Shown here in pieces: positions 1 to 64,000 of a DNA stretch of 64,000 nucleotides. The DNA is from Microbacterium sp. C5A9. GTDB taxonomy: Bacteria > Actinomycetota > Actinomycetes > Actinomycetales > Microbacteriaceae. The notes under the pieces were generated by a model. The model was not told the origin of the DNA. It did no database searches and saw only the letters and a list, made by a program, of their open reading frames with translations. How positions within the stretch are numbered: position 1 is the stretch's first letter; the number at the start of each line of letters is the position of its first letter. The translations under genes were made by a program, and so were the position numbers. Location: NCBI RefSeq assembly GCF_022627955.1, contig NZ_JABXGD010000006.1, positions 62,001 to 126,000 on the forward strand, written 5' to 3'.

Positions 1-149
1 TCAACATGGCTCAGGGGGTCTTCTCCGCGATCCGGAACGTCACCACTCATACGACGGATGACCTCCCCAAGCAAGAGGCTCTGGAGCAACTCGCGACGCT
101 GAGCATCCTCGCGCGCTGGATCGACAAGTGCGAGCTGGTCACGAGCTAG
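1..149 (+). CDS. TIGR02391-like protein, C-terminal fragment (5' end outside window)
   Basis: An open frame enters from the left edge in phase with base 3 and ends at TAG 147-149, giving 48 residues. The pattern GVFSAIRNVTTHTTDD followed by an acidic/leucine-rich helix (EALEQLATLSILARWID) resembles the C-terminus of the TIGR02391 / Ymh family, small proteins often found in mobile DNA and near restriction or abortive-infection genes. That family link is from memory of its RNP.AH-type motif and is moderate. The gene runs toward the minus-strand element genes. The N-terminus, and so any enzymatic or DNA-binding domain, lies outside the window. Confidence 0.55.
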   Translation, partial: NMAQGVFSAIRNVTTHTTDDLPKQEALEQLATLSILARWIDKCELVTS

Positions 150-165
150 AGGCTGAACCGCGATT

Positions 166-414
166 TCAGGACGCGGTAGTCCACCGCTGACGCTGCGGAT
201 GCCAATCCAACGCTTGCCAGCCCGGCAGTTTTCGGAACTCGGCTTGCACGGCGGGAGAGATATTTCGACGACCGACCTTCTGGATCAGCGCAAGGTCATC
301 CCCTACTTCGTGGGCGAGGCGATCACGGATCATGCGATAGCGCGCATACCCCGCTTGATTGATCTCGTCTTGAATCAGTCGCAACAGTACTTCCGCGGCT
401 CCGTGTGCATCCAT
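166..414 (-). CDS. Small hypothetical protein downstream of the resolvase
   Basis: Predicted 82-residue soluble protein, not recognised. It is rich in charged residues, with two probable helices (residues 7-40) and a Trp-rich C-terminus containing PGWQALDWHP. It lies 42 bases downstream of the resolvase stop on the same strand and converges tail to tail with the TIGR02391-like fragment. No good ribosome-binding site precedes the ATG, so the start is uncertain; translation may depend on the upstream resolvase gene. Codon choice is plausible for a real gene, but function is unknown. Confidence 0.5.
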   Translation of the reverse strand: MDAHGAAEVLLRLIQDEINQAGYARYRMIRDRLAHEVGDDLALIQKVGRRNISPAVQAEFRKLPGWQALDWHPQRQRWTTAS

Positions 415-456
415 GGTTCGACTGTATCGGCGCAGGACGGGCCTAATTCTGGTGGT

Positions 457-1041
457 CTATGTGTTGAGCGCCCGATACACGCTGGCGCGGCTGATCTCTT
501 CCTTGTTCACGATGCGGTCAATCGTCCAGCCCTGAGCGCGGAGCGCCCGCACCGCCTCTACCTTCTCGGGACGCAGGGCCGTCTTGGGGCGCGGCTTGCG
601 CTCCCCCTTCGCCGCGAGCGCTGCGCGACCCTCTGCGGCGCGTTCCTTGATGTTCTCGCGCTCCCACTCCGCGATGCTGAGCATGATGTTGCGGAGGAGC
701 TTGCCAGTGATGCCATCGAACTGCTCTCCCGCCTTCAGGCTGCGGACGTGGATGCCCGCTTCCTCCAGCTCTTCGAAGGTCTGGAGGGTGCCCAGCACGG
801 TACGGCCCAGGCGGTCGAGCGAGGACACGACGACCGTGTCGCCGGGACGGGCCACGCTCAGCAGAGCTTTCAGTCCAGGGCGGTCCATCGTCTTGCCGCT
901 CAGCTTGTCCTCGTAGATGCGATCCTCGGGGATGCCCTCATCGTGCAGCGCCTTCGTCTGGCGCTCGTAGGACTGCTGGACTGACGACACGCGGCGGTAG
1001 CCCCACAGGTATCCGGTCGCTGCGCTCTCGCTATTACTCAT
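457..1041 (-). CDS. Serine recombinase (resolvase/invertase family)
   Basis: The 194-residue length is typical of small serine resolvases and invertases. The catalytic N-terminal domain shows YRRVSS (nucleophile Ser19) followed by RQ at 28-29, then SSLDRLGR, the conserved arginine-containing active-site segment. A long helix (AEWERENIKERAAEGR) leads to a C-terminal helix-turn-helix (VRALRAQGWTIDRI...ISRASVYRAL) of Hin/gamma-delta type. It would cut and rejoin DNA at paired sites, resolving multimers or inverting or integrating the element. A -35 TTGCGT (1077-1072) and -10 TACACT (1053-1048), 18 bases apart, put the transcript start at or next to the ATG, so the mRNA is probably leaderless. 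A cluster of inverted half-sites lies immediately upstream. Confidence 0.92.
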   Translation of the reverse strand: MSNSESAATGYLWGYRRVSSVQQSYERQTKALHDEGIPEDRIYEDKLSGKTMDRPGLKALLSVARPGDTVVVSSLDRLGRTVLGTLQTFEELEEAGIHVRSLKAGEQFDGITGKLLRNIMLSIAEWERENIKERAAEGRAALAAKGERKPRPKTALRPEKVEAVRALRAQGWTIDRIVNKEEISRASVYRALNT

Positions 1042-1047
1042 GTGACG

Positions 1048-1077
1048 AGTGTATCAAGCGCTGTGATTGTGACGCAA
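1048..1077 (-). promoter_or_regulatory. Promoter of the resolvase gene
   Basis: Read on the minus strand, TTGCGT (1077-1072), an 18-base spacer and TACACT (1053-1048) match a sigma-A-type promoter. Only six bases separate the -10 box from the ATG at 1041, so transcription should begin at the start codon. A TGTGACG sequence occurs twice (1041-1047 and 1068-1074), flanking the spacer, and could be a regulator contact. Confidence 0.6.
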
Positions 1078-1081
1078 TAGA

Positions 1082-1171
1082 TGAGATGTATCTCAGGTGC
1101 CGGGTTTGCACGCGCCGCTGAGATGGTTTCGAGGCGTCTCGCCGTGGTCTCAGCTAATAAGCCCAATGAGA
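1082..1171. promoter_or_regulatory. Candidate res / recombination site: cluster of TGAGA half-sites
   Basis: Five exact copies of TGAGA or its complement, and one 4-base partial, occur in 90 bases: TGAGA 1082-1086, TCTCA 1091-1095, TGAGA 1119-1123, TCTC 1137-1140 (partial), TCTCA 1148-1152, TGAGA 1167-1171. The first pair forms a perfect inverted repeat (TGAGATgtATCTCA). The arrangement as three pairs with different spacing, just upstream of a serine resolvase gene, is how res sites of Tn3-type resolvases are organised. Assignment to this resolvase is inference. Confidence 0.5.
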
Positions 1172-1176
1172 CACAA

Positions 1177-1641
1177 CTACGAGGTGTGGCCCGATGGCGT
1201 GGTTACGAACTCGACGGGCGCATACGTTCTGCCAAACCTGCATCGGAATGATGCGAGTACGTCGAGCTGGGCAACGTCGGCCACCCACAGGCGCGGCTCG
1301 TCGTGGCGTCCGCTGCCCTCGCGCCAGGCGTCGAGCTTCGAGCCCGACCACCATGGACCGGCTGAGGAGTCGGCGTAGCGGTACAACTGCGGCGGCACAG
1401 TCTCCAAGGGCTCATAGTCCTCCACTGCAAAGTCGAGCACGGGATGACCACCTACCCACTCTCGACCGACGACGACGAGATCGACGGCAACGGGGCCGAC
1501 CGCGCGCAGGGCATTGAGGAGATCCGGCGTCGGCGTCTCTCGCGAGTGCTTCACGGCGAGCACGGCATCGACCACGTCGTCGCGGCCCAGAGGTCGTGCG
1601 TCCGTGGAGACTAGCTGCATGGTGAACGGAATCAGCGTCAC
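1177..1641 (-). CDS. Hypothetical protein of the Rep-resolvase element
   Basis: Predicted 154-residue protein with no recognised family. The GTG at 1641 was chosen because it overlaps the stop of the preceding helix-turn-helix gene as GTGA and has GGAGGA just upstream. A longer frame reaching 1719 would overlap that gene by more than 80 bases and lacks support. The protein is soluble, with a hydrophobic strand-like core (VAVDLVVVG) and several Trp/Tyr residues in the second half. It is the last gene of the overlapping series that begins near the replication initiator. Function is unknown. Confidence 0.65.
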   Translation of the reverse strand: MTLIPFTMQLVSTDARPLGRDDVVDAVLAVKHSRETPTPDLLNALRAVGPVAVDLVVVGREWVGGHPVLDFAVEDYEPLETVPPQLYRYADSSAGPWWSGSKLDAWREGSGRHDEPRLWVADVAQLDVLASFRCRFGRTYAPVEFVTTPSGHTS

Positions 1642-1946
1642 GTCTCCTCCGTCCGGATGATCTGGGCGACCCTGTGGCGCGAGATCTCGAAACGCGCGCC
1701 AATAGACGTCAGTGTCCATCCCTCTGCGCGCAAGGTGCGCATCTCGTCATGGTCTCTGAGCGAGAGCTTTCGGCGAGGGGCTGCAAGGCCATCGCGTTCG
1801 AGAATCCGGCCAAGGGTGCGGGGGGACACGTTAAAGACCTCCGCGATGGGGCGGAGGGGAAAGCCTGCGCGGCGCAATGCAGCCGCCATCGCCTCGCGCT
1901 CGGCAGAGAGTGCCCGCGGCTTGCCAGGACCGCGACCGGCCCTCAC
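1638..1946 (-). CDS. Small protein with two helix-turn-helix units
   Basis: A 102-residue basic protein with two tandem helix-turn-helix units. The first lies near residues 28-50 (PLRPIAEVFNVSPRTLGRIL), the second near 68-98 (MRTLRAEGWTLTSI...ISRHRVAQII). The second unit is clearly similar to the DNA-binding domain of the resolvase encoded at 457-1041: both share the pattern R.LRA.GWT...I....EISR..V. It may therefore bind the same or related DNA, as an accessory or regulatory factor for recombination or for the operon. It overlaps both neighbours by 4 bases, which implies translational coupling. DNA binding is well supported; the role is inference. Confidence 0.75.
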   Translation of the reverse strand: MRAGRGPGKPRALSAEREAMAAALRRAGFPLRPIAEVFNVSPRTLGRILERDGLAAPRRKLSLRDHDEMRTLRAEGWTLTSIGARFEISRHRVAQIIRTEET

Positions 1947-2179
1947 GTCTCGACTCCGAACAGTGAACGCGCATGGTTGGTCTCGGCGTTGTTCATCGGG
2001 GCTTCGAGTACTCGCCCCTCACGCTCGACCAGCCTGACAACGTGCCCGGTGCGTTCATGCACGAGCGTGAAGTCCGGCATCACGAGGACATCAGCATCCA
2101 GGGGCACGCCCGTGGTCATGGTGCCCCCGACGCTAACGACCCTCACCCCGTTGATAGACGGCTCGCTGAGAGCATTCAT
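1943..2179 (-). CDS. Small hypothetical protein of the element
   Basis: Predicted 78-residue protein, not recognised. Sequence is mostly beta-like (VVSVGGTMTTGVPLDADVLVM, with a Thr/Gly turn) and contains one HERTGHVVRL segment. There is no signal peptide or membrane segment. It overlaps the upstream gene by 4 bases and the downstream helix-turn-helix gene by 4 bases, so it is almost certainly translated as part of the same operon. Function cannot be assigned. Confidence 0.6.
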   Translation of the reverse strand: MNALSEPSINGVRVVSVGGTMTTGVPLDADVLVMPDFTLVHERTGHVVRLVEREGRVLEAPMNNAETNHARSLFGVET

Positions 2180-2637
2180 CGTGCACCCCGCGGGAACCGC
2201 CAGCTCATGATGTCCTCGATGAGCGCGTCGGTGAGGCCCGACAGCTCACGCAGGCGTCCCTGAGGATCGAGCGTGAGGACGTGCAGCACGCCGTTAGGCT
2301 CCACGGCATACATGGTGTCCTTGCCTTTAGCGGAGCTGAAGGCGATGTGCCAATCTGCCGGGATCGACACCTTCGACCCGTCGAGGTAGATCGAGACCCT
2401 GGGGGCCGATGCGGGCACGCGCGGCCGGTCAGTGAGGTGGGCGTCCTTCACGGAGTCAAGGTGCGCCTGAGCCCGCGGTGAGGGCCGTCCAGGCCCGATG
2501 GTCACCGTTATCGGCTTCGCGCGGCTCGGGGGCGGCTCTGGGGTCTTCTGCGGCTGCTGTGGGGCGCTGTACGCCTCGGGGTGGGCTACCCACGGCGCTC
2601 GCGGGTGGATCTTCCGTGCGGCGTGCTTCGGCTTCAT
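2176..2637 (-). CDS. Hypothetical protein with basic proline-rich N-terminus
   Basis: Predicted 153-residue protein, not recognised. The first ~65 residues are basic and rich in Pro/Gln (for example PQQPQKTPEPPPSRAKP) and probably disordered. The remainder looks folded, with alternating strands (VSIYLDGSKVSIPADWHIAF, MYAVEPNGVLHVLTLD) and a short C-terminal helix. An 88-base gap separates it from the upstream gene, the only sizeable gap between the gene after rep and the resolvase region, so a second promoter is possible there. The 3' end overlaps the next gene by 4 bases. Confidence 0.6.
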   Translation of the reverse strand: MKPKHAARKIHPRAPWVAHPEAYSAPQQPQKTPEPPPSRAKPITVTIGPGRPSPRAQAHLDSVKDAHLTDRPRVPASAPRVSIYLDGSKVSIPADWHIAFSSAKGKDTMYAVEPNGVLHVLTLDPQGRLRELSGLTDALIEDIMSWRFPRGAR

Positions 2638-2725
2638 GATGCTGCTTCCAGGTGGTTGGTCCGACCCTCCGCGTGGCTATCCATGGCCCCGGGTAGGTTG
2701 TGGCGAAGGGTCGGAGCTGCGGGGC

Positions 2726-3097
2726 TTATGGGGTTGAAGCTGCCGCTCGGGCCAGCTTGGCGAGGCCGCTCAGCGTGAGAACCGCGAACGCCTCATCGAT
2801 GCCGCGTCCGCCTCTCGTCTGCACGAGGGCCGTCACGGGATAACCCGCCATCGCTGCGGTAGCGCGTGCCGAATCGAGATCTGTACTGAGTCGATGGTTA
2901 CCGCGGGCGGAGACATCGACCCAGACGCCAGGGATACCTGTCACGTCGGGCACGAGCCCCGCGTCCAGGGCTGTGCTGATCTTCGAGTGGATCGGGCTCG
3001 GCTCGGCGTCGAAGCCTTCGGAGCTGAGGTAGTACGCAGTGAGGCTGCGCAGGCTCTCGTTGAGGCGGCGGCTCTGGTTGCCGGTCGGAGTGGTCAT
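2726..3097 (-). CDS. Small protein, possibly a degenerate PD-(D/E)xK-type nuclease fold
   Basis: Predicted 123-residue protein. The segment LVPDVTGIPGVWVDVSARGNHRLSTDL..., with a C-terminal pattern ending in LAKLAR, has the layout of small phage and plasmid endonuclease-like proteins of the Holliday-junction-resolvase kind (PD, G.PG, then E.K followed by a helix). In those proteins the E.K lysine is catalytic; here the equivalent stretch is DVS, so activity would be doubtful. This comparison is made by eye and is low confidence. The start overlaps the upstream gene by 4 bases. Confidence 0.55.
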   Translation of the reverse strand: MTTPTGNQSRRLNESLRSLTAYYLSSEGFDAEPSPIHSKISTALDAGLVPDVTGIPGVWVDVSARGNHRLSTDLDSARATAAMAGYPVTALVQTRGGRGIDEAFAVLTLSGLAKLARAAASTP

Positions 3098-3702
3098 CGT
3101 CGGTCACCGCCCTGCCCCGGCTCCCGGGCCCCGTACGCCCACGCCAACCGGGTCCCGCCCTCATCCAGGGCCTTCCGCTGCTCTTCTGCTGCGGCGATGG
3201 ACGGATCGGGCGAGGTGCTGATGATCGTGGACGTCGGAGCTGCGGGGCCGAACTTCTTCTCGACCGCGGCGAGCGCTTCCGCGCGGGCCTCCGCGGTCGG
3301 CTGCGACCATGCCTCGCGGCGTGCCTGCTCTCTGAGTTCGACCCACTGCGAATCGCCCCATTCGTTCCACCGCTGGATGTCCGCGGGTGCCCGACCCGGG
3401 CGGAACCGGATCTCGCCCCATCGGTCGAGCTGCGCGGCGTCCTCTCCGATGAGAGACATCCAGGACCTGCCGGATGCCGAGAAGGACGCCGCGATCATCT
3501 CAGCGGTCGCGATAATGGTCTCGCCCGCGGTCGTCTGGTGAGCCGCAGAGAGGAGCCCGCGTCCGGTGGCGATGCTGATGCCGGTTCGCAGGACGTGGAA
3601 CTCGTCGCCAGGTCGAATCGGCAGGGCCGCATCTTTGTGCGCGGCCACCTCTGCGCGAAGACGCTCCAGTCGATCCCGGGGGCTCTCAATAGTGTTCGTC
3701 AC
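3094..3702 (-). CDS. Hypothetical protein of the element
   Basis: Predicted 202-residue soluble protein, not recognised. It begins with a charged helix (DRLERLRAEVAAHKDAAL) and has a mixed middle region with several Trp residues (SWMSLIG, DRWGEIRF, RWNEWGDSQW). A helical Ala/Glu-rich region around 130-165 precedes a disordered Gly/Arg tail. It overlaps both neighbouring genes by 4 bases, placing it in the rep operon. The conserved-looking tryptophan pattern suggests a folded protein rather than a chance frame, but no function can be given. Confidence 0.6.
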   Translation of the reverse strand: MTNTIESPRDRLERLRAEVAAHKDAALPIRPGDEFHVLRTGISIATGRGLLSAAHQTTAGETIIATAEMIAASFSASGRSWMSLIGEDAAQLDRWGEIRFRPGRAPADIQRWNEWGDSQWVELREQARREAWSQPTAEARAEALAAVEKKFGPAAPTSTIISTSPDPSIAAAEEQRKALDEGGTRLAWAYGAREPGQGGDRR

Positions 3703-4265
3703 GCTCTAACCTCTATTTCTCGATTCGAGTTATCGGCCATCTGCCGGATGTGGTCGGCCCAATCACGCCGGTTGCGGCGCTCCAAGACGTCGATGATCGC
3801 GGCAGCCACCTCGGGGTGCTCGCGCACGGTCGTGCCCAGAACTTTGAGCGCGTCGTTGGCGTCCTGGATGTTCTCTGCGATGTCTGCGCCCAGAGTGTCC
3901 AGAGGTGCGAGCGCCGTAAGCACTCGGGCCTCTGCCTGTCCGGCGCTCAGGGCGAGCTTGTGGTCCCCTTTGGCCTCGGCGGCTGCTCGGGTGTCTCGTG
4001 CATGATCTGCGACCTCCAAGAGGCGCGATGCCATCGTGAGGCCAGGTGCTCCCTCTACTTCCGCCAGTGCGGCCTGTGCGGCTGCGGAGAGGTGGTCTCG
4101 GACATGGCGTCGTACTGACTCGGGTGCCAATCCGCGCTGCCCCGCTACGCCCCGGATCGATGAGGTGCCGGAGGTGAGATCAAACTCGATCTGTGCACGG
4201 TCTGGATGCGAGCACAGCACACAGCGACGGCCCGGTCGGGCTGGCATGTGTGCGATGGCTTCCAT
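3699..4265 (-). CDS. DNA-binding-like protein with CxxC and helix-turn-helix
   Basis: Predicted 188-residue protein. Near the N-terminus, CVLCSHPDR (Cys15, Cys18) suggests a small zinc-binding knuckle. It is followed by a helix-turn-helix-like stretch, SSIRGVAGQRGLAPESVRRH, with His residues that could complete metal binding. The rest is helical and Ala-rich. This N-terminal layout is common in actinobacterial phage and plasmid proteins. The start is uncertain: the ATG at 4265 lacks a ribosome-binding site but lies five bases after TATGTT, and a second ATG is six codons downstream. It lies 49 bases after the rep stop. A role in copy control or DNA packaging is speculation. Confidence 0.6.
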   Translation of the reverse strand: MEAIAHMPARPGRRCVLCSHPDRAQIEFDLTSGTSSIRGVAGQRGLAPESVRRHVRDHLSAAAQAALAEVEGAPGLTMASRLLEVADHARDTRAAAEAKGDHKLALSAGQAEARVLTALAPLDTLGADIAENIQDANDALKVLGTTVREHPEVAAAIIDVLERRNRRDWADHIRQMADNSNREIEVRA

Positions 4266-4314
4266 ATCAGAACATATCGACCGCTTCGAGATTTACGTGC
4301 GAGATGCGGCCCGA

Positions 4315-5283
4315 TCAGTCGAGCGCCCCGCTGCGGAGGAGGTCATCGAAGTCCAGGGGCTGCTGACAGACGCCGGTTGCTTCCCAGGCGCGACGGCGGA
4401 ACGCTCCCGCCTCCAGGTCGTGGATGAGCGACAGGGCGTCTGCATCCCCGGCGTGCACGGACGCCCACAGGCGGGAAGCGGTGTTCGTGCCGTTCGCACT
4501 AACGCGTTCCTTCGTGATGTAGTCCACGGCGACGCTGAGGTCCGTCACCACGCGAACGTGCTGCCCCTGAGGCCCGGCGTCGATGCCCAGCCGCTCGGCC
4601 TGCTGGAGGAAGCGCTCACGAAGCGATAGCGCGAACGCGAGAGAATCCTCCCGGCTCTTCGTTTCTGAAAATACGATCAGGCTGTGAGCATGCACGTGCC
4701 ATGCTGCGTCACCCCACTTCGGCTCGATGGCTCGTGCGCTTCCGGCTACGCCCCTGCGCTTCAGCCAGCCGCCCTTCAGGGTCGCTGCGAGCACACGAGA
4801 GAGGTCACCCCACTGCGGCCTGAGCGCCCTACCGGGCGTGCTGGCGATGGTGGCCGTCCATAGGAGCATGGTGCCGTGGTGCTGGCTTCCCAGCGCGCTC
4901 ATGAGGTCGCGTCGGTGCTGGCTGGCCCGGCCTGTCGAGCAGACGGCGCAGAGCGCCAAGCCGCACCTGTGGCCGACCTGCCCGCACTTGCGGAGCTTGC
5001 TACGGAGCGAGTAGACCCTCTGAGTCGCGTTTAGCGCGTAACGCGCATCATGTGCGGTGCCTACAGTTACCGTGTCTTGATGGAATGAACACCCCCGCGC
5101 TCGCTGGAGGAGCCGCGCGCAGCGTGCGTCGGCGCGCTCGTGCCGGGCTCCGGATTCGACCGTGATGGGCACTCTCCGCACTGGTCTCAGGCGGGGTGCG
5201 TCGAGTAGCATCGACATGAGATCAACCTCTTCAGCCGCCTCAGTCCACTGCAAGGACGGGGCGGCTTTCTCGTGCGCGCCCAC
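4315..5283 (-). CDS. Rolling-circle replication initiator (HUH/Tyr Rep)
   Basis: A 322-residue protein with the features of rolling-circle plasmid Rep proteins. Four cysteines (C100, C107, C112, C115) in KCGQVGHRCGLALCAVC form the usual N-terminal zinc-binding element. LLWTATI (140-146) is motif I. HVHAH (196-200) is the metal-binding HUH motif II, and VDYITKE (Tyr255, Lys258) is motif III, where the tyrosine nicks the origin and stays bound to DNA. It would start replication of the element from a double-strand origin, probably nearby. The GTG at 5283 is not preceded by a clear ribosome-binding site; an ATG at 5217 with AGAGG upstream is an alternative that keeps all motifs. Sequence repeats lie upstream at 5344-5406. 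Confidence 0.85.
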   Translation of the reverse strand: MGAHEKAAPSLQWTEAAEEVDLMSMLLDAPRLRPVRRVPITVESGARHERADARCARLLQRARGCSFHQDTVTVGTAHDARYALNATQRVYSLRSKLRKCGQVGHRCGLALCAVCSTGRASQHRRDLMSALGSQHHGTMLLWTATIASTPGRALRPQWGDLSRVLAATLKGGWLKRRGVAGSARAIEPKWGDAAWHVHAHSLIVFSETKSREDSLAFALSLRERFLQQAERLGIDAGPQGQHVRVVTDLSVAVDYITKERVSANGTNTASRLWASVHAGDADALSLIHDLEAGAFRRRAWEATGVCQQPLDFDDLLRSGALD

Positions 5284-5343
5284 GTGCGGGTTCGAGGCCG
5301 AGGGTACCCCCTCCAGCGCCGTCCGTCTACATCGTGCGATATA

Positions 5344-5406
5344 CGCGCTAACCTGGGGTTTTCGGCGCGTCGCGCGCTAACTGTTTGTCTACAGGGTTCT
5401 CTACAG
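5344..5406. repeat. Direct repeats upstream of rep (possible iterons or double-strand origin)
   Basis: CGCGCTAAC occurs at 5344-5352 and 5373-5381 (29 bases apart). TCTACAG occurs at 5388-5394 and 5400-5406 (12 bases apart), with a partial copy TCTACA at 5325-5330. A reversed TTAGCGCG is found inside rep at 5031-5038. Short direct repeats in front of a rep gene are typical of initiator binding sites or of autoregulation. The nick site is not identified. Confidence 0.45.
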
Positions 5407-5547
5407 ACCGCGGGCGACTCATCTCCGATGATCGAAGCCTCGAACAGCCCTTCCGTGTCCATCTCGTGTCCAAAGCGATTGCCACGAGGTACCCTGAAAG
5501 CCGCAGGAGGGCGATCTCGTTTCAAGAATTAGACCCGAACGACACCC

Positions 5548-5578
5548 ACAACTGGGTACGGTGATGATTCTCAGTTGT
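5548..5578. repeat. Inverted repeat at the element/chromosome junction
   Basis: ACAACTG (5548-5554) and CAGTTGT (5572-5578) form a perfect 7-base inverted repeat around a 17-base spacer, 23 bases from the rdgB stop codon. It could be a terminator for rdgB (which ends on this side), an attachment site, or an origin hairpin. The sequence alone does not decide. Confidence 0.35.
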
Positions 5579-5600
5579 GAGACGCGACCGCGATCCGCCG

Positions 5601-6194
5601 TCAGAGGACGGCGAGGAGCGGCACCAGCTCGGCGAACGCGCGGGCGCGGTGGGACTGCGACTGCTTCTCGTCGGCGGTGAAGTCGCCGACCGTTCGCTCC
5701 TCCCCCGCAGGCTGCCCGTCGGGGATGAAGATCGGGTCGTAGCCGAAGCCCCCGCCTCCCGACGGCTCGGACGCGAGCCTGCCGGGCCAGGTGCCGACGA
5801 CAACGTGCTCCTGACCGTCGGGCGTCACCAGAGCGATGGTCGAGGTGAAGTGGGCGGTGCGGTGCGGATCCGCGATGTCGCGCAGCTGATCGAGCAGCAG
5901 CTCGAGGTTCGCGGTGGCATCCTTCTTCTGGCCCGCCCAGTACGCCGAGAACACCCCCGGCGACCCCCCGAGCACATCCACGCAGATGCCCGAATCGTCG
6001 GCGAGCGCCGCGAGCCCGGTATGGTCCGAGGCCGCTCGCGCCTTGATCAGTGCGTTCTCGGCGAAGGTGATGCCGTCTTCGACGGGCTCGGGACCGTCGT
6101 AGCCGACGACCTCGAGGTCAGGACGCGTCGCCTGCACGATCTGCTGGAACTCCGCCACCTTGTGCGGATTGTGGGTGGCGAGGACGACCTTCAT
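5601..6194 (-). CDS. rdgB: XTP/dITP diphosphatase (RdgB/HAM1 family)
   Basis: This 197-residue house-cleaning enzyme hydrolyses non-canonical purine nucleoside triphosphates (ITP, dITP, XTP) to monophosphates, keeping them out of DNA and RNA. It begins VVLATHNPHK, the family's N-terminal substrate-binding motif. It also has ALADDSGICVD with the metal-binding acidic residues and SGGGGFGYDPIF near residue 150. Length is normal. The ATG at 6194 shares one base with the rph stop codon (TGATG), so the two are translationally coupled as the end of the murI-rph-rdgB operon. Confidence 0.95.
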   Translation of the reverse strand: MKVVLATHNPHKVAEFQQIVQATRPDLEVVGYDGPEPVEDGITFAENALIKARAASDHTGLAALADDSGICVDVLGGSPGVFSAYWAGQKKDATANLELLLDQLRDIADPHRTAHFTSTIALVTPDGQEHVVVGTWPGRLASEPSGGGGFGYDPIFIPDGQPAGEERTVGDFTADEKQSQSHRARAFAELVPLLAVL

Positions 6195-6928
6195 CAGCCC
6201 GCGAGCGCCTTCAGCTGCTCGTCCTTCAGGTCGGCACACCCGGCGACGCCGAGGTCGAGCAGTGCGTCGAGTTCGCGCTTGTCGAACGGCGCACCCTCGG
6301 CGGTGCCCTGCACCTCGACGAACAGCCCACGACCGGTCACGACGACGTTCATGTCGGTCTCGGCGCGGACGTCCTCGACGTATGCGAGATCCAGCATGGG
6401 TTCGCCGTCGATGATACCGACCGACACCGCGGCGACGGAATCGAGCAGCGGCGTCGCGTTCTTGCCGATGAACTTCTTCTCGCGGCCCCACTCGATCGCG
6501 TCGGCGAGTGCGACGTAGGCACCGGTGATCGCCGCGGTGCGGGTGCCGCCATCCGCCTGCAGCACGTCGCAGTCGATCACGATCGTGTTCTCACCGAGCG
6601 CCTTGGTGTCGACCACCGCGCGCAGTGCGCGCCCGATCAGTCGCGAGATCTCGTGTGTGCGACCGCCGATGCGTCCCTTGACGCTCTCTCGGTCGTTGCG
6701 GCTGTTGGTCGCGCGCGGCAGCATCGAATACTCCGCCGTCACCCATCCCTTGCCCTTGCCGGTGAGCCAGCGCGGGACGCCGTTGGTGAACGAGGCGGTG
6801 CAGAGCACCTTGGTGCCTCCGAAGCTGATCAGCGCGGATCCTTCGGCGTGGCTGCTCCAGCCGCGCTCGATCGTGATCTCGCGGAGCTGGTCGGTGCTGC
6901 GGCCGTCGGCGCGGACGATGCTGGTCAT
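6194..6928 (-). CDS. rph: Ribonuclease PH
   Basis: A 244-residue phosphorolytic 3'-to-5' exoribonuclease that trims tRNA 3' ends. The family is recognised from [12 protein letters not shown] at the N-terminus, [46 protein letters not shown] and the phosphate-binding [16 protein letters not shown]. Full length, no missing motif. The ATG at 6928 overlaps the murI stop by 4 bases (ATGA), and the 3' end overlaps rdgB by one base. The murI-rph-rdgB order is common in actinobacteria. Confidence 0.96.
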
Positions 6929-7806
6929 GGAGTTCCTTCGTGTGAGGGGTGGAGCGCGGATGCCGCAGGGCGCACGACGTCGACGGGTGGTTGTGGAAGC
7001 GTGATGACACCGGTCTGCACGAGCTGCACGTCGCGCACCTCGCGGCCCATGAGCCTGTTGGCGAGCGCGGTGAACTCGGTCGCCGATGCGCCGGTCGCCT
7101 CGTAGACGTACGAGGCCGTCGCATCGGGTGGAGCGAGCAGGTCGCCCCTCACGAGCTGGCGATAGACGTCGCCGGCGGTCTCGTCATCACTGGAGACGAG
7201 GGTGACGCCCTCGCCCATCACGTAGCTGATGGCGCCGCGGAGGAACGGGTAGTGCGTGCAGCCGAGGACCAGGGTGTCGACGTCCGCCTCGCGCAACGGG
7301 GCGAGGTACTCCTCGGCGGTCGCGAGGACCTCGGGGGTTCCGGTGATCCCCCCCTCGACGAACTCGACGAAGCGAGGGCACGCCGCGGTGAAGACCTCGA
7401 GACGCTCGTTCACCTCGAGCATGTCCTGATAGGCGCGGGAGCCGATGGTCCCGACGGTGCCGATCACCCCGACCCGACCGTTGCGGGTCGTGGAGACGGC
7501 GCGGCGCACGGCGGGTCCGATCACCTCGACGACCGGCACGTCGTAGCGCTCGCGGGCATCGCGCAGCATCGCCGCGGACGCCGTGTTGCACGCGATCACG
7601 AGCATCTTGACGCCCTGGTCGACCAGCGTGTCGAGGACTTCGAGGCTGTAGCGGCGCACGTCGGCGATCGGTTTCGGGCCGTACGGCGAGTGGGCCGTGT
7701 CGCCGATGTAGACGAACGATTCCCGGGGCAGCTGGGCTCTGATGGCGCGAGCCACCGTGAGTCCGCCGACACCGGAGTCGAAGATTCCGATCGGGGCGTC
7801 GTTCAT
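6925..7806 (-). CDS. murI: Glutamate racemase
   Basis: A 293-residue enzyme converting L- to D-glutamate for peptidoglycan. It has [13 protein letters not shown] at residues 6-18, GDTAHSPYG, the first catalytic cysteine in ACNTAS and the second in LGCTHYPF. The start at 7806 was chosen because the protein motif begins there and TAGGCT lies eight bases upstream, as for other apparently leaderless genes here. A much longer open frame extends upstream but runs antisense through pncB and is not coding. First gene of the murI-rph-rdgB operon, divergent from pncB. Confidence 0.96.
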
Positions 7807-7881
7807 GACTCCCCAGCCTACCCGCGCGCACCCCGCCCCGCGCCCAGCAACCCGAGGGGGTGTCGTCACTAAGCTGAGCGC

Positions 7882-9207
7882 ATGACGACGTCCACGGCGC
7901 TGCTCACCGACCGCTATGAACTCACCATGCTCGCCGCCGCGCTGCGCGACGGCACGGCGTCGCGACCGAGCGTGTTCGAGCTCTTCTCCCGGCGCCTGTC
8001 CGGAGGTCGGCGCTTCGGCGTCGTCGCCGGCACCGGCCGTCTGCTGTCGCTGCTGCGCGAGTTCCGGTTCGGAGACGACGAGCTGCGGTTCCTCCGCGAC
8101 AACGACGTCGTGGATGCGGAGTCGCTGACCTACCTCGAGAACTACCGCTTCACGGGTTCGATCCGCGGCTACCGGGAGGGCGAGCTGTACTTCCCCGGTT
8201 CGCCCATCCTGACCGTGGAGGGCAGCTTCGCCGACGCCGTCGTGCTCGAGACCCTCGCCCTCAGCGTCCTCAATCACGACTCCGCCGTGGCGACCGCCGC
8301 CTCGCGCATGAGCATCGCCGCCGGTGAACGCCCCCTCGCCGAGATGGGCTCCCGGCGCGCCGCAGAGCAGTCCGCCGTCGCCGCGGCACGAGCGGCGTAC
8401 ATCGCCGGCTTCGGAGCGACCAGCAACCTCGAGGCCGGACGCCGCTGGGGCATCCCCACGATGGGCACCGCCGCGCACTCCTGGACGTTGCTCCACGAGA
8501 CCGAGGAAGAGGCGTTCCGTTCGCAGATCGCCAGCCTGGGCACAGACACGACCCTGCTCGTCGACACCTACGACATCCGCGCGGGTGTCGAGACCGCCGT
8601 CCGGGTCGCGGGCACCGGGCTCGGGGGTGTGCGCATCGACTCCGGCGACCTGCCGATCGTCGCCGCCGAGGTCCGGGCACAGCTCGACGAGCTCGGTGCG
8701 ACGTCGACGCGCATCACGGTGACGAGTGACCTCGACGAATACGCGATCGCCGCACTCGCGGCGTCTCCCGTCGACGCCTATGGTGTCGGGACGTCGGTCG
8801 TGACCGGATCCGGCTACCCCACCGCGAGCATGGTCTACAAGCTCGTCGCACGGCAGGATCCGCGCGGCGCGTGGGTCGGCGTCGCCAAGGCCTCGGCCGA
8901 CAAGGCCTCGCACGGTGGCCGCAAAGCGGCGTTCCGCACCCTGGTGGACGGTGTCGCCGACGCCGAGACAGTGGTCGTGTCCGACGGCTTCGAAGAGCTC
9001 GACAGTCCGGCGGAGCATCCCGACGGACGGCCGCTGCAGACGACCTTCGTCGAGGCCGGCGAGATCGACACGGCTTACGAGGGCCCCGACGGCACCGCAT
9101 CAGCTCGGAAGCATCACCTCAAGGTCCGCGAGGAGCTTCCCGTGCGGGCACTCGCTCTCAGCAAGTCGGACCCCGCGATCCCCACGGTCTACGTCGACGC
9201 GCGCTGA
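7882..9207 (+). CDS. pncB: Nicotinate phosphoribosyltransferase
   Basis: A 441-residue enzyme that joins nicotinate to PRPP, the first step of the Preiss-Handler NAD salvage pathway. Recognised by [10 protein letters not shown] at the N-terminus, GTAAHSW (the histidine that is phosphorylated in the family), [14 protein letters not shown] and [10 protein letters not shown]. Length is standard. TAAGCT ends six bases before the ATG, suggesting a leaderless mRNA. It is transcribed divergently from murI across 75 bases. Weak hairpins follow the stop, between it and the convergent DUF3039 gene. Confidence 0.96.
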
Positions 9208-9225
9208 CCGGGAGATTCGCCACCG

Positions 9226-9263
9226 CTCCGGTCCCCGGAGAGGCGACTCCGAGGTCGGTCGCC
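9226..9263. terminator. Possible bidirectional terminator between pncB and the DUF3039 gene
   Basis: Two short hairpins, CTCCGG/CCGGAG (9226-9240) and GGCGAC/GTCGCC (9242-9263), fill the gap between convergent genes. Neither has a T run, so this is weak. Confidence 0.35.
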
Positions 9264-9281
9264 GAGTCCTCGGGATGGCGG

Positions 9282-9548
9282 TCAGCCCACCATCGACTCG
9301 TAGATCTCCTTGCACGTGGGGCAGATCGGGAACTTCTCGGGGTCGCGCCCCGGCGTCCACTTCTTGCCGCACAGTGCACGCACCGGCTTGCCGGTGATCG
9401 CCGACTCGAGGATCTTGTCCTTCTTCACATAGTGAGAGAAACGCTCATGGTCGCCCGGCTCGAGGTTCTCCTCGCGGAGAAGCTCTTCCAGTTCGCGATC
9501 AAGCGTTGCCACGCCGCCCTGATCGGGGCTGTCCAGCGGAGTACTCAT
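9282..9548 (-). CDS. DUF3039 family protein
   Basis: An 88-residue protein of the actinobacteria-specific DUF3039 family. It has an acidic N-terminal helix, then HYVKKDKILESAITGKPVRALCGK and a zinc-binding CPTC near the C-terminus (Cys in ALCGK plus CPTC). Its function is not known to me. TAGACT lies six bases before the ATG, another probable leaderless start. It stands alone between pncB (convergent) and the ABC exporter. Confidence 0.9.
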   Translation of the reverse strand: MSTPLDSPDQGGVATLDRELEELLREENLEPGDHERFSHYVKKDKILESAITGKPVRALCGKKWTPGRDPEKFPICPTCKEIYESMVG

Positions 9549-9588
9549 CCCGTGAGTCTAGCCGTGCGACGGCCCCGTGGGGCGGTGC

Positions 9589-11151
9589 TCACGCAGTCTC
9601 GACGAACTCCATCAGCCGCTCGCCCCCGCGCTCGAAGATCCGGCCTCCGACGGCGACACCGGTCGCCGCGACGCCCAGGCCGGTCGCAAGCCCTGCCCAG
9701 AACGTGGCCGGCGCATACGCGGACCCGTCGATCATCGTGAGCGCCAGGAGCCAGCCGGTGGGGATGCTGACGACCAGAGCCCCGAGGAACGCTGCGGCAG
9801 GACCGTAGACACCCCGCGATGTCGGGCGCTGCGGTTGCTGGAACGGGCTGTCACCGGGTCGCGACACGGCGTAGGGCGCGAGAGCCGAGACCACACTGGA
9901 GAAGCCGAGCGCCGACAGAAGCAGGCTCGCGGCCAGCCCCGTGAGCGGAAGCAGGAGGCGCCAGTCGTCGATCCACAGCAGGGTGAGAGGCACGGCGATG
10001 GCGAGCACCGGCACCGAGACGAGGAGCACCGGCACGAGACGCCCGAGTCGGTCGGGAACGCCTCGGACGCCGCTCGCCACGTGCGTCCAGAGCGCCGTCG
10101 AGTCATAGGCGACGTCGTTGTGCGGAAGCCAGCCGAAGAACAGCGCCATCACCGGGACGGGAACGAGCGCCGCGATCTCGAGCGGCACGCCTGCCACGAG
10201 CAGCGGGAGAACGGTCAGCACACCCGCGACGGGCACGACGATGAGATTCATGATGTATCGGCGATCGCGCAGCCAATAGACGAGGCTGCGCGCGGCGATG
10301 GCGCCGAAGGCGTTGGACGGCAGCAGGCCGAACCAGCCGAGACCCGTGCGCTCGCGCGAGGCGAGAGGACGTTCGGTGGTCGTGAGCAGCCGACGGACGA
10401 GCCAGCTCCAGATCACCCACAGGAGCACAGCGGTCGCGACGGCGATGACACCGCTGATCCAGGCCCCGGACTCGTCTGTCGCCACGGCGAACATGAACCA
10501 CGACGGAGCAGCGAGCGGTGTGAGCCCGACGGTCGCGGTCAACGCGGCGACCGCCGCCGGGACCTCGCCGTCCCACTTCAAGGAAGCGAGGAAGACCGCG
10601 ACGGGGAATGCGATGACGATCACCGCGAGCGCGAAGATCGCCGTGAGCTCTCGCGACCTGCGCTCCGGCAGCAGCACCGCGTTCACCGCCATGCCGATGC
10701 GCGCCGCGAGCAACGTCGACACGACCGCCAGCACTGTCATGAGCACGGCGAGGGGCCACGGCGCACCGAGGTGGATGGCGACGACGCAGACGCTGACGTG
10801 CACCGAGAGCACGGCCGCGCTCGGCACGCTGACGAAGGAGGCGAGGGCGAGGATCCACGGCATCTGCCGCTCATCGACACCGAACACCGCGAAGCGTCGC
10901 GGATCGAGCTGGTCGGTGGCTCCCACGAGCACGGGGCCGACGAGGAAGCCGAGCAGCAGAGCACCGCTGCCCAGAACGATCACCGATCGCGCGACGGCGA
11001 CCGGCGCATCATCGAGGCTGAGGATCGCAGTGCATACGACGACGGTGATCGCGACGACGACGGCGAGCATGACCAGGGTACGCACCCGACGTTCGCCGCG
11101 GAGCGCACCGATCAGGAGCGCCGCCCTCAGTCGGAGAACGTGTGCAGCCAC
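9589..11151 (-). CDS. ABC exporter permease (12 or more membrane segments)
   Basis: A 520-residue integral membrane protein with about 12-14 hydrophobic segments and short loops, consistent with an ABC-2-like exporter permease. It directly follows and overlaps the ATPase gene by 25 bases and is presumably its membrane partner. The GTG at 11151 was chosen because GGAGGGG precedes it by six bases; the frame continues upstream but there lies inside the ATPase gene. No substrate can be deduced. The protein resembles actinobacterial permeases annotated only as hypothetical. Confidence 0.8.
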   Translation of the reverse strand: MAAHVLRLRAALLIGALRGERRVRTLVMLAVVVAITVVVCTAILSLDDAPVAVARSVIVLGSGALLLGFLVGPVLVGATDQLDPRRFAVFGVDERQMPWILALASFVSVPSAAVLSVHVSVCVVAIHLGAPWPLAVLMTVLAVVSTLLAARIGMAVNAVLLPERRSRELTAIFALAVIVIAFPVAVFLASLKWDGEVPAAVAALTATVGLTPLAAPSWFMFAVATDESGAWISGVIAVATAVLLWVIWSWLVRRLLTTTERPLASRERTGLGWFGLLPSNAFGAIAARSLVYWLRDRRYIMNLIVVPVAGVLTVLPLLVAGVPLEIAALVPVPVMALFFGWLPHNDVAYDSTALWTHVASGVRGVPDRLGRLVPVLLVSVPVLAIAVPLTLLWIDDWRLLLPLTGLAASLLLSALGFSSVVSALAPYAVSRPGDSPFQQPQRPTSRGVYGPAAAFLGALVVSIPTGWLLALTMIDGSAYAPATFWAGLATGLGVAATGVAVGGRIFERGGERLMEFVETA

Positions 11152-13037
11152 TCGAGCCCCTCCACCTCTCCGATGCCGCCGGAGAGCTCGACGAACCGCG
11201 CCTCGAGCGTCTGCCCCGCTCGCACCTCGTCGATCGTCCCCTCGGCGAGGACGTCGCCGCCCACGATGATCGCGACCCGCGAGCACACGCGCTCGACGAG
11301 GTCCATGCCATGACTCGACAGGATCACCGTGCCACCGTGTGCGACGTAGGCGCGCAGAATGTCGAGGATCACGGCCGACGACACCGGGTCGACCGCCTCG
11401 AAGGGCTCGTCCAGCACCAGCACACGCGGTGAGTGGATCATCGCGCCGGCGAGCATGATCTTCTTCGTCATACCCGCGGAGTAATCGGACACGACGCGGT
11501 TCAGCGCATCGCCGAGGTCGAAGGCGCGCGCGAGGTCCCCCACACGCTTCTCGATGACGTCGGATGCGAGACCGCGGAGAAGACCGTAGTAATGGAGCAG
11601 CTGGCGACCCGTGAGCCGATCGAAGGTGCGCAGGCGATCGGGGAGGACTCCCATCATGCGCTTCGCTGCGAGCGGCTTCACCCGCTGATCGACGCCGCAG
11701 ATCACCACGTCGCCGCTGTCCGCCCGAAGAAGACCTGCCACGATCGACAGGGTCGTCGTCTTTCCGGCGCCGTTGGGACCGACGATCCCGTAGAACGAGC
11801 CGGCGGGCACCGTGAGGTCGATCCCGTTGACGGCCGTGTGGTCACCGAAGCTCTTCACGAGCCCCCGGATGCGGATGGCTTCCGTGCCGGACGCGACATC
11901 TCCGGTCGGAGCGGCTTCCTCACCTGCTGAGGAGTCGGCGTCCACCTGCTCGTGCTCGTGGATGCCCGCGTCGATCGCCTCGCTCGGCGCGTCGCTCTCG
12001 GCATCCGCGTCGACGGCGTCCTGAGCCGTCTCGGATCCCGCGACCACGGTCTGCTCGACAGACGTCTCCTCGACGGGCTGGGCCTCGACGCCTTCCGCCT
12101 CCACAGCCTGCTCAGCGATGGGCCGCTCCTCGACGGGAGCCTCCGCCACGGGGTCTTCGACGGGAGCATCCGCGACGGGCTCCTCGGTCACGGGCTCCTC
12201 GACGAGAGCTTCGACCGTGGGCTCCTCGACGGGAGCCTCGGTCACGGGCTCCTCGACGAGAGCTTCGACCGTGGGCTCCTCGACGGGAGCCTCGGTCGCG
12301 GGCTCCTCGACAGGAGCTTCGATGACGGCCGCCTCTTCGACCGGGGTGTCGGCGCGAGCCGTGAAGTCGTCGGGTCCGATGCCTGTCGGGTCGACTGCCG
12401 TGGTGTCGACCGCCGCGGGATCGGTCTCCGCAGACGCTGCCTCCGCCTTCGCGAGTTTCGCCGCCTCCGCCTTCGCCGCTCTGGTCGCCGCAGCCTTGGC
12501 CGCGGCCGCCTTCGCGGCAGCGCTGCGCGCCGATGCGGTCCGCGCCGTGTTCTTGGCCGCGGTCGACTTGGTCGCGGCGTTCCGCTCCGCGGCCGCCTTC
12601 GCCGCGGCGGTCGACTTCACCGCCGTCGTCTTGGAAGCGGTCGTCTTCGCAGCCGTCGTCTTCGCAGCGGTCGTCTTCGCCGCCGTCGTCTTCGGCGCAG
12701 CCGCCTTGGCGCCGGTCGCCGTGCGTGCAGCCGCGGCCTTCGCGGTCGGAGAGGTCGCCCTCGCCCCGCGCGCGGGTGTCGTCCGTGCGGAGTTCTTCGC
12801 AGCCGCCGCACGCGCCGCGCTGGCGGTGGGCTTCGTGGCAGCAGTCTCTTCCGTCTGCCTGACGACCGGTTCGATGACCACCTCGCCGGTGGCGGCAGCC
12901 TTGTCGGCGGCAGCGCGGGGCGGCGTACGAGAGGACACCGCCTTCTTCGCGGGCGCCTTCCGGGCCGTCGTCTTCTTGGTGGGCGTCGACGCAGGGTCGG
13001 CCACCTCGTCGGGGCGGTCTTCGGGGGAGGCAGTCAC
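11127..13037 (-). CDS. ABC transporter ATPase with long low-complexity N-terminal extension
   Basis: A 636-residue protein. Residues ~397-636 are an ordinary ABC ATPase: Walker A GPNGAGKTT, a signature loop YSAGMTKK (a variant of LSGGQ), Walker B VLVLDEPFEAVDP, and switch His in SSHGMD. The first ~395 residues are unlike any transporter domain. Residues ~1-200 are Lys/Ala/Thr-rich with tandem KTTAA units resembling the tails of histone-H1-like proteins. Residues ~225-390 are acidic, Pro/Val/Glu-rich repeats. The GTG start has TACCGT six bases upstream, suggesting it is leaderless. A shorter start at the ATPase domain would give a normal protein, but no good ribosome-binding site is evident there. 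Confidence 0.85.
   Translation of the reverse strand: MTASPEDRPDEVADPASTPTKKTTARKAPAKKAVSSRTPPRAAADKAAATGEVVIEPVVRQTEETAATKPTASAARAAAAKNSARTTPARGARATSPTAKAAAARTATGAKAAAPKTTAAKTTAAKTTAAKTTASKTTAVKSTAAAKAAAERNAATKSTAAKNTARTASARSAAAKAAAAKAAATRAAKAEAAKLAKAEAASAETDPAAVDTTAVDPTGIGPDDFTARADTPVEEAAVIEAPVEEPATEAPVEEPTVEALVEEPVTEAPVEEPTVEALVEEPVTEEPVADAPVEDPVAEAPVEERPIAEQAVEAEGVEAQPVEETSVEQTVVAGSETAQDAVDADAESDAPSEAIDAGIHEHEQVDADSSAGEEAAPTGDVASGTEAIRIRGLVKSFGDHTAVNGIDLTVPAGSFYGIVGPNGAGKTTTLSIVAGLLRADSGDVVICGVDQRVKPLAAKRMMGVLPDRLRTFDRLTGRQLLHYYGLLRGLASDVIEKRVGDLARAFDLGDALNRVVSDYSAGMTKKIMLAGAMIHSPRVLVLDEPFEAVDPVSSAVILDILRAYVAHGGTVILSSHGMDLVERVCSRVAIIVGGDVLAEGTIDEVRAGQTLEARFVELSGGIGEVEGLEWLHTFSD
12182..12289 (-). 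repeat. Two perfect 54-bp tandem repeats inside the ABC ATPase gene
   Basis: Copies at 12182-12235 and 12236-12289 are identical, and the identity continues for 8 more bases. In frame each encodes 18 residues of the acidic VEEP-type repeat. Perfect identity at the DNA level implies recent duplication, so copy number may vary between strains. Confidence 0.85.
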
Positions 13038-13246
13038 CGTCCTACGGTATCAACGGGGGCCGACTTTCTTCGGCTCTCCGAAACAATTGGCCGTAGGTCG
13101 AAAGCCATCTCGGCATATCAGTCAAACCCTCTCGACGAATCTGAGCGTTCGGTGTGTACTGGATCACGAAACGGCAACGGGGCCCTCCGCGCCCGGATCT
13201 TCCCAGGCTGTGTCGCTAGCATAACTCTCGGCACGACGAAGTGTCT

Positions 13247-13262
13247 GATCGGTGAACCGATC
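13247..13262. promoter_or_regulatory. Inverted repeat upstream of the nucleotidyltransferase gene
   Basis: GATCGGT (13247-13253) and ACCGATC (13256-13262) form a perfect 7-base inverted repeat with a 2-base spacer, 29 bases before the GTG. A possible -10 (TAGCAT or CATAAC near 13217-13225) lies just upstream, so the repeat sits where a repressor could block transcription. Operator function is inference. Confidence 0.45.
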
Positions 13263-13290
13263 GTGAACACAACTTCCTTTAGGAGCACTC

Positions 13291-13983
13291 GTGACTCTTC
13301 AGACCGTCATCCTCGCCGCAGGTATGGGCTCACGCCTGGGCCGCGCGCTGCCGAAGCCGCTGACCGAGCTGAACGACGGGCGCACCATCATGCGCCAGCA
13401 GCATGACAACATCCGGGCCGCCTTCGGCTCCGACGCGCGCATCACCGCCGTAGTCGGCTACCGCGCCGAGACGATCATCGAGGCGTTCCCCTCGGTCAAC
13501 TACGTGCACAACGAGCGCTACGACGAGACCAACACCTCCAAGAGCCTGCTCCGCGCCCTGGGCGCGACGGGCCGTGGCGGTGTGCTCTGGATGAACGGCG
13601 ACGTGGTCTTCGACCCGATGATCCTCGGCCGCGCCGCGGCGTACATCGAGCGCGATCAGTCGTTCGTCACCGTCAACACCTCCAAGGTCAGCGACGAAGA
13701 GGTGAAGTACACGGTCACCGCCGAGGGCTTCATCAAGGAGCTGTCCAAGACCGTCAAGGGCGGCCTCGGCGAGGCCGTGGGCATCAACTACATCTCCTCC
13801 GCGAACAAGAAGGCGTTCATGCGCCAGCTGCAGCGCGTCGAGGACCAGGACTACTTCGAGCGCGGCCTCGAGCTCGCGATCGCCGAAGACGGCCTCCTGC
13901 TCGAGCCGATGGACGTCTCCGACCTGTATGCGGTCGAGGTCGACTTCGCCGAAGACCTCGAGCGCGCGAACCTCTTCGTCTGA
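13291..13983 (+). CDS. Nucleotidyltransferase (sugar-phosphate / phosphocholine cytidylyltransferase-like)
   Basis: A 230-residue protein with the single-domain NTP-transferase fold. It has ILAAGMGSRLGRALPKPL (nucleotide-binding loop and Lys), WMNGDVVFD (metal-binding Asp) and a C-terminal EVDFAEDL resembling the closing motif of NTP-transferases. Such enzymes link a nucleotide to a phosphorylated sugar or choline, typically for cell-surface glycan decoration; the exact substrate cannot be read. GTG at 13291 is preceded by AGGAG. It stands alone, with a strong terminator after it and an inverted repeat in its promoter region. Confidence 0.8.
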   Translation: MTLQTVILAAGMGSRLGRALPKPLTELNDGRTIMRQQHDNIRAAFGSDARITAVVGYRAETIIEAFPSVNYVHNERYDETNTSKSLLRALGATGRGGVLWMNGDVVFDPMILGRAAAYIERDQSFVTVNTSKVSDEEVKYTVTAEGFIKELSKTVKGGLGEAVGINYISSANKKAFMRQLQRVEDQDYFERGLELAIAEDGLLLEPMDVSDLYAVEVDFAEDLERANLFV

Positions 13984-13993
13984 TCGTCGCTCT

Positions 13994-14029
13994 CGATAGC
14001 CCGGATCCCGTGAGGGACCCGGGCTATCG
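13994..14029 (+). terminator. Intrinsic terminator after the nucleotidyltransferase gene
   Basis: An 11-base stem (CGATAGCCCGG 13994-14004) continues past one mismatch into TCCC, a GTGA loop and the complement. It is followed by CGTTTTCG. It lies 11 bases after the stop codon. Confidence 0.85.
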
Positions 14030-14063
14030 GCGTTTTCGCGGCATCCGTTTCTAGGATCGATCC

Positions 14064-15068
14064 ATGGCACCGAAGATTCACAAGATCCACTCCCTCCCCG
14101 ACGATGCTCCGTGGGACAGGGGCGTGCCACCCGTCGGCTCCACAGAGCATCCGCTCATGGTCCGCGGGCTCGATCGCGTGCTGTCCATCCAGCGCCCACT
14201 CGTGCTGGCCCACATCCGCAGCATCCGACTGCGCAACCCGCACGCCACACCCGCAGAGATCATCCGGATCCTCGAGCGGCGCTACCTCGCCGCCGTGACG
14301 ACCGGTGGTGCCGCTGTCGGGGCCACGGCCGTCGTGCCCGGGATCGGAACCGGCATCACACTCGCGCTGTCCGGCGTCGAGACCGTCGGCTTCGTCGAGT
14401 CGACCGCGCTCTTCGCCCAGTCCGTGGCCGAGGTGCACGGCATCGCGGTGTCCAACCCCGACCGCGCCCGAGCCCTCGTCATGACCCTCATGCTCGGCAA
14501 GGAGGGAGTCGCCCTCGTCGGCCAGCTCGCCGGGCAGGCGACCGGACGCGGCGGATCCCGTTCCTCGTACTGGGGAGAGATGGTGACCAAGTCGCTTCCT
14601 CGAGCGGCCGTGGGCCCCCTCGTCGACCAGCTCAAGAGCATGTTCGTGAAGCAGTTCGCCGCCAAGGGCGGCGCATCGTTCATCGGGAAGGCTCTGCCGT
14701 TCGGAGTCGGGGCCGCCGTCGGCGGCGCCGGCAACCACATCCTCGGCAGGCGCGTGCTCACCACCTCTCACCGCGCCTTCGGGGCGCCTCCCCTCGATCT
14801 GCCCCTCGAGCTGGAGCCGGTCGACGGCTCCGAGAAGCTGGAACTGCGGATGCTGCACGGGGCGCAGTACGTCGGTGGCGCGGTCGCCGGCGCTGCGGGG
14901 ACCGCCGCGCGCGGAGTGGGCTGGGCCGGACGCAGGATCGCATCCGTCGGGCGCGTCCGGCGGAAGGGCACCCCCGAGATCGAGTCGGCGGGAGGCCACG
15001 ACTTCCCGACCGAGGCGGGATCCCCCCGACCTGACGTCGAGAGCGGTGACGCCACCGCGGCGAGGTGA
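14064..15068 (+). CDS. Hypothetical protein with glycine-rich hydrophobic segments
   Basis: Predicted 334-residue protein, not recognised with confidence. After a soluble N-terminal ~80 residues come a hydrophobic Gly/Ala stretch (TTGGAAVGATAVVPGIGTGI, ~88-107) and a second one (GASFIGKALPFGVGAAVGG, ~205-225). A third Ala/Gly-rich region lies near 275 before a charged tail. This is somewhat like EcsC-type proteins, which also carry such segments, but the match is not clear. TAGGAT ends six bases before the ATG, so the mRNA is probably leaderless. It is followed, about 90 bases later, by the carboxylase beta gene. Confidence 0.75.
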   Translation: MAPKIHKIHSLPDDAPWDRGVPPVGSTEHPLMVRGLDRVLSIQRPLVLAHIRSIRLRNPHATPAEIIRILERRYLAAVTTGGAAVGATAVVPGIGTGITLALSGVETVGFVESTALFAQSVAEVHGIAVSNPDRARALVMTLMLGKEGVALVGQLAGQATGRGGSRSSYWGEMVTKSLPRAAVGPLVDQLKSMFVKQFAAKGGASFIGKALPFGVGAAVGGAGNHILGRRVLTTSHRAFGAPPLDLPLELEPVDGSEKLELRMLHGAQYVGGAVAGAAGTAARGVGWAGRRIASVGRVRRKGTPEIESAGGHDFPTEAGSPRPDVESGDATAAR

Positions 15069-15158
15069 ACCGAGCACTCGACACCCGCCAAAGGATTCCG
15101 CGACCCGTTGTGGCGAGCATCCAACGGCAGGGGCCGAGCCGACGATAGGGTGGAATCC

Positions 15159-16748
15159 GTGACGGAACAGCCCGAACTCTCGACCACCGCCGGCAGAATC
15201 GCAGACCTCCGCGCTCGATACAACGAAGCCGTTGTCGACGCCGAGAAGGTCGCGAAGGACAAGCAGCACGCCAAGGGCAAGATGACCGCCCGCGAGCGCA
15301 TCGAGCTGCTCGTCGATCCCGGGAGCTTCGTCGAGTTCGATGAATACGTGCGGCACCGCACCACCGCCTTCGGCATGGACCGGAACCGCCCGTACGGCGA
15401 CTCCGTGGTGACCGGCGTCGGCACGATCAACGGACGCACGGTCGCGGTCTACTCGCAGGACTTCACCACGTTCGGCGGATCCCTCGGCGAGGTGTCGGGC
15501 GACAAGATCATCAAGATCATGGAGTTCGCTCTCACGAACGGGATGCCGATCATCGGCATCCTCGACTCGGGAGGAGCCCGCATCCAGGAGGGCGTGCTCG
15601 CGCTCAGCAAGTACGGCGAGATCTTCCGCCTGAACACCCGGTCGTCCGGTGTGATCCCGCAGATCTCGATCATCATGGGTCCGGCCGCCGGCGGCGCCGT
15701 GTACGGCCCCGCGCTCACCGACTTCGTCATCATGGTCGACAAGACGAGCCAGATGTTCGTGACCGGCCCCGACGTGATCAAGACCGTCACCGGCGAGGAC
15801 GTCGGCATGGAGGAGCTCGGGGGCGCGCTGACGCACAACACCCGCTCCGGCGTCGCCCACTACCTCGCTCAGGACGAGGACGACGCGCTCGACTACGCGC
15901 GCACGCTCCTCAGCTTCCTGCCGGACAACAACATGGCCGAGATCCCGGGCTACGAGAGCGGCTTCGAGTGGGAGACCACCGACGCCGACCGCTCGCTGAA
16001 CACGATCATCCCCGACTCCCCCAACCAGCCGTACGACATCCACACCGTGATCGAGCACGTCGTGGACGCGGGCGACTTCATCGAGGTCCAGCCGCTGTTC
16101 GCGCCGAACATCGTGATCGGGTTCGGACGAGTCGAGGGCCGTTCGGTCGGCATCATCGCGAACCAGCCCTCGCAGATGGCCGGCACGCTCAACATCGAAG
16201 CGGGCGAGAAGGCCAGCCGTTTCGTACGGTTCTGCGACGCGTTCTCGATCCCGATCGTGACCCTCGTCGACGTCCCCGGGTATCTCCCCGGCACCGATCA
16301 GGAGTGGACGGGTGTGATCCGCCGCGGCGCCAAGCTCATCTACGCCTACGCCGAGGCCACCGTCCCGATGGTCACCGTGATCCTTCGCAAGGCCTATGGC
16401 GGCGCCTACATCGTCATGGGCTCGAAGCAGCTGGGCGCCGACGTCAACCTCGCGTGGCCGACGGCCGAGATCGCGGTGATGGGCGGCCAGGGAGCGGTCA
16501 ACATCCTGTACCGGAACGAGATCAAGAAGGCCGAAGAGGCAGGCGAGGACGTCGCTGCAGTGCGCACCCGCCTCGCCAACGAGTACACCTACAGCGTCAC
16601 GTCTCCGTTCCTCGCCGCCGAGCGCGGCGAGATCGACGGCATCATCGAGCCGGCGAACACGCGTGTGTCGATCGCGAAGGCGCTGCGCGCTCTCCGCGGT
16701 AAGCGCGCCGAGCTGCCGCCCAAGAAGCACGGGAACATCCCGCTGTGA
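15159..16748 (+). CDS. pccB: Acyl-CoA (propionyl/acetyl-CoA) carboxylase beta subunit
   Basis: A 529-residue carboxyltransferase subunit that moves the carboxyl group from biotin to acetyl- or propionyl-CoA, giving malonyl- or methylmalonyl-CoA. Motifs: [20 protein letters not shown] in the N-half, and [23 protein letters not shown] and MGGQGAVNI in the C-half. The GTG at 15159 was chosen over an upstream start because TAGGGT lies seven bases before it, and the family begins near here. It overlaps the epsilon-subunit gene by 4 bases. The partner alpha subunit is at 23609-25375. Acyl-chain preference cannot be read from sequence alone. Confidence 0.93.
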
Positions 16749-16984
16749 CCGCGCAGCCGGACAGCGGCTCGTCGAGCCAGAAGCCCCCGACGATCGAGAT
16801 CGTCCGCGGCAGCGCGACGGATGAGGAGCTCGCCGCCCTCATCGCCGTCGTCAGCGACGCCTACGCGCAGGAACGGGCGGATGCCGTGGCCGACGAACCG
16901 GTGGTGTCGGCCTGGACGCGTACGCAGCGATCGATCCGTTCGCCGCTGCGCCGAGACATCCCGTGGGGCCGGTTCTCGGGCTGA
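16745..16984 (+). CDS. Acyl-CoA carboxylase epsilon subunit
   Basis: A 79-residue accessory subunit found only in actinobacterial acyl-CoA carboxylases, where it stabilises the alpha-beta complex. Typical features: a disordered Ser/Gln-rich N-terminus, [19 protein letters not shown], then W-x-R and a C-terminal GRF motif. The GTG start overlaps the beta-subunit stop (GTGA), giving coupled translation and a fixed ratio. Length is normal for the family. Confidence 0.88.
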
Positions 16985-17013
16985 CCCGCCGCGCCGCACG
17001 CCAGCGGAAAAGC

Positions 17014-17053
17014 CTGCGGGACCCGTGAGCCCCCCAGCTCTCAGGTCCCGCAG
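17014..17053 (+). terminator. Terminator after the carboxylase beta-epsilon operon
   Basis: A perfect 10-base stem, CTGCGGGACC (17014-17023) with GGTCCCGCAG (17044-17053), encloses a 20-base loop that can pair further (TGAG/CTCA). No T run follows, which is common in high-GC actinobacteria. Confidence 0.75.
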
Positions 17054-17153
17054 ACAGTCTTCGCCATGGATGCGAGAGAGACGTACTCGCATCACCCCAG
17101 ACGGCGCATCCTCGTCAATAGTACATCGATTGGAATTACTAGCCGATCCTGTG

Positions 17154-17167
17154 TCCGATATATCGGA
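17154..17167. promoter_or_regulatory. 14-bp perfect palindrome in an AT-rich patch
   Basis: TCCGATATATCGGA is a perfect palindrome without spacer, 20 bases beyond the stop of the ROK regulator gene and about 170 bases after the epsilon-subunit gene. The surrounding bases 17115-17170 are much richer in A/T than the rest of the window. It is a plausible protein-binding site, with no evident promoter that it would control. Confidence 0.35.
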
Positions 17168-17187
17168 TGGTCATGGCGGGATGCCGT

Positions 17188-18420
17188 TCAGTCCTGCAGA
17201 TAGAGATCGGATGCGCGCGGCGTGAGAGCGAGGTCGAGCACGACGCACGCGGCTCCGACCGCGCCCACGTCATCGCCGACGACGGTACCGGTGACCGGGA
17301 TCTCGCGCACCGCACGAGTCGCGCTGCGACGATGCAGCGCCCCGGGGATCTCACGGAGATAGGTGTCGGACACACGGTCCCAGAACGGCCCGCCCAGCAC
17401 GACCCGATCGATGTCGAGCACGTTCGCGAGCACCGAGATCAACACGGCGAGCGACGCCGCGGCGCGTTCGAGGACCACCACGGCCGACGCCTCACCTGCC
17501 GCGGCACGCTCGCAGAGCCGCGTGAAGCGCTCTTCGACCGCGCGCACGTCGCTCACCTGGCGATCGTCGTCGAAGACGCCCATCCTCTCGGCCTGCTCGA
17601 CGATCGCCTGAGGCGTGCACACGACCTCGACGCAGCCTCGGGACCCGCACGCGCACGGGGGCCCGTCGGGGTCGACGATGATGTGTCCGACCTCCCCGAA
17701 GTTATGGGAGCTTCCGCGGATCGCGTCACCCTCGCGTACGAGCGATGCTCCGATCCCGGTGCCGAGGTAGACGAACAGGAACGAGCCGTCCGCGGCCCCG
17801 CCCCCGGTCCACGCCTCTCCCACCGCCGCCGCGGTCGTGTCCTTCTCCACGGCGACGGGAAGGCCCGTCGCCTCAGCCAGCACCGCGCGGAGCGGCACCC
17901 GGTGCCAGCCCTGCAGCTTCGGAGGGTCGATCACCGTTCCGCCCGCGGCGTCGAGCGGTCCGGGCGCGGCGACGCCGATCCCTGCGACCCGTGCGCGCTC
18001 GATTCCCGCCTCGGAGATGAGCTCGTCGATCGTGCCGGCCATCGTGTCGACCACCGCCCGAGGATCCCTGTCGGCCGCTCGGACGACACGGCGACGCACG
18101 ACCGTGCCTGCGATGTCGAGGAGCACCACGGTGATGACGGCGGGGTCGAGGTGCACACCGATCGAGAAGCGGCTCCCTGCGACGAGCCGAAGGGTGACCC
18201 GCGGCTTGCCGGGACCGTTGATGGTGCGACCGGCCTCGGCGATCAACTCGTCGTCCAGAAGCCTGCGCGTGATGTTCGTCACGGTCTGCGCCGAGAGCCC
18301 CGTCGCCTCGACGAGCTCGATCCGGCTGAGTCCCTCGACGGACCGTCGGATCGCCTCGAGAATCACCGACTGATTGAAATCTCCCATTCGGGGAAGGTTG
18401 GTTCCGCGGCGCATGCCCAT
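17188..18420 (-). CDS. ROK family transcriptional regulator
   Basis: A 410-residue protein. The N-terminal winged helix-turn-helix spans residues ~15-70 (ILEAIRRSVEGLSRIELVEA, LSAQTVTNITRRLLD) and is joined to a ROK sugar-binding/kinase domain. That domain has GIGVAAPGPLD, EKDTTAAAVGE, GTGIGASLV, FGEVGHIIVD and the zinc-binding CACGSRGC. In kinases the third motif carries an active-site Asp in a DANAA-type context; here KDTTAAA keeps the Asp. Such proteins repress sugar-uptake genes until a sugar binds. No sugar operon adjoins, so the target is unknown. An inverted repeat at 18439-18459 upstream may be its own operator. Confidence 0.92.
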   Translation of the reverse strand: MGMRRGTNLPRMGDFNQSVILEAIRRSVEGLSRIELVEATGLSAQTVTNITRRLLDDELIAEAGRTINGPGKPRVTLRLVAGSRFSIGVHLDPAVITVVLLDIAGTVVRRRVVRAADRDPRAVVDTMAGTIDELISEAGIERARVAGIGVAAPGPLDAAGGTVIDPPKLQGWHRVPLRAVLAEATGLPVAVEKDTTAAAVGEAWTGGGAADGSFLFVYLGTGIGASLVREGDAIRGSSHNFGEVGHIIVDPDGPPCACGSRGCVEVVCTPQAIVEQAERMGVFDDDRQVSDVRAVEERFTRLCERAAAGEASAVVVLERAAASLAVLISVLANVLDIDRVVLGGPFWDRVSDTYLREIPGALHRRSATRAVREIPVTGTVVGDDVGAVGAACVVLDLALTPRASDLYLQD

Positions 18421-18438
18421 GCTTCATCATCTCGCATC

Positions 18439-18459
18439 GGGGGATCGTTCTTGTCCCCC
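18439..18459. promoter_or_regulatory. Inverted repeat in front of the ROK regulator gene
   Basis: GGGGGA (18439-18444) and TCCCCC (18454-18459) flank a 9-base spacer, 19 bases upstream of the ATG. It could be an autoregulatory operator. The half-sites are short and GC-only apart from one base, so chance is possible. Confidence 0.3.
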
Positions 18460-18595
18460 AAAATACCTACAGACAAACCTGTTGACGATCGCCGAGACTG
18501 AGGGGGACGCTTCGCGTTCGGCTGGTCTCTCTGTCACAGGGTAGACAGACGCAGATCGGCCACAGGCGGACGGTTTTCGGGTAACTGTTCCGCAT

Positions 18596-18628
18596 GGCGA
18601 GGGGCTGGCGTATTCGCCGCCCCTCGCC
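18596..18628 (-). terminator. Terminator downstream of the sensor-kinase operon
   Basis: GGCGAGGGGC (18596-18605) pairs with GCCCCTCGCC (18619-18628), and an inner GGCG/CGCC stem closes a TATT loop. It lies 72 bases beyond the end of the membrane protein gene on the minus strand. Confidence 0.75.
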
Positions 18629-18699
18629 CATTCTGACTGACCTCGACTCCGGTCTCCTCCCCCGATCGGAGCCGAGGCCGTGCAACTCAGGCGGAGGCG

Positions 18700-19710
18700 T
18701 CAGACGGCCGGGGCATGCCGCGGAATCTCGTGCCAGACATCGACGGCATCGTCATCGCTCGTCCCGCCGGATCGCGCACGGCCCACGACCGTGACGGCGG
18801 TGAGCGGATCGCTCGCGGCGCGGATGATCCACCGCTCCGCCTCGGCACCGCGCAGCACGGCGGCGAGCTCGTCGCGGATCTCCTCGCGACGACCATCGTC
18901 GACGTCGGAGAGTCCGCCCTCATCGAACACCGTCACCACCGCACCGCGCCGCCGTGCGTCGGCGATCGCGTCGCGCACCGCGTCATTCAGCAGATCGGCG
19001 CCTCGGAGCTCATCGCGCAGTCGTCCCTCGGCGAGGCGCGCCTCGAGCCGCTCGTCGGCATCGAGGGCTCCGTGCGTGGCGACCGCCCGGCTGAGCACCG
19101 GCCCCGCCACTGCGAGCGCGAACTGCGTGCGCATCCGACGCTCCCGCTGACGCACCTGCTGCGTGGCATGCCAGGCCGAGACCGCCTGCTGGATGCCTGC
19201 CAGCCGTTCCGTGTCTCGCACGGCGCGGTCCCAGAACATCACCAGGAGGTGAGCGACGGCGGCCCACATGACCGAGCCGACGAGTCCCAGAGACAGCGCA
19301 TCGGCGAACCCGAGGTACGCCGACGATTCGAGGATCAGGATGACGATGATCGCCCACCCGATCACGAACCTCCGCCGGACGATGCACACGACCGCGAGCA
19401 CGCCGAGGGCGCCGATGTACCAGGTCGCGAACGGTGCACGCAGAGTCAGCGGGTCGAGTGAGATCGTGACGAGGGCGGGGATGATCGCGCCGGAGGCGAG
19501 AGCGACGACAGCCGCCCACATCGGCATCCGCACGACGATCGCCGAATCCCACAGGATCGCGATGTTCACGACGACGAGGTACAGCGCGATCGCCGCGACC
19601 ATGAACAGCGGGCCCGTGGGCTGCTCGATCCACCAGATCCCCCGTGCAGCGAAGTACATCGCGAACCCGACGGCGAGCGAGGTGGCGACACTGCGCACCG
19701 TTCTGTTCAT
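18700..19710 (-). CDS. Membrane protein with kinase-like C-terminal region, partner of the two-component system
   Basis: Predicted 336-residue protein with about six membrane segments in the first ~165 residues. Then come a helical linker rich in Arg/Glu/Gln (~170-215) and a C-terminal soluble domain ending in ...TAVTVVGRARSGG... The layout copies that of the adjacent sensor kinase (membrane part, linker, ATPase domain). However, no phospho-accepting His box or N/G boxes of an ATP-binding domain are visible, so it is probably not a kinase. The ATG at 19710 overlaps the kinase stop by 4 bases; an ATG at 19722 is possible. Same operon as the kinase and response regulator. Confidence 0.75.
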   Translation of the reverse strand: MNRTVRSVATSLAVGFAMYFAARGIWWIEQPTGPLFMVAAIALYLVVVNIAILWDSAIVVRMPMWAAVVALASGAIIPALVTISLDPLTLRAPFATWYIGALGVLAVVCIVRRRFVIGWAIIVILILESSAYLGFADALSLGLVGSVMWAAVAHLLVMFWDRAVRDTERLAGIQQAVSAWHATQQVRQRERRMRTQFALAVAGPVLSRAVATHGALDADERLEARLAEGRLRDELRGADLLNDAVRDAIADARRRGAVVTVFDEGGLSDVDDGRREEIRDELAAVLRGAEAERWIIRAASDPLTAVTVVGRARSGGTSDDDAVDVWHEIPRHAPAV

Positions 19711-20942
19711 GACCGCACCCATCCCAGGGACACGACCGTCCCGGACGCGCCCGACTCGATCTCGGCGGTGCCTGCGACCCCCGCCATGCGGGCGAGGATC
19801 GAGGCTCGGATACCGAGGCGGTCGGGCCCGATGGCGGCGAGGTCGAAGCCGGGCCCTGCATCGGAGATGGTCACGCTGATTCCTTCGTCACCACGCCCCT
19901 CCGCGACGATGTGCAGCCCGCGACCGTGTGCATGCGTCACGGCGTTGCCGAGCGCCTGGCGTGCGGCGAGGACCAGCGCCCTGGCCACCCGGCCCGGGAT
20001 CAGGCCGGCGCCACCGCGCTCCTCGACGATCGCGTCGGCGCCGAGCTCGGACAGCGCTCTGCGCAGCTCGACCACGACTTGGGACGCGGAGACGGGTTCA
20101 TCGCTGCCCTCCTGCGCGACGGCGGCTTCGGTGTTCGCGAGTCGGGTGAGAGCCTCCCGCGCCATGCCGACGGCCAGGTCGCGCGCACGCTCGCCCTCCG
20201 CCCTCTCCGCGGCGATGAGCGCCGCCAGGACGCTGTCGTGCATCAGCGCCGACATGGCCACCCGCTCCTCCTCGGCCGCGGCAGCGGCGGCCGCGGCAGC
20301 ATACGACGAGACCGCCTGCGCCCGCGCTTCGTCGACTCCCGCGGCGACCGAACGGAACATCCACCCCAGCGAGATGATGACGATGCCGAGGATCAGAGTG
20401 AAGGAGACGTCGAACGCTGTGGTCACCCAGAACTCCGGAGAGAAGTCGCCTTCGACGAGCCGCACGTAGCCGTAGACGAACGGCAGGCCCACCGCCCACG
20501 CGAACTGCAGCCAGAGCGGGAATGCGAGCATCGCCGCGACCACGCCGACATTGACGAGGAAGAAGATCCACGGCTGTTCTGACGCCGCCCTGTCTCCCAC
20601 GCCCACCACAGTGGGCCACGCGCCGAGCGCCAGCACGTAGGCGATGGCGAAGATCCCGGATGTCGTCCGCACGCCGCGTCCGACCACGCACGCCACGAGC
20701 ATGGCCGCCAGCGGCACGTAGACGGCCAGCAGCACCGCGATGCGCGGGGAGTCGTCCCACGACATCGCCGTCACCGCCGCGATGAAGGCCTGCACGCCGA
20801 GCACGGCGGACCCGACCGCGACGACGGTCGCGAGGATGCGCTCCATCCGCTTGCCGGTGAAGCGCTCGAACTCGGTCTCCACGCTGCCCGGAGAAGGGAT
20901 CTTGCTCCAGGCGTCGCGGATGCTGAGCGCGTCAGCCGGCAC
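19707..20942 (-). CDS. Sensor histidine kinase (HisKA_3 / NarL-partner type)
   Basis: A 411-residue membrane sensor with about six transmembrane helices (~38-205), an Ala-rich linker, and MSALMHDSVLAAL carrying the phospho-accepting His. The C-terminal ATPase domain has AARQALGNAVTHAHG (N box), SDAGPGFD (G1) and LGIRASI (G2). This arrangement is typical of kinases that phosphorylate LuxR/NarL-type response regulators, and one is encoded just upstream with an 11-base overlap. The stimulus is unknown. The GTG start lies inside the end of the regulator gene, so translation is probably coupled. Confidence 0.88.
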   Translation of the reverse strand: MPADALSIRDAWSKIPSPGSVETEFERFTGKRMERILATVVAVGSAVLGVQAFIAAVTAMSWDDSPRIAVLLAVYVPLAAMLVACVVGRGVRTTSGIFAIAYVLALGAWPTVVGVGDRAASEQPWIFFLVNVGVVAAMLAFPLWLQFAWAVGLPFVYGYVRLVEGDFSPEFWVTTAFDVSFTLILGIVIISLGWMFRSVAAGVDEARAQAVSSYAAAAAAAAAEEERVAMSALMHDSVLAALIAAERAEGERARDLAVGMAREALTRLANTEAAVAQEGSDEPVSASQVVVELRRALSELGADAIVEERGGAGLIPGRVARALVLAARQALGNAVTHAHGRGLHIVAEGRGDEGISVTISDAGPGFDLAAIGPDRLGIRASILARMAGVAGTAEIESGASGTVVSLGWVRS

Positions 20943-21594
20943 TCGGCGCCCCGTCAGCGGCGACGATGCCGTCCTCCATCGCCCGGCGCAGCAGATCGAC
21001 CTTGGTCGGCGCCGGTCGCCCCACGTCGACGTACTTGACCCGGATGCGGGTGATGTTCTCCTTGGCCGTCGAGTAGGCGACCCCCAGCCGCTCTGCCACG
21101 GCCTTCAGCGGGAGCCCCGTCGCATAGAGTCTCAGGACCTCGCGCTCCCGGGTCGAGAGCTGTGCATCCGCGAAATCGCGATCGCCGTCGACGGCGCTCG
21201 CCCATTCGACGTTGTTGAGGGCCTCGCCCTGCGCGACGGTGCGGATCGCATCGAGCACGTCGTCGAGAGCCGAGGACTTGCTCACGACCCCGGCGGCGCC
21301 CGCGGCGAGCGCCTCGCGCACGGCTGCCGGGCGGTCGGCGACGCTGTGGATGACCACGCTCGCCCCGTCTGCGACGAGTGATGCCACGTTCTCGGTGACG
21401 GTCGTGCCGTCGCCGAGGGTCAGGTCCAGTACGACCACATCGGCGGACGACGCAGCTGTCGCGGCCCGCCATTCGAGATACGACACGACCGTGCTGCCCG
21501 AGAAGATGACGGACTGCTCGCCGTCGCGTGCGCACGCCGCCTCGAGACCGAGGCGAACGGATTCGTGATCGTCGATCAGTGCGACCCTGCTCAT
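20932..21594 (-). CDS. LuxR/NarL family response regulator
   Basis: A 220-residue regulator. The receiver domain has DD at 8-9, the phosphorylation site in VVVLDLTLGDG (Asp57) and a conserved Lys in GVVSKSS. The C-terminal LuxR helix-turn-helix runs from LSTREREVLRLYATGLPLKAVA to STAKENITRIRVKY. It presumably responds to the kinase encoded next. TAGGCT ends six bases before the ATG, so the mRNA is probably leaderless. Target genes are not indicated in the window, though the membrane protein at the end of this operon may feed into the same pathway. Confidence 0.92.
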   Translation of the reverse strand: MSRVALIDDHESVRLGLEAACARDGEQSVIFSGSTVVSYLEWRAATAASSADVVVLDLTLGDGTTVTENVASLVADGASVVIHSVADRPAAVREALAAGAAGVVSKSSALDDVLDAIRTVAQGEALNNVEWASAVDGDRDFADAQLSTREREVLRLYATGLPLKAVAERLGVAYSTAKENITRIRVKYVDVGRPAPTKVDLLRRAMEDGIVAADGAPSAG

Positions 21595-21638
21595 CCGTCC
21601 AGCCTACTGATGCGAGGGCGACACGCGATCACCCGGTC

Positions 21639-22868
21639 TCAGCGTGTGAGCAGCGCGACGACCTCGAAGTGGTGGGAGTGGGGGAACAGGTCGAAGCCGC
21701 GCAGGGTCGTCACCGTCCACCCGTGCCCGCGGAACGTGCCGAGGTCGCGGGCGAGGGCGACGGGATCGCACGCCACGTAGGCGATCGCGTCGGGAGCGAG
21801 CGCATGCAGCGAGTCGACCACGGCGCGGCCGGCGCCGGCCCGCGGCGGATCGAGCACGACAGCGCCGGCGGAGGCGTTCGCGGGCAGCCCCGCGAGGTAC
21901 CGGTCGACACGCGCGGTGACGGCGGAGACGGCGAGCGGCGCGAGGTTCTGCGCGGCGTGAGCGGTCGCCCGCCTGCTCGACTCGACGGTGACGATGTCGG
22001 TCGCGCCGAGATCGGCCAGCGAGGCGGCGAAGAGACCGACCCCGCCGTACAGGTCGAGATGCGTCTTCTCGGGGTCGACATGACCGTCGAGGATTCCGTA
22101 AACCGCGCCGTCGAGGACGGATGCCGCCCGTGCGTGCACCTGCCAGAATCCTCCGGCATCCACCTGGAATCGCCGATCTCCGACCTGCTCGTAGACGACC
22201 TCGGGCGCGGGGCGCCGCGCCTGGCCGCGGGCGGGACGCTCGTCGAGACGCTGACGACGGATCACGCGGACCTCGCCGTCGCCGGGCTCAATCAGGTCGA
22301 CGCTGCCCGGCTCGCCGGATGCGAGTGCGAGCGCCGCCTTCTCGATCGCCGGACGGGCGAGAGGATGCGAGCGCACCGGGATCACCCGATGACTGCGGGC
22401 GGCATAGGGACCGACATTCCCGTCGTCGTCGACGTGGAGGGTGACCCTCGTGCGCCACCCGGTGCCGTCGCCCGATTCCACCGCTTCGATCTCAGGCGCC
22501 TCGAGCCCGGGACCTGCGAACCGGTCGAGCGCCTCCGTGAGCACCTGACGCTTGAGCACACGCTGGTGCTCGAGGTCGATATGCCCGAGATCTGCGCCGC
22601 CCGGACGACTCTCCGGCGCGCGCGAGACATCGGCCTCGGCCCAGATGTGCGGGCGCCGATGCGGCGAGGCCTCGAGGACTTCGACGGTCTCGGCGCGCCA
22701 GAAGCTCTTCGACTCCCCCGTCGAGTCCTCGCTGAGGCGCACGCGCACGCGCTCCCCGGGGATCGCGTCGGAGACGAAGACGACCCGTCCCTCATGGCGG
22801 GCGATGAAGGTACCGCCGTGCGCGATGCCGGTGATGTCCAGATCGAGCAGGGCTGGGGAGGAAGTCAT
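21639..22868 (-). CDS. Class I SAM-dependent RNA 5-methyluridine methyltransferase (TrmA/RlmD family)
   Basis: A 409-residue enzyme with an N-terminal TRAM-like domain (LDLDITGIAHGG...VVFVSDAIPGERV). It also has a SAM-binding motif LDLYGGVGLFAASLAD, VLDPPRAG, and the catalytic cysteine in YVACDPVALARDL. The family methylates uridine C5 in tRNA or 23S rRNA; the exact target cannot be read. The usual iron-sulfur cysteines of RlmD between TRAM and SAM domains are not evident. TATCCT six bases before the ATG indicates a leaderless mRNA; this -10 box overlaps that of the divergent Maf gene. Confidence 0.9.
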   Translation of the reverse strand: MTSSPALLDLDITGIAHGGTFIARHEGRVVFVSDAIPGERVRVRLSEDSTGESKSFWRAETVEVLEASPHRRPHIWAEADVSRAPESRPGGADLGHIDLEHQRVLKRQVLTEALDRFAGPGLEAPEIEAVESGDGTGWRTRVTLHVDDDGNVGPYAARSHRVIPVRSHPLARPAIEKAALALASGEPGSVDLIEPGDGEVRVIRRQRLDERPARGQARRPAPEVVYEQVGDRRFQVDAGGFWQVHARAASVLDGAVYGILDGHVDPEKTHLDLYGGVGLFAASLADLGATDIVTVESSRRATAHAAQNLAPLAVSAVTARVDRYLAGLPANASAGAVVLDPPRAGAGRAVVDSLHALAPDAIAYVACDPVALARDLGTFRGHGWTVTTLRGFDLFPHSHHFEVVALLTR

Positions 22869-22874
22869 CCTTCG

Positions 22875-22884
22875 AGGATACGGT
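22875..22884. promoter_or_regulatory. Overlapping divergent -10 boxes between RNA methyltransferase and Maf genes
   Basis: On the minus strand TATCCT spans 22880-22875, six bases from the methyltransferase ATG. On the plus strand TACGGT spans 22879-22884, seven bases from the Maf ATG at 22892. The two hexamers share two base pairs, so only one promoter could be occupied at a time, and each -35 would lie in the other gene. Confidence 0.6.
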
Positions 22885-22891
22885 GGTGAAC

Positions 22892-23530
22892 ATGCGCGTC
22901 TGCCTCGCCTCCACCTCTCCCGCCCGTCTGATGCTGCTCCGGCAGGCCGGGATCGAACCGCTCACGCAGTCTCCCGACGTGGATGAGGACGCCGTGGCTG
23001 CGGCCGCGGCGGCCGAGCGCGGGTCCGACCTGCCCCCGGCCGAGCTGGTGCTGCTGCTCGCGCGGGCGAAGGCCGCCGCGGTGGCTCACGACCTCGCCGC
23101 ATCCAGCGATTTCGACGGCATCGTCATCGGCGGCGACTCGATGTTCGCACTCGGGGGGCGTGTCTACGGCAAGCCCTACACGCCGGAGGAGGCGACGCGC
23201 CGCTGGGTCGAGATGCGAGGCGCCACCGGCATCCTGCATTCCGGTCATTCCGTCTTCCGGGTGGCTCCGGGCGCCGCTCCGATCGAGGCGACGGCCACCG
23301 CCGAAGCATCCGTCACCTTCGCCGACGACATCACGGATGCCGAGATCGCGGCGTACGTGGCGTCGGGCGAACCCCTGCACGTCGCGGGCGCCTTCACCGT
23401 CGACAGCCTGGGCGGCGCGTTCATCACACGCGTCGAAGGCGATCCCTCGACGGTGGTGGGAATGTCGCTGTCGACCGTGCGCCGGCTGGCCGCCGAGCTC
23501 GGCGTCGACTGGACCGCCCTCTGGTCGTAG
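22892..23530 (+). CDS. maf: Maf family nucleoside triphosphate pyrophosphatase
   Basis: A 212-residue Maf protein, a pyrophosphatase that removes modified pyrimidine or other aberrant nucleotides. The N-terminal motif is LASTSPARLMLLRQAGI; VIGGDSMFALGG takes the place of the usual ADTVV segment, and KPYTPEEA and TVDSLGGAFITRVEGDPSTVVG follow. The GTG at 22883 is also in frame, but the ATG at 22892 lies seven bases after TACGGT, matching the leaderless pattern elsewhere, so it is preferred. The distance to the acyl-CoA carboxylase alpha gene is 78 bases. Confidence 0.9.
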   Translation: MRVCLASTSPARLMLLRQAGIEPLTQSPDVDEDAVAAAAAAERGSDLPPAELVLLLARAKAAAVAHDLAASSDFDGIVIGGDSMFALGGRVYGKPYTPEEATRRWVEMRGATGILHSGHSVFRVAPGAAPIEATATAEASVTFADDITDAEIAAYVASGEPLHVAGAFTVDSLGGAFITRVEGDPSTVVGMSLSTVRRLAAELGVDWTALWS

Positions 23531-23608
23531 ACTCCCCTCCACGTTTCCTCCACTTTCTTGTGGAGAGTCGTCAAATGGATCGCCGACCTTCTCGCTAGGC
23601 TGGCAACC

Positions 23609-25375
23609 ATGCCTGATATCGCCAAGGTGCTCATCGCCAACCGCGGCGAGATCGCCGTACGCATCATCCGTGCCGCTCGTGACTCGGGGATCGCCTCGGT
23701 CGCCGTGTACGCCGACCAGGATCGCGACGCTCTGCACACCCGCCTCGCCGACGAGGCGTTCGCCCTCGATGGGGCCACGAGCGCCGAGACCTACCTGCAG
23801 ATCGAGAAGATCCTCTCGATCGCCCGCCGTGCCGGCGCCGACGCCGTGCACCCGGGCTACGGCTTCCTCGCCGAGAACGCCGAGTTCGCCCGTGCCGTCA
23901 TCGGTGCGGGCATGACCTGGATCGGCCCCTCCCCCGAGGCCATCGAGGCGCTCGGCGACAAGGTCACCGCCCGTCACGTCGCCGAGAAGGTCGGCGCCCC
24001 GCTGGCGCCGGGCACCCCCGGCCCCGTCGCCGGAGCCGACGAGGTCATCGCCTTCGCGAAGGAGTTCGGCCTGCCGATCGCGATCAAGGCCGCCTACGGC
24101 GGCGGTGGACGCGGCCTCAAGGTCGCCCGCGAACTCGACGAGGTCGCCGAGCTGTTCGAGTCCGCCACCCGCGAGGCCGTCGCCGCCTTCGGCCGCGGCG
24201 AGTGCTTCGTCGAGAAGTACCTCGACAAGCCGCGCCACGTCGAGACCCAGTGCCTCGCCGATGCCGAGGGCAACGTCGTCGTCATCTCGACGCGCGACTG
24301 CTCGCTGCAGCGCCGCCACCAGAAGCTCGTCGAGGAGGCGCCCGCGCCGTTCCTCACGGACGAGCAGAACGGGCAGCTCTACTCCGCGTCGAAGGCGATC
24401 CTCAAGGAGGTCGGCTACGTCGGTGCCGGAACCTGCGAGTTCCTCATCGGCGCCGACGGCACCGTCTCGTTCCTCGAGGTCAACACGCGTCTGCAGGTCG
24501 AGCACCCGGTGTCCGAAGAGGTCACCGGCATCGACCTCGTGCGCGAGCAGTTCCGCATCGCCGCCGGCGGCACCATCGACTACGACGACCCGAAGCCGAC
24601 CGGCCACTCGTTCGAGTTCCGCATCAACGGCGAGGACCCGGGCCGCGGGTTCCTGCCGCAGCCCGGACCGATCCACGTCTTCAAGACGTTCGGTGGTCCC
24701 GGAATCCGTCTCGACTCCGGCGTCACCGCGGGAGACTCGGTCTCCGGTGCGTTCGACTCGCTGCTCGCGAAGATCATCGTCACGGGCAAGGACCGCGCCG
24801 AGGCGCTCGAGCGCTCGCGCCGTGCCCTCGACGAGTTCGAGGTCGCCGGCCTCCCGACGGTGCTGCCGTTCCACCGCAAGGTCGTCAACGACCCCGCGTT
24901 CACCGCCGAGAACGGCGAGTTCGGCGTCTTCACGCGCTGGATCGAGACCGAGTTCGTGAACGACATCCCCGCGTGGGACGGCGAGCTCGAGTCCCCCGCC
25001 GCCGCGGAGAACCGCCACACCGTGGTCGTCGAGGTCGCCGGCAAGCGCCTCGAGGTCAGCCTGCCCGACCGTGTCGCGGTCTCGGCCAGCGCCGTGGGCC
25101 GTCCGGCCGCCGTGCCGCCGTCTCGTCGCAGCCACGCGACCTCGGTCAGCGCCGGAGCATCCGGAGACGCCGTGAAGTCCCCCATGCAGGCCACCGTGGT
25201 CAAGGTCGCCGTCGAAGAGGGGCAGCAGGTCGTCAAGGGAGACCTCGTCGTGGTCCTCGAGGCGATGAAGATGGAACAGCCCCTGCAGGCGCACAAGGAC
25301 GGCGTCATCAGCAACATCAACGCGAGCGCCGGCGCCACCGTGTCGGCGGGCCACCAGCTGCTCACGATCAGCTGA
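23609..25375 (+). CDS. Acyl-CoA carboxylase alpha subunit (biotin carboxylase + BCCP)
   Basis: A 588-residue protein. The biotin carboxylase domain (residues ~3-450) starts [18 protein letters not shown] and contains [11 protein letters not shown], the Gly-rich ATP loop [21 protein letters not shown] and [12 protein letters not shown]. The biotin carrier domain is at the C-terminus, with the biotinylated Lys in EAMKMEQ. The enzyme carboxylates biotin with bicarbonate and ATP, then pairs with the beta/epsilon subunits encoded at 15159-16984. The ATG at 23609 lies seven bases after TAGGCT (leaderless pattern); the frame extends 17 codons further upstream without support. A 40-base perfect hairpin follows. 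Confidence 0.95.
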
Positions 25376-25385
25376 GAGCGAGTGT

Positions 25386-25425
25386 CGCGCGAAGGCCCCC
25401 ACCTCGAGGTGGGGGCCTTCGCGCG
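25386..25425. terminator. Perfect 40-base palindrome terminator after the carboxylase alpha gene
   Basis: Bases 25386-25405 are exactly complementary to 25406-25425, a 20-base-pair stem with no unpaired loop (the tip would open by a few bases). It lies 10 bases after the stop codon and probably also ends transcription coming from the convergent lpdA side. Confidence 0.88.
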
Positions 25426-25427
25426 TG

Positions 25428-25499
25428 TCAGGCGATGCGAGCCGACGCGCACCACTCGTCGAGCTCCTGCTGCGATGGCGGTGCACTCGTCCCCGTCAC
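25428..25499 (-). CDS. Possible 23-residue small protein downstream of lpdA
   Basis: On the minus strand GTG (25499-25497) is preceded by AGGAG at seven bases, and the frame encodes VTGTSAPPSQQELDEWCASA plus RIA before TGA. It starts 33 bases after the lpdA stop and ends two bases before the palindromic terminator, so it would be the last frame of the lpdA transcript. The good ribosome-binding site and its snug fit against the terminator are the only support; the product is not recognised. Confidence 0.35.
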   Translation of the reverse strand: MTGTSAPPSQQELDEWCASARIA

Positions 25500-25532
25500 T
25501 GCTGCGCTCCTGTGACGACCGACGGCGGGACG

Positions 25533-26978
25533 CTACGAGATCTTCGCGTTGACGAGGTGCATCGCGCGACTCGCGTCGGTGATGCTGCTCGACAGCGACG
25601 GGTACGCCGCGAAGACGCGCGAGACCTGGTCGACCGTGAGACGACGCTCGACCGCGACGGCGATCGGGTAGATCAGCTCGGATGCCTTCGGCCCGACGAT
25701 CACACCGCCGATGACCGTGCCAGATCCCTTGCGTGCGATCAGCTTCACGAAGCCGTCCTTGATGCCCATCATCTTCGCCCGCGGATTCGCCGCGAGCGGG
25801 AGCTTGTAGACGAGGCCGTCGGCCACGCCGTCCTCGACATCCTTCTCGGAGTATCCGACGGTCGCGATCTCAGGCGCCGTGAAGATGTTCGAGGTGATCT
25901 TGATCAGCTCGAGCGGGATCACGATGTCGCCGAGGGCGTGGAACACGGCCGTGCGGCCCTGCATCGACGCGACCGAGGCCAGCGGGAAGAAGTTCGTGCA
26001 GTCGCCCACCGCGTAGACGTTCGGCACCGAGGTGCGAGCCACGCGGTTGACCCGGACGTGTCCGGTCTCGTCGAGTTCGACACCCGCGTCCTCGAGGCCG
26101 ATGCCGGCGGTGTTGGGGATCGACCCGACGGCCATGAGGCAGTGGCTGCCGTCGACCGTGCGCCCGTCGGACAGCGTCGCCGTCACGCCGTCCTTCGTGA
26201 CCTCGACCTTCTCGGCGCGGGCCTTGGAGAGCACCGTCATACCGCCGCGCTTGAAGACCTTCTCGAGCACGCGCGCAGCATCCTGGTCCTCGCCCGGAAG
26301 CACCTGGTCGCGGCTGGAGACCAGGGTCACCTTGGCGCCGAGGTTCATGTAGGCGGACGCGAACTCGGCACCGGTCACCCCGGAGCCGACGACGATGAGG
26401 TGCTCGGGCAGCGCCTTCATGTCGTAGAGCTGAGTCCACGTGAGGATGCGCTTGCCGTCGGGCTTCGCCGAATCCAGCTCGCGCGGCGAGGCGCCGACCG
26501 CGACGATGATCGTGTCGGCCTCGATGCGGTCGAAGTCCGTGCCGTCCTGACCGGTCGAGACGATGATCGCGTTCGGCCCTTCGAGGCGCCCGTGTCCGGA
26601 CAGGATGCGCACACCGGCCTCCAGCAGCGCCGACCGCATGTCCTCGGACTGCTGGCCCGCGAGGGCGATGAGTCGCTTGTTCACGGCCGCGAGGTTGATC
26701 GCGATCTCGGGCTTGAGGGGCTTGCCGTGGTCGCCCTTGGCGAAGAACTGCACACCGAGATCCGAGGCCTCGGAGATCGCCACCGCGGCGTCGGCCGTGG
26801 CGATCAGGCTCTTCGAGGGGACGACGTCGGTGAGGACGGCCGCGCCTCCGACCCCCACCCGCTCGACCAGGGTCACCTCGGCTCCGAGCTGGGCGGCGGC
26901 GAGTGCCGCCTCGTAGCCGCCGGGACCGCCGCCGAGCACGGCGACGCGCTGAGTGCGCTCAAAAGGGGTGGAAGACAT
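25533..26978 (-). CDS. lpdA: LpdA-like NAD(P)H-quinone dehydrogenase (disulfide-less lipoamide dehydrogenase homologue)
   Basis: A 481-residue flavoprotein of the pyridine nucleotide-disulfide oxidoreductase family. FAD site GGGPGGYEAALAAAQLGA; NAD site VGSGVTGAEFASAYMNLGA; second FAD motif VYAVGDCTNF; C-terminal dimerisation domain. Where true dihydrolipoamide dehydrogenases have the redox pair C....C (GGTCLNVGC), this protein has GGAAVLTDVVPSK without cysteines. It cannot reduce disulfides that way and matches the actinobacterial LpdA (Rv3303c-type) quinone reductases. The start is the ATG at 26978; an ATG three codons earlier is possible. Divergent from the purine nucleoside phosphorylase gene. 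Confidence 0.85.
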   Translation of the reverse strand: MSSTPFERTQRVAVLGGGPGGYEAALAAAQLGAEVTLVERVGVGGAAVLTDVVPSKSLIATADAAVAISEASDLGVQFFAKGDHGKPLKPEIAINLAAVNKRLIALAGQQSEDMRSALLEAGVRILSGHGRLEGPNAIIVSTGQDGTDFDRIEADTIIVAVGASPRELDSAKPDGKRILTWTQLYDMKALPEHLIVVGSGVTGAEFASAYMNLGAKVTLVSSRDQVLPGEDQDAARVLEKVFKRGGMTVLSKARAEKVEVTKDGVTATLSDGRTVDGSHCLMAVGSIPNTAGIGLEDAGVELDETGHVRVNRVARTSVPNVYAVGDCTNFFPLASVASMQGRTAVFHALGDIVIPLELIKITSNIFTAPEIATVGYSEKDVEDGVADGLVYKLPLAANPRAKMMGIKDGFVKLIARKGSGTVIGGVIVGPKASELIYPIAVAVERRLTVDQVSRVFAAYPSLSSSITDASRAMHLVNAKIS

Positions 26979-27035
26979 GGTTCCCATTCTCTCGCAATCC
27001 TGGCACCCGAGCCTGCACCTTCCTAGAGTGGATCC

Positions 27036-27869
27036 ATGTCCGAAACACACACCAACCCCCTCGACGACCCCACCGCGAACCCGTTCGAGGTCGCCGCCGC
27101 AGCCGCCGCAGACATCGCGCGCCTGACCGGAGTCGAGCAGCACGACATCGCCCTGACCCTCGGCAGCGGATGGGGCAAGGCCGCCGACATCATCGGCGAG
27201 ACCACCGCGACGATCCCCGCCACCGAGGTCACCGGCTTCTCCAAGCCAGCACTCGAGGGCCACGTCGGCACCCTGCGCAGCATCCGCACCCCCGACGGCA
27301 AGAACGTGCTCGTCATCGGCGCCCGCACCCACTACTACGAGGGCCACGGCGTGCGGCGGGTCGTGCACTCCGTGCGCACGGCGGCAGCTACCGGGGCGAA
27401 GATCATGGTGCTCACGAACGGCGCCGGCGGTGTGCGGGAGACCTGGACGCCGGGGCAGCCCGTACTCATCAGCGACCACATCAACCTCACCGCCGACTCG
27501 CCGCTCGAGGGTGCGACCTTCATCGACCTGACCGACCTGTACTCGACGCGACTTCGCGACATCGCCCGCACCGTCGATCCGACGCTCGACGAGGGCGTGT
27601 ACACGCAGTTCCGCGGACCGCACTACGAGACGCCGGCCGAGGTGCAGATGGCCAAGCACATCGGCGGTCACATCGTCGGCATGTCGACGGCCCTCGAGGC
27701 GATCGCCGCCCGTGAGGCCGGCATGGAGATCCTGGGCTTCTCGCTCATCACGAATCTCGCCGCCGGCATCCAGAAGACCCCGCTGAGCCACGCCGAGGTG
27801 ATCGAGGCGGGCCGCGAGGCGGAGCCCGTGATCTCGGCGCTGCTGGCCCGAGTGGTCGCGGCGCTGTGA
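27036..27869 (+). CDS. Purine nucleoside phosphorylase
   Basis: A 277-residue phosphorylase of the trimeric PNP/MTAP family, cleaving purine nucleosides with phosphate to free base and (deoxy)ribose-1-phosphate. Motifs: LTLGSGWGKAADII (phosphate loop), GHVGTLR, GARTHYYEGHG, LTNGAGGV, QFRGPHYETPAEVQM and MSTALEAIAAREAGM, with the substrate-contacting TNLAAG near the end. TAGAGT six bases before the ATG suggests a leaderless mRNA. It overlaps the phosphohexomutase gene by 4 bases; that enzyme could isomerise the released pentose-1-phosphate. Confidence 0.93.
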   Translation: MSETHTNPLDDPTANPFEVAAAAAADIARLTGVEQHDIALTLGSGWGKAADIIGETTATIPATEVTGFSKPALEGHVGTLRSIRTPDGKNVLVIGARTHYYEGHGVRRVVHSVRTAAATGAKIMVLTNGAGGVRETWTPGQPVLISDHINLTADSPLEGATFIDLTDLYSTRLRDIARTVDPTLDEGVYTQFRGPHYETPAEVQMAKHIGGHIVGMSTALEAIAAREAGMEILGFSLITNLAAGIQKTPLSHAEVIEAGREAEPVISALLARVVAAL

Positions 27870-29536
27870 GCGAGGAGCGCCTCGCACAGGCTCGCGCCTG
27901 GATGAGGCAGGACCCCGACCACGAGACCCGCGACGAGCTCGCGGGCGTCGTCACGCGGGCCTCGGCCGGTGACGACACAGCGGTCGCCGAGCTCGACGAC
28001 CGCTTCGGCAGCCGGCTCGCGTTCGGCACGGCCGGTCTGCGGGGTGCTCTCGGCGCCGGCAGCAACCGCATGAACCGCGTGCTCGTCGCCCAGGCCGCCG
28101 CCGGATTCGCGGCATATCTGCGCGAGCGCTCGGCGGGTGGCACGCCGACCGTGGTGATCGGCTACGACGGCCGCCGCAACTCGCGCGTGTTCGCGACCGA
28201 CTCGGCCGAGCTGTTCGCCGGTGCGGGACTCCGCGCGATCCTGCTGCCCCGGCTGCTGCCGACCCCGGTGCTCGCGTTCGCGGTCCGTCACCTCGGTGCG
28301 GACGCGGGAGTCATGGTCACGGCCTCTCACAACCCGCCGAACGACAACGGGTACAAGGTGTATCTCGGCGGCGCGAACCAGGGAGCGCAGATCGTCGCTC
28401 CGGCGGATGCCGAGATCGCGGCGCACATCCAGCAGGTGGCCGACGCGGGCGACATCTCCGCACTCCCCCGGTCGACGGCCTACGAGACCGCGGGCGAAGA
28501 CGTCGTCGACGCGTACGTCGCCGCGACAGCCGCCGTCGCCCCGGCCCCGTCCTCGGCCTCCGGGCTCCGGTGGGTCTACACGGCGATGCACGGCGTCGGC
28601 TGGGAGACGCTGTCGAAGATCGTGACCGCGGCCGGCTACCCCCAGCCGATGGTCGTCGGAGAGCAGCTGAAGCCCGACGCGACCTTCCGCACGGTGTCGT
28701 TCCCCAACCCGGAGGAGCCGGGGGCGATGGACCTCGCGTTCGCGCGTGGACGCCGCGTGCAGGCGGACTTCATCCTCGCCAACGATCCGGATGCCGACCG
28801 CCTCGCCGTGGCCGTTCCCGACGCCGCGTCGGAGAGCGGGTGGCGACGACTCACCGGCAACGAGGTGGGACTCCTGCTCGGCGCGCGCGCGGCGAAGGCC
28901 GCGGAGGGCACCGACGGCGCCTCGCTCGCGTGCTCGCTCGTGTCGTCTCCCGGTCTCGGTGCGATCGCCGCGCATCACGGACTCGACTTCCACGAGACGC
29001 TCACGGGCTTCAAGTGGATCTCGCGTGCCCCCGGCATCGTCTACGGTTTCGAGGAGGCGCTCGGCTACCTCGTGAACCCCGACACCGTGCGCGACAAGGA
29101 TGGGATCTCCGCGGCCGTCGCTGTTCTCGGCCTCGCCGCGGAAGCCCACGAGCGCGGGTCGTCGCTGAGTGACCTGATCGCGGAGCTGGGCGAGACCTAC
29201 GGTCATTTCGCGAGCGGACAGGTGTCGATCCGCGTCGATGATCTGTCGGTGATCGGGCGCGTGATGCTGTCGCTGCGCACCCTGCCCCCCGTGCGCTTCG
29301 ACGCCCACTCGGTCGCCTCAGCCGAGGACCTGCTGCACGCCGTCGAGGGTGCGCCGTCCGGCGACGTGCTGCGCTACCGGCTGACGGACGGCTCCCGCAT
29401 CATCGTGCGCCCCAGCGGCACCGAGCCGAAGCTGAAGGTCTACATCGATGCGAAGGCTGATTCGGCCGACCGCGCCGCCGAGATCGTGCGCGAGCTCGAG
29501 GCCGCCGTGCGCACGCTGCTGGAAGAGCGCTCGTAG
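27866..29536 (+). CDS. Phosphohexomutase (phosphoglucomutase/phosphomannomutase family)
   Basis: A 556-residue mutase that moves phosphate between C1 and C6 (or C5) of sugars. Residues: FGTAGLRG near 50, active-site phosphoserine loop VTASHNPPNDNGYK, metal loop NDPDADR, sugar loop GFEEALGY, and phosphate-binding RPSGTEPKLKVY. The GTG start overlaps the phosphorylase stop (GTGA), indicating coupled expression. Homologues beside purine nucleoside phosphorylases are often phosphopentomutase-like, so ribose-1-phosphate may be the real substrate. An HPr paralogue follows three bases after the stop. Confidence 0.92.
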   Translation: MSEERLAQARAWMRQDPDHETRDELAGVVTRASAGDDTAVAELDDRFGSRLAFGTAGLRGALGAGSNRMNRVLVAQAAAGFAAYLRERSAGGTPTVVIGYDGRRNSRVFATDSAELFAGAGLRAILLPRLLPTPVLAFAVRHLGADAGVMVTASHNPPNDNGYKVYLGGANQGAQIVAPADAEIAAHIQQVADAGDISALPRSTAYETAGEDVVDAYVAATAAVAPAPSSASGLRWVYTAMHGVGWETLSKIVTAAGYPQPMVVGEQLKPDATFRTVSFPNPEEPGAMDLAFARGRRVQADFILANDPDADRLAVAVPDAASESGWRRLTGNEVGLLLGARAAKAAEGTDGASLACSLVSSPGLGAIAAHHGLDFHETLTGFKWISRAPGIVYGFEEALGYLVNPDTVRDKDGISAAVAVLGLAAEAHERGSSLSDLIAELGETYGHFASGQVSIRVDDLSVIGRVMLSLRTLPPVRFDAHSVASAEDLLHAVEGAPSGDVLRYRLTDGSRIIVRPSGTEPKLKVYIDAKADSADRAAEIVRELEAAVRTLLEERS

Positions 29537-29539
29537 GAC

Positions 29540-29803
29540 ATGCCCAGACGACAGGTGGTCATCACCGCTCACAACGGGGTGCACGCGCGCCCCGTCGCGG
29601 AGATCGTGCGGGTGGTGCAGGCGCACCCGCACGCGGTGACCCTGCGGACGTCGACGGGGGCGGTCGTGGACCTGAGCAGCGTTCTCGCTCTCATGGACCT
29701 CGGCCTCACCTCCGGCGACGTCGTCGTGCTCGAGACCGCGGACTCCGCGGGTGCCGACAGGATGCTCGACACGCTCTCGGGCGTGCTGGACCCGCGGCGC
29801 TGA
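29540..29803 (+). CDS. HPr family phosphocarrier protein (paralogue outside the PTS operon)
   Basis: An 87-residue protein with the HPr active site NGVHARPV (His15) and a serine pair at the usual regulatory position (Ser46-Ser47 in DLSSVLAL). The core is more diverged than the second HPr at 32240: the stretch after the active site reads AEIVRVVQAHPHAVTL, and the conserved K-x-V-N before the serine is VVDL. It lies three bases after the phosphohexomutase stop, so it is cotranscribed with nucleoside salvage rather than with PTS genes. It may carry phosphate or have a regulatory role. Confidence 0.85.
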   Translation: MPRRQVVITAHNGVHARPVAEIVRVVQAHPHAVTLRTSTGAVVDLSSVLALMDLGLTSGDVVVLETADSAGADRMLDTLSGVLDPRR

Positions 29804-29838
29804 GGCTCGCCCCGCGACAGGCTCCCGCCGCGACGACG

Positions 29839-31761
29839 TCAGCCGTCGATGACCGCCACGAGCTCATCGAGGAAGGCCTCGAACGTGGTGCCGCGACGCA
29901 CGATGCGCTGCACGCTCTCACGTTCGCTGAACACCTCGACGAGCTGCTCGAACACCGTCTGGAAGGCGGCCCGGTCACTCTCGCTGAAGGCGGCGAGCGC
30001 GACGACCTGCACACGGCCCTCACCCCAGGCCGCCGAGCCGTCGGCCACGCCGATCGCGATCGCCGTTCTGGTCGCCGTCATCTGCAGGGCGTGCGGCACC
30101 GCGAGGGCGTCCGTGAACGCGGTCGACGACATCCGCTCGCGGAGGATCGTGTTCTCGACGTAGTCGTCGCCGATCAGGCCGGCGTCGACGAGGAGTCCCC
30201 CCAGACGGCGGATGATCGCCTCCTCGCCCTCGTCGGGCAGGGGGTGCACGAACGCGTCGGCATCGAAGTAGCGGGCGAGCTCGGCGCGCAGTCGGGTGAG
30301 CCGTCGCCCGCGACGCACACGCGCTGCGGCCTGCTGGATGCGGTCGACATCGGCATCCGTGAGGAACGGCTGGATGCGCACGAAGCGGTCACCCGCAGCC
30401 CCCGGCTCGATCGTGCTGAGCACGAGGTCGGTGTCGAATGACTCCCAGTCCGGATCGACCTCCGTGACCACGCTCGTGACCTCGATCGCCGTGCCGAGTG
30501 AGCGGTCGACGCTCGATCGCAGCAGCTCGTGCAGCTCGTAGTACCCGGGGCAGACGATCGTCGCGGTCAGGATCGACTCGGCCTTGCGACTGCGCTCGAG
30601 TCGCCCGCCGACGTGCATGGCGATGTACGCGATCTCGTCGTCGTGGATCGGCGTGCCGAGCCGATCGTGCAGACCGCTCGCGACCGAGACCGCCACCTCG
30701 AAGATCATCGGATACGACGTCTTGAGCGACCGGGTCAGCGGATTGCGGGTGAGCGCGCTCTCCTCGGCGCGGCGCAGCAGGTTCTGCACGTGCAGCGCGA
30801 GACGCAGCACGAAGGTCTCGTCGACGAGGTCGACCTCGAAGTCGTGCGCCGCACGGGCGAGTTCGGCGCGCACCGCCTCCTCGACACCCGGCGCCACCCC
30901 GCTGCGCGCGACTTCGCGCGTCGCGTCCTGCCCCGGGGCGACGATGCGGGTCAGGACGAGCGAGGCGAGGTGCCCGCTGTCGCCTTCGCCGAGCGTGACC
31001 GAGAAGTGCTCGCTCGCGAGCCGCGCGATCACCGCCCCCACCTGCGGGATCTCCTCCCGGGCGCTGGGCGGAGCGGAGTCGAGGGCATGACCTGCAGCCA
31101 CCCGCTCTGCGGCGATCGCGATGTGGAGCAGCACGTCGGAGATCGCGAGCTCGTTGACGTAGTAGCCCAGGACCCCGAGCTCGCGGACCAGCTCCGACTT
31201 GAAGGGCGCGACGGCGTCGGCGCCGACCGCGGTGGCCGCGAGCGCACGGCGGAAGGTCTCGGGGTGGAACGACGCGGCATCCATCTCATCGTGCGCGAGC
31301 CGCGAGAGCAGTCTCCGCTGCGCCGCCTCGGTGCCGCGCAGCCGCACGACCTCGCGGTCTCGCTCGAGGGTCAGCTCGGTTCCGTCGAGCAGGCCCCGCA
31401 CACGCGAGAGGTCCGCCTCGACGGTGGCCTCGCTGACATGCAGCCGATCGGCCATCTCGAAGACGTCGATGCCCGTCGGCACGTCGAGGAGCGTGCGCAC
31501 GAGAGCGTGCAGCCGGTCCCGCGGCGCCGAGTCCCCGCTCTGCCGTGTCCGCAGCGCATCCCGTGCTCCGGCGGCGGCCCGATAGCCCGCAGGGCCCGAC
31601 TCCACGGCATCCGCATCACCCGTGCGCGCATTCAGCGCGGCGACGTAGGAGCGGATGCTGCGCGGGGTGACCCCCAGCTGATCGGCGAGACTCGCGGCCG
31701 TGGCCCAGGAGCCCTGGCGCAGCAGGGTGGCGAGGAGCTGGTCTTGGCGCTGACGCGACAT
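29839..31761 (-). CDS. mtlR: PTS-regulated transcriptional regulator, MtlR/BglG type
   Basis: A 640-residue regulator. N-terminal helix-turn-helix at ~1-60 (LLATLLRQGSWATAASLADQ, LGVTPRSIRSYV) with a second one near 95-130 (VSEATVEADLSRVRGLL). Two PRD domains follow, with His in LLHIAIAAERV (~216) and IAYIAMHVGGRLE (~395). Next come an EIIB-like domain (ATIVCPGYYELHELL) and a C-terminal EIIA-like domain with phosphorylatable His in AVPHALQ. Phosphorylation by the PTS would report mannitol availability and energy state. It is transcribed divergently from the mannitol operon across 164 bases and has GGGAGGATC before the ATG. Confidence 0.9.
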   Translation of the reverse strand: MSRQRQDQLLATLLRQGSWATAASLADQLGVTPRSIRSYVAALNARTGDADAVESGPAGYRAAAGARDALRTRQSGDSAPRDRLHALVRTLLDVPTGIDVFEMADRLHVSEATVEADLSRVRGLLDGTELTLERDREVVRLRGTEAAQRRLLSRLAHDEMDAASFHPETFRRALAATAVGADAVAPFKSELVRELGVLGYYVNELAISDVLLHIAIAAERVAAGHALDSAPPSAREEIPQVGAVIARLASEHFSVTLGEGDSGHLASLVLTRIVAPGQDATREVARSGVAPGVEEAVRAELARAAHDFEVDLVDETFVLRLALHVQNLLRRAEESALTRNPLTRSLKTSYPMIFEVAVSVASGLHDRLGTPIHDDEIAYIAMHVGGRLERSRKAESILTATIVCPGYYELHELLRSSVDRSLGTAIEVTSVVTEVDPDWESFDTDLVLSTIEPGAAGDRFVRIQPFLTDADVDRIQQAAARVRRGRRLTRLRAELARYFDADAFVHPLPDEGEEAIIRRLGGLLVDAGLIGDDYVENTILRERMSSTAFTDALAVPHALQMTATRTAIAIGVADGSAAWGEGRVQVVALAAFSESDRAAFQTVFEQLVEVFSERESVQRIVRRGTTFEAFLDELVAVIDG

Positions 31762-31848
31762 GATCCTCCCCTGCTTCGTGCCGACGGCACTGTCCCGGCG
31801 TGACTTCCATGATGTCAGCTACCGAGGCGGCGCGTCTCGAAACCGACA

Positions 31849-31915
31849 TTCCGCAGGGGCGGAAAGGAACGTGTTGGCACGCTCTCGCCGGATTTCCCAG
31901 ACTGTTCTCAGGAAA
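31849..31915 (+). promoter_or_regulatory. Control region of the mannitol operon with two short inverted repeats
   Basis: Between the regulator and the operon lie TTCCG/CGGAA (31849-31853 and 31860-31864) and TTTCC/GGAAA (31893-31897 and 31911-31915). GGAAAGG occurs as a direct repeat (31861 and 31911), the second copy serving as the ribosome-binding region of the EIIB gene. Regulator binding is plausible but not shown. Confidence 0.35.
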
Positions 31916-31925
31916 GGTGGCATCA

Positions 31926-32243
31926 ATGAGGATCCTCGTGGTGTGCGGCGCGGGCGCGTCGAGCACATTCGTCGCGCAGCGACTCCGCCGGGCGGCGACA
32001 GACGCCGGTCTCGACTGGGACGCCTCCGCCGGCATGGAGCACTCCGTCTCCCCGGGCGCTCACGACCTCGTCCTCCTCGGCCCCCATCTCGCCGACCGCC
32101 TCGACGCCGTCCGCGACGCTGCGCGGGTACCGGTGGCCGTCCTCCCCGAGGACGTCTTCACGGACCGCGACGGCTCGCGCACCCTCGCACTCGCGCGCTC
32201 GATCCTCGTCGACGTCGCGACCACCCCGGAAGGAACATCATGA
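31926..32243 (+). CDS. Standalone PTS EIIB-like protein
   Basis: A 105-residue EIIB domain of the lactose/cellobiose fold. ILVVCGAGASSTFVAQRLRRAA has the phosphorylatable Cys7 followed by the P-loop-like GAGASS. It has no EIIC or EIIA of its own class nearby, and the mannitol EIICB at 34197 already carries its own EIIB domain. It could be a regulatory phosphoryl sensor or a remnant. ATG at 31926 is preceded by AGGAAAGGTGG. It is the first gene of the operon and overlaps the HPr gene by 4 bases, so it is expressed with it. Confidence 0.85.
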   Translation: MRILVVCGAGASSTFVAQRLRRAATDAGLDWDASAGMEHSVSPGAHDLVLLGPHLADRLDAVRDAARVPVAVLPEDVFTDRDGSRTLALARSILVDVATTPEGTS

Positions 32244-32518
32244 CCGTCTCCCGCACCGTCCGCATCGGCTCCTCGCATGGCCTGCATGCTCGCCCCGCGA
32301 AGCTGTTCGCGCAGGCCGCGAAGGACTCCGGAATCCCCGTCACGATCGCCAAGGACTCCGGCAAGGCGGTCAACGCGGCCAGCATCCTCGGCGTGATCGC
32401 CCTCGCCATCGAGTACGGCGACTACGTGACGCTGACCGCCGACGGCGACAGCGCCGAGAGCGTGCTCGACACGCTCACCGAACTGCTCACGACGGATCAC
32501 GACCAGGAGAGCGCATGA
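32240..32518 (+). CDS. ptsH: HPr phosphocarrier protein
   Basis: A 92-residue HPr. Active-site His16 in SSHGLHARPAKLF; conserved regulatory Ser48 in GKAVNAASILGVIAL. It accepts phosphate from EI and passes it to EIIA proteins. It is the closer match of the two HPr-like proteins in the window to classical HPr. Overlaps its neighbours by 4 bases on each side (EIIB-like upstream, EI downstream), so expression of the general PTS proteins is tied to mannitol use here. Confidence 0.95.
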   Translation: MTVSRTVRIGSSHGLHARPAKLFAQAAKDSGIPVTIAKDSGKAVNAASILGVIALAIEYGDYVTLTADGDSAESVLDTLTELLTTDHDQESA

Positions 32519-34200
32519 GCGACGTGCGGGGTGTCGGCATCGGTCTGGGCGTCGCGCAGGGGGTCGTCGTCCGGATGGCCGAGGCTCTGCCCGCTCCCGA
32601 GAACACGCCCAGCACTCAGGGCGTCGACGCCGAGCGAGCCCGGGTGCGCGAGGCCGTCGCCGCCGTCGCGCAGGAGCTGACCGCCCGCGGCGAGACCGCC
32701 GGCGGATCGGCACAGGAGGTGCTCGAGGCTCAGGCGATGATCGCCGAGGACCCGACCCTCCAGGACGAGGTCGACGCGCGCATCGACGACGGAGCCACCG
32801 CCGAGTGGGCCGTGCACGACGCGTTCGCGGGCTTCCGTGCCACGCTCGAGGCCGTCGGCGGCTACCTCGGCGAGCGCGCCGCAGACCTCGACGACATCGC
32901 CCAGCGCGTGCTCGCTCGTCTGCGCGGCGTGGAGGCTCCCGGCGTGCCCGACCCGGGGCATCCCTTCGTGCTGGTCGCTCGCGACCTCGCCCCCGCCGAC
33001 ACGGCGCTGCTGAACCTCGACCAGGTGCTCGCGCTCGTCACGTTCGACGGCGGCCCCACCTCGCACACGGCGATCCTCGCCCGTGAGAAGGGCATCGTCG
33101 CCATCGTGGGCGCGGCCTCGGCATCCGAACTGGCCACCGGCCGGTCCGTGATCGTCGACGCCGCGGCGGGCATCGTGACCGTGGATCCGTCGGACGACGA
33201 GAAGCAGCGCGCCGAGCAGCGCGCCGCCGCTCGACGCTCGGCGGATTCCGCTCCGTTGACTCCCGGCGCCCTCGCCGACGGCACGCTGATCCCGCTGCTG
33301 GCGAATCTGGGGAAGCCCGCAGACGCGTCCGATGCCGTCGAGCGCGGGGCCGAGGGCGTCGGGCTGTTCCGCACCGAGTTCCTGTTCCTCTCGTCGGCCC
33401 AGGCGCCGACGGTCGAGCAGCAGCGCGAGTCGTACCGGGAGCTGCTGGCGGCCTTCCCCGGTAAGAAGGTCGTCGTGCGGATGCTCGACGCCGGCGCCGA
33501 CAAGCCGCTCGCGTTCCTCAACGACGCGCACGAGGAGAACCCGGCACTGGGGCTCCGCGGCCTCCGCGCCCTCCGCGCCAGCGAGGACATCCTGCGCGAG
33601 CAGCTGACCGCCCTCGCCGAGGCGGATGCCGCCACCGAGGCCGACCTGTGGGTCATGGCGCCGATGGTCGCGACCGTCGAGGAGACCCAGTACTTCACCG
33701 CGCTCGCTCGGGAGTACGGTCTGAAGACGGCGGGTGTGATGGTGGAGATTCCGGCGAGCGCCCTGCTCGCCGACCGGGTGCTCGCGCACGCGGACTTCGC
33801 CTCGATCGGCACCAACGACCTCACGCAGTACACGATGGCCGCAGACCGCATGCTCGGTTCGGTCGCCGGGTTCCAGGACCCGTGGCACCCTGCCGTCCTG
33901 CGCCTCGTGCGCGAGGTCGGTGCGGCCGGCGCTCGGCTCGGCAAACCGGTCGGCATCTGCGGCGAGGCCGCCGCCGACCCGATGCTCGCCGTCGTGCTCG
34001 TCGGTCTCGGCGCGACGAGCCTGTCGATGGCGCCGTCGGCCCTCGCCGACGTGCGGCACATGCTCTCCACCAGAACCCTCGACGAGGCCCGACACCTCGC
34101 CGAACTCGCGCTCGCGGCAGACGACGCCGCCGGCGCCCGCCTCGCCGTGGCCGATGCCACAGCAACCCTCCCCCCTCACCAGAAAGAGACGACATCATGA
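32515..34200 (+). CDS. ptsI: PTS enzyme I (phosphoenolpyruvate-protein phosphotransferase)
   Basis: A 561-residue enzyme I that autophosphorylates from PEP and loads HPr. Active-site His184 in DGGPTSHTAILARE. PEP-binding domain with GVGLFRTEFLFL, VVRMLDAGADKPL, ENPALGLRGLRA, FASIGTNDLTQYTMA and GICGEAAADP (catalytic Cys). It begins SDVRGVGIGLGVAQG, as usual. Overlaps HPr by 4 bases and the mannitol EIICB by 4 bases. Confidence 0.96.
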   Translation: MSDVRGVGIGLGVAQGVVVRMAEALPAPENTPSTQGVDAERARVREAVAAVAQELTARGETAGGSAQEVLEAQAMIAEDPTLQDEVDARIDDGATAEWAVHDAFAGFRATLEAVGGYLGERAADLDDIAQRVLARLRGVEAPGVPDPGHPFVLVARDLAPADTALLNLDQVLALVTFDGGPTSHTAILAREKGIVAIVGAASASELATGRSVIVDAAAGIVTVDPSDDEKQRAEQRAAARRSADSAPLTPGALADGTLIPLLANLGKPADASDAVERGAEGVGLFRTEFLFLSSAQAPTVEQQRESYRELLAAFPGKKVVVRMLDAGADKPLAFLNDAHEENPALGLRGLRALRASEDILREQLTALAEADAATEADLWVMAPMVATVEETQYFTALAREYGLKTAGVMVEIPASALLADRVLAHADFASIGTNDLTQYTMAADRMLGSVAGFQDPWHPAVLRLVREVGAAGARLGKPVGICGEAAADPMLAVVLVGLGATSLSMAPSALADVRHMLSTRTLDEARHLAELALAADDAAGARLAVADATATLPPHQKETTS

Positions 34201-35834
34201 CGACGACGTCACCCGCCGCCACGAAGGCAGGCGGCCTCCGAACAGGAGTGCAGCGCTTCGGCACCTTCCTGTCGGGCATGATCATGCCCAACATCGCCGC
34301 GTTCATCGCGTGGGGATTCATCACCATGCTGTTCATCCCGGCCGGCTTCTTCGGCGAGGACACGCCGTTCAAGGGATGGCACTGGTACCCGGTCGCTGAG
34401 CTGATCGGCGGCGGCGGCGACTCCGCCGTCGTCGGGTGGCAGGGCGCCATGACGGCTGTCGCCGAGGGTGACGGCGGCAACATCTTCGCCTACGTGGGAC
34501 TCGTCGGTCCGATGGTCACCTACCTGCTCCCACTTCTCATCGCCAACACCGCCGGCCGCATGGTCTACGGCGAGCGCGGCGGCGTCGTCGCTACCATCGC
34601 GACGATGGGTGTCATCGTCGGCACGAACATCCCGATGTTCCTCGGTGCGATGATCATGGGCCCACTTGCGGCCTGGATCACCAAGCAGATGGACAAGCTG
34701 TGGGACGGCAAGATCCGCCCCGGCTTCGAGATGCTCGTGAACAACTTCTCCGCCGGCATCCTCGGCATGCTCCTCGCCATCTTCGGCTTCTTCGCCTTCG
34801 GTCCGGTCATGCTGGGCATCAGCGCGGTCCTCGGCGGTGCCGTCGACTGGCTGGTTGCGCTGAACCTGCTGCCGATCGTGTCGATCATCGTGGAGCCGGC
34901 GAAGGTGCTCTTCCTCAACAACGCCATCAACCACGGCGTGTTCACCCCGCTCGGCATCGAGCAGGCCACGGAGACCGGCAAGTCGATCCTGTTCCTCATC
35001 GAGGCCAACCCCGGCCCGGGTCTCGGTCTCCTCCTCGCATTCACATTCTTCGGTGTCGGAGCGGCGAAGGCTTCCGCCCCGGGCGCGGCCATCATCCAGT
35101 TCTTCGGCGGCATCCACGAGATCTACTTCCCGTACGCCCTGAGCAAGCCGACCACCATCCTCGCGCTGATCGCGGGTGGCGCGGCCGGCGTCACGACGAA
35201 CATGGTCCTCGGGGGCGGGCTCGCCTTCCCGGCAGCACCCGGCAGCATCATCGCCGTCACGGCCGCAGCCATCGGCCCGGGCGTCGGCAACCTCCTGGTC
35301 GTGTACCTCTCGGTGGTCATCGCCGCCGTCGTGACCTTCCTCATCACCGGCGTCATCCTGCGCGCATCGCGCAAGCGCGACCTCGAGGCCGAGGGCGACA
35401 GCTTCGGCGACGCGATCGCGCAGACCGAGGCCAACAAGGGCAAGTCGTCCGCGGCGATGGATGCGCTCCGCGCCTCCTCGGGTGCGGGTGCTGCCGGTGC
35501 GGCCGCCGGTGCCGGCGCTGGCGTGGCCACCGATCGTCGCATCGCGAACATCGTGTTCGCCTGTGACGCCGGCATGGGCTCGTCGGCGATGGGCGCGAGC
35601 GTGCTGCGCAACAAGTTCAAGAAGGCCGAGATCGACGGGGTCACGGTCACCAACCAGGCGATCGCGAACCTCGACGGCAGCGCCGACCTCGTGATCACGC
35701 AGCAGCAGCTCACCGATCGCGCGAAGGCGCAGTCGCCGAACTCGATCCACGTGTCGGTCGACAACTTCATGAACTCTCCGAGGTATGAAGAGGTCGTCGA
35801 GATGGTGCGCGAGCAGCGCGACTCCGACGCGTGA
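34197..35834 (+). CDS. mtlA: PTS mannitol transporter EIICB
   Basis: A 545-residue mannitol permease. The EIIC part (residues ~15-390) has about eight to ten membrane segments and the family landmarks SGMIMPNIAAFIAWG, PLLIANTAGRMVYGERGG, NNFSAGILGM, and GGIHEIYFPY (sugar binding). A linker rich in Ala/Gly follows at ~430-455, then the EIIB domain with phosphorylated Cys in IVFACDAGMGSSAMGASVL. It takes up mannitol and releases mannitol-1-phosphate. The EIIA domain is separate (mtlF). ATG overlaps the ptsI stop by 4 bases. Confidence 0.95.
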   Translation: MTTTSPAATKAGGLRTGVQRFGTFLSGMIMPNIAAFIAWGFITMLFIPAGFFGEDTPFKGWHWYPVAELIGGGGDSAVVGWQGAMTAVAEGDGGNIFAYVGLVGPMVTYLLPLLIANTAGRMVYGERGGVVATIATMGVIVGTNIPMFLGAMIMGPLAAWITKQMDKLWDGKIRPGFEMLVNNFSAGILGMLLAIFGFFAFGPVMLGISAVLGGAVDWLVALNLLPIVSIIVEPAKVLFLNNAINHGVFTPLGIEQATETGKSILFLIEANPGPGLGLLLAFTFFGVGAAKASAPGAAIIQFFGGIHEIYFPYALSKPTTILALIAGGAAGVTTNMVLGGGLAFPAAPGSIIAVTAAAIGPGVGNLLVVYLSVVIAAVVTFLITGVILRASRKRDLEAEGDSFGDAIAQTEANKGKSSAAMDALRASSGAGAAGAAAGAGAGVATDRRIANIVFACDAGMGSSAMGASVLRNKFKKAEIDGVTVTNQAIANLDGSADLVITQQQLTDRAKAQSPNSIHVSVDNFMNSPRYEEVVEMVREQRDSDA

Positions 35835-35859
35835 CGGCGTGACCGCCGCGTGACAGACC

Positions 35860-35891
35860 GGAGGGGCGGGTGCCTCGGCATCCGCCCCTCC
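35860..35891 (+). terminator. Hairpin between mtlA and mtlF (attenuator or RNA-processing stem)
   Basis: A 10-base G/C stem (GGAGGGGCGG 35860-35869 with CCGCCCCTCC 35882-35891) continues through a wobble pair into GCC/GGC, with a short TC tip. It lies inside the operon and has no T run. It more likely lowers transcription of downstream genes or stabilises the upstream message than ends all transcription. Confidence 0.6.
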
Positions 35892-35920
35892 CTCCACAGA
35901 CTCAGACAGAAGGAATCACC

Positions 35921-36352
35921 ATGAGCGTTCTCACCCTCGACCAGGTCCGCATCCACGCAGGCTCCAGCACGCAGGAGGCGGCGCTGCAGGAGGCGACAGA
36001 CATCCTCGTGGCGGCAGGGGCTGTCACGCCCGCCTACGTCGACGCGATGCGTCAGCGCGAGGCCACCGTCTCGACCTACATGGGCAACGGTCTGGCGATT
36101 CCGCACGGCACCAACGACACGAAGGATGCGATCCTCGGATCCGCCCTCTCGGTCGTCCGCTACGACGGCGGCGTGGACTGGGCAGGTGAGCCCGCGACGT
36201 TCGTGGTGGGCATCGCCGGCCGCGGCGACGAGCACCTCGAGATCCTCTCCCAGATCGCGATCCTCTTCTCCGATGAGGACGACGTCGCGAAGCTCAACGC
36301 CGCGCAGACCCCCGACGAGCTGTACGCGCTGCTCTCGGCGGTGAACGACTGA
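35921..36352 (+). CDS. mtlF: PTS mannitol EIIA component
   Basis: A 143-residue EIIA of the mannitol/fructose class, phosphorylated on the His in GLAIPHGTNDTKDAI (around residue 66) by HPr and passing it to the EIIB domain of MtlA. AGAAGGA lies ahead of the ATG at 35921; the longer open frame upstream has no such signal and contains the hairpin. The stop overlaps the mtlD start by one base (TGATG). Confidence 0.94.
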   Translation: MSVLTLDQVRIHAGSSTQEAALQEATDILVAAGAVTPAYVDAMRQREATVSTYMGNGLAIPHGTNDTKDAILGSALSVVRYDGGVDWAGEPATFVVGIAGRGDEHLEILSQIAILFSDEDDVAKLNAAQTPDELYALLSAVND

Positions 36353-37509
36353 TGAAGGCCGTCCATTTCGGCGCGGGCAACATCGGCCGCGGCTTCGTCG
36401 GACTGCTGCTGCACGAGGGCGGATACGAGGTCGTCTTCTCCGACGTGGCCACCGCGCTGGTCGATGCGATCAACGCGGTCGACTCGTACACGGTGCACGA
36501 GGCCGGCCCCGGCGGCAGCGACCATGTCGTGACCGGGTTCCGTGCCGTGAACAGCGGGACGGATCCGGATGCCGTGGCCGACGAGGTCGCGACAGCCGAT
36601 GTCGCGACGACGGCCGTCGGCCCGACGGTGCTGCGTTTCGTGGCGCCGACGATCGTCGAGGGTCTCCGGCGCCGCTCTCCCGATGCCGCGCCGCTGCAGG
36701 TCATGGCCTGCGAGAACGCGATCGGGGCGACCGACACCCTCCGCGCCGAGATCGAGAAGGCAGCCGGCGTCGATGCTCCGGCGCTGCTCTCGCGTGCGGT
36801 GTTCGCCAACACGGCGGTGGACCGCATCGTCCCCGGCCAGCCCGCGGACGGTGGCGTCGACGTCACGGTGGAGCCGTACTTCGAGTGGGCCATCGAATCC
36901 GGCGCGTTCGGAGGGGCTCTGCCGAGCATCCCGGGCGCGCACTTCGTCGAGAACCTCGCTCCCTACATCGAGCGCAAGCTCTTCACCGTGAACACCGGTC
37001 ACGCGGCCACCGCGTACTTCGGCGCGCGCGCGGGCATCGAGCGCATCTCCGACGCGCTGGCCGATCCCGACATCGCCGCACGCGTGTCGGCGGCGCTGGA
37101 GGAGACCTCGGCGGTGCTCGCCGCCGAGCACGGTCTCGACCCCGTCGAGCTCGCCGACTACCGGGCGACGATCCTCGAGCGGTTCCGCAACCCCGCGCTC
37201 GTCGACACCGTGCAGCGCGTCGGACGCCAGCCCCTGCGCAAGATCTCCCGGCACGAGAGGTTCATCGGCCCGGCGGCGATGGCCGCCGAGCGAGGCCTGC
37301 CGACGACGGCCCTCGTGGGCGCCGTCGCCGCGGCGCTCGAGTTCGACGAGCCCGATGACGAGCAGTCCGTCGAGCTGCAGCAGCGGCTGCGCACGGAGGA
37401 CGCGCTGACGTTCGCGACGCTCGCGACGGGGCTCGATCCCGAGCATCCGCTGTTCCCGGCCATCCGCGACGCGGTCAGGTCCCGGCAGACCGCCCTCGCG
37501 GCGTTCTGA
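36352..37509 (+). CDS. mtlD: Mannitol-1-phosphate 5-dehydrogenase
   Basis: A 385-residue NAD-dependent enzyme oxidising mannitol-1-phosphate to fructose-6-phosphate. Nucleotide-binding HFGAGNIGRGFVGLLL at the N-terminus, CENAIGATD, and the active-site region ERKLFTVNTGHAATAYFG with the conserved His of long-chain mannitol dehydrogenases. Last gene of the mannitol operon; a strong terminator follows 32 bases later. Length is normal. Confidence 0.95.
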   Translation: MKAVHFGAGNIGRGFVGLLLHEGGYEVVFSDVATALVDAINAVDSYTVHEAGPGGSDHVVTGFRAVNSGTDPDAVADEVATADVATTAVGPTVLRFVAPTIVEGLRRRSPDAAPLQVMACENAIGATDTLRAEIEKAAGVDAPALLSRAVFANTAVDRIVPGQPADGGVDVTVEPYFEWAIESGAFGGALPSIPGAHFVENLAPYIERKLFTVNTGHAATAYFGARAGIERISDALADPDIAARVSAALEETSAVLAAEHGLDPVELADYRATILERFRNPALVDTVQRVGRQPLRKISRHERFIGPAAMAAERGLPTTALVGAVAAALEFDEPDDEQSVELQQRLRTEDALTFATLATGLDPEHPLFPAIRDAVRSRQTALAAF

Positions 37510-37541
37510 CCCGGGCCCGGGGGCCGGAACCCTCCGACGCA

Positions 37542-37574
37542 ACGCCCCCTGCCGATACGATCGGCAGGGGGCGT
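37542..37574 (+). terminator. Terminator of the mannitol operon
   Basis: A 15-base stem, ACGCCCCCTGCCGAT (37542-37556) with ATCGGCAGGGGGCGT (37560-37574), closes a 3-base loop. Strong hairpin without a T run. Confidence 0.9.
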
Positions 37575-37605
37575 CCTCGTGGGTCCGACGATGTGCAGGA
37601 GCGGC

Positions 37606-38928
37606 ATGGACAGGTATGCGGTCATCGGTGCCGGGCCCTCGGGCCTCGCTGCGGCACGCGCGCTCACGAGGCGCGGCATCGCGGTCGACGGCTACGAGGC
37701 GTCGCACGGAGTGGGCGGGCTGTGGGACATCACGAACCCGCGCAGCACCATGTACGAGTCGGCGCACCTGATCTCGTCGCGCACCACGACCGAGTTCGCC
37801 GAGTTCCCGATGCGCTCGTCGGTCGACTACCCGGGCCACCGGGTGCTGCTCGACTACTTCCGCGACTACGCCGACACGTTCGGGCTGACCGACCTCTTCC
37901 GCTTCGACACGCGGGTGACACGCCTCGAGCCCTGCGACGGCGGCTGGGACCTCGCCAGCACCGGCCCGGAGGGTCGGCAGACCCGCCGATACGCGGGCGT
38001 CGTGCTCGCCAACGGCACCCTGGCCGAGCCTCGGATGCCGTCATTCGTCGGCAAGTTCTCGGGCGAGCTTCTCCACACGAGCGCGTACACCTCCCCCGCC
38101 CAGCTCGACGGGCGCCGGGTGCTGATCATCGGTGCGGGCAACTCCGGATGCGACATCGCGGTCGATGCGGTGCATCGTGCCGCCTCCGTCGACATGAGCG
38201 TGCGCCGCGGCTATCACTTCGTGCCGAGGTATCTGTTCGGCCGACCGAGCGACACTCTCAATCAGGGACGCCCGCTGCCTGCGCGCATCAAGCAGGCGGT
38301 CGACAGCCGGGTGCTCCGCGCCTTCACCGGGGATCCTGTGCGTTTCGGGTTCCCCCCGCCCGACCACCGCCTCTACGAGTCGCACCCGATCGTGAACACG
38401 CTGATCCTGCATCACCTCGGTCAGGGCGACCTGCGCATCCGCCCCGATGTCGATCGGTTCGACGGGCAGACCGTGCGATTCCGCGACGGCACGGCCGACG
38501 ACTACGACACGGTGCTGCTCGCCACCGGATACACACTCGACTACCCGTTCGTCGACCGCGAGCATCTGCACTGGCAGGGTGCGGCTCCCCGGCTGTTCCT
38601 CCACATCTTCCCCGCGTCGTTCAACGGCCTGTTCGTGATGGGCATGATCGAGGCATCCGGGATCGGATGGCAGGGACGCTACGAGCAGGCGGAGTTGCTC
38701 GCGGCCTATCTCGAGGCCGTGGCGATCGATCCCGCGCGGGCAGAGAGGTTCCGCTCCCGCGTGACGGGAGCGCCGTGGCCGGACCTGACCGGCGGCTACC
38801 GCTACCTGGCGCTCGACCGCATGGCTCACTACGTCAACAAGGACGCCTACCGCCGTGCCCTCCGGGACGAGCAGCGCGACCTCGCCGCGCCCGCGCATGC
38901 GGACGCGCCCAGACACACGATCGGCTGA
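37606..38928 (+). CDS. Flavin-containing monooxygenase-like protein
   Basis: A 440-residue class B flavoprotein. FAD motif YAVIGAGPSGLAAARAL at the N-terminus, the monooxygenase fingerprint FSGELLHTSAY (F.G...H...Y) near residue 155, then NADPH motif VLIIGAGNSGCDIAVD, and a late LLATGYTLDYPF. Such enzymes oxygenate small nucleophilic or ketone substrates using NADPH and O2; the substrate is unknown. The ATG at 37606 was chosen for AGGAG five bases upstream rather than a GTG nine codons earlier. It stands alone after the mannitol terminator; the next gene has its own -10 box. Confidence 0.85.
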   Translation: MDRYAVIGAGPSGLAAARALTRRGIAVDGYEASHGVGGLWDITNPRSTMYESAHLISSRTTTEFAEFPMRSSVDYPGHRVLLDYFRDYADTFGLTDLFRFDTRVTRLEPCDGGWDLASTGPEGRQTRRYAGVVLANGTLAEPRMPSFVGKFSGELLHTSAYTSPAQLDGRRVLIIGAGNSGCDIAVDAVHRAASVDMSVRRGYHFVPRYLFGRPSDTLNQGRPLPARIKQAVDSRVLRAFTGDPVRFGFPPPDHRLYESHPIVNTLILHHLGQGDLRIRPDVDRFDGQTVRFRDGTADDYDTVLLATGYTLDYPFVDREHLHWQGAAPRLFLHIFPASFNGLFVMGMIEASGIGWQGRYEQAELLAAYLEAVAIDPARAERFRSRVTGAPWPDLTGGYRYLALDRMAHYVNKDAYRRALRDEQRDLAAPAHADAPRHTIG

Positions 38929-38963
38929 GAGCCGCTCACACCCTCGCGTCGTACCCTGGACCC

Positions 38964-39713
38964 GTGCAGAAGAAGCGTGGCCGCAGAGTCCTCAAGTTCA
39001 TCGTCTGGGGCCTCGTGGCCGTCCTGGTGCTCGGAATCGGCGGCATCGTCGCCTGGAGCCAGATCGGCGTCATGCAGGCCGAGCCGGGGCCCCTGGCCGA
39101 CGTGAAGTCGAACAGCGCGATCCAGGTCGAGGACGCCGATCAGGGCATCGTCCTGTCCCCCGCCGACGGCGAATCCGACCAGGGTCTCGTCTTCGTGCCC
39201 GGAGCCAAGGTCGACCCCTGGGCCTACGCCCCCATCCTCCAGAGTCTCGCCGAGGAGGGCGTGACCGTGGTGATCACACGCCCCTGGCTCAATCTCGCGT
39301 TCTTCGATCTGCGCGGTCTCGACGCGTTCACGTCCGCCGCCCCGGAGATCGACGACTGGGGCGTCGGCGGGCATTCGCTCGGCGGGGTGCGCGCCTGCCA
39401 GCTCGCCGCAGACGCCGACGCCCTCGTGCTGTTCGGTTCCTACTGCTCGAACGACGTGTCGGACTCCGGTCTCTCGGTGCTGAGCATCTCGGGCAGCGAG
39501 GACGGACTCTCGACGCCCGCCAAGATCGAGGCCGCGCGCGACATGCTGCCGGCCGACGCCGAGATGGTCGAGATCGACGGCGCCTCGCACGCGTCCTTCG
39601 GCGATTACGGTCCGCAGGCGGGCGACGGCAGCCCGACGATCTCCGACGAGCAGATGCACGCCGAGGTTGCTGAGCTGCTCGCCTCGTTCTTCGCGGAGCT
39701 GCCGAGCAGCTGA
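38964..39713 (+). CDS. Membrane-anchored alpha/beta hydrolase
   Basis: A 249-residue protein with a basic start (QKKRGRRVLKF), one membrane segment at ~11-30, and an extracytoplasmic alpha/beta hydrolase domain. Nucleophile Ser in GVGGHSLGGVRA, likely acid in SGSEDGLSTP and His in GASHASFGDYG. It resembles the small actinobacterial carboxymethylenebutenolidase-like hydrolases of unknown substrate. The GTG at 38964 follows TACCCT by six bases, a probable leaderless start; an open frame continuing upstream overlaps the monooxygenase gene and is rejected. Confidence 0.85.
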   Translation: MQKKRGRRVLKFIVWGLVAVLVLGIGGIVAWSQIGVMQAEPGPLADVKSNSAIQVEDADQGIVLSPADGESDQGLVFVPGAKVDPWAYAPILQSLAEEGVTVVITRPWLNLAFFDLRGLDAFTSAAPEIDDWGVGGHSLGGVRACQLAADADALVLFGSYCSNDVSDSGLSVLSISGSEDGLSTPAKIEAARDMLPADAEMVEIDGASHASFGDYGPQAGDGSPTISDEQMHAEVAELLASFFAELPSS

Positions 39714-39721
39714 TCCGACCG

Positions 39722-40600
39722 TCAGCCCGCCGCGGGGTCGAGCACCGGGTCGAGCACCGGATGCAGGTGCCGGGTGCCGAGGACGGATGAGGCCGCGCGG
39801 GCACCCGCCCGGAGCGCGGTGTCGAGGTCGGCCCCGGTGAGCCGGGCGTCCAGCACGCCCGCGAAGAACGCGTCCCCCGCCCCGTTCGTGTCCACGACCT
39901 CCACGGGCGCTGCCGCCACCCGATGCTCGACATGGTCACTGTCCACGGCCACGGCCCCGTCGGCACCCAGGGTGCACACCGCGAGCGCTGCCCCCGACGC
40001 GATGCGCGAGTGCAGGAAGTCGACGGGATCCGGCAGCCGATCGGCATTGCAGAACACCGCATCCGCCGCGTCGAGGAACGGGCGATGGAAGTCGGCCGTG
40101 CCGTCGTAGTCGTGCACGTCGACCCAGATCGGCCGGCCCGTGGCCTGCGCGTGAGGGAGCAGCCGCAGCGGTTCGGGGGCGAGATCGAGCACGAGGGCGT
40201 CGGCGCGGGTCATCGCCGCGATCAGCGCGGCATCGTCCTGGCCTTCGGTGGCCTCCGGCGAGGACAGGTAGAGCGAGACCCGAGCGCCTGCGCGCGTCAT
40301 CAGGTTGAGGTGGCGCTCGGTGACGGCGCTCTCTCCCCAGAGCACGTCGACGCCCGCCAGGGCGAGTGCATCCCGAATCTTCATCCCCGGCTCATCGCTC
40401 GCGCTCAGCGCATGCAGCAGTGTCGAGCGCCCGAGTGCGGTGAGGGTCAGGGCCTTGCCCGCGCTCGTTCCGCCGACCGTCTCCCAGCTGCCCTCGGCGA
40501 ACTGCATGTGCGGCACGGGCTCGGGCAGTCGGTCGAGCACGACGATCGTGTTCCACGACGCGGGACCTGCGAGAAAGACGGATGCGGTCATGGGCACCAT
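39722..40600 (-). CDS. PfkB family carbohydrate kinase
   Basis: A 292-residue sugar or nucleoside kinase. It has GGTSAGKALTLTALG near residue 44 (substrate-binding glycine motif) and the PfkB signature VVDTNGAGDAFFAGVLDA near 235-252 with the catalytic Asp. The fold also covers ribokinase and fructokinase, so the substrate cannot be fixed. GGGGGAAAG precedes the ATG at 40600; a second ATG is three codons downstream. It is 29 bases from the deacetylase stop and could share its transcript. Confidence 0.85.
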   Translation of the reverse strand: MVPMTASVFLAGPASWNTIVVLDRLPEPVPHMQFAEGSWETVGGTSAGKALTLTALGRSTLLHALSASDEPGMKIRDALALAGVDVLWGESAVTERHLNLMTRAGARVSLYLSSPEATEGQDDAALIAAMTRADALVLDLAPEPLRLLPHAQATGRPIWVDVHDYDGTADFHRPFLDAADAVFCNADRLPDPVDFLHSRIASGAALAVCTLGADGAVAVDSDHVEHRVAAAPVEVVDTNGAGDAFFAGVLDARLTGADLDTALRAGARAASSVLGTRHLHPVLDPVLDPAAG

Positions 40601-40629
40601 CTTTCCCCCTGTCCGCGCTGCGGGGGCAT

Positions 40630-41733
40630 TCAGCCGATGCGCTTGACCAGCGCGTCCAGCCCCATGCCGTAGTCGATGCGGACGACCGGCAGCGCGAGCT
40701 TGTCGGCGCCGATCGAGACCGTGCCCGGCTCGATCGTGCGCGCCATCTCGAATCCGGCCTGCGCGACGCCCTGCTTCGCGGTCTCGTTGTAGTCACCGTA
40801 CGGGTAGGCGATGACCTCGCGCACTCCGAGGATGTCTGCCGACGTGTTCAGATCGGCGGCGATCTCGTCGGCGGTCCAGTTCACCATCCGCCCCTTGCCG
40901 TTCTCCCCCGCCTGATGCATGTCGTGCGTGTGCGAACGGCGCAGCACGTACTCCGACGGGGCGGGATCCTGACGAGCCGAGGTGATCATGAACGATGTCG
41001 ACAGCAGCCCCAGGCGATCGATGACGGGCACGGCGAGGTCGAACCACGTCTGATCGGCATCGTCGTCGGTGATGATCACGGAGTGCGCGGGCAGGAACAG
41101 GCGGCCGTCGATGAACGCGCTCAGCTCGTCCCACGTGGGCAGGTAGAAGCCGGTGGTCGCGATGTGCTCCATCTGCGCCTCGAAGTCGCCGATGTACGCG
41201 TAGTTGCCCCGCAGCCAGCCCGACTCCCCCTCGGGGTTCGACGTGAACTGGTGGTACATGAGGATCGGGATCTCGGCGTTCTCCGCGACGTTCTCCTCGG
41301 GCGTCTTCCACGCCGCGAACAGCTCGATCTGCTGATCGACGCAGACCACCGGATCGGCGCCGTTGACACGATTCTCGACCGTGAACGCGGCGGCGTCGGC
41401 CTCCGATGAGTACCAGCCCGCGAACACCCGCCCGTCCTGCGCCGGGATGGGAAGCCCCGCGTACAGGGCGTCCTGGCGCTGCAGCATCGGCTCCTCGGGT
41501 GCGCCCTCGCCGACGAACGTCACCGCACACGCGAGCGGATCGTCGGCATCCGCGATCAGCTGCTGCACCGGCGTCAGCGGCCGCTCGACGACGCCCGATT
41601 GCGCCTTCGGCGTCGGAGCCGGCGTCGGACGGTTCAGCCACACCACGGCGGCTGCCGCTCCCCCGGCGACCACGACGGCCGTGATGATCGCGATCGCGAG
41701 GCCGGTACGACGTCGCTTCCCCCCGGATGCCAT
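40630..41733 (-). CDS. Polysaccharide deacetylase (NodB domain) membrane-anchored protein
   Basis: A 367-residue protein. One N-terminal membrane anchor (residues ~11-32), a Pro/Thr linker, ~110 residues of unknown function, then a NodB deacetylase domain. Features: ILMYHQF, the metal/catalytic motif VIITDDDADQTW (in place of TFDDG; the two Asp are kept but Gly is Ala), HTHDMH as motif 2, and YPYGDYN as motif 3. It probably removes acetyl groups from cell-wall glycans. It starts two bases after the adenosine deaminase stop, which is surprising for a wall enzyme. Confidence 0.83.
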   Translation of the reverse strand: MASGGKRRRTGLAIAIITAVVVAGGAAAAVVWLNRPTPAPTPKAQSGVVERPLTPVQQLIADADDPLACAVTFVGEGAPEEPMLQRQDALYAGLPIPAQDGRVFAGWYSSEADAAAFTVENRVNGADPVVCVDQQIELFAAWKTPEENVAENAEIPILMYHQFTSNPEGESGWLRGNYAYIGDFEAQMEHIATTGFYLPTWDELSAFIDGRLFLPAHSVIITDDDADQTWFDLAVPVIDRLGLLSTSFMITSARQDPAPSEYVLRRSHTHDMHQAGENGKGRMVNWTADEIAADLNTSADILGVREVIAYPYGDYNETAKQGVAQAGFEMARTIEPGTVSIGADKLALPVVRIDYGMGLDALVKRIG

Positions 41734-41735
41734 CG

Positions 41736-42851
41736 TCAGATGTCGAAGCCCTCGGCGATCATCTCGACGAGTTCTTCCCGCTCCTCGACGGGGAGGAAGG
41801 CGGCGGCAGCGGCGTTGAATTGGAAGGTCTCGAGGTCGTCGAGGTCGTACTCGAAGGTCTCGACGAGCAGCGACAGCTCGCGCGTGAGCGAGGTCGCGCT
41901 CATGGTGCGGTTGTCGACGTTGACGGTCACCGCGAAGCCCAGCTGGTACAGCAGGTCGAACGGGTGGTCCGCGAGGGTGTTCCCCCAGGCGGCGATGGCT
42001 CCCGTCTGCAGATTCGACGACGGCGACAGCTCGAGCGGGATCTCCCGGTCGCGCACCCAGCGCGCCAGGTCGCCGAACTGCACCTGCACCTCGTCGCCCT
42101 CCTGGGTGATGACCTGCAGGTCCTCGGCGATGCGCACGCCGTGCCCGAGGCGCAGCGCGCGCCCGTCGAGCAGCGCCGAGCGGATCGATGCGACGCCTGC
42201 CGCCTCGCCCGCGTGCACGGTCACGGGGAAGAAGTTCTCCGCGAGGTGGTCGAACGCCGCGCGGTGGTCCGACGCAGGGAATCCGTCCTCCGGGCCCGCG
42301 ATGTCGAAGCCGACGACGCCACGGCCGCGGAAGTCGACCGCGAGCTCCGCGATGTCGCGCGAGCGGTCGGTGTGGCGCAGAGCCGAGAGCAGCTGGCCCA
42401 CGCGGATGCTGTGGCCGGCGCGATCCGCGGCGTCCTCGCCCTCCTCGATGCCCTGCTGCACGGCCTCGACCGTCTGCTCGAGCGTGAGTCCTCCGGTCAG
42501 GTGCTGCTCCGGAGCCCAGCGCACCTCGCCGTAGATCACGCCGTCCTTCGCCAGATCCTGCACGAACTCACGGGCGATGCGGGTGAGGCCCTCCTGCGTC
42601 TGCATGACGGCCGTGGTGAGGTCGAACGTCTTCAGGTACTCCACGAGAGAGCCCGAGTCGCTCTTGGTCGCGAACCACTTGCCGAGCGCACCCGGCTTCG
42701 ACTCCGGCAGCTCGAGGCCGATCGCGTCCGCCAACTCGATGATCGTCGCCGGGCGCACCGCGCCGTCCAGGTGGTCGTGCAGCGACACCTTGGGCAGGCT
42801 GCGCAGGGACACGCCCTGGATGGTGACGTCGCCGTTCGCGTCGATCGACAT
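41736..42851 (-). CDS. add: Adenosine deaminase
   Basis: A 371-residue enzyme converting adenosine to inosine. Zinc ligands in SLHDHLDGAVR (His-x-His), HAGEAAG with catalytic Glu after the zinc-binding His, and LSPSSNLQTGAI near the C-terminus. GAGAGGAA lies before the ATG at 42851. It continues the nucleoside salvage series after deoA across a 52-base gap, and its stop is two bases from the deacetylase start. Confidence 0.95.
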   Translation of the reverse strand: MSIDANGDVTIQGVSLRSLPKVSLHDHLDGAVRPATIIELADAIGLELPESKPGALGKWFATKSDSGSLVEYLKTFDLTTAVMQTQEGLTRIAREFVQDLAKDGVIYGEVRWAPEQHLTGGLTLEQTVEAVQQGIEEGEDAADRAGHSIRVGQLLSALRHTDRSRDIAELAVDFRGRGVVGFDIAGPEDGFPASDHRAAFDHLAENFFPVTVHAGEAAGVASIRSALLDGRALRLGHGVRIAEDLQVITQEGDEVQVQFGDLARWVRDREIPLELSPSSNLQTGAIAAWGNTLADHPFDLLYQLGFAVTVNVDNRTMSATSLTRELSLLVETFEYDLDDLETFQFNAAAAAFLPVEEREELVEMIAEGFDI

Positions 42852-42903
42852 GAAGGTTCCTCTCGGTCGCGGATTCGCTCAGTTCAGGCTAGCGGTCAGC
42901 ACG

Positions 42904-44214
42904 TCAGGCCGTGATGCGCTCCCGCACGATCGGGCCGGCGGCCGGGGCGTCGTCCCCGATCGCCCACGACCCCTCGAGAGCATCCAGCGCCCGCGGGAAT
43001 CGGGCCTCATCTGCGGCCGAGAGCGTGAACAGCGGCTGCCCCGCCACCACGCGGTCGCCCGGCTTGGCGTGCAGATCGATCCCCGCTTCGAAGACCACGG
43101 GATCCTCCGCCCGCGCGCGTCCCGCGCCGAGCCGCCAGGCGGCGATGCCGAACGGAAGAGCGTCCATCTGCGACACGACACCGTCGGTCGGCGCCGTGAC
43201 CACGTGGGTCTCCCGCGCCGTCGGCAGAGGCGCATCCGGGTCGCCGTCCTGGGCGCGGATCATCGCCTTCCAGCTGTCCATGGCGCGGCCGTCGTCGAGC
43301 GCGGCCTCGACATCGGCATCCGGCTGCCCGGCCAGCGCGAGCATCTCGCGCGCCAAGGCGATCGTCAGCTCCCGCACATCCGCGGGTCCGCCACCCGCGA
43401 GGACCTCGACGGACTCGCGGACCTCGTTGGCGTTGCCGATGGCGAGGCCGAGCGGCACGTTCATGTCGGTGAGCAGTGCGGTCGTGGCGACGCCCGAGTC
43501 GGTGCCGAGCGCCACCATCGTGCGGGCGAGCTCACGCGCGCGGTCGATGTCCTGCATGAACGCTCCCGAGCCGAACTTCACGTCGAGGACCAGCGCGTCG
43601 GTGCCCTCGGCGATCTTCTTCGACATGATGCTCGACGCGATCAGCGGGATCGCCTCGACGGTTCCCGTGACGTCGCGCAGGGCGTAGAGCTTCTTGTCGG
43701 CGGGAGCCAGGCCCGATCCTGCGGCGCAGATCACCGCGCCGACATCGCTCTGCATCTGCGCGAACATCTCCTCGTTGCTGAGCGCCGCGCGCCAGCCGGG
43801 AATCGACTCGAGCTTGTCGAGCGTGCCGCCCGTGTGGCCGAGCCCGCGGCCGGAGAGCTGCGGAACGGCGACGCCGAACACCGCCACCAGCGGTGCCAAC
43901 GGCAGCGTGATCTTGTCGCCCACGCCTCCCGTGGAGTGCTTGTCGACGGTCTTCTTGCCGAGCGTGGCGAAGCTCATCCGCTCGCCCGAGGCGATCATCG
44001 CGTCGGTGAGCACGCGGATCTCGTCGCGCTCCATGCCGCGCTGGAACACGGCCATGGCGAACGACGCCATCTGCGCATCCGAGACGTAGCCGCGGGTGTA
44101 GGCGTCGACCATCCAGCGCAGCGCCTTCTCGGGCACCGCCCCTCCGTCGCGCTTGGCGCGGATCACATCGATCGCGTCGTAGGGCTCGACAGAGCCGCTC
44201 TGCGGGGTGCTCAT
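42904..44214 (-). CDS. deoA: Thymidine phosphorylase
   Basis: A 436-residue pyrimidine nucleoside phosphorylase that splits thymidine or deoxyuridine to base and deoxyribose-1-phosphate. Landmarks: DAIDVIRAKRDGG at the start, DKHSTGGVGDK (phosphate and substrate loop), GRGLGHTGGTLDKLESIPG (the family signature), SSIMSKKIAEG, and a C-terminal barrel-sandwich domain. The ATG at 44214 overlaps the cdd stop by 4 bases; a longer frame runs on into cdd and is rejected. Confidence 0.95.
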   Translation of the reverse strand: MSTPQSGSVEPYDAIDVIRAKRDGGAVPEKALRWMVDAYTRGYVSDAQMASFAMAVFQRGMERDEIRVLTDAMIASGERMSFATLGKKTVDKHSTGGVGDKITLPLAPLVAVFGVAVPQLSGRGLGHTGGTLDKLESIPGWRAALSNEEMFAQMQSDVGAVICAAGSGLAPADKKLYALRDVTGTVEAIPLIASSIMSKKIAEGTDALVLDVKFGSGAFMQDIDRARELARTMVALGTDSGVATTALLTDMNVPLGLAIGNANEVRESVEVLAGGGPADVRELTIALAREMLALAGQPDADVEAALDDGRAMDSWKAMIRAQDGDPDAPLPTARETHVVTAPTDGVVSQMDALPFGIAAWRLGAGRARAEDPVVFEAGIDLHAKPGDRVVAGQPLFTLSAADEARFPRALDALEGSWAIGDDAPAAGPIVRERITA

Positions 44215-44609
44215 CGGGCGTCCTCCAGGTCTCGGGGGCCGAACGCATCCGGCAGTACTTCGTCGATCGTGCGGATGCCCGAGACGGTCTCCAGGAGCAT
44301 CCCCGGCACCGCGTGCTCGAAGAGCAGCTGCCGACAGCGCCCGCACGGCATGATCGTCTGGCCGTCGTTGTTCACACACACGAAGGCGACGAGCTGGCCG
44401 CCGCCCGACATGTGCAGGTCTCCCACGAGGGCGCACTCGGCGCACAGGGTCACGCCGTACGAGGCGTTCTCCACGTTGCAGCCGGCCACGATGCGGCCGT
44501 CGGCGACGAGGGCCGCGGCCCCCACCCGATACCGCGAGTACGGGGCGTAGGCCTTGGTCATCGCGTCGGTCGCGACCTGACGCAGCTCGTCCCAGTCGAT
44601 GTCTGTCAT
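44211..44609 (-). CDS. cdd: Cytidine deaminase
   Basis: A 132-residue homotetrameric-type cytidine deaminase, making uridine from cytidine. Substrate site GCNVENASYG, then zinc/catalytic motif TLCAECAL (Cys ligand and catalytic Glu) and the second pair in MPCGRCRQLL; three Cys ligands mark the short bacterial class. CTAGGAGAG precedes the ATG. It lies eight bases after the second permease gene and overlaps deoA by 4 bases. Confidence 0.95.
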   Translation of the reverse strand: MTDIDWDELRQVATDAMTKAYAPYSRYRVGAAALVADGRIVAGCNVENASYGVTLCAECALVGDLHMSGGGQLVAFVCVNNDGQTIMPCGRCRQLLFEHAVPGMLLETVSGIRTIDEVLPDAFGPRDLEDAR

Positions 44610-44616
44610 GTCTCTC

Positions 44617-45903
44617 CTAGGACTTGATGTACGGCTTGCCGCTCGCGGCCGGCCCGCGGATCTGCCCGGCGAACCCGGCGACGGCGATCAGGGTGACGAC
44701 GTACGGGAGCATCAGCATGAACTCGCTGGGAACAGGCGTCTTGAGGATCGACAGCAGGTTCTGCAGGTTCGTCGCGAAGCCGAAGAGCAGCGCGGCGAGG
44801 GTCGCGCGGATCGGGTCCCAGCGGCCGAAGATCACCGCGGCGAGGGCGATGAAGCCGAGCCCCGCGGTCATGTCCTTGCCGAACTGCGGCACCGACACGA
44901 GCGTGAAGTAGGCGCCGCCGATGCCGGCGATCGCTCCCGCGAGCAGCACGTTCCAGAAGCGCGTCGCGTTCACCTTGATGCCCACGGTGTCGGCCGCCTG
45001 CGGGTGCTCGCCGACCGCGCGGAGACGAAGGCCCCAGCGGGTGCGGTAGAGGCCCCAGGCGACCACGGCGACCGTGATGAACATGAGGTAGACGATGAAG
45101 GTCTGGTTGAACAGCACCGGCCCGATGATCGGGATGTCGCTGAGCAGCGGGATCTCGATGCGGCCGAACCGCACCGGGGTGTTCAGCGCCTTCTCGTTCG
45201 GCGCGAGCAGTGCTCCGTAGAGGAAGCCCGTGAGGCCCGTGACGAGCACGTTGAGCACGACACCCACGATGACCTGCTCGACGAGGTACTTGATGGCGAA
45301 GGCGGCGAGCACGCTCGCGACGAGCACACCGCCGATCATCGCTCCGATGAGACCCACGAACGGGTTGCCGGTGATGCTCGAGAGCAGCGCGGCCGAGAAC
45401 GCGCCGAGGAGCAGCTGGCCCTCGATCGCGACGTTCACGACACCCGCACGCTCGCCGATCACACCGCCGAGGGCTCCGAAGACGAGCGGCACCGAGAGCG
45501 ACACCGCGCCGAAGAGGAGGCTCGTGACGGGCACGAGGCCGCCCGCTCCCGCCCAGACGAGGAAGGCGAAGATCGCGAGGATCCCGAAACCCAGGACGAG
45601 CCAGAGCGATGCGGTGCGGTAGGTCCACGCCCGCAGGAACGCGGCGACGACGAGCACCACGAGGATGCCGATGACCACCCAGATCGTCGAGGCGGTGGGC
45701 AGTGCGACGTCCGGGAGCTCGAACGACTGCGAGGAGTCGCCGAGGCGGAACGTGCTCGTGCCGGTGCGCGGCACCAGCAGCACGAGGAGCGACAGCAGCA
45801 CCGTGACCGCCGCGAGGACGATCGGCGCCTTGAGGTGGCGCTCGCGCACCGTGGAGAGTTGCACGGTGCCGTCGGCGGCCTGCTTCTGCACGAGGGACAT
45901 CAT
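44617..45903 (-). CDS. Nucleoside ABC transporter permease, subunit 2
   Basis: A 428-residue inner-membrane permease of the BPD_transp_2 family with about ten membrane segments. Its core includes GGVIGERAGVVNVAIEGQLL, the family signature with ERAGV and a conserved EG. Together with subunit 1 it forms the channel of the BMP-dependent nucleoside importer. The N-terminal ~110 residues add three membrane segments. The ATG at 45903 overlaps the first permease stop by 4 bases. Confidence 0.92.
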   Translation of the reverse strand: MMSLVQKQAADGTVQLSTVRERHLKAPIVLAAVTVLLSLLVLLVPRTGTSTFRLGDSSQSFELPDVALPTASTIWVVIGILVVLVVAAFLRAWTYRTASLWLVLGFGILAIFAFLVWAGAGGLVPVTSLLFGAVSLSVPLVFGALGGVIGERAGVVNVAIEGQLLLGAFSAALLSSITGNPFVGLIGAMIGGVLVASVLAAFAIKYLVEQVIVGVVLNVLVTGLTGFLYGALLAPNEKALNTPVRFGRIEIPLLSDIPIIGPVLFNQTFIVYLMFITVAVVAWGLYRTRWGLRLRAVGEHPQAADTVGIKVNATRFWNVLLAGAIAGIGGAYFTLVSVPQFGKDMTAGLGFIALAAVIFGRWDPIRATLAALLFGFATNLQNLLSILKTPVPSEFMLMLPYVVTLIAVAGFAGQIRGPAASGKPYIKS

Positions 45904-47219
45904 GCCGTCACCGCCTTCTTCGCGGCCTTGGCTCTCGCCTTGGCGGCCTTCTCCGCATCGGACTTGGGCAGGAAGAAGACAGCGCGCAGCAGCGGCGGCG
46001 CGGCGATGAACAGCACGACGAGCGACTGCACCACCAGCACGATGTCCACCGGGATGTCCTGCGCCTGCATCGAGAACGATCCGGCCTTCAGCGCACCGAA
46101 CAGGATGCCGGCGGCGAACGTCCCCCAGGCGCGACTGCGCCCGAGCAGAGCCACGGTGATGGCGTCGAAGCCGATGCCGGCGTCGATCGTCTCGGTGATG
46201 CCGGTCGTGACGGCGCCCTGCACCTGGTTCATTCCCGCGAGCCCCGCGAGGCCACCCGCGAAGAGCATCGCGTACACATAGACGCGCTGCACGCTGATGC
46301 CCGCGGCCCGGGCCGCGTGGGGGTTCTCGCCGACGGCGCGCATGCGGAGTCCGAGCGACGACCGCTCGATCAGCCACCAGACGAACAGCGTCGCGACGAT
46401 CACGATCACGAAGCCGAGGTCGAGCAGCGGGAACTTGGGCCCGAACAGCTCGGGGAACTGCGCGCTCTCGGGCGTCGCGTAGCCGAGCGCCTGGTTCGTG
46501 CCGGGCTTCTGCAGCAGGCCGGGGGTCCGGATCATCCAGAGCAGCAGGTAGTACGCGACGTAGTTGAGCATGATCGTGAGGATCACCTCGTGTGCGCCCG
46601 TGCGCGCCTTGAGCAGCCCGGCGATCGCGCCCCAGAGCGCACCACCGGCGATACCGGCGATGAGCGTGACGGGGATGTGCAGCCAGATCGGCAGGTCGAG
46701 ATTGAAGGTCAGCAGACCGGCCACGCCGACAGCGATGAGCATCTGCCCGCGGGCGCCGATGTTGAACAGGCCGACACGGAACGCGAGGGCGACGCCGAGT
46801 CCCGCCGCGATCAGCGGAGCCGCGAAGCCGAGAGTGTTCGTCAGAGGACGGATCTGGGCGGCGAAGTCGGCCCCGCGCGCATTGAAGATCGCTCCCCGGA
46901 ACAGCGCCTCGTAGCCGTTGTAGACGGCGTTCCAGATGGCGGCGAGGGTATCGCTCGGACGCTGGAAGAAGTAGCCGGATGCCGTCAGCACGTCTTCGTT
47001 GGTGAAGGCGATGAGGATGCCGCCGACGACGAGCGCGAGGAAGATCGCGAGGATCGTGGTGACGGCGCTTCCCCGCAGCATCTCCTTGAGGATCGTGTTG
47101 CCGCGGGGAGGCGGCGGCACGTCCACGGGATCGCGCAGAGTCGTCGTCGTGTTCACCGACAGCTGGTCGGAGGAGTTCTCGTTCGCCGGCCCGTCGGCCT
47201 GTGGCGTCGTCCCGCTCAT
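45900..47219 (-). CDS. Nucleoside ABC transporter permease, subunit 1
   Basis: A 439-residue permease with a hydrophilic ~60-residue N-terminal extension and about ten membrane segments. The core contains RVGLFNIGARGQMLIAVGVA, equivalent to the EG motif region of subunit 2. It pairs with the ATPase upstream and subunit 2 downstream, overlapping each by 4 bases. The C-terminus is Lys/Ala-rich. Confidence 0.92.
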   Translation of the reverse strand: MSGTTPQADGPANENSSDQLSVNTTTTLRDPVDVPPPPRGNTILKEMLRGSAVTTILAIFLALVVGGILIAFTNEDVLTASGYFFQRPSDTLAAIWNAVYNGYEALFRGAIFNARGADFAAQIRPLTNTLGFAAPLIAAGLGVALAFRVGLFNIGARGQMLIAVGVAGLLTFNLDLPIWLHIPVTLIAGIAGGALWGAIAGLLKARTGAHEVILTIMLNYVAYYLLLWMIRTPGLLQKPGTNQALGYATPESAQFPELFGPKFPLLDLGFVIVIVATLFVWWLIERSSLGLRMRAVGENPHAARAAGISVQRVYVYAMLFAGGLAGLAGMNQVQGAVTTGITETIDAGIGFDAITVALLGRSRAWGTFAAGILFGALKAGSFSMQAQDIPVDIVLVVQSLVVLFIAAPPLLRAVFFLPKSDAEKAAKARAKAAKKAVTA

Positions 47220-48730
47220 GCCGCAACCTCTCCCTCGGCGGCGCCCGCCATCATCAGACCCAGCGTCTCGCGCGGGGTGTCGCCGGGAACGACCCCGACG
47301 ATTGTTCCTCGATACATGACCGCGATGCGGTCGGCGAGAGCCGCGACCTCATCGAGCTCCGTGGACACCACGATCACCGGGATGCCCGAGTCGCGCGTCT
47401 CGATGATGCGCTTGTGGATGAACTCGATCGATCCGACGTCGACGCCGCGCGTCGGCTGGGCGGCGACGAGCAGCCGCAGTTCGCGGCTCATCTCGCGCGC
47501 GATCACGACCTTCTGCTGGTTGCCGCCCGAGAGCGTGCCGGCCGGCGTGTGCGGTCCCTGCGTACGGATGTCGTACTCGGTGATGCGCGCCCGCGCGAAG
47601 TCCTCGAGCTCGGAGCGACGGATCGTGCCGACGCGGCTGAAGGCGGGGTCGGTCGATCGGTCGAGGATCAGGTTCTCCGCCACGGAGAACGCGCCGACCA
47701 GGCCGTCCTCGTTGCGGTCCTCGGGAACGAACCCGACGCCGGCGTCAAGGATCGCGCGCACGCTCTTGCCGACGAGCTCTGCGCCGTCGAGGACGATCGA
47801 GCCCTCGACGCGGGAGGCGAGGCCGACGATCGCCTCGACGAGCTCCGTCTGGCCGTTGCCCTGCACACCGGCGATCGCGAGCACCTCGCCCGGACGCACC
47901 GTGAAGTCCACGCCGTCGACGACGATCGCGCCGCCGGCGGTCAGGACGCGGAGTCCCTCGACCTGCAGGCCGCCCTCTCCGAGGCGCGGGGCATCCTTGT
48001 GCACGGTGAGCTCGACCGCGCGTCCGACCATGAGCGAGGCGAGCTCGGCGTTGCTCGCGGTGGGCGATGCCTCGCCGACGATCTTGCCGAGGCGGACGAT
48101 CGTGATCGTGTCTGCGACCTCGCGCACCTCACGCAGCTTGTGGGTGATGAAGACGATCGCGGTGCCCTCGTCACGGAGCTGCCGCATGATGCCCATGAGC
48201 TCATCCGTCTCCTGCGGCGTGAGCACGGCGGTCGGCTCGTCGAACACGAGCACCTGGGCATCGCGCGAGAGGGCCTTGATGATCTCGACGCGCTGCTGCA
48301 CGCCGACCGGCAGATCGCCGACGATCGCGTCCGGGTCGATGTCGAACCCGAAGCGCGCGGCGACCGAGCGCACGTGCTCGCGCGCCTTGGTGATGTCGAG
48401 CGTGCCGAGTCCCTTGGTCTGCTCGTGTCCGAGCATGACGTTCTCGGCCACGGTGAACACGGGCACGAGCATGAAGTGCTGGTGCACCATCCCGATGCCC
48501 GCCGCCATCGCGTCGCCGGGACCGCGGAAGCGCTGGACGACGTCGTCCAGCAGGATCTCGCCCTCGTCCGCCTGATACAGGCCGTAGAGCACGTTCATGA
48601 GAGTGGACTTCCCTGCGCCGTTCTCACCGAGCAGCGCGTGGATCTGTCCCGGCTCGACGACCAGGTCGATGTGATCGTTGGCGACGAGGCTGCCGAAGCG
48701 CTTGGTGATGCCGCGGAGTTCGAGCTTCAT
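47216..48730 (-). CDS. Nucleoside ABC transporter ATPase (two ATP-binding cassettes)
   Basis: A 504-residue double ATPase. First cassette: GENGAGKSTLMNVLYG (Walker A), LPVGVQQRVEI (signature variant), VLVFDEPTAVLTP (Walker B). Second cassette: AGVQGNGQTELVEAI (degenerate Walker A), LSGGNQQKVVIAREM, LLVAAQPTRGVD. This layout is standard for the nucleoside/sugar class of importers. It overlaps permease 1 by 4 bases and lies 149 bases after the binding-protein gene, with a hairpin in between. Confidence 0.95.
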   Translation of the reverse strand: MKLELRGITKRFGSLVANDHIDLVVEPGQIHALLGENGAGKSTLMNVLYGLYQADEGEILLDDVVQRFRGPGDAMAAGIGMVHQHFMLVPVFTVAENVMLGHEQTKGLGTLDITKAREHVRSVAARFGFDIDPDAIVGDLPVGVQQRVEIIKALSRDAQVLVFDEPTAVLTPQETDELMGIMRQLRDEGTAIVFITHKLREVREVADTITIVRLGKIVGEASPTASNAELASLMVGRAVELTVHKDAPRLGEGGLQVEGLRVLTAGGAIVVDGVDFTVRPGEVLAIAGVQGNGQTELVEAIVGLASRVEGSIVLDGAELVGKSVRAILDAGVGFVPEDRNEDGLVGAFSVAENLILDRSTDPAFSRVGTIRRSELEDFARARITEYDIRTQGPHTPAGTLSGGNQQKVVIAREMSRELRLLVAAQPTRGVDVGSIEFIHKRIIETRDSGIPVIVVSTELDEVAALADRIAVMYRGTIVGVVPGDTPRETLGLMMAGAAEGEVAA

Positions 48731-48830
48731 ATCTGCACCCTATCCAGAAGAGTCCGAGGGAGAGCGGGCGTCAGGCATCGCCGATGATGCCGCGTCCGCG
48801 GGAAAACGTGGGAGTGTCGTTCCACGGCAC

Positions 48831-48861
48831 GGGGCGAGTGGCCGCTTGCACCACTCGCCCC
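48831..48861 (-). terminator. Hairpin between the binding-protein and ATPase genes
   Basis: GGGGCGAGTGG (48831-48841) pairs exactly with CCACTCGCCCC (48851-48861) around a 9-base loop. It is placed 19 bases after the bmpA stop. It probably acts as a partial terminator or stabiliser, giving more binding protein than transporter. Confidence 0.75.
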
Positions 48862-48879
48862 GCCATGGATGGGAACTGC

Positions 48880-49992
48880 TTACGGGGAGTTCTCGGAATC
48901 CACCGTGATGTCGCCCGAGATGATCTGCTCCTGCAGAGCGGCGATCTCGTCGAGCAGTCCGTCGGGCAGCTCGCCCTCGAAGGCACCGAAGCCCGAGAGC
49001 TTGACGCCCTCGTTCTCGAGCGTGCCGACATAGGGAGCCGGGTCGAAGTCACCCTCGGATGCGGCGATCGTCGCGTCCTCGACGGCGACGTCGATGGCCT
49101 TCATGATCGAGAAGAGGGTGACGTCCGCCACGCTCTCGTCGGCCACGGCCAGGTCGCTGTCGACACCGATCAGCAGGGTGTCCTTGCCGCTGTCGGCGAT
49201 GGCCGCCGCAGCGCTCTGGTAGACCGGTCCACCGACCGGCAGGATCACGTCGACACCCTGGTCGAGCACGCCCTGTGCGGTCTGCTTGGCGGTGTCGTTC
49301 GCGTCGAAGCCACCCGTGAAGGAGCCCTTCTGCGTGGCTGCATCCCAGCCGAAGACCTCGACCGCGCCGGACTTGTCCTCGTTGTACTTCTCGACGCCGA
49401 GCTGGAAGCCGTCCATGAACACGGCGACCGACGGGATCTGCATTCCGCCGAAGGTTCCGACCTTGTTGACGCCCGAGGCGGACGACCAGCCGGCCGCGGC
49501 GTAGCCGCCGAGGTAGGCAGCCTGAGCCGTGTCGAAGACGAGCGGCTTGATGTTCGGAGCATCGGTCGTGCCGTCGAAGTCGTTGTCGGCGTAGTCGTCG
49601 ATGATCGCGTAGTCGATGTCGGGGTTCGCGAGAGCCGACTCGACCGTCGCGGCCGAGAGCTTGAAGCCGACGGAGACGATGAGCGAGCAGCCCTCCGAGA
49701 CCGCGGTCTCGAGGTTCGGCGCGTAGTCGTTGTCGTTCGCGGACTCGAACTCGATCGGCTTGACGCCGAGCGTGTCCGCTGCGCGGTCCATGCCCTCCTT
49801 GGCCGACTGGTTGAACGACTTGTCGTTCCAGCCGCCCGCGTCGGAGACGAGGCAGGGCACGAAGTCGGAGGCGGCGTCGCCGCCTCCGGTGCCGCCGGAC
49901 TCGGTCGGGGCCTGGCCGCAGCCGGCGAGCGCGAAGACGACGCCGGCGGCGATGGTCGCGCCGAGCAGCTTCTTGGTGGTGGAGATGGTCAA
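48880..49992 (-). CDS. BMP family nucleoside-binding lipoprotein
   Basis: A 370-residue lipoprotein that captures nucleosides outside the membrane for the ABC transporter encoded downstream. The N-terminal signal ISTTKKLLGATIAAGVVFA leads to a lipobox LAGC (Cys25). The mature part has the Bmp/Med fold with AGGWNDKSFNQSAKEGMDRA near the start, and GGPVYQSAAAAI. The start is a TTG at 49992 with GGAGG six bases upstream; an upstream open frame has no signal and would hide the signal peptide. First gene of the nucleoside uptake operon. Confidence 0.92.
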   Translation of the reverse strand: MTISTTKKLLGATIAAGVVFALAGCGQAPTESGGTGGGDAASDFVPCLVSDAGGWNDKSFNQSAKEGMDRAADTLGVKPIEFESANDNDYAPNLETAVSEGCSLIVSVGFKLSAATVESALANPDIDYAIIDDYADNDFDGTTDAPNIKPLVFDTAQAAYLGGYAAAGWSSASGVNKVGTFGGMQIPSVAVFMDGFQLGVEKYNEDKSGAVEVFGWDAATQKGSFTGGFDANDTAKQTAQGVLDQGVDVILPVGGPVYQSAAAAIADSGKDTLLIGVDSDLAVADESVADVTLFSIMKAIDVAVEDATIAASEGDFDPAPYVGTLENEGVKLSGFGAFEGELPDGLLDEIAALQEQIISGDITVDSENSP

Positions 49993-50139
49993 CTCATGCC
50001 TCCTCAACGAACCCGCGGCCCTCGCGGATCGATCAAAGTTACCCAGTGTTTCGGGATTTTTGCATGCCGCGACGCCACACGCCACGCAATGGTTACAAAG
50101 CTGAAATCCAACCAGCCGATGAGCACGACCCGCTGCTCA

Positions 50140-51255
50140 TCAGAGCACGTCGCCGCGCCCCGTGAGCTTGAGCGACTCCACCACGCCCTTCACACGCTGC
50201 GCGTGCTCGACGGTCGTGACCAGCAGAGCGTCGGGGGTGTCCACCACGACGATGTCCTTGACGCCGACCAGGCTGATCACTCGCGACGTCTGACTCACGA
50301 GGATGCCGCTCGCGGCGTCGCTGAGCACTCGCGCCTTCGGCCCGAGCACCGCGAGGTCGTTCTTGCGGCCGTTGTTGATGAGCTTGGTGAGGGAGGCGAA
50401 GTCCCCCACGTCGTCCCAGTCGAAGTGCCCCGGGACCACAGCGAGCCGCCCGCGCCGAGCGGCGGGCTCTGCCACCGCGTAGTCGATCGCGATCTTCTTC
50501 AGCCCCGGCCAGATGCGGTCGACCGCAGGGCCGCGCCGCTCGCGGTCGTCCCACGCCTCCGCCAGCTCGATGAGTCCCGCGTGCAGTGCGGGCTCGTTCG
50601 CGGCCAGCTCGTCGAGCAGCACGCTCGCCTTCGCGATGAACATGCCCGCGTTCCAGAGGTAGTCCCGGCTCGCGAGGTACGCGGTGGCGGTCTCGAGGTC
50701 GGGCTTCTCGACGAAGGTCTCGACGAGAGCGGCCTCGCGGGCGCCGTCGACCACGAGCTCGGGGCCCTTCTTGATGTAGCCGAAGCCGACCGCGGGCTCG
50801 GTCGGCGAGATGCCGATCGTGCAGATGTACCCCTCACGTGCGACCTCGACGGCGTCGCGGACCGCGAACTCGAACACGCGAGTGCTGCGGATGACGTGAT
50901 CGGCGCTGAACGATCCGATGATGACGTCGGGGTCGCGACGGTGCAGGATCGCCGCCGCCAGACCGATGGCCGCGGCCGACTCGCGCGGCTCGGACTCGAG
51001 GAAGACATTGAGATCCGGTATTCCCGGGAGCTCCGCCTCCACGGCCGCGCGATGGGCGCGTCCTGTCACCACCGCGATGCGGTCAGGGCCGGCGAGCGGC
51101 TCGAGCCGATCCCAGGTGTCGCGCAGCAGGGAGTGACCCGATCCCGTGAGATCGTGCAGGAACTTGGGCGCGTCTGCCCGCGAGAGCGGCCACAGACGAC
51201 TTCCGATTCCGCCGGCGGGGATCACTGCGTAGAAGTCCTGGATCGGTTGGTTCAC
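50140..51255 (-). CDS. manC: Mannose-1-phosphate guanylyltransferase-like protein
   Basis: A 371-residue nucleotidyltransferase that makes GDP-mannose for cell-surface glycans. Loop AVIPAGGIGSRLWPLSR at residues ~9-25, PKFLHDL, FSADHVI, and FVEKPDLETATAYL with the sugar-binding Glu-Lys. The C-terminal isomerase domain of bifunctional enzymes is absent, as usual in actinobacteria. The GTG at 51255 is six bases after TACCCT (leaderless pattern). It stands alone, divergent from the sdh operon. Confidence 0.9.
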   Translation of the reverse strand: MNQPIQDFYAVIPAGGIGSRLWPLSRADAPKFLHDLTGSGHSLLRDTWDRLEPLAGPDRIAVVTGRAHRAAVEAELPGIPDLNVFLESEPRESAAAIGLAAAILHRRDPDVIIGSFSADHVIRSTRVFEFAVRDAVEVAREGYICTIGISPTEPAVGFGYIKKGPELVVDGAREAALVETFVEKPDLETATAYLASRDYLWNAGMFIAKASVLLDELAANEPALHAGLIELAEAWDDRERRGPAVDRIWPGLKKIAIDYAVAEPAARRGRLAVVPGHFDWDDVGDFASLTKLINNGRKNDLAVLGPKARVLSDAASGILVSQTSRVISLVGVKDIVVVDTPDALLVTTVEHAQRVKGVVESLKLTGRGDVL

Positions 51256-51335
51256 CCTGCCAGGGTATCCGCATCCGACTTCTCGACATCGAGAGACTTA
51301 GGGTGGCCTTCGTCGCCTCGACCAGTTCACGGGAA

Positions 51336-51341
51336 TAGGAT
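51336..51341 (+). promoter_or_regulatory. Candidate -10 box of the sdhCDAB operon
   Basis: TAGGAT at 51336-51341 matches the -10 pattern seen at many starts in this window, but here it lies 93 bases before the sdhC GTG, giving a leader of about 85 bases with a GGGAGG ribosome-binding site. Confidence 0.4.
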
Positions 51342-51434
51342 GGACACCGATCGGCCGTGCCTGACGTTCAACGGGTTCACGCTTGGATGACGCGACGCAC
51401 GCGACCGAGTCACATCGATCCAGGGAGGACGACC

Positions 51435-51869
51435 GTGTCCACAAGCGCTCGCTTGACACCGTCGATTTCGGAAACCACTTCCAAGACCCCGCGCGGCACC
51501 CTCTACCGGGGTCGCGAAGGTATGTGGTCGTGGGTGCTTCACCGCATCACCGGAGTCGCCATCTTCTTCTTCCTGTTGGTGCATGTGCTCGACACTGCAC
51601 TCATCAGGGTGTCCCCCGAGGCCTACAACGCGGTCATCGGCACCTACAAGAACCCGATCATGGCGATCGGCGAGGTCGTCCTCGTCGCCGGTATCGTGTT
51701 CCACGCCATGAACGGCCTGCGCATCATCGCGGTCGACTTCTGGTCGAAGGGTGCCAAGTACCAGCGCCAGCTCTTCTGGGGCGTGCTCCTGGTCTGGGGC
51801 ATCATCATGGCCGGCTTCGTGCCCCGCCACCTGATGCTCGCGTTCGCCGGGTTCGGAGGAGGACACTGA
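51435..51869 (+). CDS. sdhC: Succinate dehydrogenase cytochrome b556 subunit
   Basis: A 144-residue membrane anchor with three helices. GREGMWSWVLHRITGVAIFFFLLVHVLD has the Ser/Arg pair for quinone binding and the likely haem-ligand His in helices 1-2. GTG at 51435 is preceded by GGGAGG at seven to eight bases; a longer frame upstream is unsupported. Overlaps sdhD by one base. First gene of sdhCDAB. Confidence 0.93.
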   Translation: MSTSARLTPSISETTSKTPRGTLYRGREGMWSWVLHRITGVAIFFFLLVHVLDTALIRVSPEAYNAVIGTYKNPIMAIGEVVLVAGIVFHAMNGLRIIAVDFWSKGAKYQRQLFWGVLLVWGIIMAGFVPRHLMLAFAGFGGGH

Positions 51870-52309
51870 TGACCGCTCAGACCGTCTCCGCACCCACCCG
51901 CACTCGCCGCGGGGTCAACCTCGAGAAGTGGGGCTGGCTCTTCATGCGCGGCTCCGGCGTCGTTCTCGTCGTGCTGATCTTCGGCCACCTGTTCATCAAC
52001 CTGATGGTCGGCGAGGGCATCCATGCCCTGGACTTCGCGTTCATCGCCGGAAAGTTCGCCACGCCGTTCTGGCAGTGGTGGGACGTCATCATGCTGTGGC
52101 TCGCGCTCATCCACGGCGCCAACGGCATGCGCACGATCGTGAACGACTACGTCACGAACAACACGGCGCGCAAGGCGCTCATCTGGGCCCTCGGTCTCGC
52201 CGCGGCTCTGCTCATCCTGCTCGGCACGCTGGTCGTCTTCACGTTCGACCCGTGCCTCGGCGTGAATGAGGCGAGCACGCTGTGGGAATCGTGCCAGGCG
52301 CTGGGCTAG
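51869..52309 (+). CDS. sdhD: Succinate dehydrogenase membrane anchor subunit
   Basis: A 146-residue protein with three membrane helices (~30-52, ~70-92, ~108-130), including [18 protein letters not shown], where the His and Arg are typical haem/quinone contacts. It completes the anchor of complex II. Start overlaps the sdhC stop by one base (TGATG); the gap to sdhA is 22 bases. Confidence 0.93.
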
Positions 52310-52331
52310 TAGAAGAGAAGGCAAACGAGAA

Positions 52332-54158
52332 GTGACTACCGAGACCCAGGATTCCGTCGTCCGCGACGGCGTGCACTACCACCAGTTCGACATCGTCATC
52401 GTCGGCGCCGGAGGCGCGGGGATGCGTGCGGCCATCGAGGCCGGCCCCGGCGCGAAGACCGCGGTGATCTCCAAGCTCTACCCGACGCGTTCGCACACGG
52501 GTGCGGCGCAGGGCGGCATGGCGGCGGCCCTCGCCAACGTCGAGGAGGACAGCTGGGAGTGGCACACCTTCGACACCGTCAAGGGCGGTGACTACCTGGT
52601 CGACCAGGATGCTGCGGAGATCCTCGCCAAGGAGGCCATCGACGCGGTCATCGACCTCGAGAACATGGGTCTCCCCTTCAACCGCACGCCCGAGGGCAAG
52701 ATCGACCAGCGTCGATTCGGCGGTCACACCGCAGAGCACGGCAAGACCCCGGTCCGCCGCGCCTGCTACGCGGCCGACCGCACAGGACACATGATCCTGC
52801 AGACGCTCTTCCAGAACTGCGTCAAGCTGGGCATCAACTTCTTCAACGAGTTCTACGTGCTCGACCTGCTCACGGTGAAGGACGCCGACGGCAAGACCCA
52901 GGTCTCGGGCGTCGTCGCCTACGACCTGTCGACCGGCGAGCTGCACGTCTTCCAGGCCAAGGCCGTGATCTTCGCGACCGGCGGCTTCGGCAAGATCTTC
53001 AAGACGACCTCGAACGCCCACACCCTCACCGGTGACGGCGTCGGCATCGTCTGGCGCAAGGGCCTCCCCCTCGAGGACCTCGAGTTCTTCCAGTTCCACC
53101 CGACCGGTCTCGCGGGCCTCGGCATCCTCCTCACCGAGGGCGCGCGAGGCGAGGGCGCGATCCTGCGCAACGCCTCGGGCGAGCGCTTCATGGAGCGTTA
53201 CGCCCCGACCATCAAGGACCTCGCTCCGCGTGACATCGTCGCGCGATGCATGGTGCAGGAGGTGGCGGAGGGCCGCGGCGCGGGTCCCCACAAGGACTAC
53301 GTGCTGCTCGACTGCACCCACCTGGGCGCCGAGGTGCTCGAGACCAAGCTCCCCGACATCACCGAGTTCGCCCGCACCTACCTGGGCGTCGACCCGGTGG
53401 TCGAGCCGGTGCCCGTGATGCCCACCGCGCACTACGCCATGGGCGGCATCCCGACCAACAACAACGGCGAGGTCCTGGCCGACAACGACACCGTCGTCCC
53501 CGGGCTGTACGCCGCCGGCGAGTGCGCCTGCGTCTCGGTGCACGGCGCGAACCGTCTGGGCACCAACTCGCTCCTCGACATCAACGTCTTCGGCAAGCGC
53601 TCGGGCCGCAACGCGGTCGAGTACGTCAAGACCGCCGAGTTCGTGCCGCTCCCCGAGAACCCCGCGGCGTTCGTCTCGGACATGCTCGAGGGCCTGCGCA
53701 ACAACCAGGGCACCGAGCGCATCGCCGTGCTCCGCAAGGAGCTGCAGGACGAGATGGACAAGGGCGCGCAGGTCTTCCGCACGCACGATTCGCTCGAGCA
53801 TGTGCTCGGTGTGATCGCCGGGCTGCGTGAGCGCTACCGGAACATCCACGTCGATGACAAGGGCAAGCGGTTCAACACCGACCTGCTCGAGGCCGTCGAG
53901 CTGGGCTTCCTGCTCGACATCGCCGAGGTCGTCGTCTACGCCGCACAGAACCGCGAGGAGAGCCGCGGCGGCCACATGCGCGATGACTTCCCGACGCGTG
54001 ACGACGAGAAGTACATGAAGCACACGATGGCGTACCTCACGGGCGACCCGCACTCCTCCACGCCGAGCGACCACATCAAGCTCGACTGGAAGCCCGTCGT
54101 CTTCACGAAGAACGATCAGGGCGAACTGAACTACCCGCCGATGGAGAGGAAGTACTGA
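52332..54158 (+). CDS. sdhA: Succinate dehydrogenase flavoprotein subunit
   Basis: A 608-residue subunit that oxidises succinate to fumarate. FAD motif [17 protein letters not shown]; covalent-FAD histidine in [16 protein letters not shown]; substrate-site region [20 protein letters not shown]-like [10 protein letters not shown]; and [14 protein letters not shown]-terminal helical domain with [17 protein letters not shown] at 52332 follows GAGAAG-type sequence; the longer upstream frame overlaps sdhD and is rejected. Confidence 0.95.
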
Positions 54159-54160
54159 GC

Positions 54161-54928
54161 ATGTCGAACGCCATCGCCGAGGCCCCCGCCGACACGACCG
54201 AAGCGGCTGCGATCCAGTCCTTCATCGTCACGTTCAACATCCGCCGATTCGACCCCGAGGTCGACGCCGAGCCGCACTGGGTCGACTACGACGTGGAGCT
54301 GTATTCGACCGACCGCGTGCTCGACGCGCTGCACAAGATCAAGTGGGAGGTCGACGGCTCGCTGACCTTCCGCCGCTCGTGCGCCCACGGCATCTGCGGC
54401 TCCGACGCCATGCGCATCAACGGCCGCAACCGCCTCGCCTGCAAGACGCTGATCAAGGACCTCGACATCTCGAAGCCGATCTACGTCGAGGCGATCAAGG
54501 GCCTCCCCCTCGAGAAGGACCTCGTCGTCGACATGGAGCCGTTCTTCGCGTCCTACCGCGAAGTGCAGCCGTTCCTGGTCGCGAGCTCGGTGCCCGAGAA
54601 GGGCAAGGAGCGCACGCAGTCGATCGCCGACCGCGAGATCTTCGACGACACCACCAAGTGCATCCTCTGCGCCGCGTGCACCTCGTCGTGCCCCGTGTTC
54701 TGGACCGACGGACAGTACTTCGGCCCGGCGGCGATCGTGAACGCGCACCGCTTCATCTTCGACTCGCGCGACGACAACGCCGACGTGCGCCTCGACATCC
54801 TCAACGACAAGGAAGGCGTGTGGCGCTGCCGCACCACCTTCAACTGCTCCGAGGCGTGCCCCCGCGGCATCGAGGTCACCAAGGCCATCGCCGAGGTCAA
54901 GCAGGCGGTGCTGCGCGGTCGTCCCTGA
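54161..54928 (+). CDS. sdhB: Succinate dehydrogenase iron-sulfur subunit
   Basis: A 255-residue electron-transfer subunit. The 2Fe-2S site is in SCAHGICGSDAM and LACKTL. The 4Fe-4S/3Fe-4S sites are in CILCAACTSSCPVF and CSEACPRGIEV. It passes electrons from the flavoprotein to quinone at the membrane anchor. It starts two bases after the sdhA stop. A terminator follows 19 bases after its stop. Confidence 0.96.
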   Translation: MSNAIAEAPADTTEAAAIQSFIVTFNIRRFDPEVDAEPHWVDYDVELYSTDRVLDALHKIKWEVDGSLTFRRSCAHGICGSDAMRINGRNRLACKTLIKDLDISKPIYVEAIKGLPLEKDLVVDMEPFFASYREVQPFLVASSVPEKGKERTQSIADREIFDDTTKCILCAACTSSCPVFWTDGQYFGPAAIVNAHRFIFDSRDDNADVRLDILNDKEGVWRCRTTFNCSEACPRGIEVTKAIAEVKQAVLRGRP

Positions 54929-54947
54929 TCCACGCATACGGACGCAG

Positions 54948-54979
54948 ACGGGCGGGTTCCTTCACGGGAGCCCGCCCGT
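54948..54979 (+). terminator. Terminator of the sdh operon
   Basis: ACGGGCGGG (54948-54956) pairs with CCCGCCCGT (54971-54979), with a few more inner pairs, and is followed by TCTCGTTG. Confidence 0.8.
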
Positions 54980-55005
54980 TCTCGTTGAGTGGATAGGGTG
55001 AGGAT

Positions 55006-56211
55006 GTGTCTGATCCCGATGGCGCTGCGAGCGAGTCCCGCCGCCTCGACGTGGCCGTGGAACGGGCCACCGTGCTGACGCAGCGCACACTGGGCCTCTT
55101 CCCCGTCCGCGTGTGGCGACACTTCCTGCAGCACAACGGATTCCTGCTCGCCGCGGGCGTGAGCTACCAGGCCCTGTTCGCGATCTTCGCAGCGATCTAC
55201 CTCGCCTTCGCGATCGCGGGCCTCTGGCTCGGCGGCAGCACGACGGCCGTCGACGGCATGATCGAGATCATCAACAGCTACATCCCGAACCTGATCCAGG
55301 ACCAGGGCGGGGTGTTCACCCCGGAGCAGGTGCAGGAGATCGCGGCCAGTACGACCGGGATCCTGAGCGTCACCGGTCTGATCGCTCTCGGTACGGTGAT
55401 CTGGACGGCGATCGGGTGGGTCACGTTCTCTCGACGTGCCACGCGCGACATCTTCGGTCTTCCCCCCGACCGCCGCAGCTACATCCTGCTGAAGGCTCGG
55501 GATCTTCTGGCCGCGCTGATCTTCGGAGCCTCGCTGATCGTCGGATCGCTGCTGAGCTCCGCCAGCGCCGTCGCGCTGAGCTGGATCCTGGGCCTGCTGG
55601 GATGGGACTCCGGCCTCGACGGCCTCACGAGCATCCGCATCGGCACCGTGCTGGTGTCGTTCGCACTGCTGTCGGCCGCTCTGGCCGCCATGGTCCGATT
55701 CCTCACCGGCACCTCGCTGGAGTGGCGGACGATCTGGCCGGGCGCTCTCCTCGGCGGCGGCGCGATGACCATCCTGCAGTTCGGAGCGGGCTTCCTCCTC
55801 AGCTACACTCCCTCCAACCCTCTGCTCGCCACGTTCGCCATCTTCATCGGCCTGCTGCTGTGGTTCCGCGTCAACGGCGTGGTGATGCTCGTGGCGTCCT
55901 CCTGGATCGCCGTCGCCGCGCAGGATCGCGACCTTCCTCTCCAGTCGCAGACGGAGGCGGAGCGCCGCATCGCCGAGCATCAGACGCTCGTGCAGGCGGC
56001 GCGCATCCGCCTTCGCGAGGCGGAGGCCGCCCGCGACACCGCCGCGTGGTATCGGGCGTGGCCCGCGGAGAGGGCGGTACGCGCCGCCGAGAAGGAGCTG
56101 GCGGAGCTCGAGGCGTCCGCTCCCCCGCCCGCGGACTCGACGACCCCGCTCGCTCAACGTCTGCTGTCCGAACTGCAGCGCCCGTCTCGGGATGTCGGCG
56201 GCGCTCGTTAG
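55006..56211 (+). CDS. YihY/virulence factor BrkB family membrane protein
   Basis: A 401-residue membrane protein. It opens with HFLQHNGFLLAAGVSYQALFA, the conserved N-terminal segment of the YihY family, followed by about six membrane helices to residue ~300. A charged helical C-terminal tail (EAERRIAEHQTLVQAARIRL, then Ala/Glu-rich) probably faces the cytoplasm. The molecular function of this family is not established. TAGGGT six bases before the GTG suggests a leaderless mRNA. Its TAG stop codon is also the first half of the next gene's -10 box. Confidence 0.88.
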   Translation: MSDPDGAASESRRLDVAVERATVLTQRTLGLFPVRVWRHFLQHNGFLLAAGVSYQALFAIFAAIYLAFAIAGLWLGGSTTAVDGMIEIINSYIPNLIQDQGGVFTPEQVQEIAASTTGILSVTGLIALGTVIWTAIGWVTFSRRATRDIFGLPPDRRSYILLKARDLLAALIFGASLIVGSLLSSASAVALSWILGLLGWDSGLDGLTSIRIGTVLVSFALLSAALAAMVRFLTGTSLEWRTIWPGALLGGGAMTILQFGAGFLLSYTPSNPLLATFAIFIGLLLWFRVNGVVMLVASSWIAVAAQDRDLPLQSQTEAERRIAEHQTLVQAARIRLREAEAARDTAAWYRAWPAERAVRAAEKELAELEASAPPPADSTTPLAQRLLSELQRPSRDVGGAR

Positions 56212-56221
56212 GCTTGTCACC

Positions 56222-57061
56222 ATGCCTCATCTGCGTATCGCCTCGGTCAATGTCAACGGGATCCGAGCGGCGGCTCGCAACGGAATGAGCTCCTGGCTCG
56301 ACGCGGCCGATGTCGACATCCTCACCCTTCAGGAGGTCCGCGGTCAGGACGCGCATCTCGAGGCAGCGCTGCCCGGATGGACGTTCGTGCACGACGAGGC
56401 GACCGCGAAGGGCCGGGCCGGCGTCGCGATCGCCAGCCGCACCCCGGCGCTCGCCACCCGCACCGACTTCGGGCCCGACGATTTCGACTCGAAGGGGCGC
56501 TGGATCGAGGCCGACTTCCTGATCGGCGATCGGCCGCTCACGGTCGTCAGCGCCTATGTGCACAGCGGCGAGGCCGACACCCCCAAGCAGGACGAGAAGT
56601 GGAAGTTCCTCGACGCGTTCGGCGTCCGACTCGCGGAGCTCGGGCACGACGGCGCCCTCGCGCTCGTCACCGGCGACCTCAACGTCGGGCACCGCGAACT
56701 CGACATCAAGAACTGGCGCGGCAACCGCAAGAAGGCCGGCTTCCTGCCCCGCGAGCGCGCCTACTTCGATCGGTTCCTCGGAGCGGCCGGCGAGACGGTC
56801 GAGGGCGTCGACGGCTCGACGGGACCCGGACTCGGATGGATCGACGTCGGACGCGCATTCCACGGCGAGGTCGACGGCCCGTACACGTGGTGGTCGATGC
56901 GCGGTCAGGCGTTCGACAACGACTCCGGGTGGCGCATCGACTATCACCTCGCGACCCCCGCGCTCGCCGAGCGCGCGACCGCGTACCACGTGGCTCGCGC
57001 GGCGGCCTATAACCAGCGCTGGAGCGACCACGCGCCGGTGGTCGTCGACTACACGTACTGA
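56222..57061 (+). CDS. xthA: Exodeoxyribonuclease III
   Basis: A 279-residue AP endonuclease/3'-exonuclease for base-excision repair. Motifs: RIASVNVNGIRAA, LTLQEVRG (metal Glu), GDLNVGH (catalytic Asp/Asn), DYHLATP, and C-terminal SDHAPVVVDY (catalytic His). The ATG at 56222 is seven bases after TAGGCT, a box that starts inside the YihY stop codon; ten extra codons upstream in frame are not supported. Confidence 0.94.
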   Translation: MPHLRIASVNVNGIRAAARNGMSSWLDAADVDILTLQEVRGQDAHLEAALPGWTFVHDEATAKGRAGVAIASRTPALATRTDFGPDDFDSKGRWIEADFLIGDRPLTVVSAYVHSGEADTPKQDEKWKFLDAFGVRLAELGHDGALALVTGDLNVGHRELDIKNWRGNRKKAGFLPRERAYFDRFLGAAGETVEGVDGSTGPGLGWIDVGRAFHGEVDGPYTWWSMRGQAFDNDSGWRIDYHLATPALAERATAYHVARAAAYNQRWSDHAPVVVDYTY

Positions 57062-58117
<1,056 letters not shown>

Positions 58118-58141
58118 GACCCACGGCCCTAGGATGGGGGC

Positions 58142-58939
58142 GTGACTGATCCGCAGCTGCCCCCGTCCGGAGCCGTTCCTCCCGTGCCGCCCGCGCCGCA
58201 GCCGGCGCCCGGTCAGCCCCCGATCGCACCTCCCCCGTACGGCGAGCAGCCCCCCGGGTACGGCGAGCAGCCTCCCGCGGCGCAGACTCCGCCCACTTCC
58301 GGTGCTCCCGCGTACCCGAACGCTCCCGCGTACCCGAACGCCCCCGCGTACCCGAGCGCCCCCGGATACCCGAACGCCCCCGCCTACCCGAACGCCCCCG
58401 CCTACCCGAACGCCCCCGCGTATTCGAACGCCCCCGCCCACCCGAACGCTGCCGGGCAGCCGAACGGTCCCGGATACCAGGCGGCCCCTCCCGGCGCCTA
58501 CCAGGTTCCCGTCGGGGGATACCAGACGCCGTCCGGCGCCTATGACGTGGCCCCGACGACGGAGAAGCGATCGTCGCTGCTCGGCATCCTCGCGCTGGTC
58601 TTCGCGATCGCGGCCGCCGTCGTGATCCCGATCATCGGCGGCATCGTCGGGTTCGAGATCGGCACTCGTCTTCCGAGCGGGCTCGACACGAACGATCCCG
58701 ACCTCCTGACGATCCTCTCCCCCGCCCGCGATCAGGTGCTGTGGGCGGAGATCGCGTTCTGGACCGGAACGGTGCTCGGTATCGCGGCCATCGTCGCCGG
58801 CATCATCGCCATCCGCAGGAAGCAGGGTCGCGGCGCCGGCATCGCCGCCATCGTCGTCGCCGTGCTCGGGCCGATCGTCTTCTGGGTCGGGATCGTCATC
58901 GCCCTCTCGGCGGGCACCGCCTCCGGCTTCCTGCCCTGA
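58142..58939 (+). CDS. Proline-rich membrane protein with hexapeptide repeats (DUF4190-like)
   Basis: A 265-residue protein. Residues 1-135 are Pro/Ala/Tyr/Gln-rich, including nine units of the APAYPN type (residues 55-108). Two membrane segments follow (~142-170 and ~198-222), with a third at ~235-260. This matches small actinobacterial DUF4190-like proteins with a disordered N-terminal tail; some such tails attach to cell-division or wall proteins. Function is unknown. TAGGAT is six bases before the GTG. Confidence 0.75.
   Translation: MTDPQLPPSGAVPPVPPAPQPAPGQPPIAPPPYGEQPPGYGEQPPAAQTPPTSGAPAYPNAPAYPNAPAYPSAPGYPNAPAYPNAPAYPNAPAYSNAPAHPNAAGQPNGPGYQAAPPGAYQVPVGGYQTPSGAYDVAPTTEKRSSLLGILALVFAIAAAVVIPIIGGIVGFEIGTRLPSGLDTNDPDLLTILSPARDQVLWAEIAFWTGTVLGIAAIVAGIIAIRRKQGRGAGIAAIVVAVLGPIVFWVGIVIALSAGTASGFLP
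58304..58465 (+). repeat. Tandem 18-bp repeats inside the proline-rich membrane protein gene
   Basis: Nine consecutive 18-base units encode APAYPN and close variants (one APGYPN, one APAYPS, one APAYSN, one APAHPN, last AAGQPN). Some units are identical at DNA level, so slippage could change the number. Confidence 0.85.
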
Positions 58940-59050
58940 CGCACCGCCCCCTCCAGCGCACCGTCGAGCGATGCCCCGAATGCGCCTGGTCCTGATACGG
59001 CGCCCTTCGCCTCTGGGGCGTCGCTGACGCGGGGCACCGGCGACACCCGG

Positions 59051-59632
59051 TCAGCGCGGCGCGTGGTGCTTCTGCTGTGCGGCGAGGAGCCCTTCGGCGA
59101 CGAGCAGCTCGACCGCGTCCGCGGCGTCCGAGACGAGGATCGGCAGATTCGCGCGCTCGTCCTTGCCGAACGGCGACAGCACCCAGTCAGCGGGATCCTG
59201 GCGCCCGACAGGCCGGCCGATGCCGACCCTGACACGGGGGAACTCGGGCGTCGTGATCGCCCTGGCGATGTCGCGCACGCCGTTGTGACCGCCGTGCCCG
59301 CCGCCGATCTTGAGCTTGACGGTGTCGAAGGGGATGTCGAGCTCATCGTGCACGACGATGATCTGCTCGGGTGGTACGGAGTAGAACCGCGCGAGAGCAG
59401 CGACCGGGGTGCCCGAGACGTTCATGAACGTGTTCGGCTTGGCGAGTACGAGCTTGTCGCCCCCGGGTCGCAGCCAGGTCTCGACGACGCGCGCTCCGCC
59501 CTTGTGCTCGCGGAAGGTCTCGTTCCGGCGAGATGCCAACTCATCGATCACCATCTGACCGATGTTGTGTCTGGTCGCCTCGTATCGCGGGCCGGGATTG
59601 CCGAGCCCCACCACCAGCCAGGTGGATGCCAT
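59051..59632 (-). CDS. pth: Peptidyl-tRNA hydrolase
   Basis: A 193-residue enzyme that frees tRNA from peptidyl-tRNA dropped by ribosomes. It has VVGLGNPGPRYEATRHNIG (catalytic His20), KPNTFMNVSG, VVHDELDIPF (catalytic Asp) and GGHGGHNGVRDI. GAGAGGAC precedes the ATG. It follows rplY on the same strand, a conserved gene pair, but a strong terminator lies between them. Confidence 0.96.
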   Translation of the reverse strand: MASTWLVVGLGNPGPRYEATRHNIGQMVIDELASRRNETFREHKGGARVVETWLRPGGDKLVLAKPNTFMNVSGTPVAALARFYSVPPEQIIVVHDELDIPFDTVKLKIGGGHGGHNGVRDIARAITTPEFPRVRVGIGRPVGRQDPADWVLSPFGKDERANLPILVSDAADAVELLVAEGLLAAQQKHHAPR

Positions 59633-59681
59633 GCCGTCGTCCTCTCGGGGTTCGGGTTGGTGCGACCCGGGTCAGGATACG

Positions 59682-59716
59682 ACAGAGGGGGCGCGATCTG
59701 CTCGCGCCCCCTCTGT
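59682..59716 (-). terminator. Terminator between rplY and pth
   Basis: ACAGAGGGGGCGCG (59682-59695) and CGCGCCCCCTCTGT (59703-59716) form a 14-base stem with a 7-base loop, 33 bases after the rplY stop. Confidence 0.88.
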
Positions 59717-59749
59717 GATGCAGTCAGCTGAGTGCTGCGCCGACGGAGA

Positions 59750-60361
59750 TCACTCCGCGGCGGCCTCCTCGGCGGGAGCCTCGGCATCGGCGTCAGCGGC
59801 CTCGTCCTCTTCGAGCGGCTCTTCTGCCGGGATCGAGATCGCGACGACGAGGACCTCGGGGTCGCTGAGCAGCGACGAGCCCTTGGGCAGCGTGACGTCG
59901 GCGGCCGTGATGTGCGCACCGTCCTCGAGACCCTCGACCGAGACCTCGACGTTCTGCGGGATGTGGGTGGCCTCGGCCTCGATCGACAGCGTGGTCGCGT
60001 CGAGGTTGGCGATCGTGCCGGGGGCCGACTCGCCCGTGACGACGATCGGGACGTCGATCGCGACCTTCTCGCCCTTCTTCACGACGAGGAGGTCGATGTG
60101 CTCGATGATCTGGTGCACGGGGTCCTTCTGGACGTCCTTGACCAGGGCGAGCTGGTTCTTGCCCTCGATGTCGAGCTCGAGCAGGGCGTTCGCGCGACGG
60201 ATGATGAGCGAGACCTGGTGGCCCGGCAGCGCGACGTGCACCGGCTCGGTGCCGTGGCCGTAGAGGACGGCGGGGATCTTGCCGGCGGCGCGGAGGCGGC
60301 GGGCGAAGCCCTTGCCGAAGTTCTCGCGAAGCTCGGCCTGGACCTTGGTGTCTTCAGACAT
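59750..60361 (-). CDS. rplY: 50S ribosomal protein L25 with CTC C-terminal domain
   Basis: A 203-residue 5S-rRNA-binding ribosomal protein of the long, CTC-type form. The N-terminal L25 domain has LRENFGKGFARRLRAAGKIPAVLYGHG, and the C-terminal domain has HIDLLVVKKGEKVAIDVPIV. It ends in an acidic Ala/Glu tail. GGAGAA before the ATG at 60361 fits a normal ribosome-binding site; a much longer frame upstream is not coding. Confidence 0.95.
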   Translation of the reverse strand: MSEDTKVQAELRENFGKGFARRLRAAGKIPAVLYGHGTEPVHVALPGHQVSLIIRRANALLELDIEGKNQLALVKDVQKDPVHQIIEHIDLLVVKKGEKVAIDVPIVVTGESAPGTIANLDATTLSIEAEATHIPQNVEVSVEGLEDGAHITAADVTLPKGSSLLSDPEVLVVAISIPAEEPLEEDEAADADAEAPAEEAAAE

Positions 60362-60581
60362 GGGGTTCTCCTTCGGGGCACGCAGCGAGCAGCCGCGCGG
60401 TGGTCTATGGAACAGCTCTCGAACGCAGACACGTGAAAGAAGCCACCGGGCTTGCTTCGCCGCGTCGATAACGGATTCGCGCGCACGCGCACTCATCCCT
60501 CGCCGAGGTACTCCCTTCATGGTACCCGATGACCCGATAGGCTGAAGACACCGTTCCCTCTCGCAGAACATGGAGTTCCTC

Positions 60582-60707
60582 ATGCTCGACGGCGTCTTCT
60601 TCTCGCACGCGATCGCCTGGGTCATCGGAGCCATGTCGCTCTGCGCCGCCGTCGCCACCTTCGGCGCACTCTTCTCGCTCGGCCGCTCCGGATACCGCAA
60701 GGACTGA
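60582..60707 (+). CDS. Small single-pass membrane protein
   Basis: A 41-residue protein: LDGVFFSHAIAWVIGAMSLC followed by AAVATFGALFSLGRSGYRKD. One membrane helix (residues ~8-32) ends in a basic tail (RSGYRKD), which should stay in the cytoplasm. The ATG at 60582 has GGAG seven to eight bases upstream; an ATG four codons earlier (60570) is in frame. A -10 TAGGCT at 60538-60543 gives a short leader. It lies between rplY (divergent) and gnd. Not recognised, but signal placement supports it as a real gene. Confidence 0.6.
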   Translation: MLDGVFFSHAIAWVIGAMSLCAAVATFGALFSLGRSGYRKD

Positions 60708-60832
60708 TCGCCGCCGCGCGGGTGCCCGGCTTCCTCGTCCGACGGCTCTCCACCGGACGTCACAACGCCGCCGCCGCCCGAGCGCCGCGATACCCTGGAA
60801 GCATCCCCCACTTCTCGATCTAGGAGCCATCT

Positions 60833-62281
60833 GTGCCCGAAGCATCAGCGAACATCGGAGTCGTCGGACTCGCCGTCATGGGTTCGAACCTCGCCCGCAA
60901 CCTCGCCAGCCGCGAGGGCAACACGGTGGCGATCTTCAACCGCAGCTACGAGAAGACCGAGACGCTCGTCTCGGAGCACCCCGAAGCAGGGTTCATCCCG
61001 GCGAAGACGTACCGTGAGTTCGCAGACTCGCTGCAGAAGCCTCGCACCGCGATCATCATGGTCAAGGCCGGCGGCCCCACCGACGCCGTGATCGACTCGC
61101 TGCTCGAGGTCTTCGAGCCCGGAGACATCATCGTCGACGGCGGCAACGCCTACTTCCCCGACACCATCCGTCGCGAGAAGGCCGTGCGCGAGACGGGCGT
61201 CAACTTCGTCGGCGCCGGAATCTCGGGCGGCGAAGAGGGCGCGCTCACCGGTCCGTCGATCATGCCCGGCGGCTCGGACGAGTCCTGGATCACCCTCGGC
61301 CCGATCCTGAAGTCGATCGCCGCGATCGCCGAGGGAGAGCCGTGCGTCACGCACGTCGGACACGACGGCGCGGGCCACTTCGTCAAGATGGTGCACAACG
61401 GCATCGAGTACGCCGACATGCAGCTGATCGCCGAGGCCTACGACCTCATCCGCCGCGGCACCGGCAAGACCCCCGCCGAGATCGCCGAGATCTTCGCCGA
61501 GTGGAACACGGGCGAGCTCGAGTCCTACCTCATCGAGATCACCGCCGAGGTGCTGCGCCAGGTGGATGCCGAGACGGGCAAGCCGCTCGTCGACGTCATC
61601 CTCGACCAGGCCGGCGCCAAGGGCACCGGCGCATGGACCGTGCAGACCGCCCTGTCGCTGGGCGTCCCCGTCTCCGGCATCGCCGAGGCGACGTTCGCCC
61701 GTTCGCTGTCGTCGCACCCCGAGCAGCGCGCCGTCGCAGGCGCCCTCCCCGGTCCGGACGAGGAGTTCACCGTCACCGACGAGGCCGCATTCATCGAGGA
61801 CGTCCGTCTCGCGCTCTACGCGTCGAAGATCGTCGCCTACTCGCAGGGCTTCGACGAGATCCGCGCCGGTGCAGCGGAGTACGGCTGGAACATCGACCTC
61901 GGCGCGATCAGCAAGATCTGGCGTGGCGGCTGCATCATCCGCGCCCAGTTCCTCAACCGCATCGCCGACGCGTACGCCGAGACCCCGGACCTGCCGGTCC
62001 TCATGTCGGCGCCGTACTTCGCCGAGGCGCTCACGCGCGGCCAGGCCTCCTGGCGCCGCGTCGTCATCGCCGCAGCGACCGCGGGCATCCCCGCTCCGGC
62101 GTTCTCGTCGTCGCTGTCGTACTACGACGGCATCCGCGCCGACCGCCTTCCCGCAGCCCTCGTGCAGGGACAGCGCGACTTCTTCGGCGCGCACACCTAC
62201 AAGCGCATCGACAAGCCGGGCACCTTCCACACGCAGTGGTCGGGCGACCGCACAGAGATCGAAGCCGAAGACACGCACTGA
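60833..62281 (+). CDS. gnd: 6-phosphogluconate dehydrogenase, decarboxylating
   Basis: A 482-residue oxidative pentose-phosphate enzyme that makes ribulose-5-phosphate, CO2 and NADPH. Coenzyme motif GVVGLAVMGSNLARNLA, NRSYEKTE, GGNAYFPDTIRRE, GAGISGGEEGALTGPSIMPGG, and active-site FVKMVHNGIEYADMQ. The GTG at 60833 has CTAGGAGC upstream, and TACCCT (60791-60796) is a likely -10. A strong terminator follows. Confidence 0.96.
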   Translation: MPEASANIGVVGLAVMGSNLARNLASREGNTVAIFNRSYEKTETLVSEHPEAGFIPAKTYREFADSLQKPRTAIIMVKAGGPTDAVIDSLLEVFEPGDIIVDGGNAYFPDTIRREKAVRETGVNFVGAGISGGEEGALTGPSIMPGGSDESWITLGPILKSIAAIAEGEPCVTHVGHDGAGHFVKMVHNGIEYADMQLIAEAYDLIRRGTGKTPAEIAEIFAEWNTGELESYLIEITAEVLRQVDAETGKPLVDVILDQAGAKGTGAWTVQTALSLGVPVSGIAEATFARSLSSHPEQRAVAGALPGPDEEFTVTDEAAFIEDVRLALYASKIVAYSQGFDEIRAGAAEYGWNIDLGAISKIWRGGCIIRAQFLNRIADAYAETPDLPVLMSAPYFAEALTRGQASWRRVVIAAATAGIPAPAFSSSLSYYDGIRADRLPAALVQGQRDFFGAHTYKRIDKPGTFHTQWSGDRTEIEAEDTH

Positions 62282-62296
62282 GCGAGTCTCGGACAA

Positions 62297-62332
62297 GACG
62301 AAGGCCCCGGCGGTTCCGCCGGGGCCTTCGTC
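62297..62332. terminator. Bidirectional terminator between gnd and the ABC exporter
   Basis: A 17-base perfect stem (62297-62313 with 62316-62332) has a 2-base TT tip. It serves gnd on the plus strand and the convergent ABC ATPase gene on the minus strand. Confidence 0.9.
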
Positions 62333-62351
62333 GTCTCTCGTCCGCTGTCCC

Positions 62352-63077
62352 TCACCGGGTGATGTCCTGCACCGACCCCTTCGCGAGTCGCAGCCGCCGT
62401 GTGGCGCGGCGGGCGACCGCGGAGTCGTGCGTGACGACGATCATCGTGATGCCTTCGGCGCAGAGCCCTTCGAGCAGGGCGAGGATCTCGTCGCGCATGC
62501 TCTCATCGAGGTTGCCCGTCGGCTCGTCGGCCAGCAGCACGCGAGGTCGCTTGACGATCGCCCGCGCGATCGCGACGCGCTGCTGCTGCCCCCCGGAGAG
62601 CTCTGTGGGCAGATGATCGCCTCGATCGGCGAGGCCGACATGCGCGAGCGCCTCCGACACCCGGTTCCGGCGCTCCCCCGCATCGAGCGATGTCGGCTCG
62701 AGCGCCATGTCCACGTTCTCCGCGGCGGTGAGCGTCGGAATCAGATTGAAGCCCTGGAACACGAACCCGATCTCCTCGGCGCGGATCCTGCTGAGCTCTC
62801 GCGGGGAGGCCGAGGCGAGCTCGATGTCGCCGAGTCGCAGGGAGCCGGACGACGGCTTGTCGAGCGCCCCGAGCATCTGCAGCAGAGTGGACTTCCCTCC
62901 CCCGGTCGGCCCCTGGATCGTGACGAACTCCCCGGGGAGGATCGTGAGATCGACCCCGGTGAGCGCCTTCACCGTGCGCCCCTTCTGCGTGTAGGTGCGG
63001 GTGACGTTCTGCGCCCGGTACACCGGAGCTTCCGCATCCGTGTGCGCCGTCGCCTGCGTGGTGTCTGCGATGGTCAT
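62352..63077 (-). CDS. ABC transporter ATPase, MacB/LolD type
   Basis: A 241-residue ATPase with Walker A IQGPTGGGKSTLL, signature LSGGQQQRVAIARA, Walker B VLLADEPTGNLD and the switch His in VVTHDSAVA. It pairs with the FtsX-type permease encoded upstream. GAAGGAGAAGGAC precedes the ATG at 63077; a longer open frame runs on into the permease gene in another phase and is rejected. The pair resembles macrolide/lipoprotein/peptide exporters; the substrate is unknown. Confidence 0.93.
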   Translation of the reverse strand: MTIADTTQATAHTDAEAPVYRAQNVTRTYTQKGRTVKALTGVDLTILPGEFVTIQGPTGGGKSTLLQMLGALDKPSSGSLRLGDIELASASPRELSRIRAEEIGFVFQGFNLIPTLTAAENVDMALEPTSLDAGERRNRVSEALAHVGLADRGDHLPTELSGGQQQRVAIARAIVKRPRVLLADEPTGNLDESMRDEILALLEGLCAEGITMIVVTHDSAVARRATRRLRLAKGSVQDITR

Positions 63078-63153
63078 GTCCTTCTCCTTCTGCGTGTGAT
63101 CTGCTGTCTGTGTCCGTGCTCGCCGGTCCGTGACCCTGACGAGGTGCCGCCGC

Positions 63154-64000
63154 TCAGGCGACGGATCGCAGGGCCTCGGCCGGGCTGAGGCGCGCCGCGC
63201 GCCAGCCACCGAACGCTCCCGCGACGAGTCCCCCGAGCACCGCCAGGCCGACGGCCGCGACCAGGACCCACGGGGTGAAGGGGGCCTGCAGCACGATGTC
63301 GGCGGTCTGCTGCGCCTGGAACATCTGCCCACCGCCTCCGGTCGGACCGCCCATGCCTCCGGGCCCGCCCTGGGCAGCGGCCGAGGTGCTGCTCGCGGCG
63401 ATGGTGGGCTTGATGAGGTTGATCGCGAGGATGCCCGCAAGGCCGAGCGCCAGGCCCACCGCTCCCCCGAGGAGTCCCTGCACCATCGACTCCCCGGCCA
63501 CCTGACGCACGACGCGTCCGTTCGACCATCCGATCGCCTTGAGCGTGCCGAATTCACGGGTGCGCCGCGAGACACCGGAGAGCGTGAGCAGCACCGAGAG
63601 GAGCACGGCGACCGCGAGCACGATGATCGAGAGCCACGTACCCAGGTTCGTGATCAGCGACGTGGCGCTGGAGAGCGATCCCGACACGGTCGAGGCGAGC
63701 TCGGACTGCGACGTGATCGTCGCCTCCGGCAGCTCCTCGGCGAGGGCGCTCTGCACGGCGTCGATCGATGCCGCCGACTCGGCCTGCACGTAGACGGTCG
63801 AGATGACATCACCGGCGCCCGAGAGCTCCTGCGCCGTGTCGAGGGGCAGGTAGACGTTCGCCGCGGTGTCGGCGGAGTCCGACGTGGATGCCACGATGCC
63901 GACGACCTCGACGTCCGACCCCGCGACGTCGATCGTGTCTCCCACCGCGATCTCCGCGGTCGAAGCGTAGGTCGCGTCGACGAGGGCGACGAGCGCGCCG
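63154..64000 (-). CDS. ABC transporter permease, MacB/FtsX type (5' part outside window)
   Basis: The 282 residues visible read open to the window edge, so the start lies beyond 64000. They comprise the end of the MacB-type periplasmic domain (GDTIDVAGSDVEVVGIVAS...), then three membrane helices of the FtsX core and RRTREFGTLKAIGWSNGRVV, a typical cytoplasmic motif. A Gly/Met/Gln-rich extracytoplasmic loop (GGPGGMGGPTGGGG...) separates helices. The last helix ends in LSPAEALRSVA, the family's usual C-terminus. Its ATPase is encoded 76 bases downstream. Confidence 0.92.
   Translation of the reverse strand, partial: GALVALVDATYASTAEIAVGDTIDVAGSDVEVVGIVASTSDSADTAANVYLPLDTAQELSGAGDVISTVYVQAESAASIDAVQSALAEELPEATITSQSELASTVSGSLSSATSLITNLGTWLSIIVLAVAVLLSVLLTLSGVSRRTREFGTLKAIGWSNGRVVRQVAGESMVQGLLGGAVGLALGLAGILAINLIKPTIAASSTSAAAQGGPGGMGGPTGGGGQMFQAQQTADIVLQAPFTPWVLVAAVGLAVLGGLVAGAFGGWRAARLSPAEALRSVA

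Follow-up and report, generated by a model that had tools for sequence, protein, structure and literature searches.

A Probable 9.3-kb Integrative Element with a Rolling-Circle Initiator and No Recognised Transfer Gene in Microbacterium sp. C5A9

From its genes and sites, we consider it probable that 9.3 kb of DNA between rdgB and a cation-efflux gene in Microbacterium sp. C5A9 form an integrative mobile element that replicates by rolling circle and has no transfer gene of its own. In our best reading it resembles an AICE minus the transfer gene, equipped with likely anti-phage genes. The element extends from G000:C42:58250 to 67576. Its right 5.6 kb lie inside the window, by which we mean the whole 64,000-nt stretch analysed, and the window edge cuts through it. 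Features are collected in Table 1.

Results

The element is flanked by a 23-nt direct repeat (attL and attR, 21/23 identical, spacing 9304), with rdgB and rph to its right. The preliminary description was correct in seeing a compact mobile element adjoining rdgB. Near both ends we find a pair of TGGACACG repeats, two of the copies being inside the left end; the remaining 58.4 kb of the window contain 2 copies. In genome G282 the rdgB/cation-efflux site is occupied by a sister element with different cargo, whose ends carry a 17-nt repeat and likewise have TGGACACG pairs nearby. The two elements share Rep (55% identity), orf188 (89%), orf202 and orf123 (92% each), and orf153 and orf180 (61% each). 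Because the sister element keeps these genes at 55–92% identity, they are not chance ORFs. The element's own ORFs are intact.

Could these be fixed chromosomal genes that merely resemble an element? The stretch is single copy in the genome, and nothing beyond this speaks for them. Against them stand the att repeats, the lower G+C content (64.2% in the element stretch versus 69.1–69.2% in the flanks) and the site itself: in 23 of 34 further genomes of the genus it matches without a break and so is empty. We therefore regard fixed genes as extremely improbable; comparing the rdgB site among relatives, as had been proposed, shows that this is not fixed core DNA.

Table 1. Features of the element, in window positions unless a locus is named
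Feature	Position	Strand	Evidence or remark
attL	L003:2250-2272 = G000:C42:58250-58272		left of window
HEPN (Hypoth_Ymh) gene, 3' end (whole protein 245 aa)	1..149	(+)	PF09509 1.5e-25; rest left of window, L002:17412-18149
orf82, small protein after resolvase	166..414	(-)	ORF; Pfam matches weak, below cut-off
Small serine resolvase, 194 aa	457..1041	(-)	PF00239 6.2e-35, HTH_7 4.7e-5
Candidate res subsite, inverted repeat	1147..1173	.	132 nt upstream of resolvase start
orf154 (orf180 from first start)	1177..1641	(-)	61% identical in sister; chosen start gives 4-nt overlap
orf102, two helix-turn-helix motifs	1638..1946	(-)	HTH_23 6.6e-11, HTH_7 1e-9
orf78	1943..2179	(-)	ORF; no Pfam match
orf153	2176..2637	(-)	61% identical in sister element
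orf123, backbone protein	2726..3097	(-)	profile match in 17/29 loci
orf202, backbone protein and family marker	3094..3702	(-)
orf188, helix-turn-helix backbone protein	3699..4265	(-)
rep, HUH rolling-circle initiator	4315..5283	(-)	Rep_1 0.0018, below Pfam cut-off; motifs
TTAGCGCG motif in rep	5031..5038	(+)
TTAGCGCG motif upstream of rep	5344..5351	(-)	may be an operator or an origin repeat; 8-mer GTTAGCGC enriched in rep-orf188 regions (see text)
Second TTAGCGCG motif upstream of rep	5373..5380	(-)
Two TGGACACG repeats	5454..5472	(-)	candidate integrase arm sites
attR	5554..5576	.	23-nt direct repeat partner of attL

To the left of the window are a tyrosine integrase (PF00589, 7.8e-23), which ends approximately 2.5 kb from the window, a partner ORF, a lipoprotein-like gene, and a pair of TIR and HEPN (Ymh) genes. 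The preliminary description saw no tyrosine integrase, which holds within the window and fails just outside it; its picture of an integrase-less Rep/resolvase element has to be abandoned. It had also named beforehand, as evidence against itself, a module continuing leftwards, and part of one is indeed there: the integrase, the left att repeat and the TIR and HEPN genes. The TIR gene matches TIR_2 (4.9e-14, Pfam), and the HEPN protein has the motif RNVTTH (Rx4H) from residue 208. Their matches to PADLOC defence models are weak (1.3e-6 to 1.4e-11), and the pair completes none of the named PADLOC systems. The two are likely anti-phage defence genes.

The ORFs that the preliminary description listed in the window are all present. 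Its 4-base overlap between nearly every gene and the next is found at five of nine junctions (orf188/orf202, orf202/orf123, orf153/orf78, orf78/orf102 and orf102/orf154), while gaps of 49, 88, 135 and 42 nt separate the genes at the remaining four. Rep has the motifs ascribed to it, with HVHAH from residue 196 and YITK from residue 255 of the 322-aa ORF; judged from its relatives, translation probably starts at 5217 (300 aa). It thus carries both the HUH and the tyrosine motif of an HUH initiator, with a full-family score below the Pfam cut-off. Seven residues are invariant in an alignment of 8 family members (C100, C107, C112, C115, H198, Y255 and K258). Rep matches rep of Rhodococcus erythropolis plasmids (27.6% identity over 60% of its length, 4e-7), and in the searches of phages, plasmids and IMG/VR it alone among our queries returned plasmid relatives, all of them distant. 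No nick site of a double-strand origin (dso) was identified. Across the rep-orf188 regions of the 29 loci read, the 8-mer GTTAGCGC occurs in 29 copies, versus approximately 1.2 expected, and it is absent from the window's remaining 58.4 kb; its distribution makes it a candidate regulatory or origin repeat. By fold enrichment CGATAGTA, AACCGAAC and AGAAATAG exceed GTTAGCGC, with 9–11 copies each.

The serine resolvase claimed earlier is clear from its domain match, and its homologue in an element of another genome (G238) is 88% identical. It combines a resolvase domain and a C-terminal helix-turn-helix with a candidate res subsite, as expected of a small serine resolvase. A res-like repeat at equal spacing is also found in two further loci (L018 and L086), i.e., at 3 of 25 resolvase genes scanned, against a background of 1 in 580 random stretches for a pattern picked after aligning those three positives.

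How widespread is such an element? We used orf202 as the marker and found it in 40 of 366 Microbacterium genomes and in 14 of 85 Microbacteriaceae genera sampled. In all 29 loci read, orf188 is upstream of orf202. Around this pair an integrase is present in 26 loci (19 tyrosine, 7 large serine) and a small resolvase in 24; nine of the other 28 loci have orf153-type matches. The Rep profile is matched in 9 of the 29, another protein of approximately 260–330 aa stands in Rep's place in 6, and 14 have neither. From its position we guess that the replacing protein is an initiator; a weak helix-turn-helix appears in 2 of the 6 scanned. Since the Rep profile is found in 9 of 29 loci, autonomous rolling-circle replication cannot hold family-wide on this evidence. 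The cargo of other elements includes kinase, restriction, TIR, RelA/SpoT and Schlafen-type genes; of the 69 cargo ORFs that were scanned there, the majority hit no Pfam family at 1e-5. Three near-identical copies in genome G522 looked like recent transposition; we rejected this and left the copies unused, since their identity extends more than 18 kb past the backbone.

The orf188-orf202 pair is the shared backbone, while integrase, initiator and cargo vary between elements. The preliminary suggestion that the unidentified genes control copy number, partition or exclusion is a guess, and the joining of the pair across elements with differing initiators disfavours a function specific to the present Rep. 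Structure prediction was of little help: the orf202 model is poor (pLDDT 45.8, two sequences), the AlphaFold model of orf123 is too poor for use (pLDDT 47.5, single sequence), and profile searches of both against PDB gave nothing useful. The residue pattern of orf123 suggested a PD-(D/E)xK nuclease, which no result supports. A plasmid collection gave no match to orf202, INPHARED phages no relatives of orf188, orf202 or Rep, and IMG/VR no close ones.

The preliminary description found no transfer gene or relaxase, and our Pfam scans agree: no FtsK or relaxase family is matched by the 10 window and 5 left-side element proteins. FtsK/TraB (PF01580) is likewise absent from all 29 stretches read. 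Phage structural or packaging genes were found neither by Pfam (15 element proteins) nor by PHROGs (10 window proteins). The element therefore has neither the FtsK/SpoIIIE-domain Tra protein of an AICE nor the structural and packaging genes of a tailed phage or prophage.

Discussion

AICEs (pSAM2 type), following Ghinet et al. 2011 (PMC3218068), are defined by a tyrosine or serine integrase, a replication protein of the RepSA, RepAM or Prim-Pol kind, and an FtsK/SpoIIIE Tra protein. Of these parts our element has the integrase (PF00589, with att repeats). It is like an AICE in joining a site-specific integrase to a rolling-circle Rep in an actinobacterial chromosome, and the family is like AICEs in using tyrosine or serine integrases and in swapping modules between elements. 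By its HUH motifs and its plasmid rep match, Rep may be of the kind that this definition names. The element differs, by that definition, in lacking the Tra gene, as do the other 28 stretches, and in having a serine resolvase and the orf188-orf202 backbone. Loss of FtsK/TraB from an AICE might have left such a decayed remnant, by now immobile or transferred merely by accident. However, the tra-less state is common to all 29 stretches, and a coherent backbone, conserved sites and intact ORFs are unlike recent decay; we think this history quite unlikely.

Other known systems resemble the element in part. The Rhodococcus erythropolis rolling-circle plasmids (NC_006258, NZ_AY178757) have a related Rep; they differ in being free plasmids of approximately 6 kb, and orf202 is unmatched in the plasmid collection. 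Integrative mobilizable elements, defined by an oriT with or without a relaxase (PMC11389934), are alike in integrating and in having no mating-pair formation system, and differ in that no relaxase was found among our element's proteins. Phage satellites with anti-phage cargo (PMC9122126) are alike in their small integrative form and variable defence-type cargo.

A satellite would explain the missing transfer gene in all 29 loci: orf188 would be small-terminase-like, orf188-orf202(-orf123) would redirect the packaging of a helper phage, and Rep would amplify the element on induction. The orf188 profile does match Sf6 TerS structures (2.6e-4), the orf188 genes of two other genomes (G255 and G358) score above the PF20901 cut-off, a terminase PHROG is matched by 3 of 69 backbone proteins (best 9.7e-6), and defence-type cargo is carried by satellites too. 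However, the likeness sits in the helix-turn-helix, where a resolvase is matched better (95.5%) than TerS (89.2%), and the C-terminal part of orf188 does not match TerS (0.2%). The best E-value in the orf188 structure profile search belongs to a designed helix-turn-helix repeat protein, the phage collections offer no supporting relatives, and no packaging or capsid gene is recognised in the element. An Sf6-type TerS identity for orf188 is thus not supported, as the resolvase helix-turn-helix used for control outscored it and no match came from the C-terminal half, and we keep the satellite as an unlikely rival.

For the integrative element that we prefer, the following life cycle can be proposed. 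The integrase, perhaps with a coupled 96-aa ORF, would excise the element through recombination at the 17-nt common core, and at the attP junction of the excised circle the right end would be joined to the left end via GGTGATGATTCTCAGTT. Rep would then nick an origin near its gene and replicate the circle, and the resolvase would resolve multimers at the candidate res. orf188 may act at the TTAGCGCG sites as a regulator or as an origin or partition protein. The TIR and HEPN pair would protect the host from phages. Transfer from cell to cell would need a helper, which might be a conjugative element, a phage or DNA uptake.

It is tempting to go further and to hypothesize that small tra-less integrative elements of Microbacteriaceae form a class of their own, as yet without a name and defined by the orf188-orf202(-orf123) cassette, with integrase, initiator and defence-type cargo as plug-ins. 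This cassette would itself provide for the spread of the elements, via helper phage particles or a helper element's channel, using proteins unlike known terminases or relaxases. We offer this as a conjecture that is unlikely to hold. The backbone marker gene occurs in roughly every ninth Microbacterium species genome (40/366), and the likely defence genes of the elements read vary from one to another. If the elements are mobile, they would be a main road for the exchange of phage defence in these bacteria, with orf188-orf202 as the place to look for how tra-less elements travel.

Layout and borders of the element

The window spans G000:C42:62001-126000 of a Microbacterium genome. The preliminary description named a series of ORFs running from an HUH rolling-circle initiator (Rep) to a serine resolvase and one trailing small gene. 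An ORF check found all of them in the window, and reading leftwards beyond it shows that they belong to an element of 9.3 kb, of which they make up the right-hand 5.6 kb. The flanking repeats attL and attR agree at 21 of 23 bases and are spaced 9304 nt apart; the HEPN gene is followed by the genes of the preliminary description and then by attR.

Features at the left part and the borders of the element (L003, stretch reaching left of the window; window position = L003 minus 6000)
Feature	Coordinates	Remarks
attL	L003:2250-2272	23-nt repeat
Tyrosine integrase	L003:2305-3459	PF00589, 7.8e-23
96-aa ORF	L003:3456-3746	overlaps integrase end
Lipoprotein-like gene	L003:3865-4341	strand opposite to integrase
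TIR protein, 352 aa	L003:4340-5398	TIR_2, 4.9e-14
HEPN protein, 245 aa	L003:5412-6149	Hypoth_Ymh, 1.5e-25
attR	window 5554-5576	23-nt repeat

The true start of the integrase may lie inside its ORF. An Rx4H motif of the HEPN protein, RNVTTH, lies at residue 208. As a candidate integrase arm site, TGGACACG occurs in two copies inside each end of both this element and a sister element in genome G282, and twice in the remaining 58.4 kb of the window.

Insertion site and sister element

We joined both element flanks into a 660-nt query and searched 34 other genomes of the genus. In 23 of them the empty site is one contiguous match (at least 650 of 660 positions). The site is split into two matches, 14 nt to 2.6 kb apart, in eight genomes, none of which has a 9-kb insert there, and the remaining three yield just one flank or a weak hit. 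To the left of the attachment core, the flank is similar to the region upstream of a cation-efflux gene in relatives. The core itself (loci: window 5554-5576, L024, L034, L035, L036 and L039) overlaps a stretch 5' of that gene which is kept in some relatives and may be a regulatory site of the gene.

In G282 the insertion site is occupied by the sister element, whose ends carry a 17-nt repeat. Identity is high for orf188 (89%), orf202 (92%) and orf123 (92%), and lower for the integrase (68%), Rep (55%), orf153 (61%) and orf180, the longer reading of orf154 (61%); DNA similarity is patchy along the length. The cargo differs, consisting of a 387-aa protein and one of 281 aa whose sequence suggests a protein kinase, which agrees with the kinases matched in the cargo of other elements. 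G282 has a second, distant orf202 match, and a 486-aa FtsK-domain ORF stands roughly 7 kb away from it (G282:C23:104858-112293); this is possibly a relative with a tra gene.

Distribution and backbone of the family

Of 366 genus genomes, 9 contain Rep and 40 match the orf202 profile; across the bacterial family, a larger orf202 profile matches 16 of 349 genomes, representing 14 of 85 genera. We read stretches of up to 20 kb from 29 of the 40 orf202-positive genus genomes, stronger matches first. At all 29 loci orf202 is preceded by orf188 in the same orientation; a single small ORF separates the two at one locus (L084). The third backbone gene, orf123, is present in 17 and a small serine resolvase in 24. 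The Rep profile matches in nine, a different protein takes its place in six, and 14 have neither. An integrase lies within the stretch in 26 (19 tyrosine, 7 large serine), and a tRNA gene stands beside the integrase in at least seven. None of the 29 stretches matches FtsK/SpoIIIE, although each of the 29 genomes has matches elsewhere. In genome G522 three stretches that include a backbone element (L121, L122, L123), each over 18 kb long, are nearly identical. Two of them lie close to the ends of a 3.18-Mb contig and the third on a 60-kb contig; either a large mobile replicon or an effect of the assembly would explain them.

Is orf188 a phage small terminase (TerS)? Against the PDB, its 29-row profile matches the small terminase of phage Sf6 (2.6e-4), and PF20901 is above its cut-off at two orf188 genes. 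In profile comparison, however, the resolvase helix-turn-helix scores above nine TerS (95.5% versus 89.2%), and the part beyond the helix-turn-helix matches neither. These controls do not support the terminase reading and show orf188 as a helix-turn-helix protein, nothing more specific.

Repeated sites and short motifs

An inverted repeat, TGTCTCA-N13-TGAGAC, lies 132 nt upstream of the resolvase start codon in the element and in L018 and L086, the loci with the closest resolvases. The pattern was picked after aligning these three; it is absent from the 22 other resolvase genes scanned and occurs in 1 of 580 random stretches. In the regions between rep and orf188, the 8-mer GTTAGCGC has 29 copies against about 1.2 expected, spread over 11 of the 29 loci, and is present both in elements with Rep and in those with the substitute protein; some other 8-mers have a higher observed/expected ratio, but fewer copies. 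In the element it lies at window 5344 and 5373, with the shorter TTAGCGCG additionally at 5031.

A short acidic DFDDLL-type motif, a pattern chosen after the fact, occurs at the C-terminus of Rep (window 4315-5283) in 5/9, at the N-terminus of the small ORFs coupled to the integrase (the 96-aa ORF, L003:3456-3746, and relatives) in 5/6, in 2/29 orf202 and in 0/122 far neighbours. The motif might serve for docking to a partner that these proteins share.

Cargo genes

We consider cargo to be ORFs between integrase and backbone, and list 72 from 24 of the 29 loci. Five were left out before scanning (one near-duplicate, four small or antisense), and 67 of the 72 plus two from L020 gave 69. At a Pfam threshold of 1e-5 three are kinases, and there is one each of XamI endonuclease, Eco57I methylase, D12 methylase, CAP12/Pycsar TIR, TIR_2, RelA/SpoT, IrrE-like M78, DUF4411, AAA_15, AAA_21, Schlafen AlbA_2, NA37 and DUF4917. 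A few further matches are of no defence type, and most of the 69 have no match at this threshold. PADLOC gave 148 families on the cargo ORFs; kinase models predominate among the 25 listed.

Homologues of the HEPN (Ymh) protein occur in or near two other orf202-bearing loci, one of them in another genus (L020:14373-15092, 51% identical; L128:5549-6256). PMC3710099 places Ymh among HEPN families. The lipoprotein-like gene next to the integrase is present again in two further elements (L072:4969-5565, where it adjoins a homologue of the 96-aa ORF, and L076:16266-16625); an exclusion function is possible.

Proposed life cycle

PMC11389934 gives a definition of integrative mobilizable elements (IMEs). 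We found no description of elements like these in the open-access literature searched, and we call them undescribed within that literature only, because subscription papers mostly lie outside it. At the level of sequence, the element carries an integrase, att sites, an HUH Rep, a resolvase, the backbone and cargo. From this we infer that the element would be excised and would replicate by a rolling circle, that its multimers would be resolved, and that it would act in defence.
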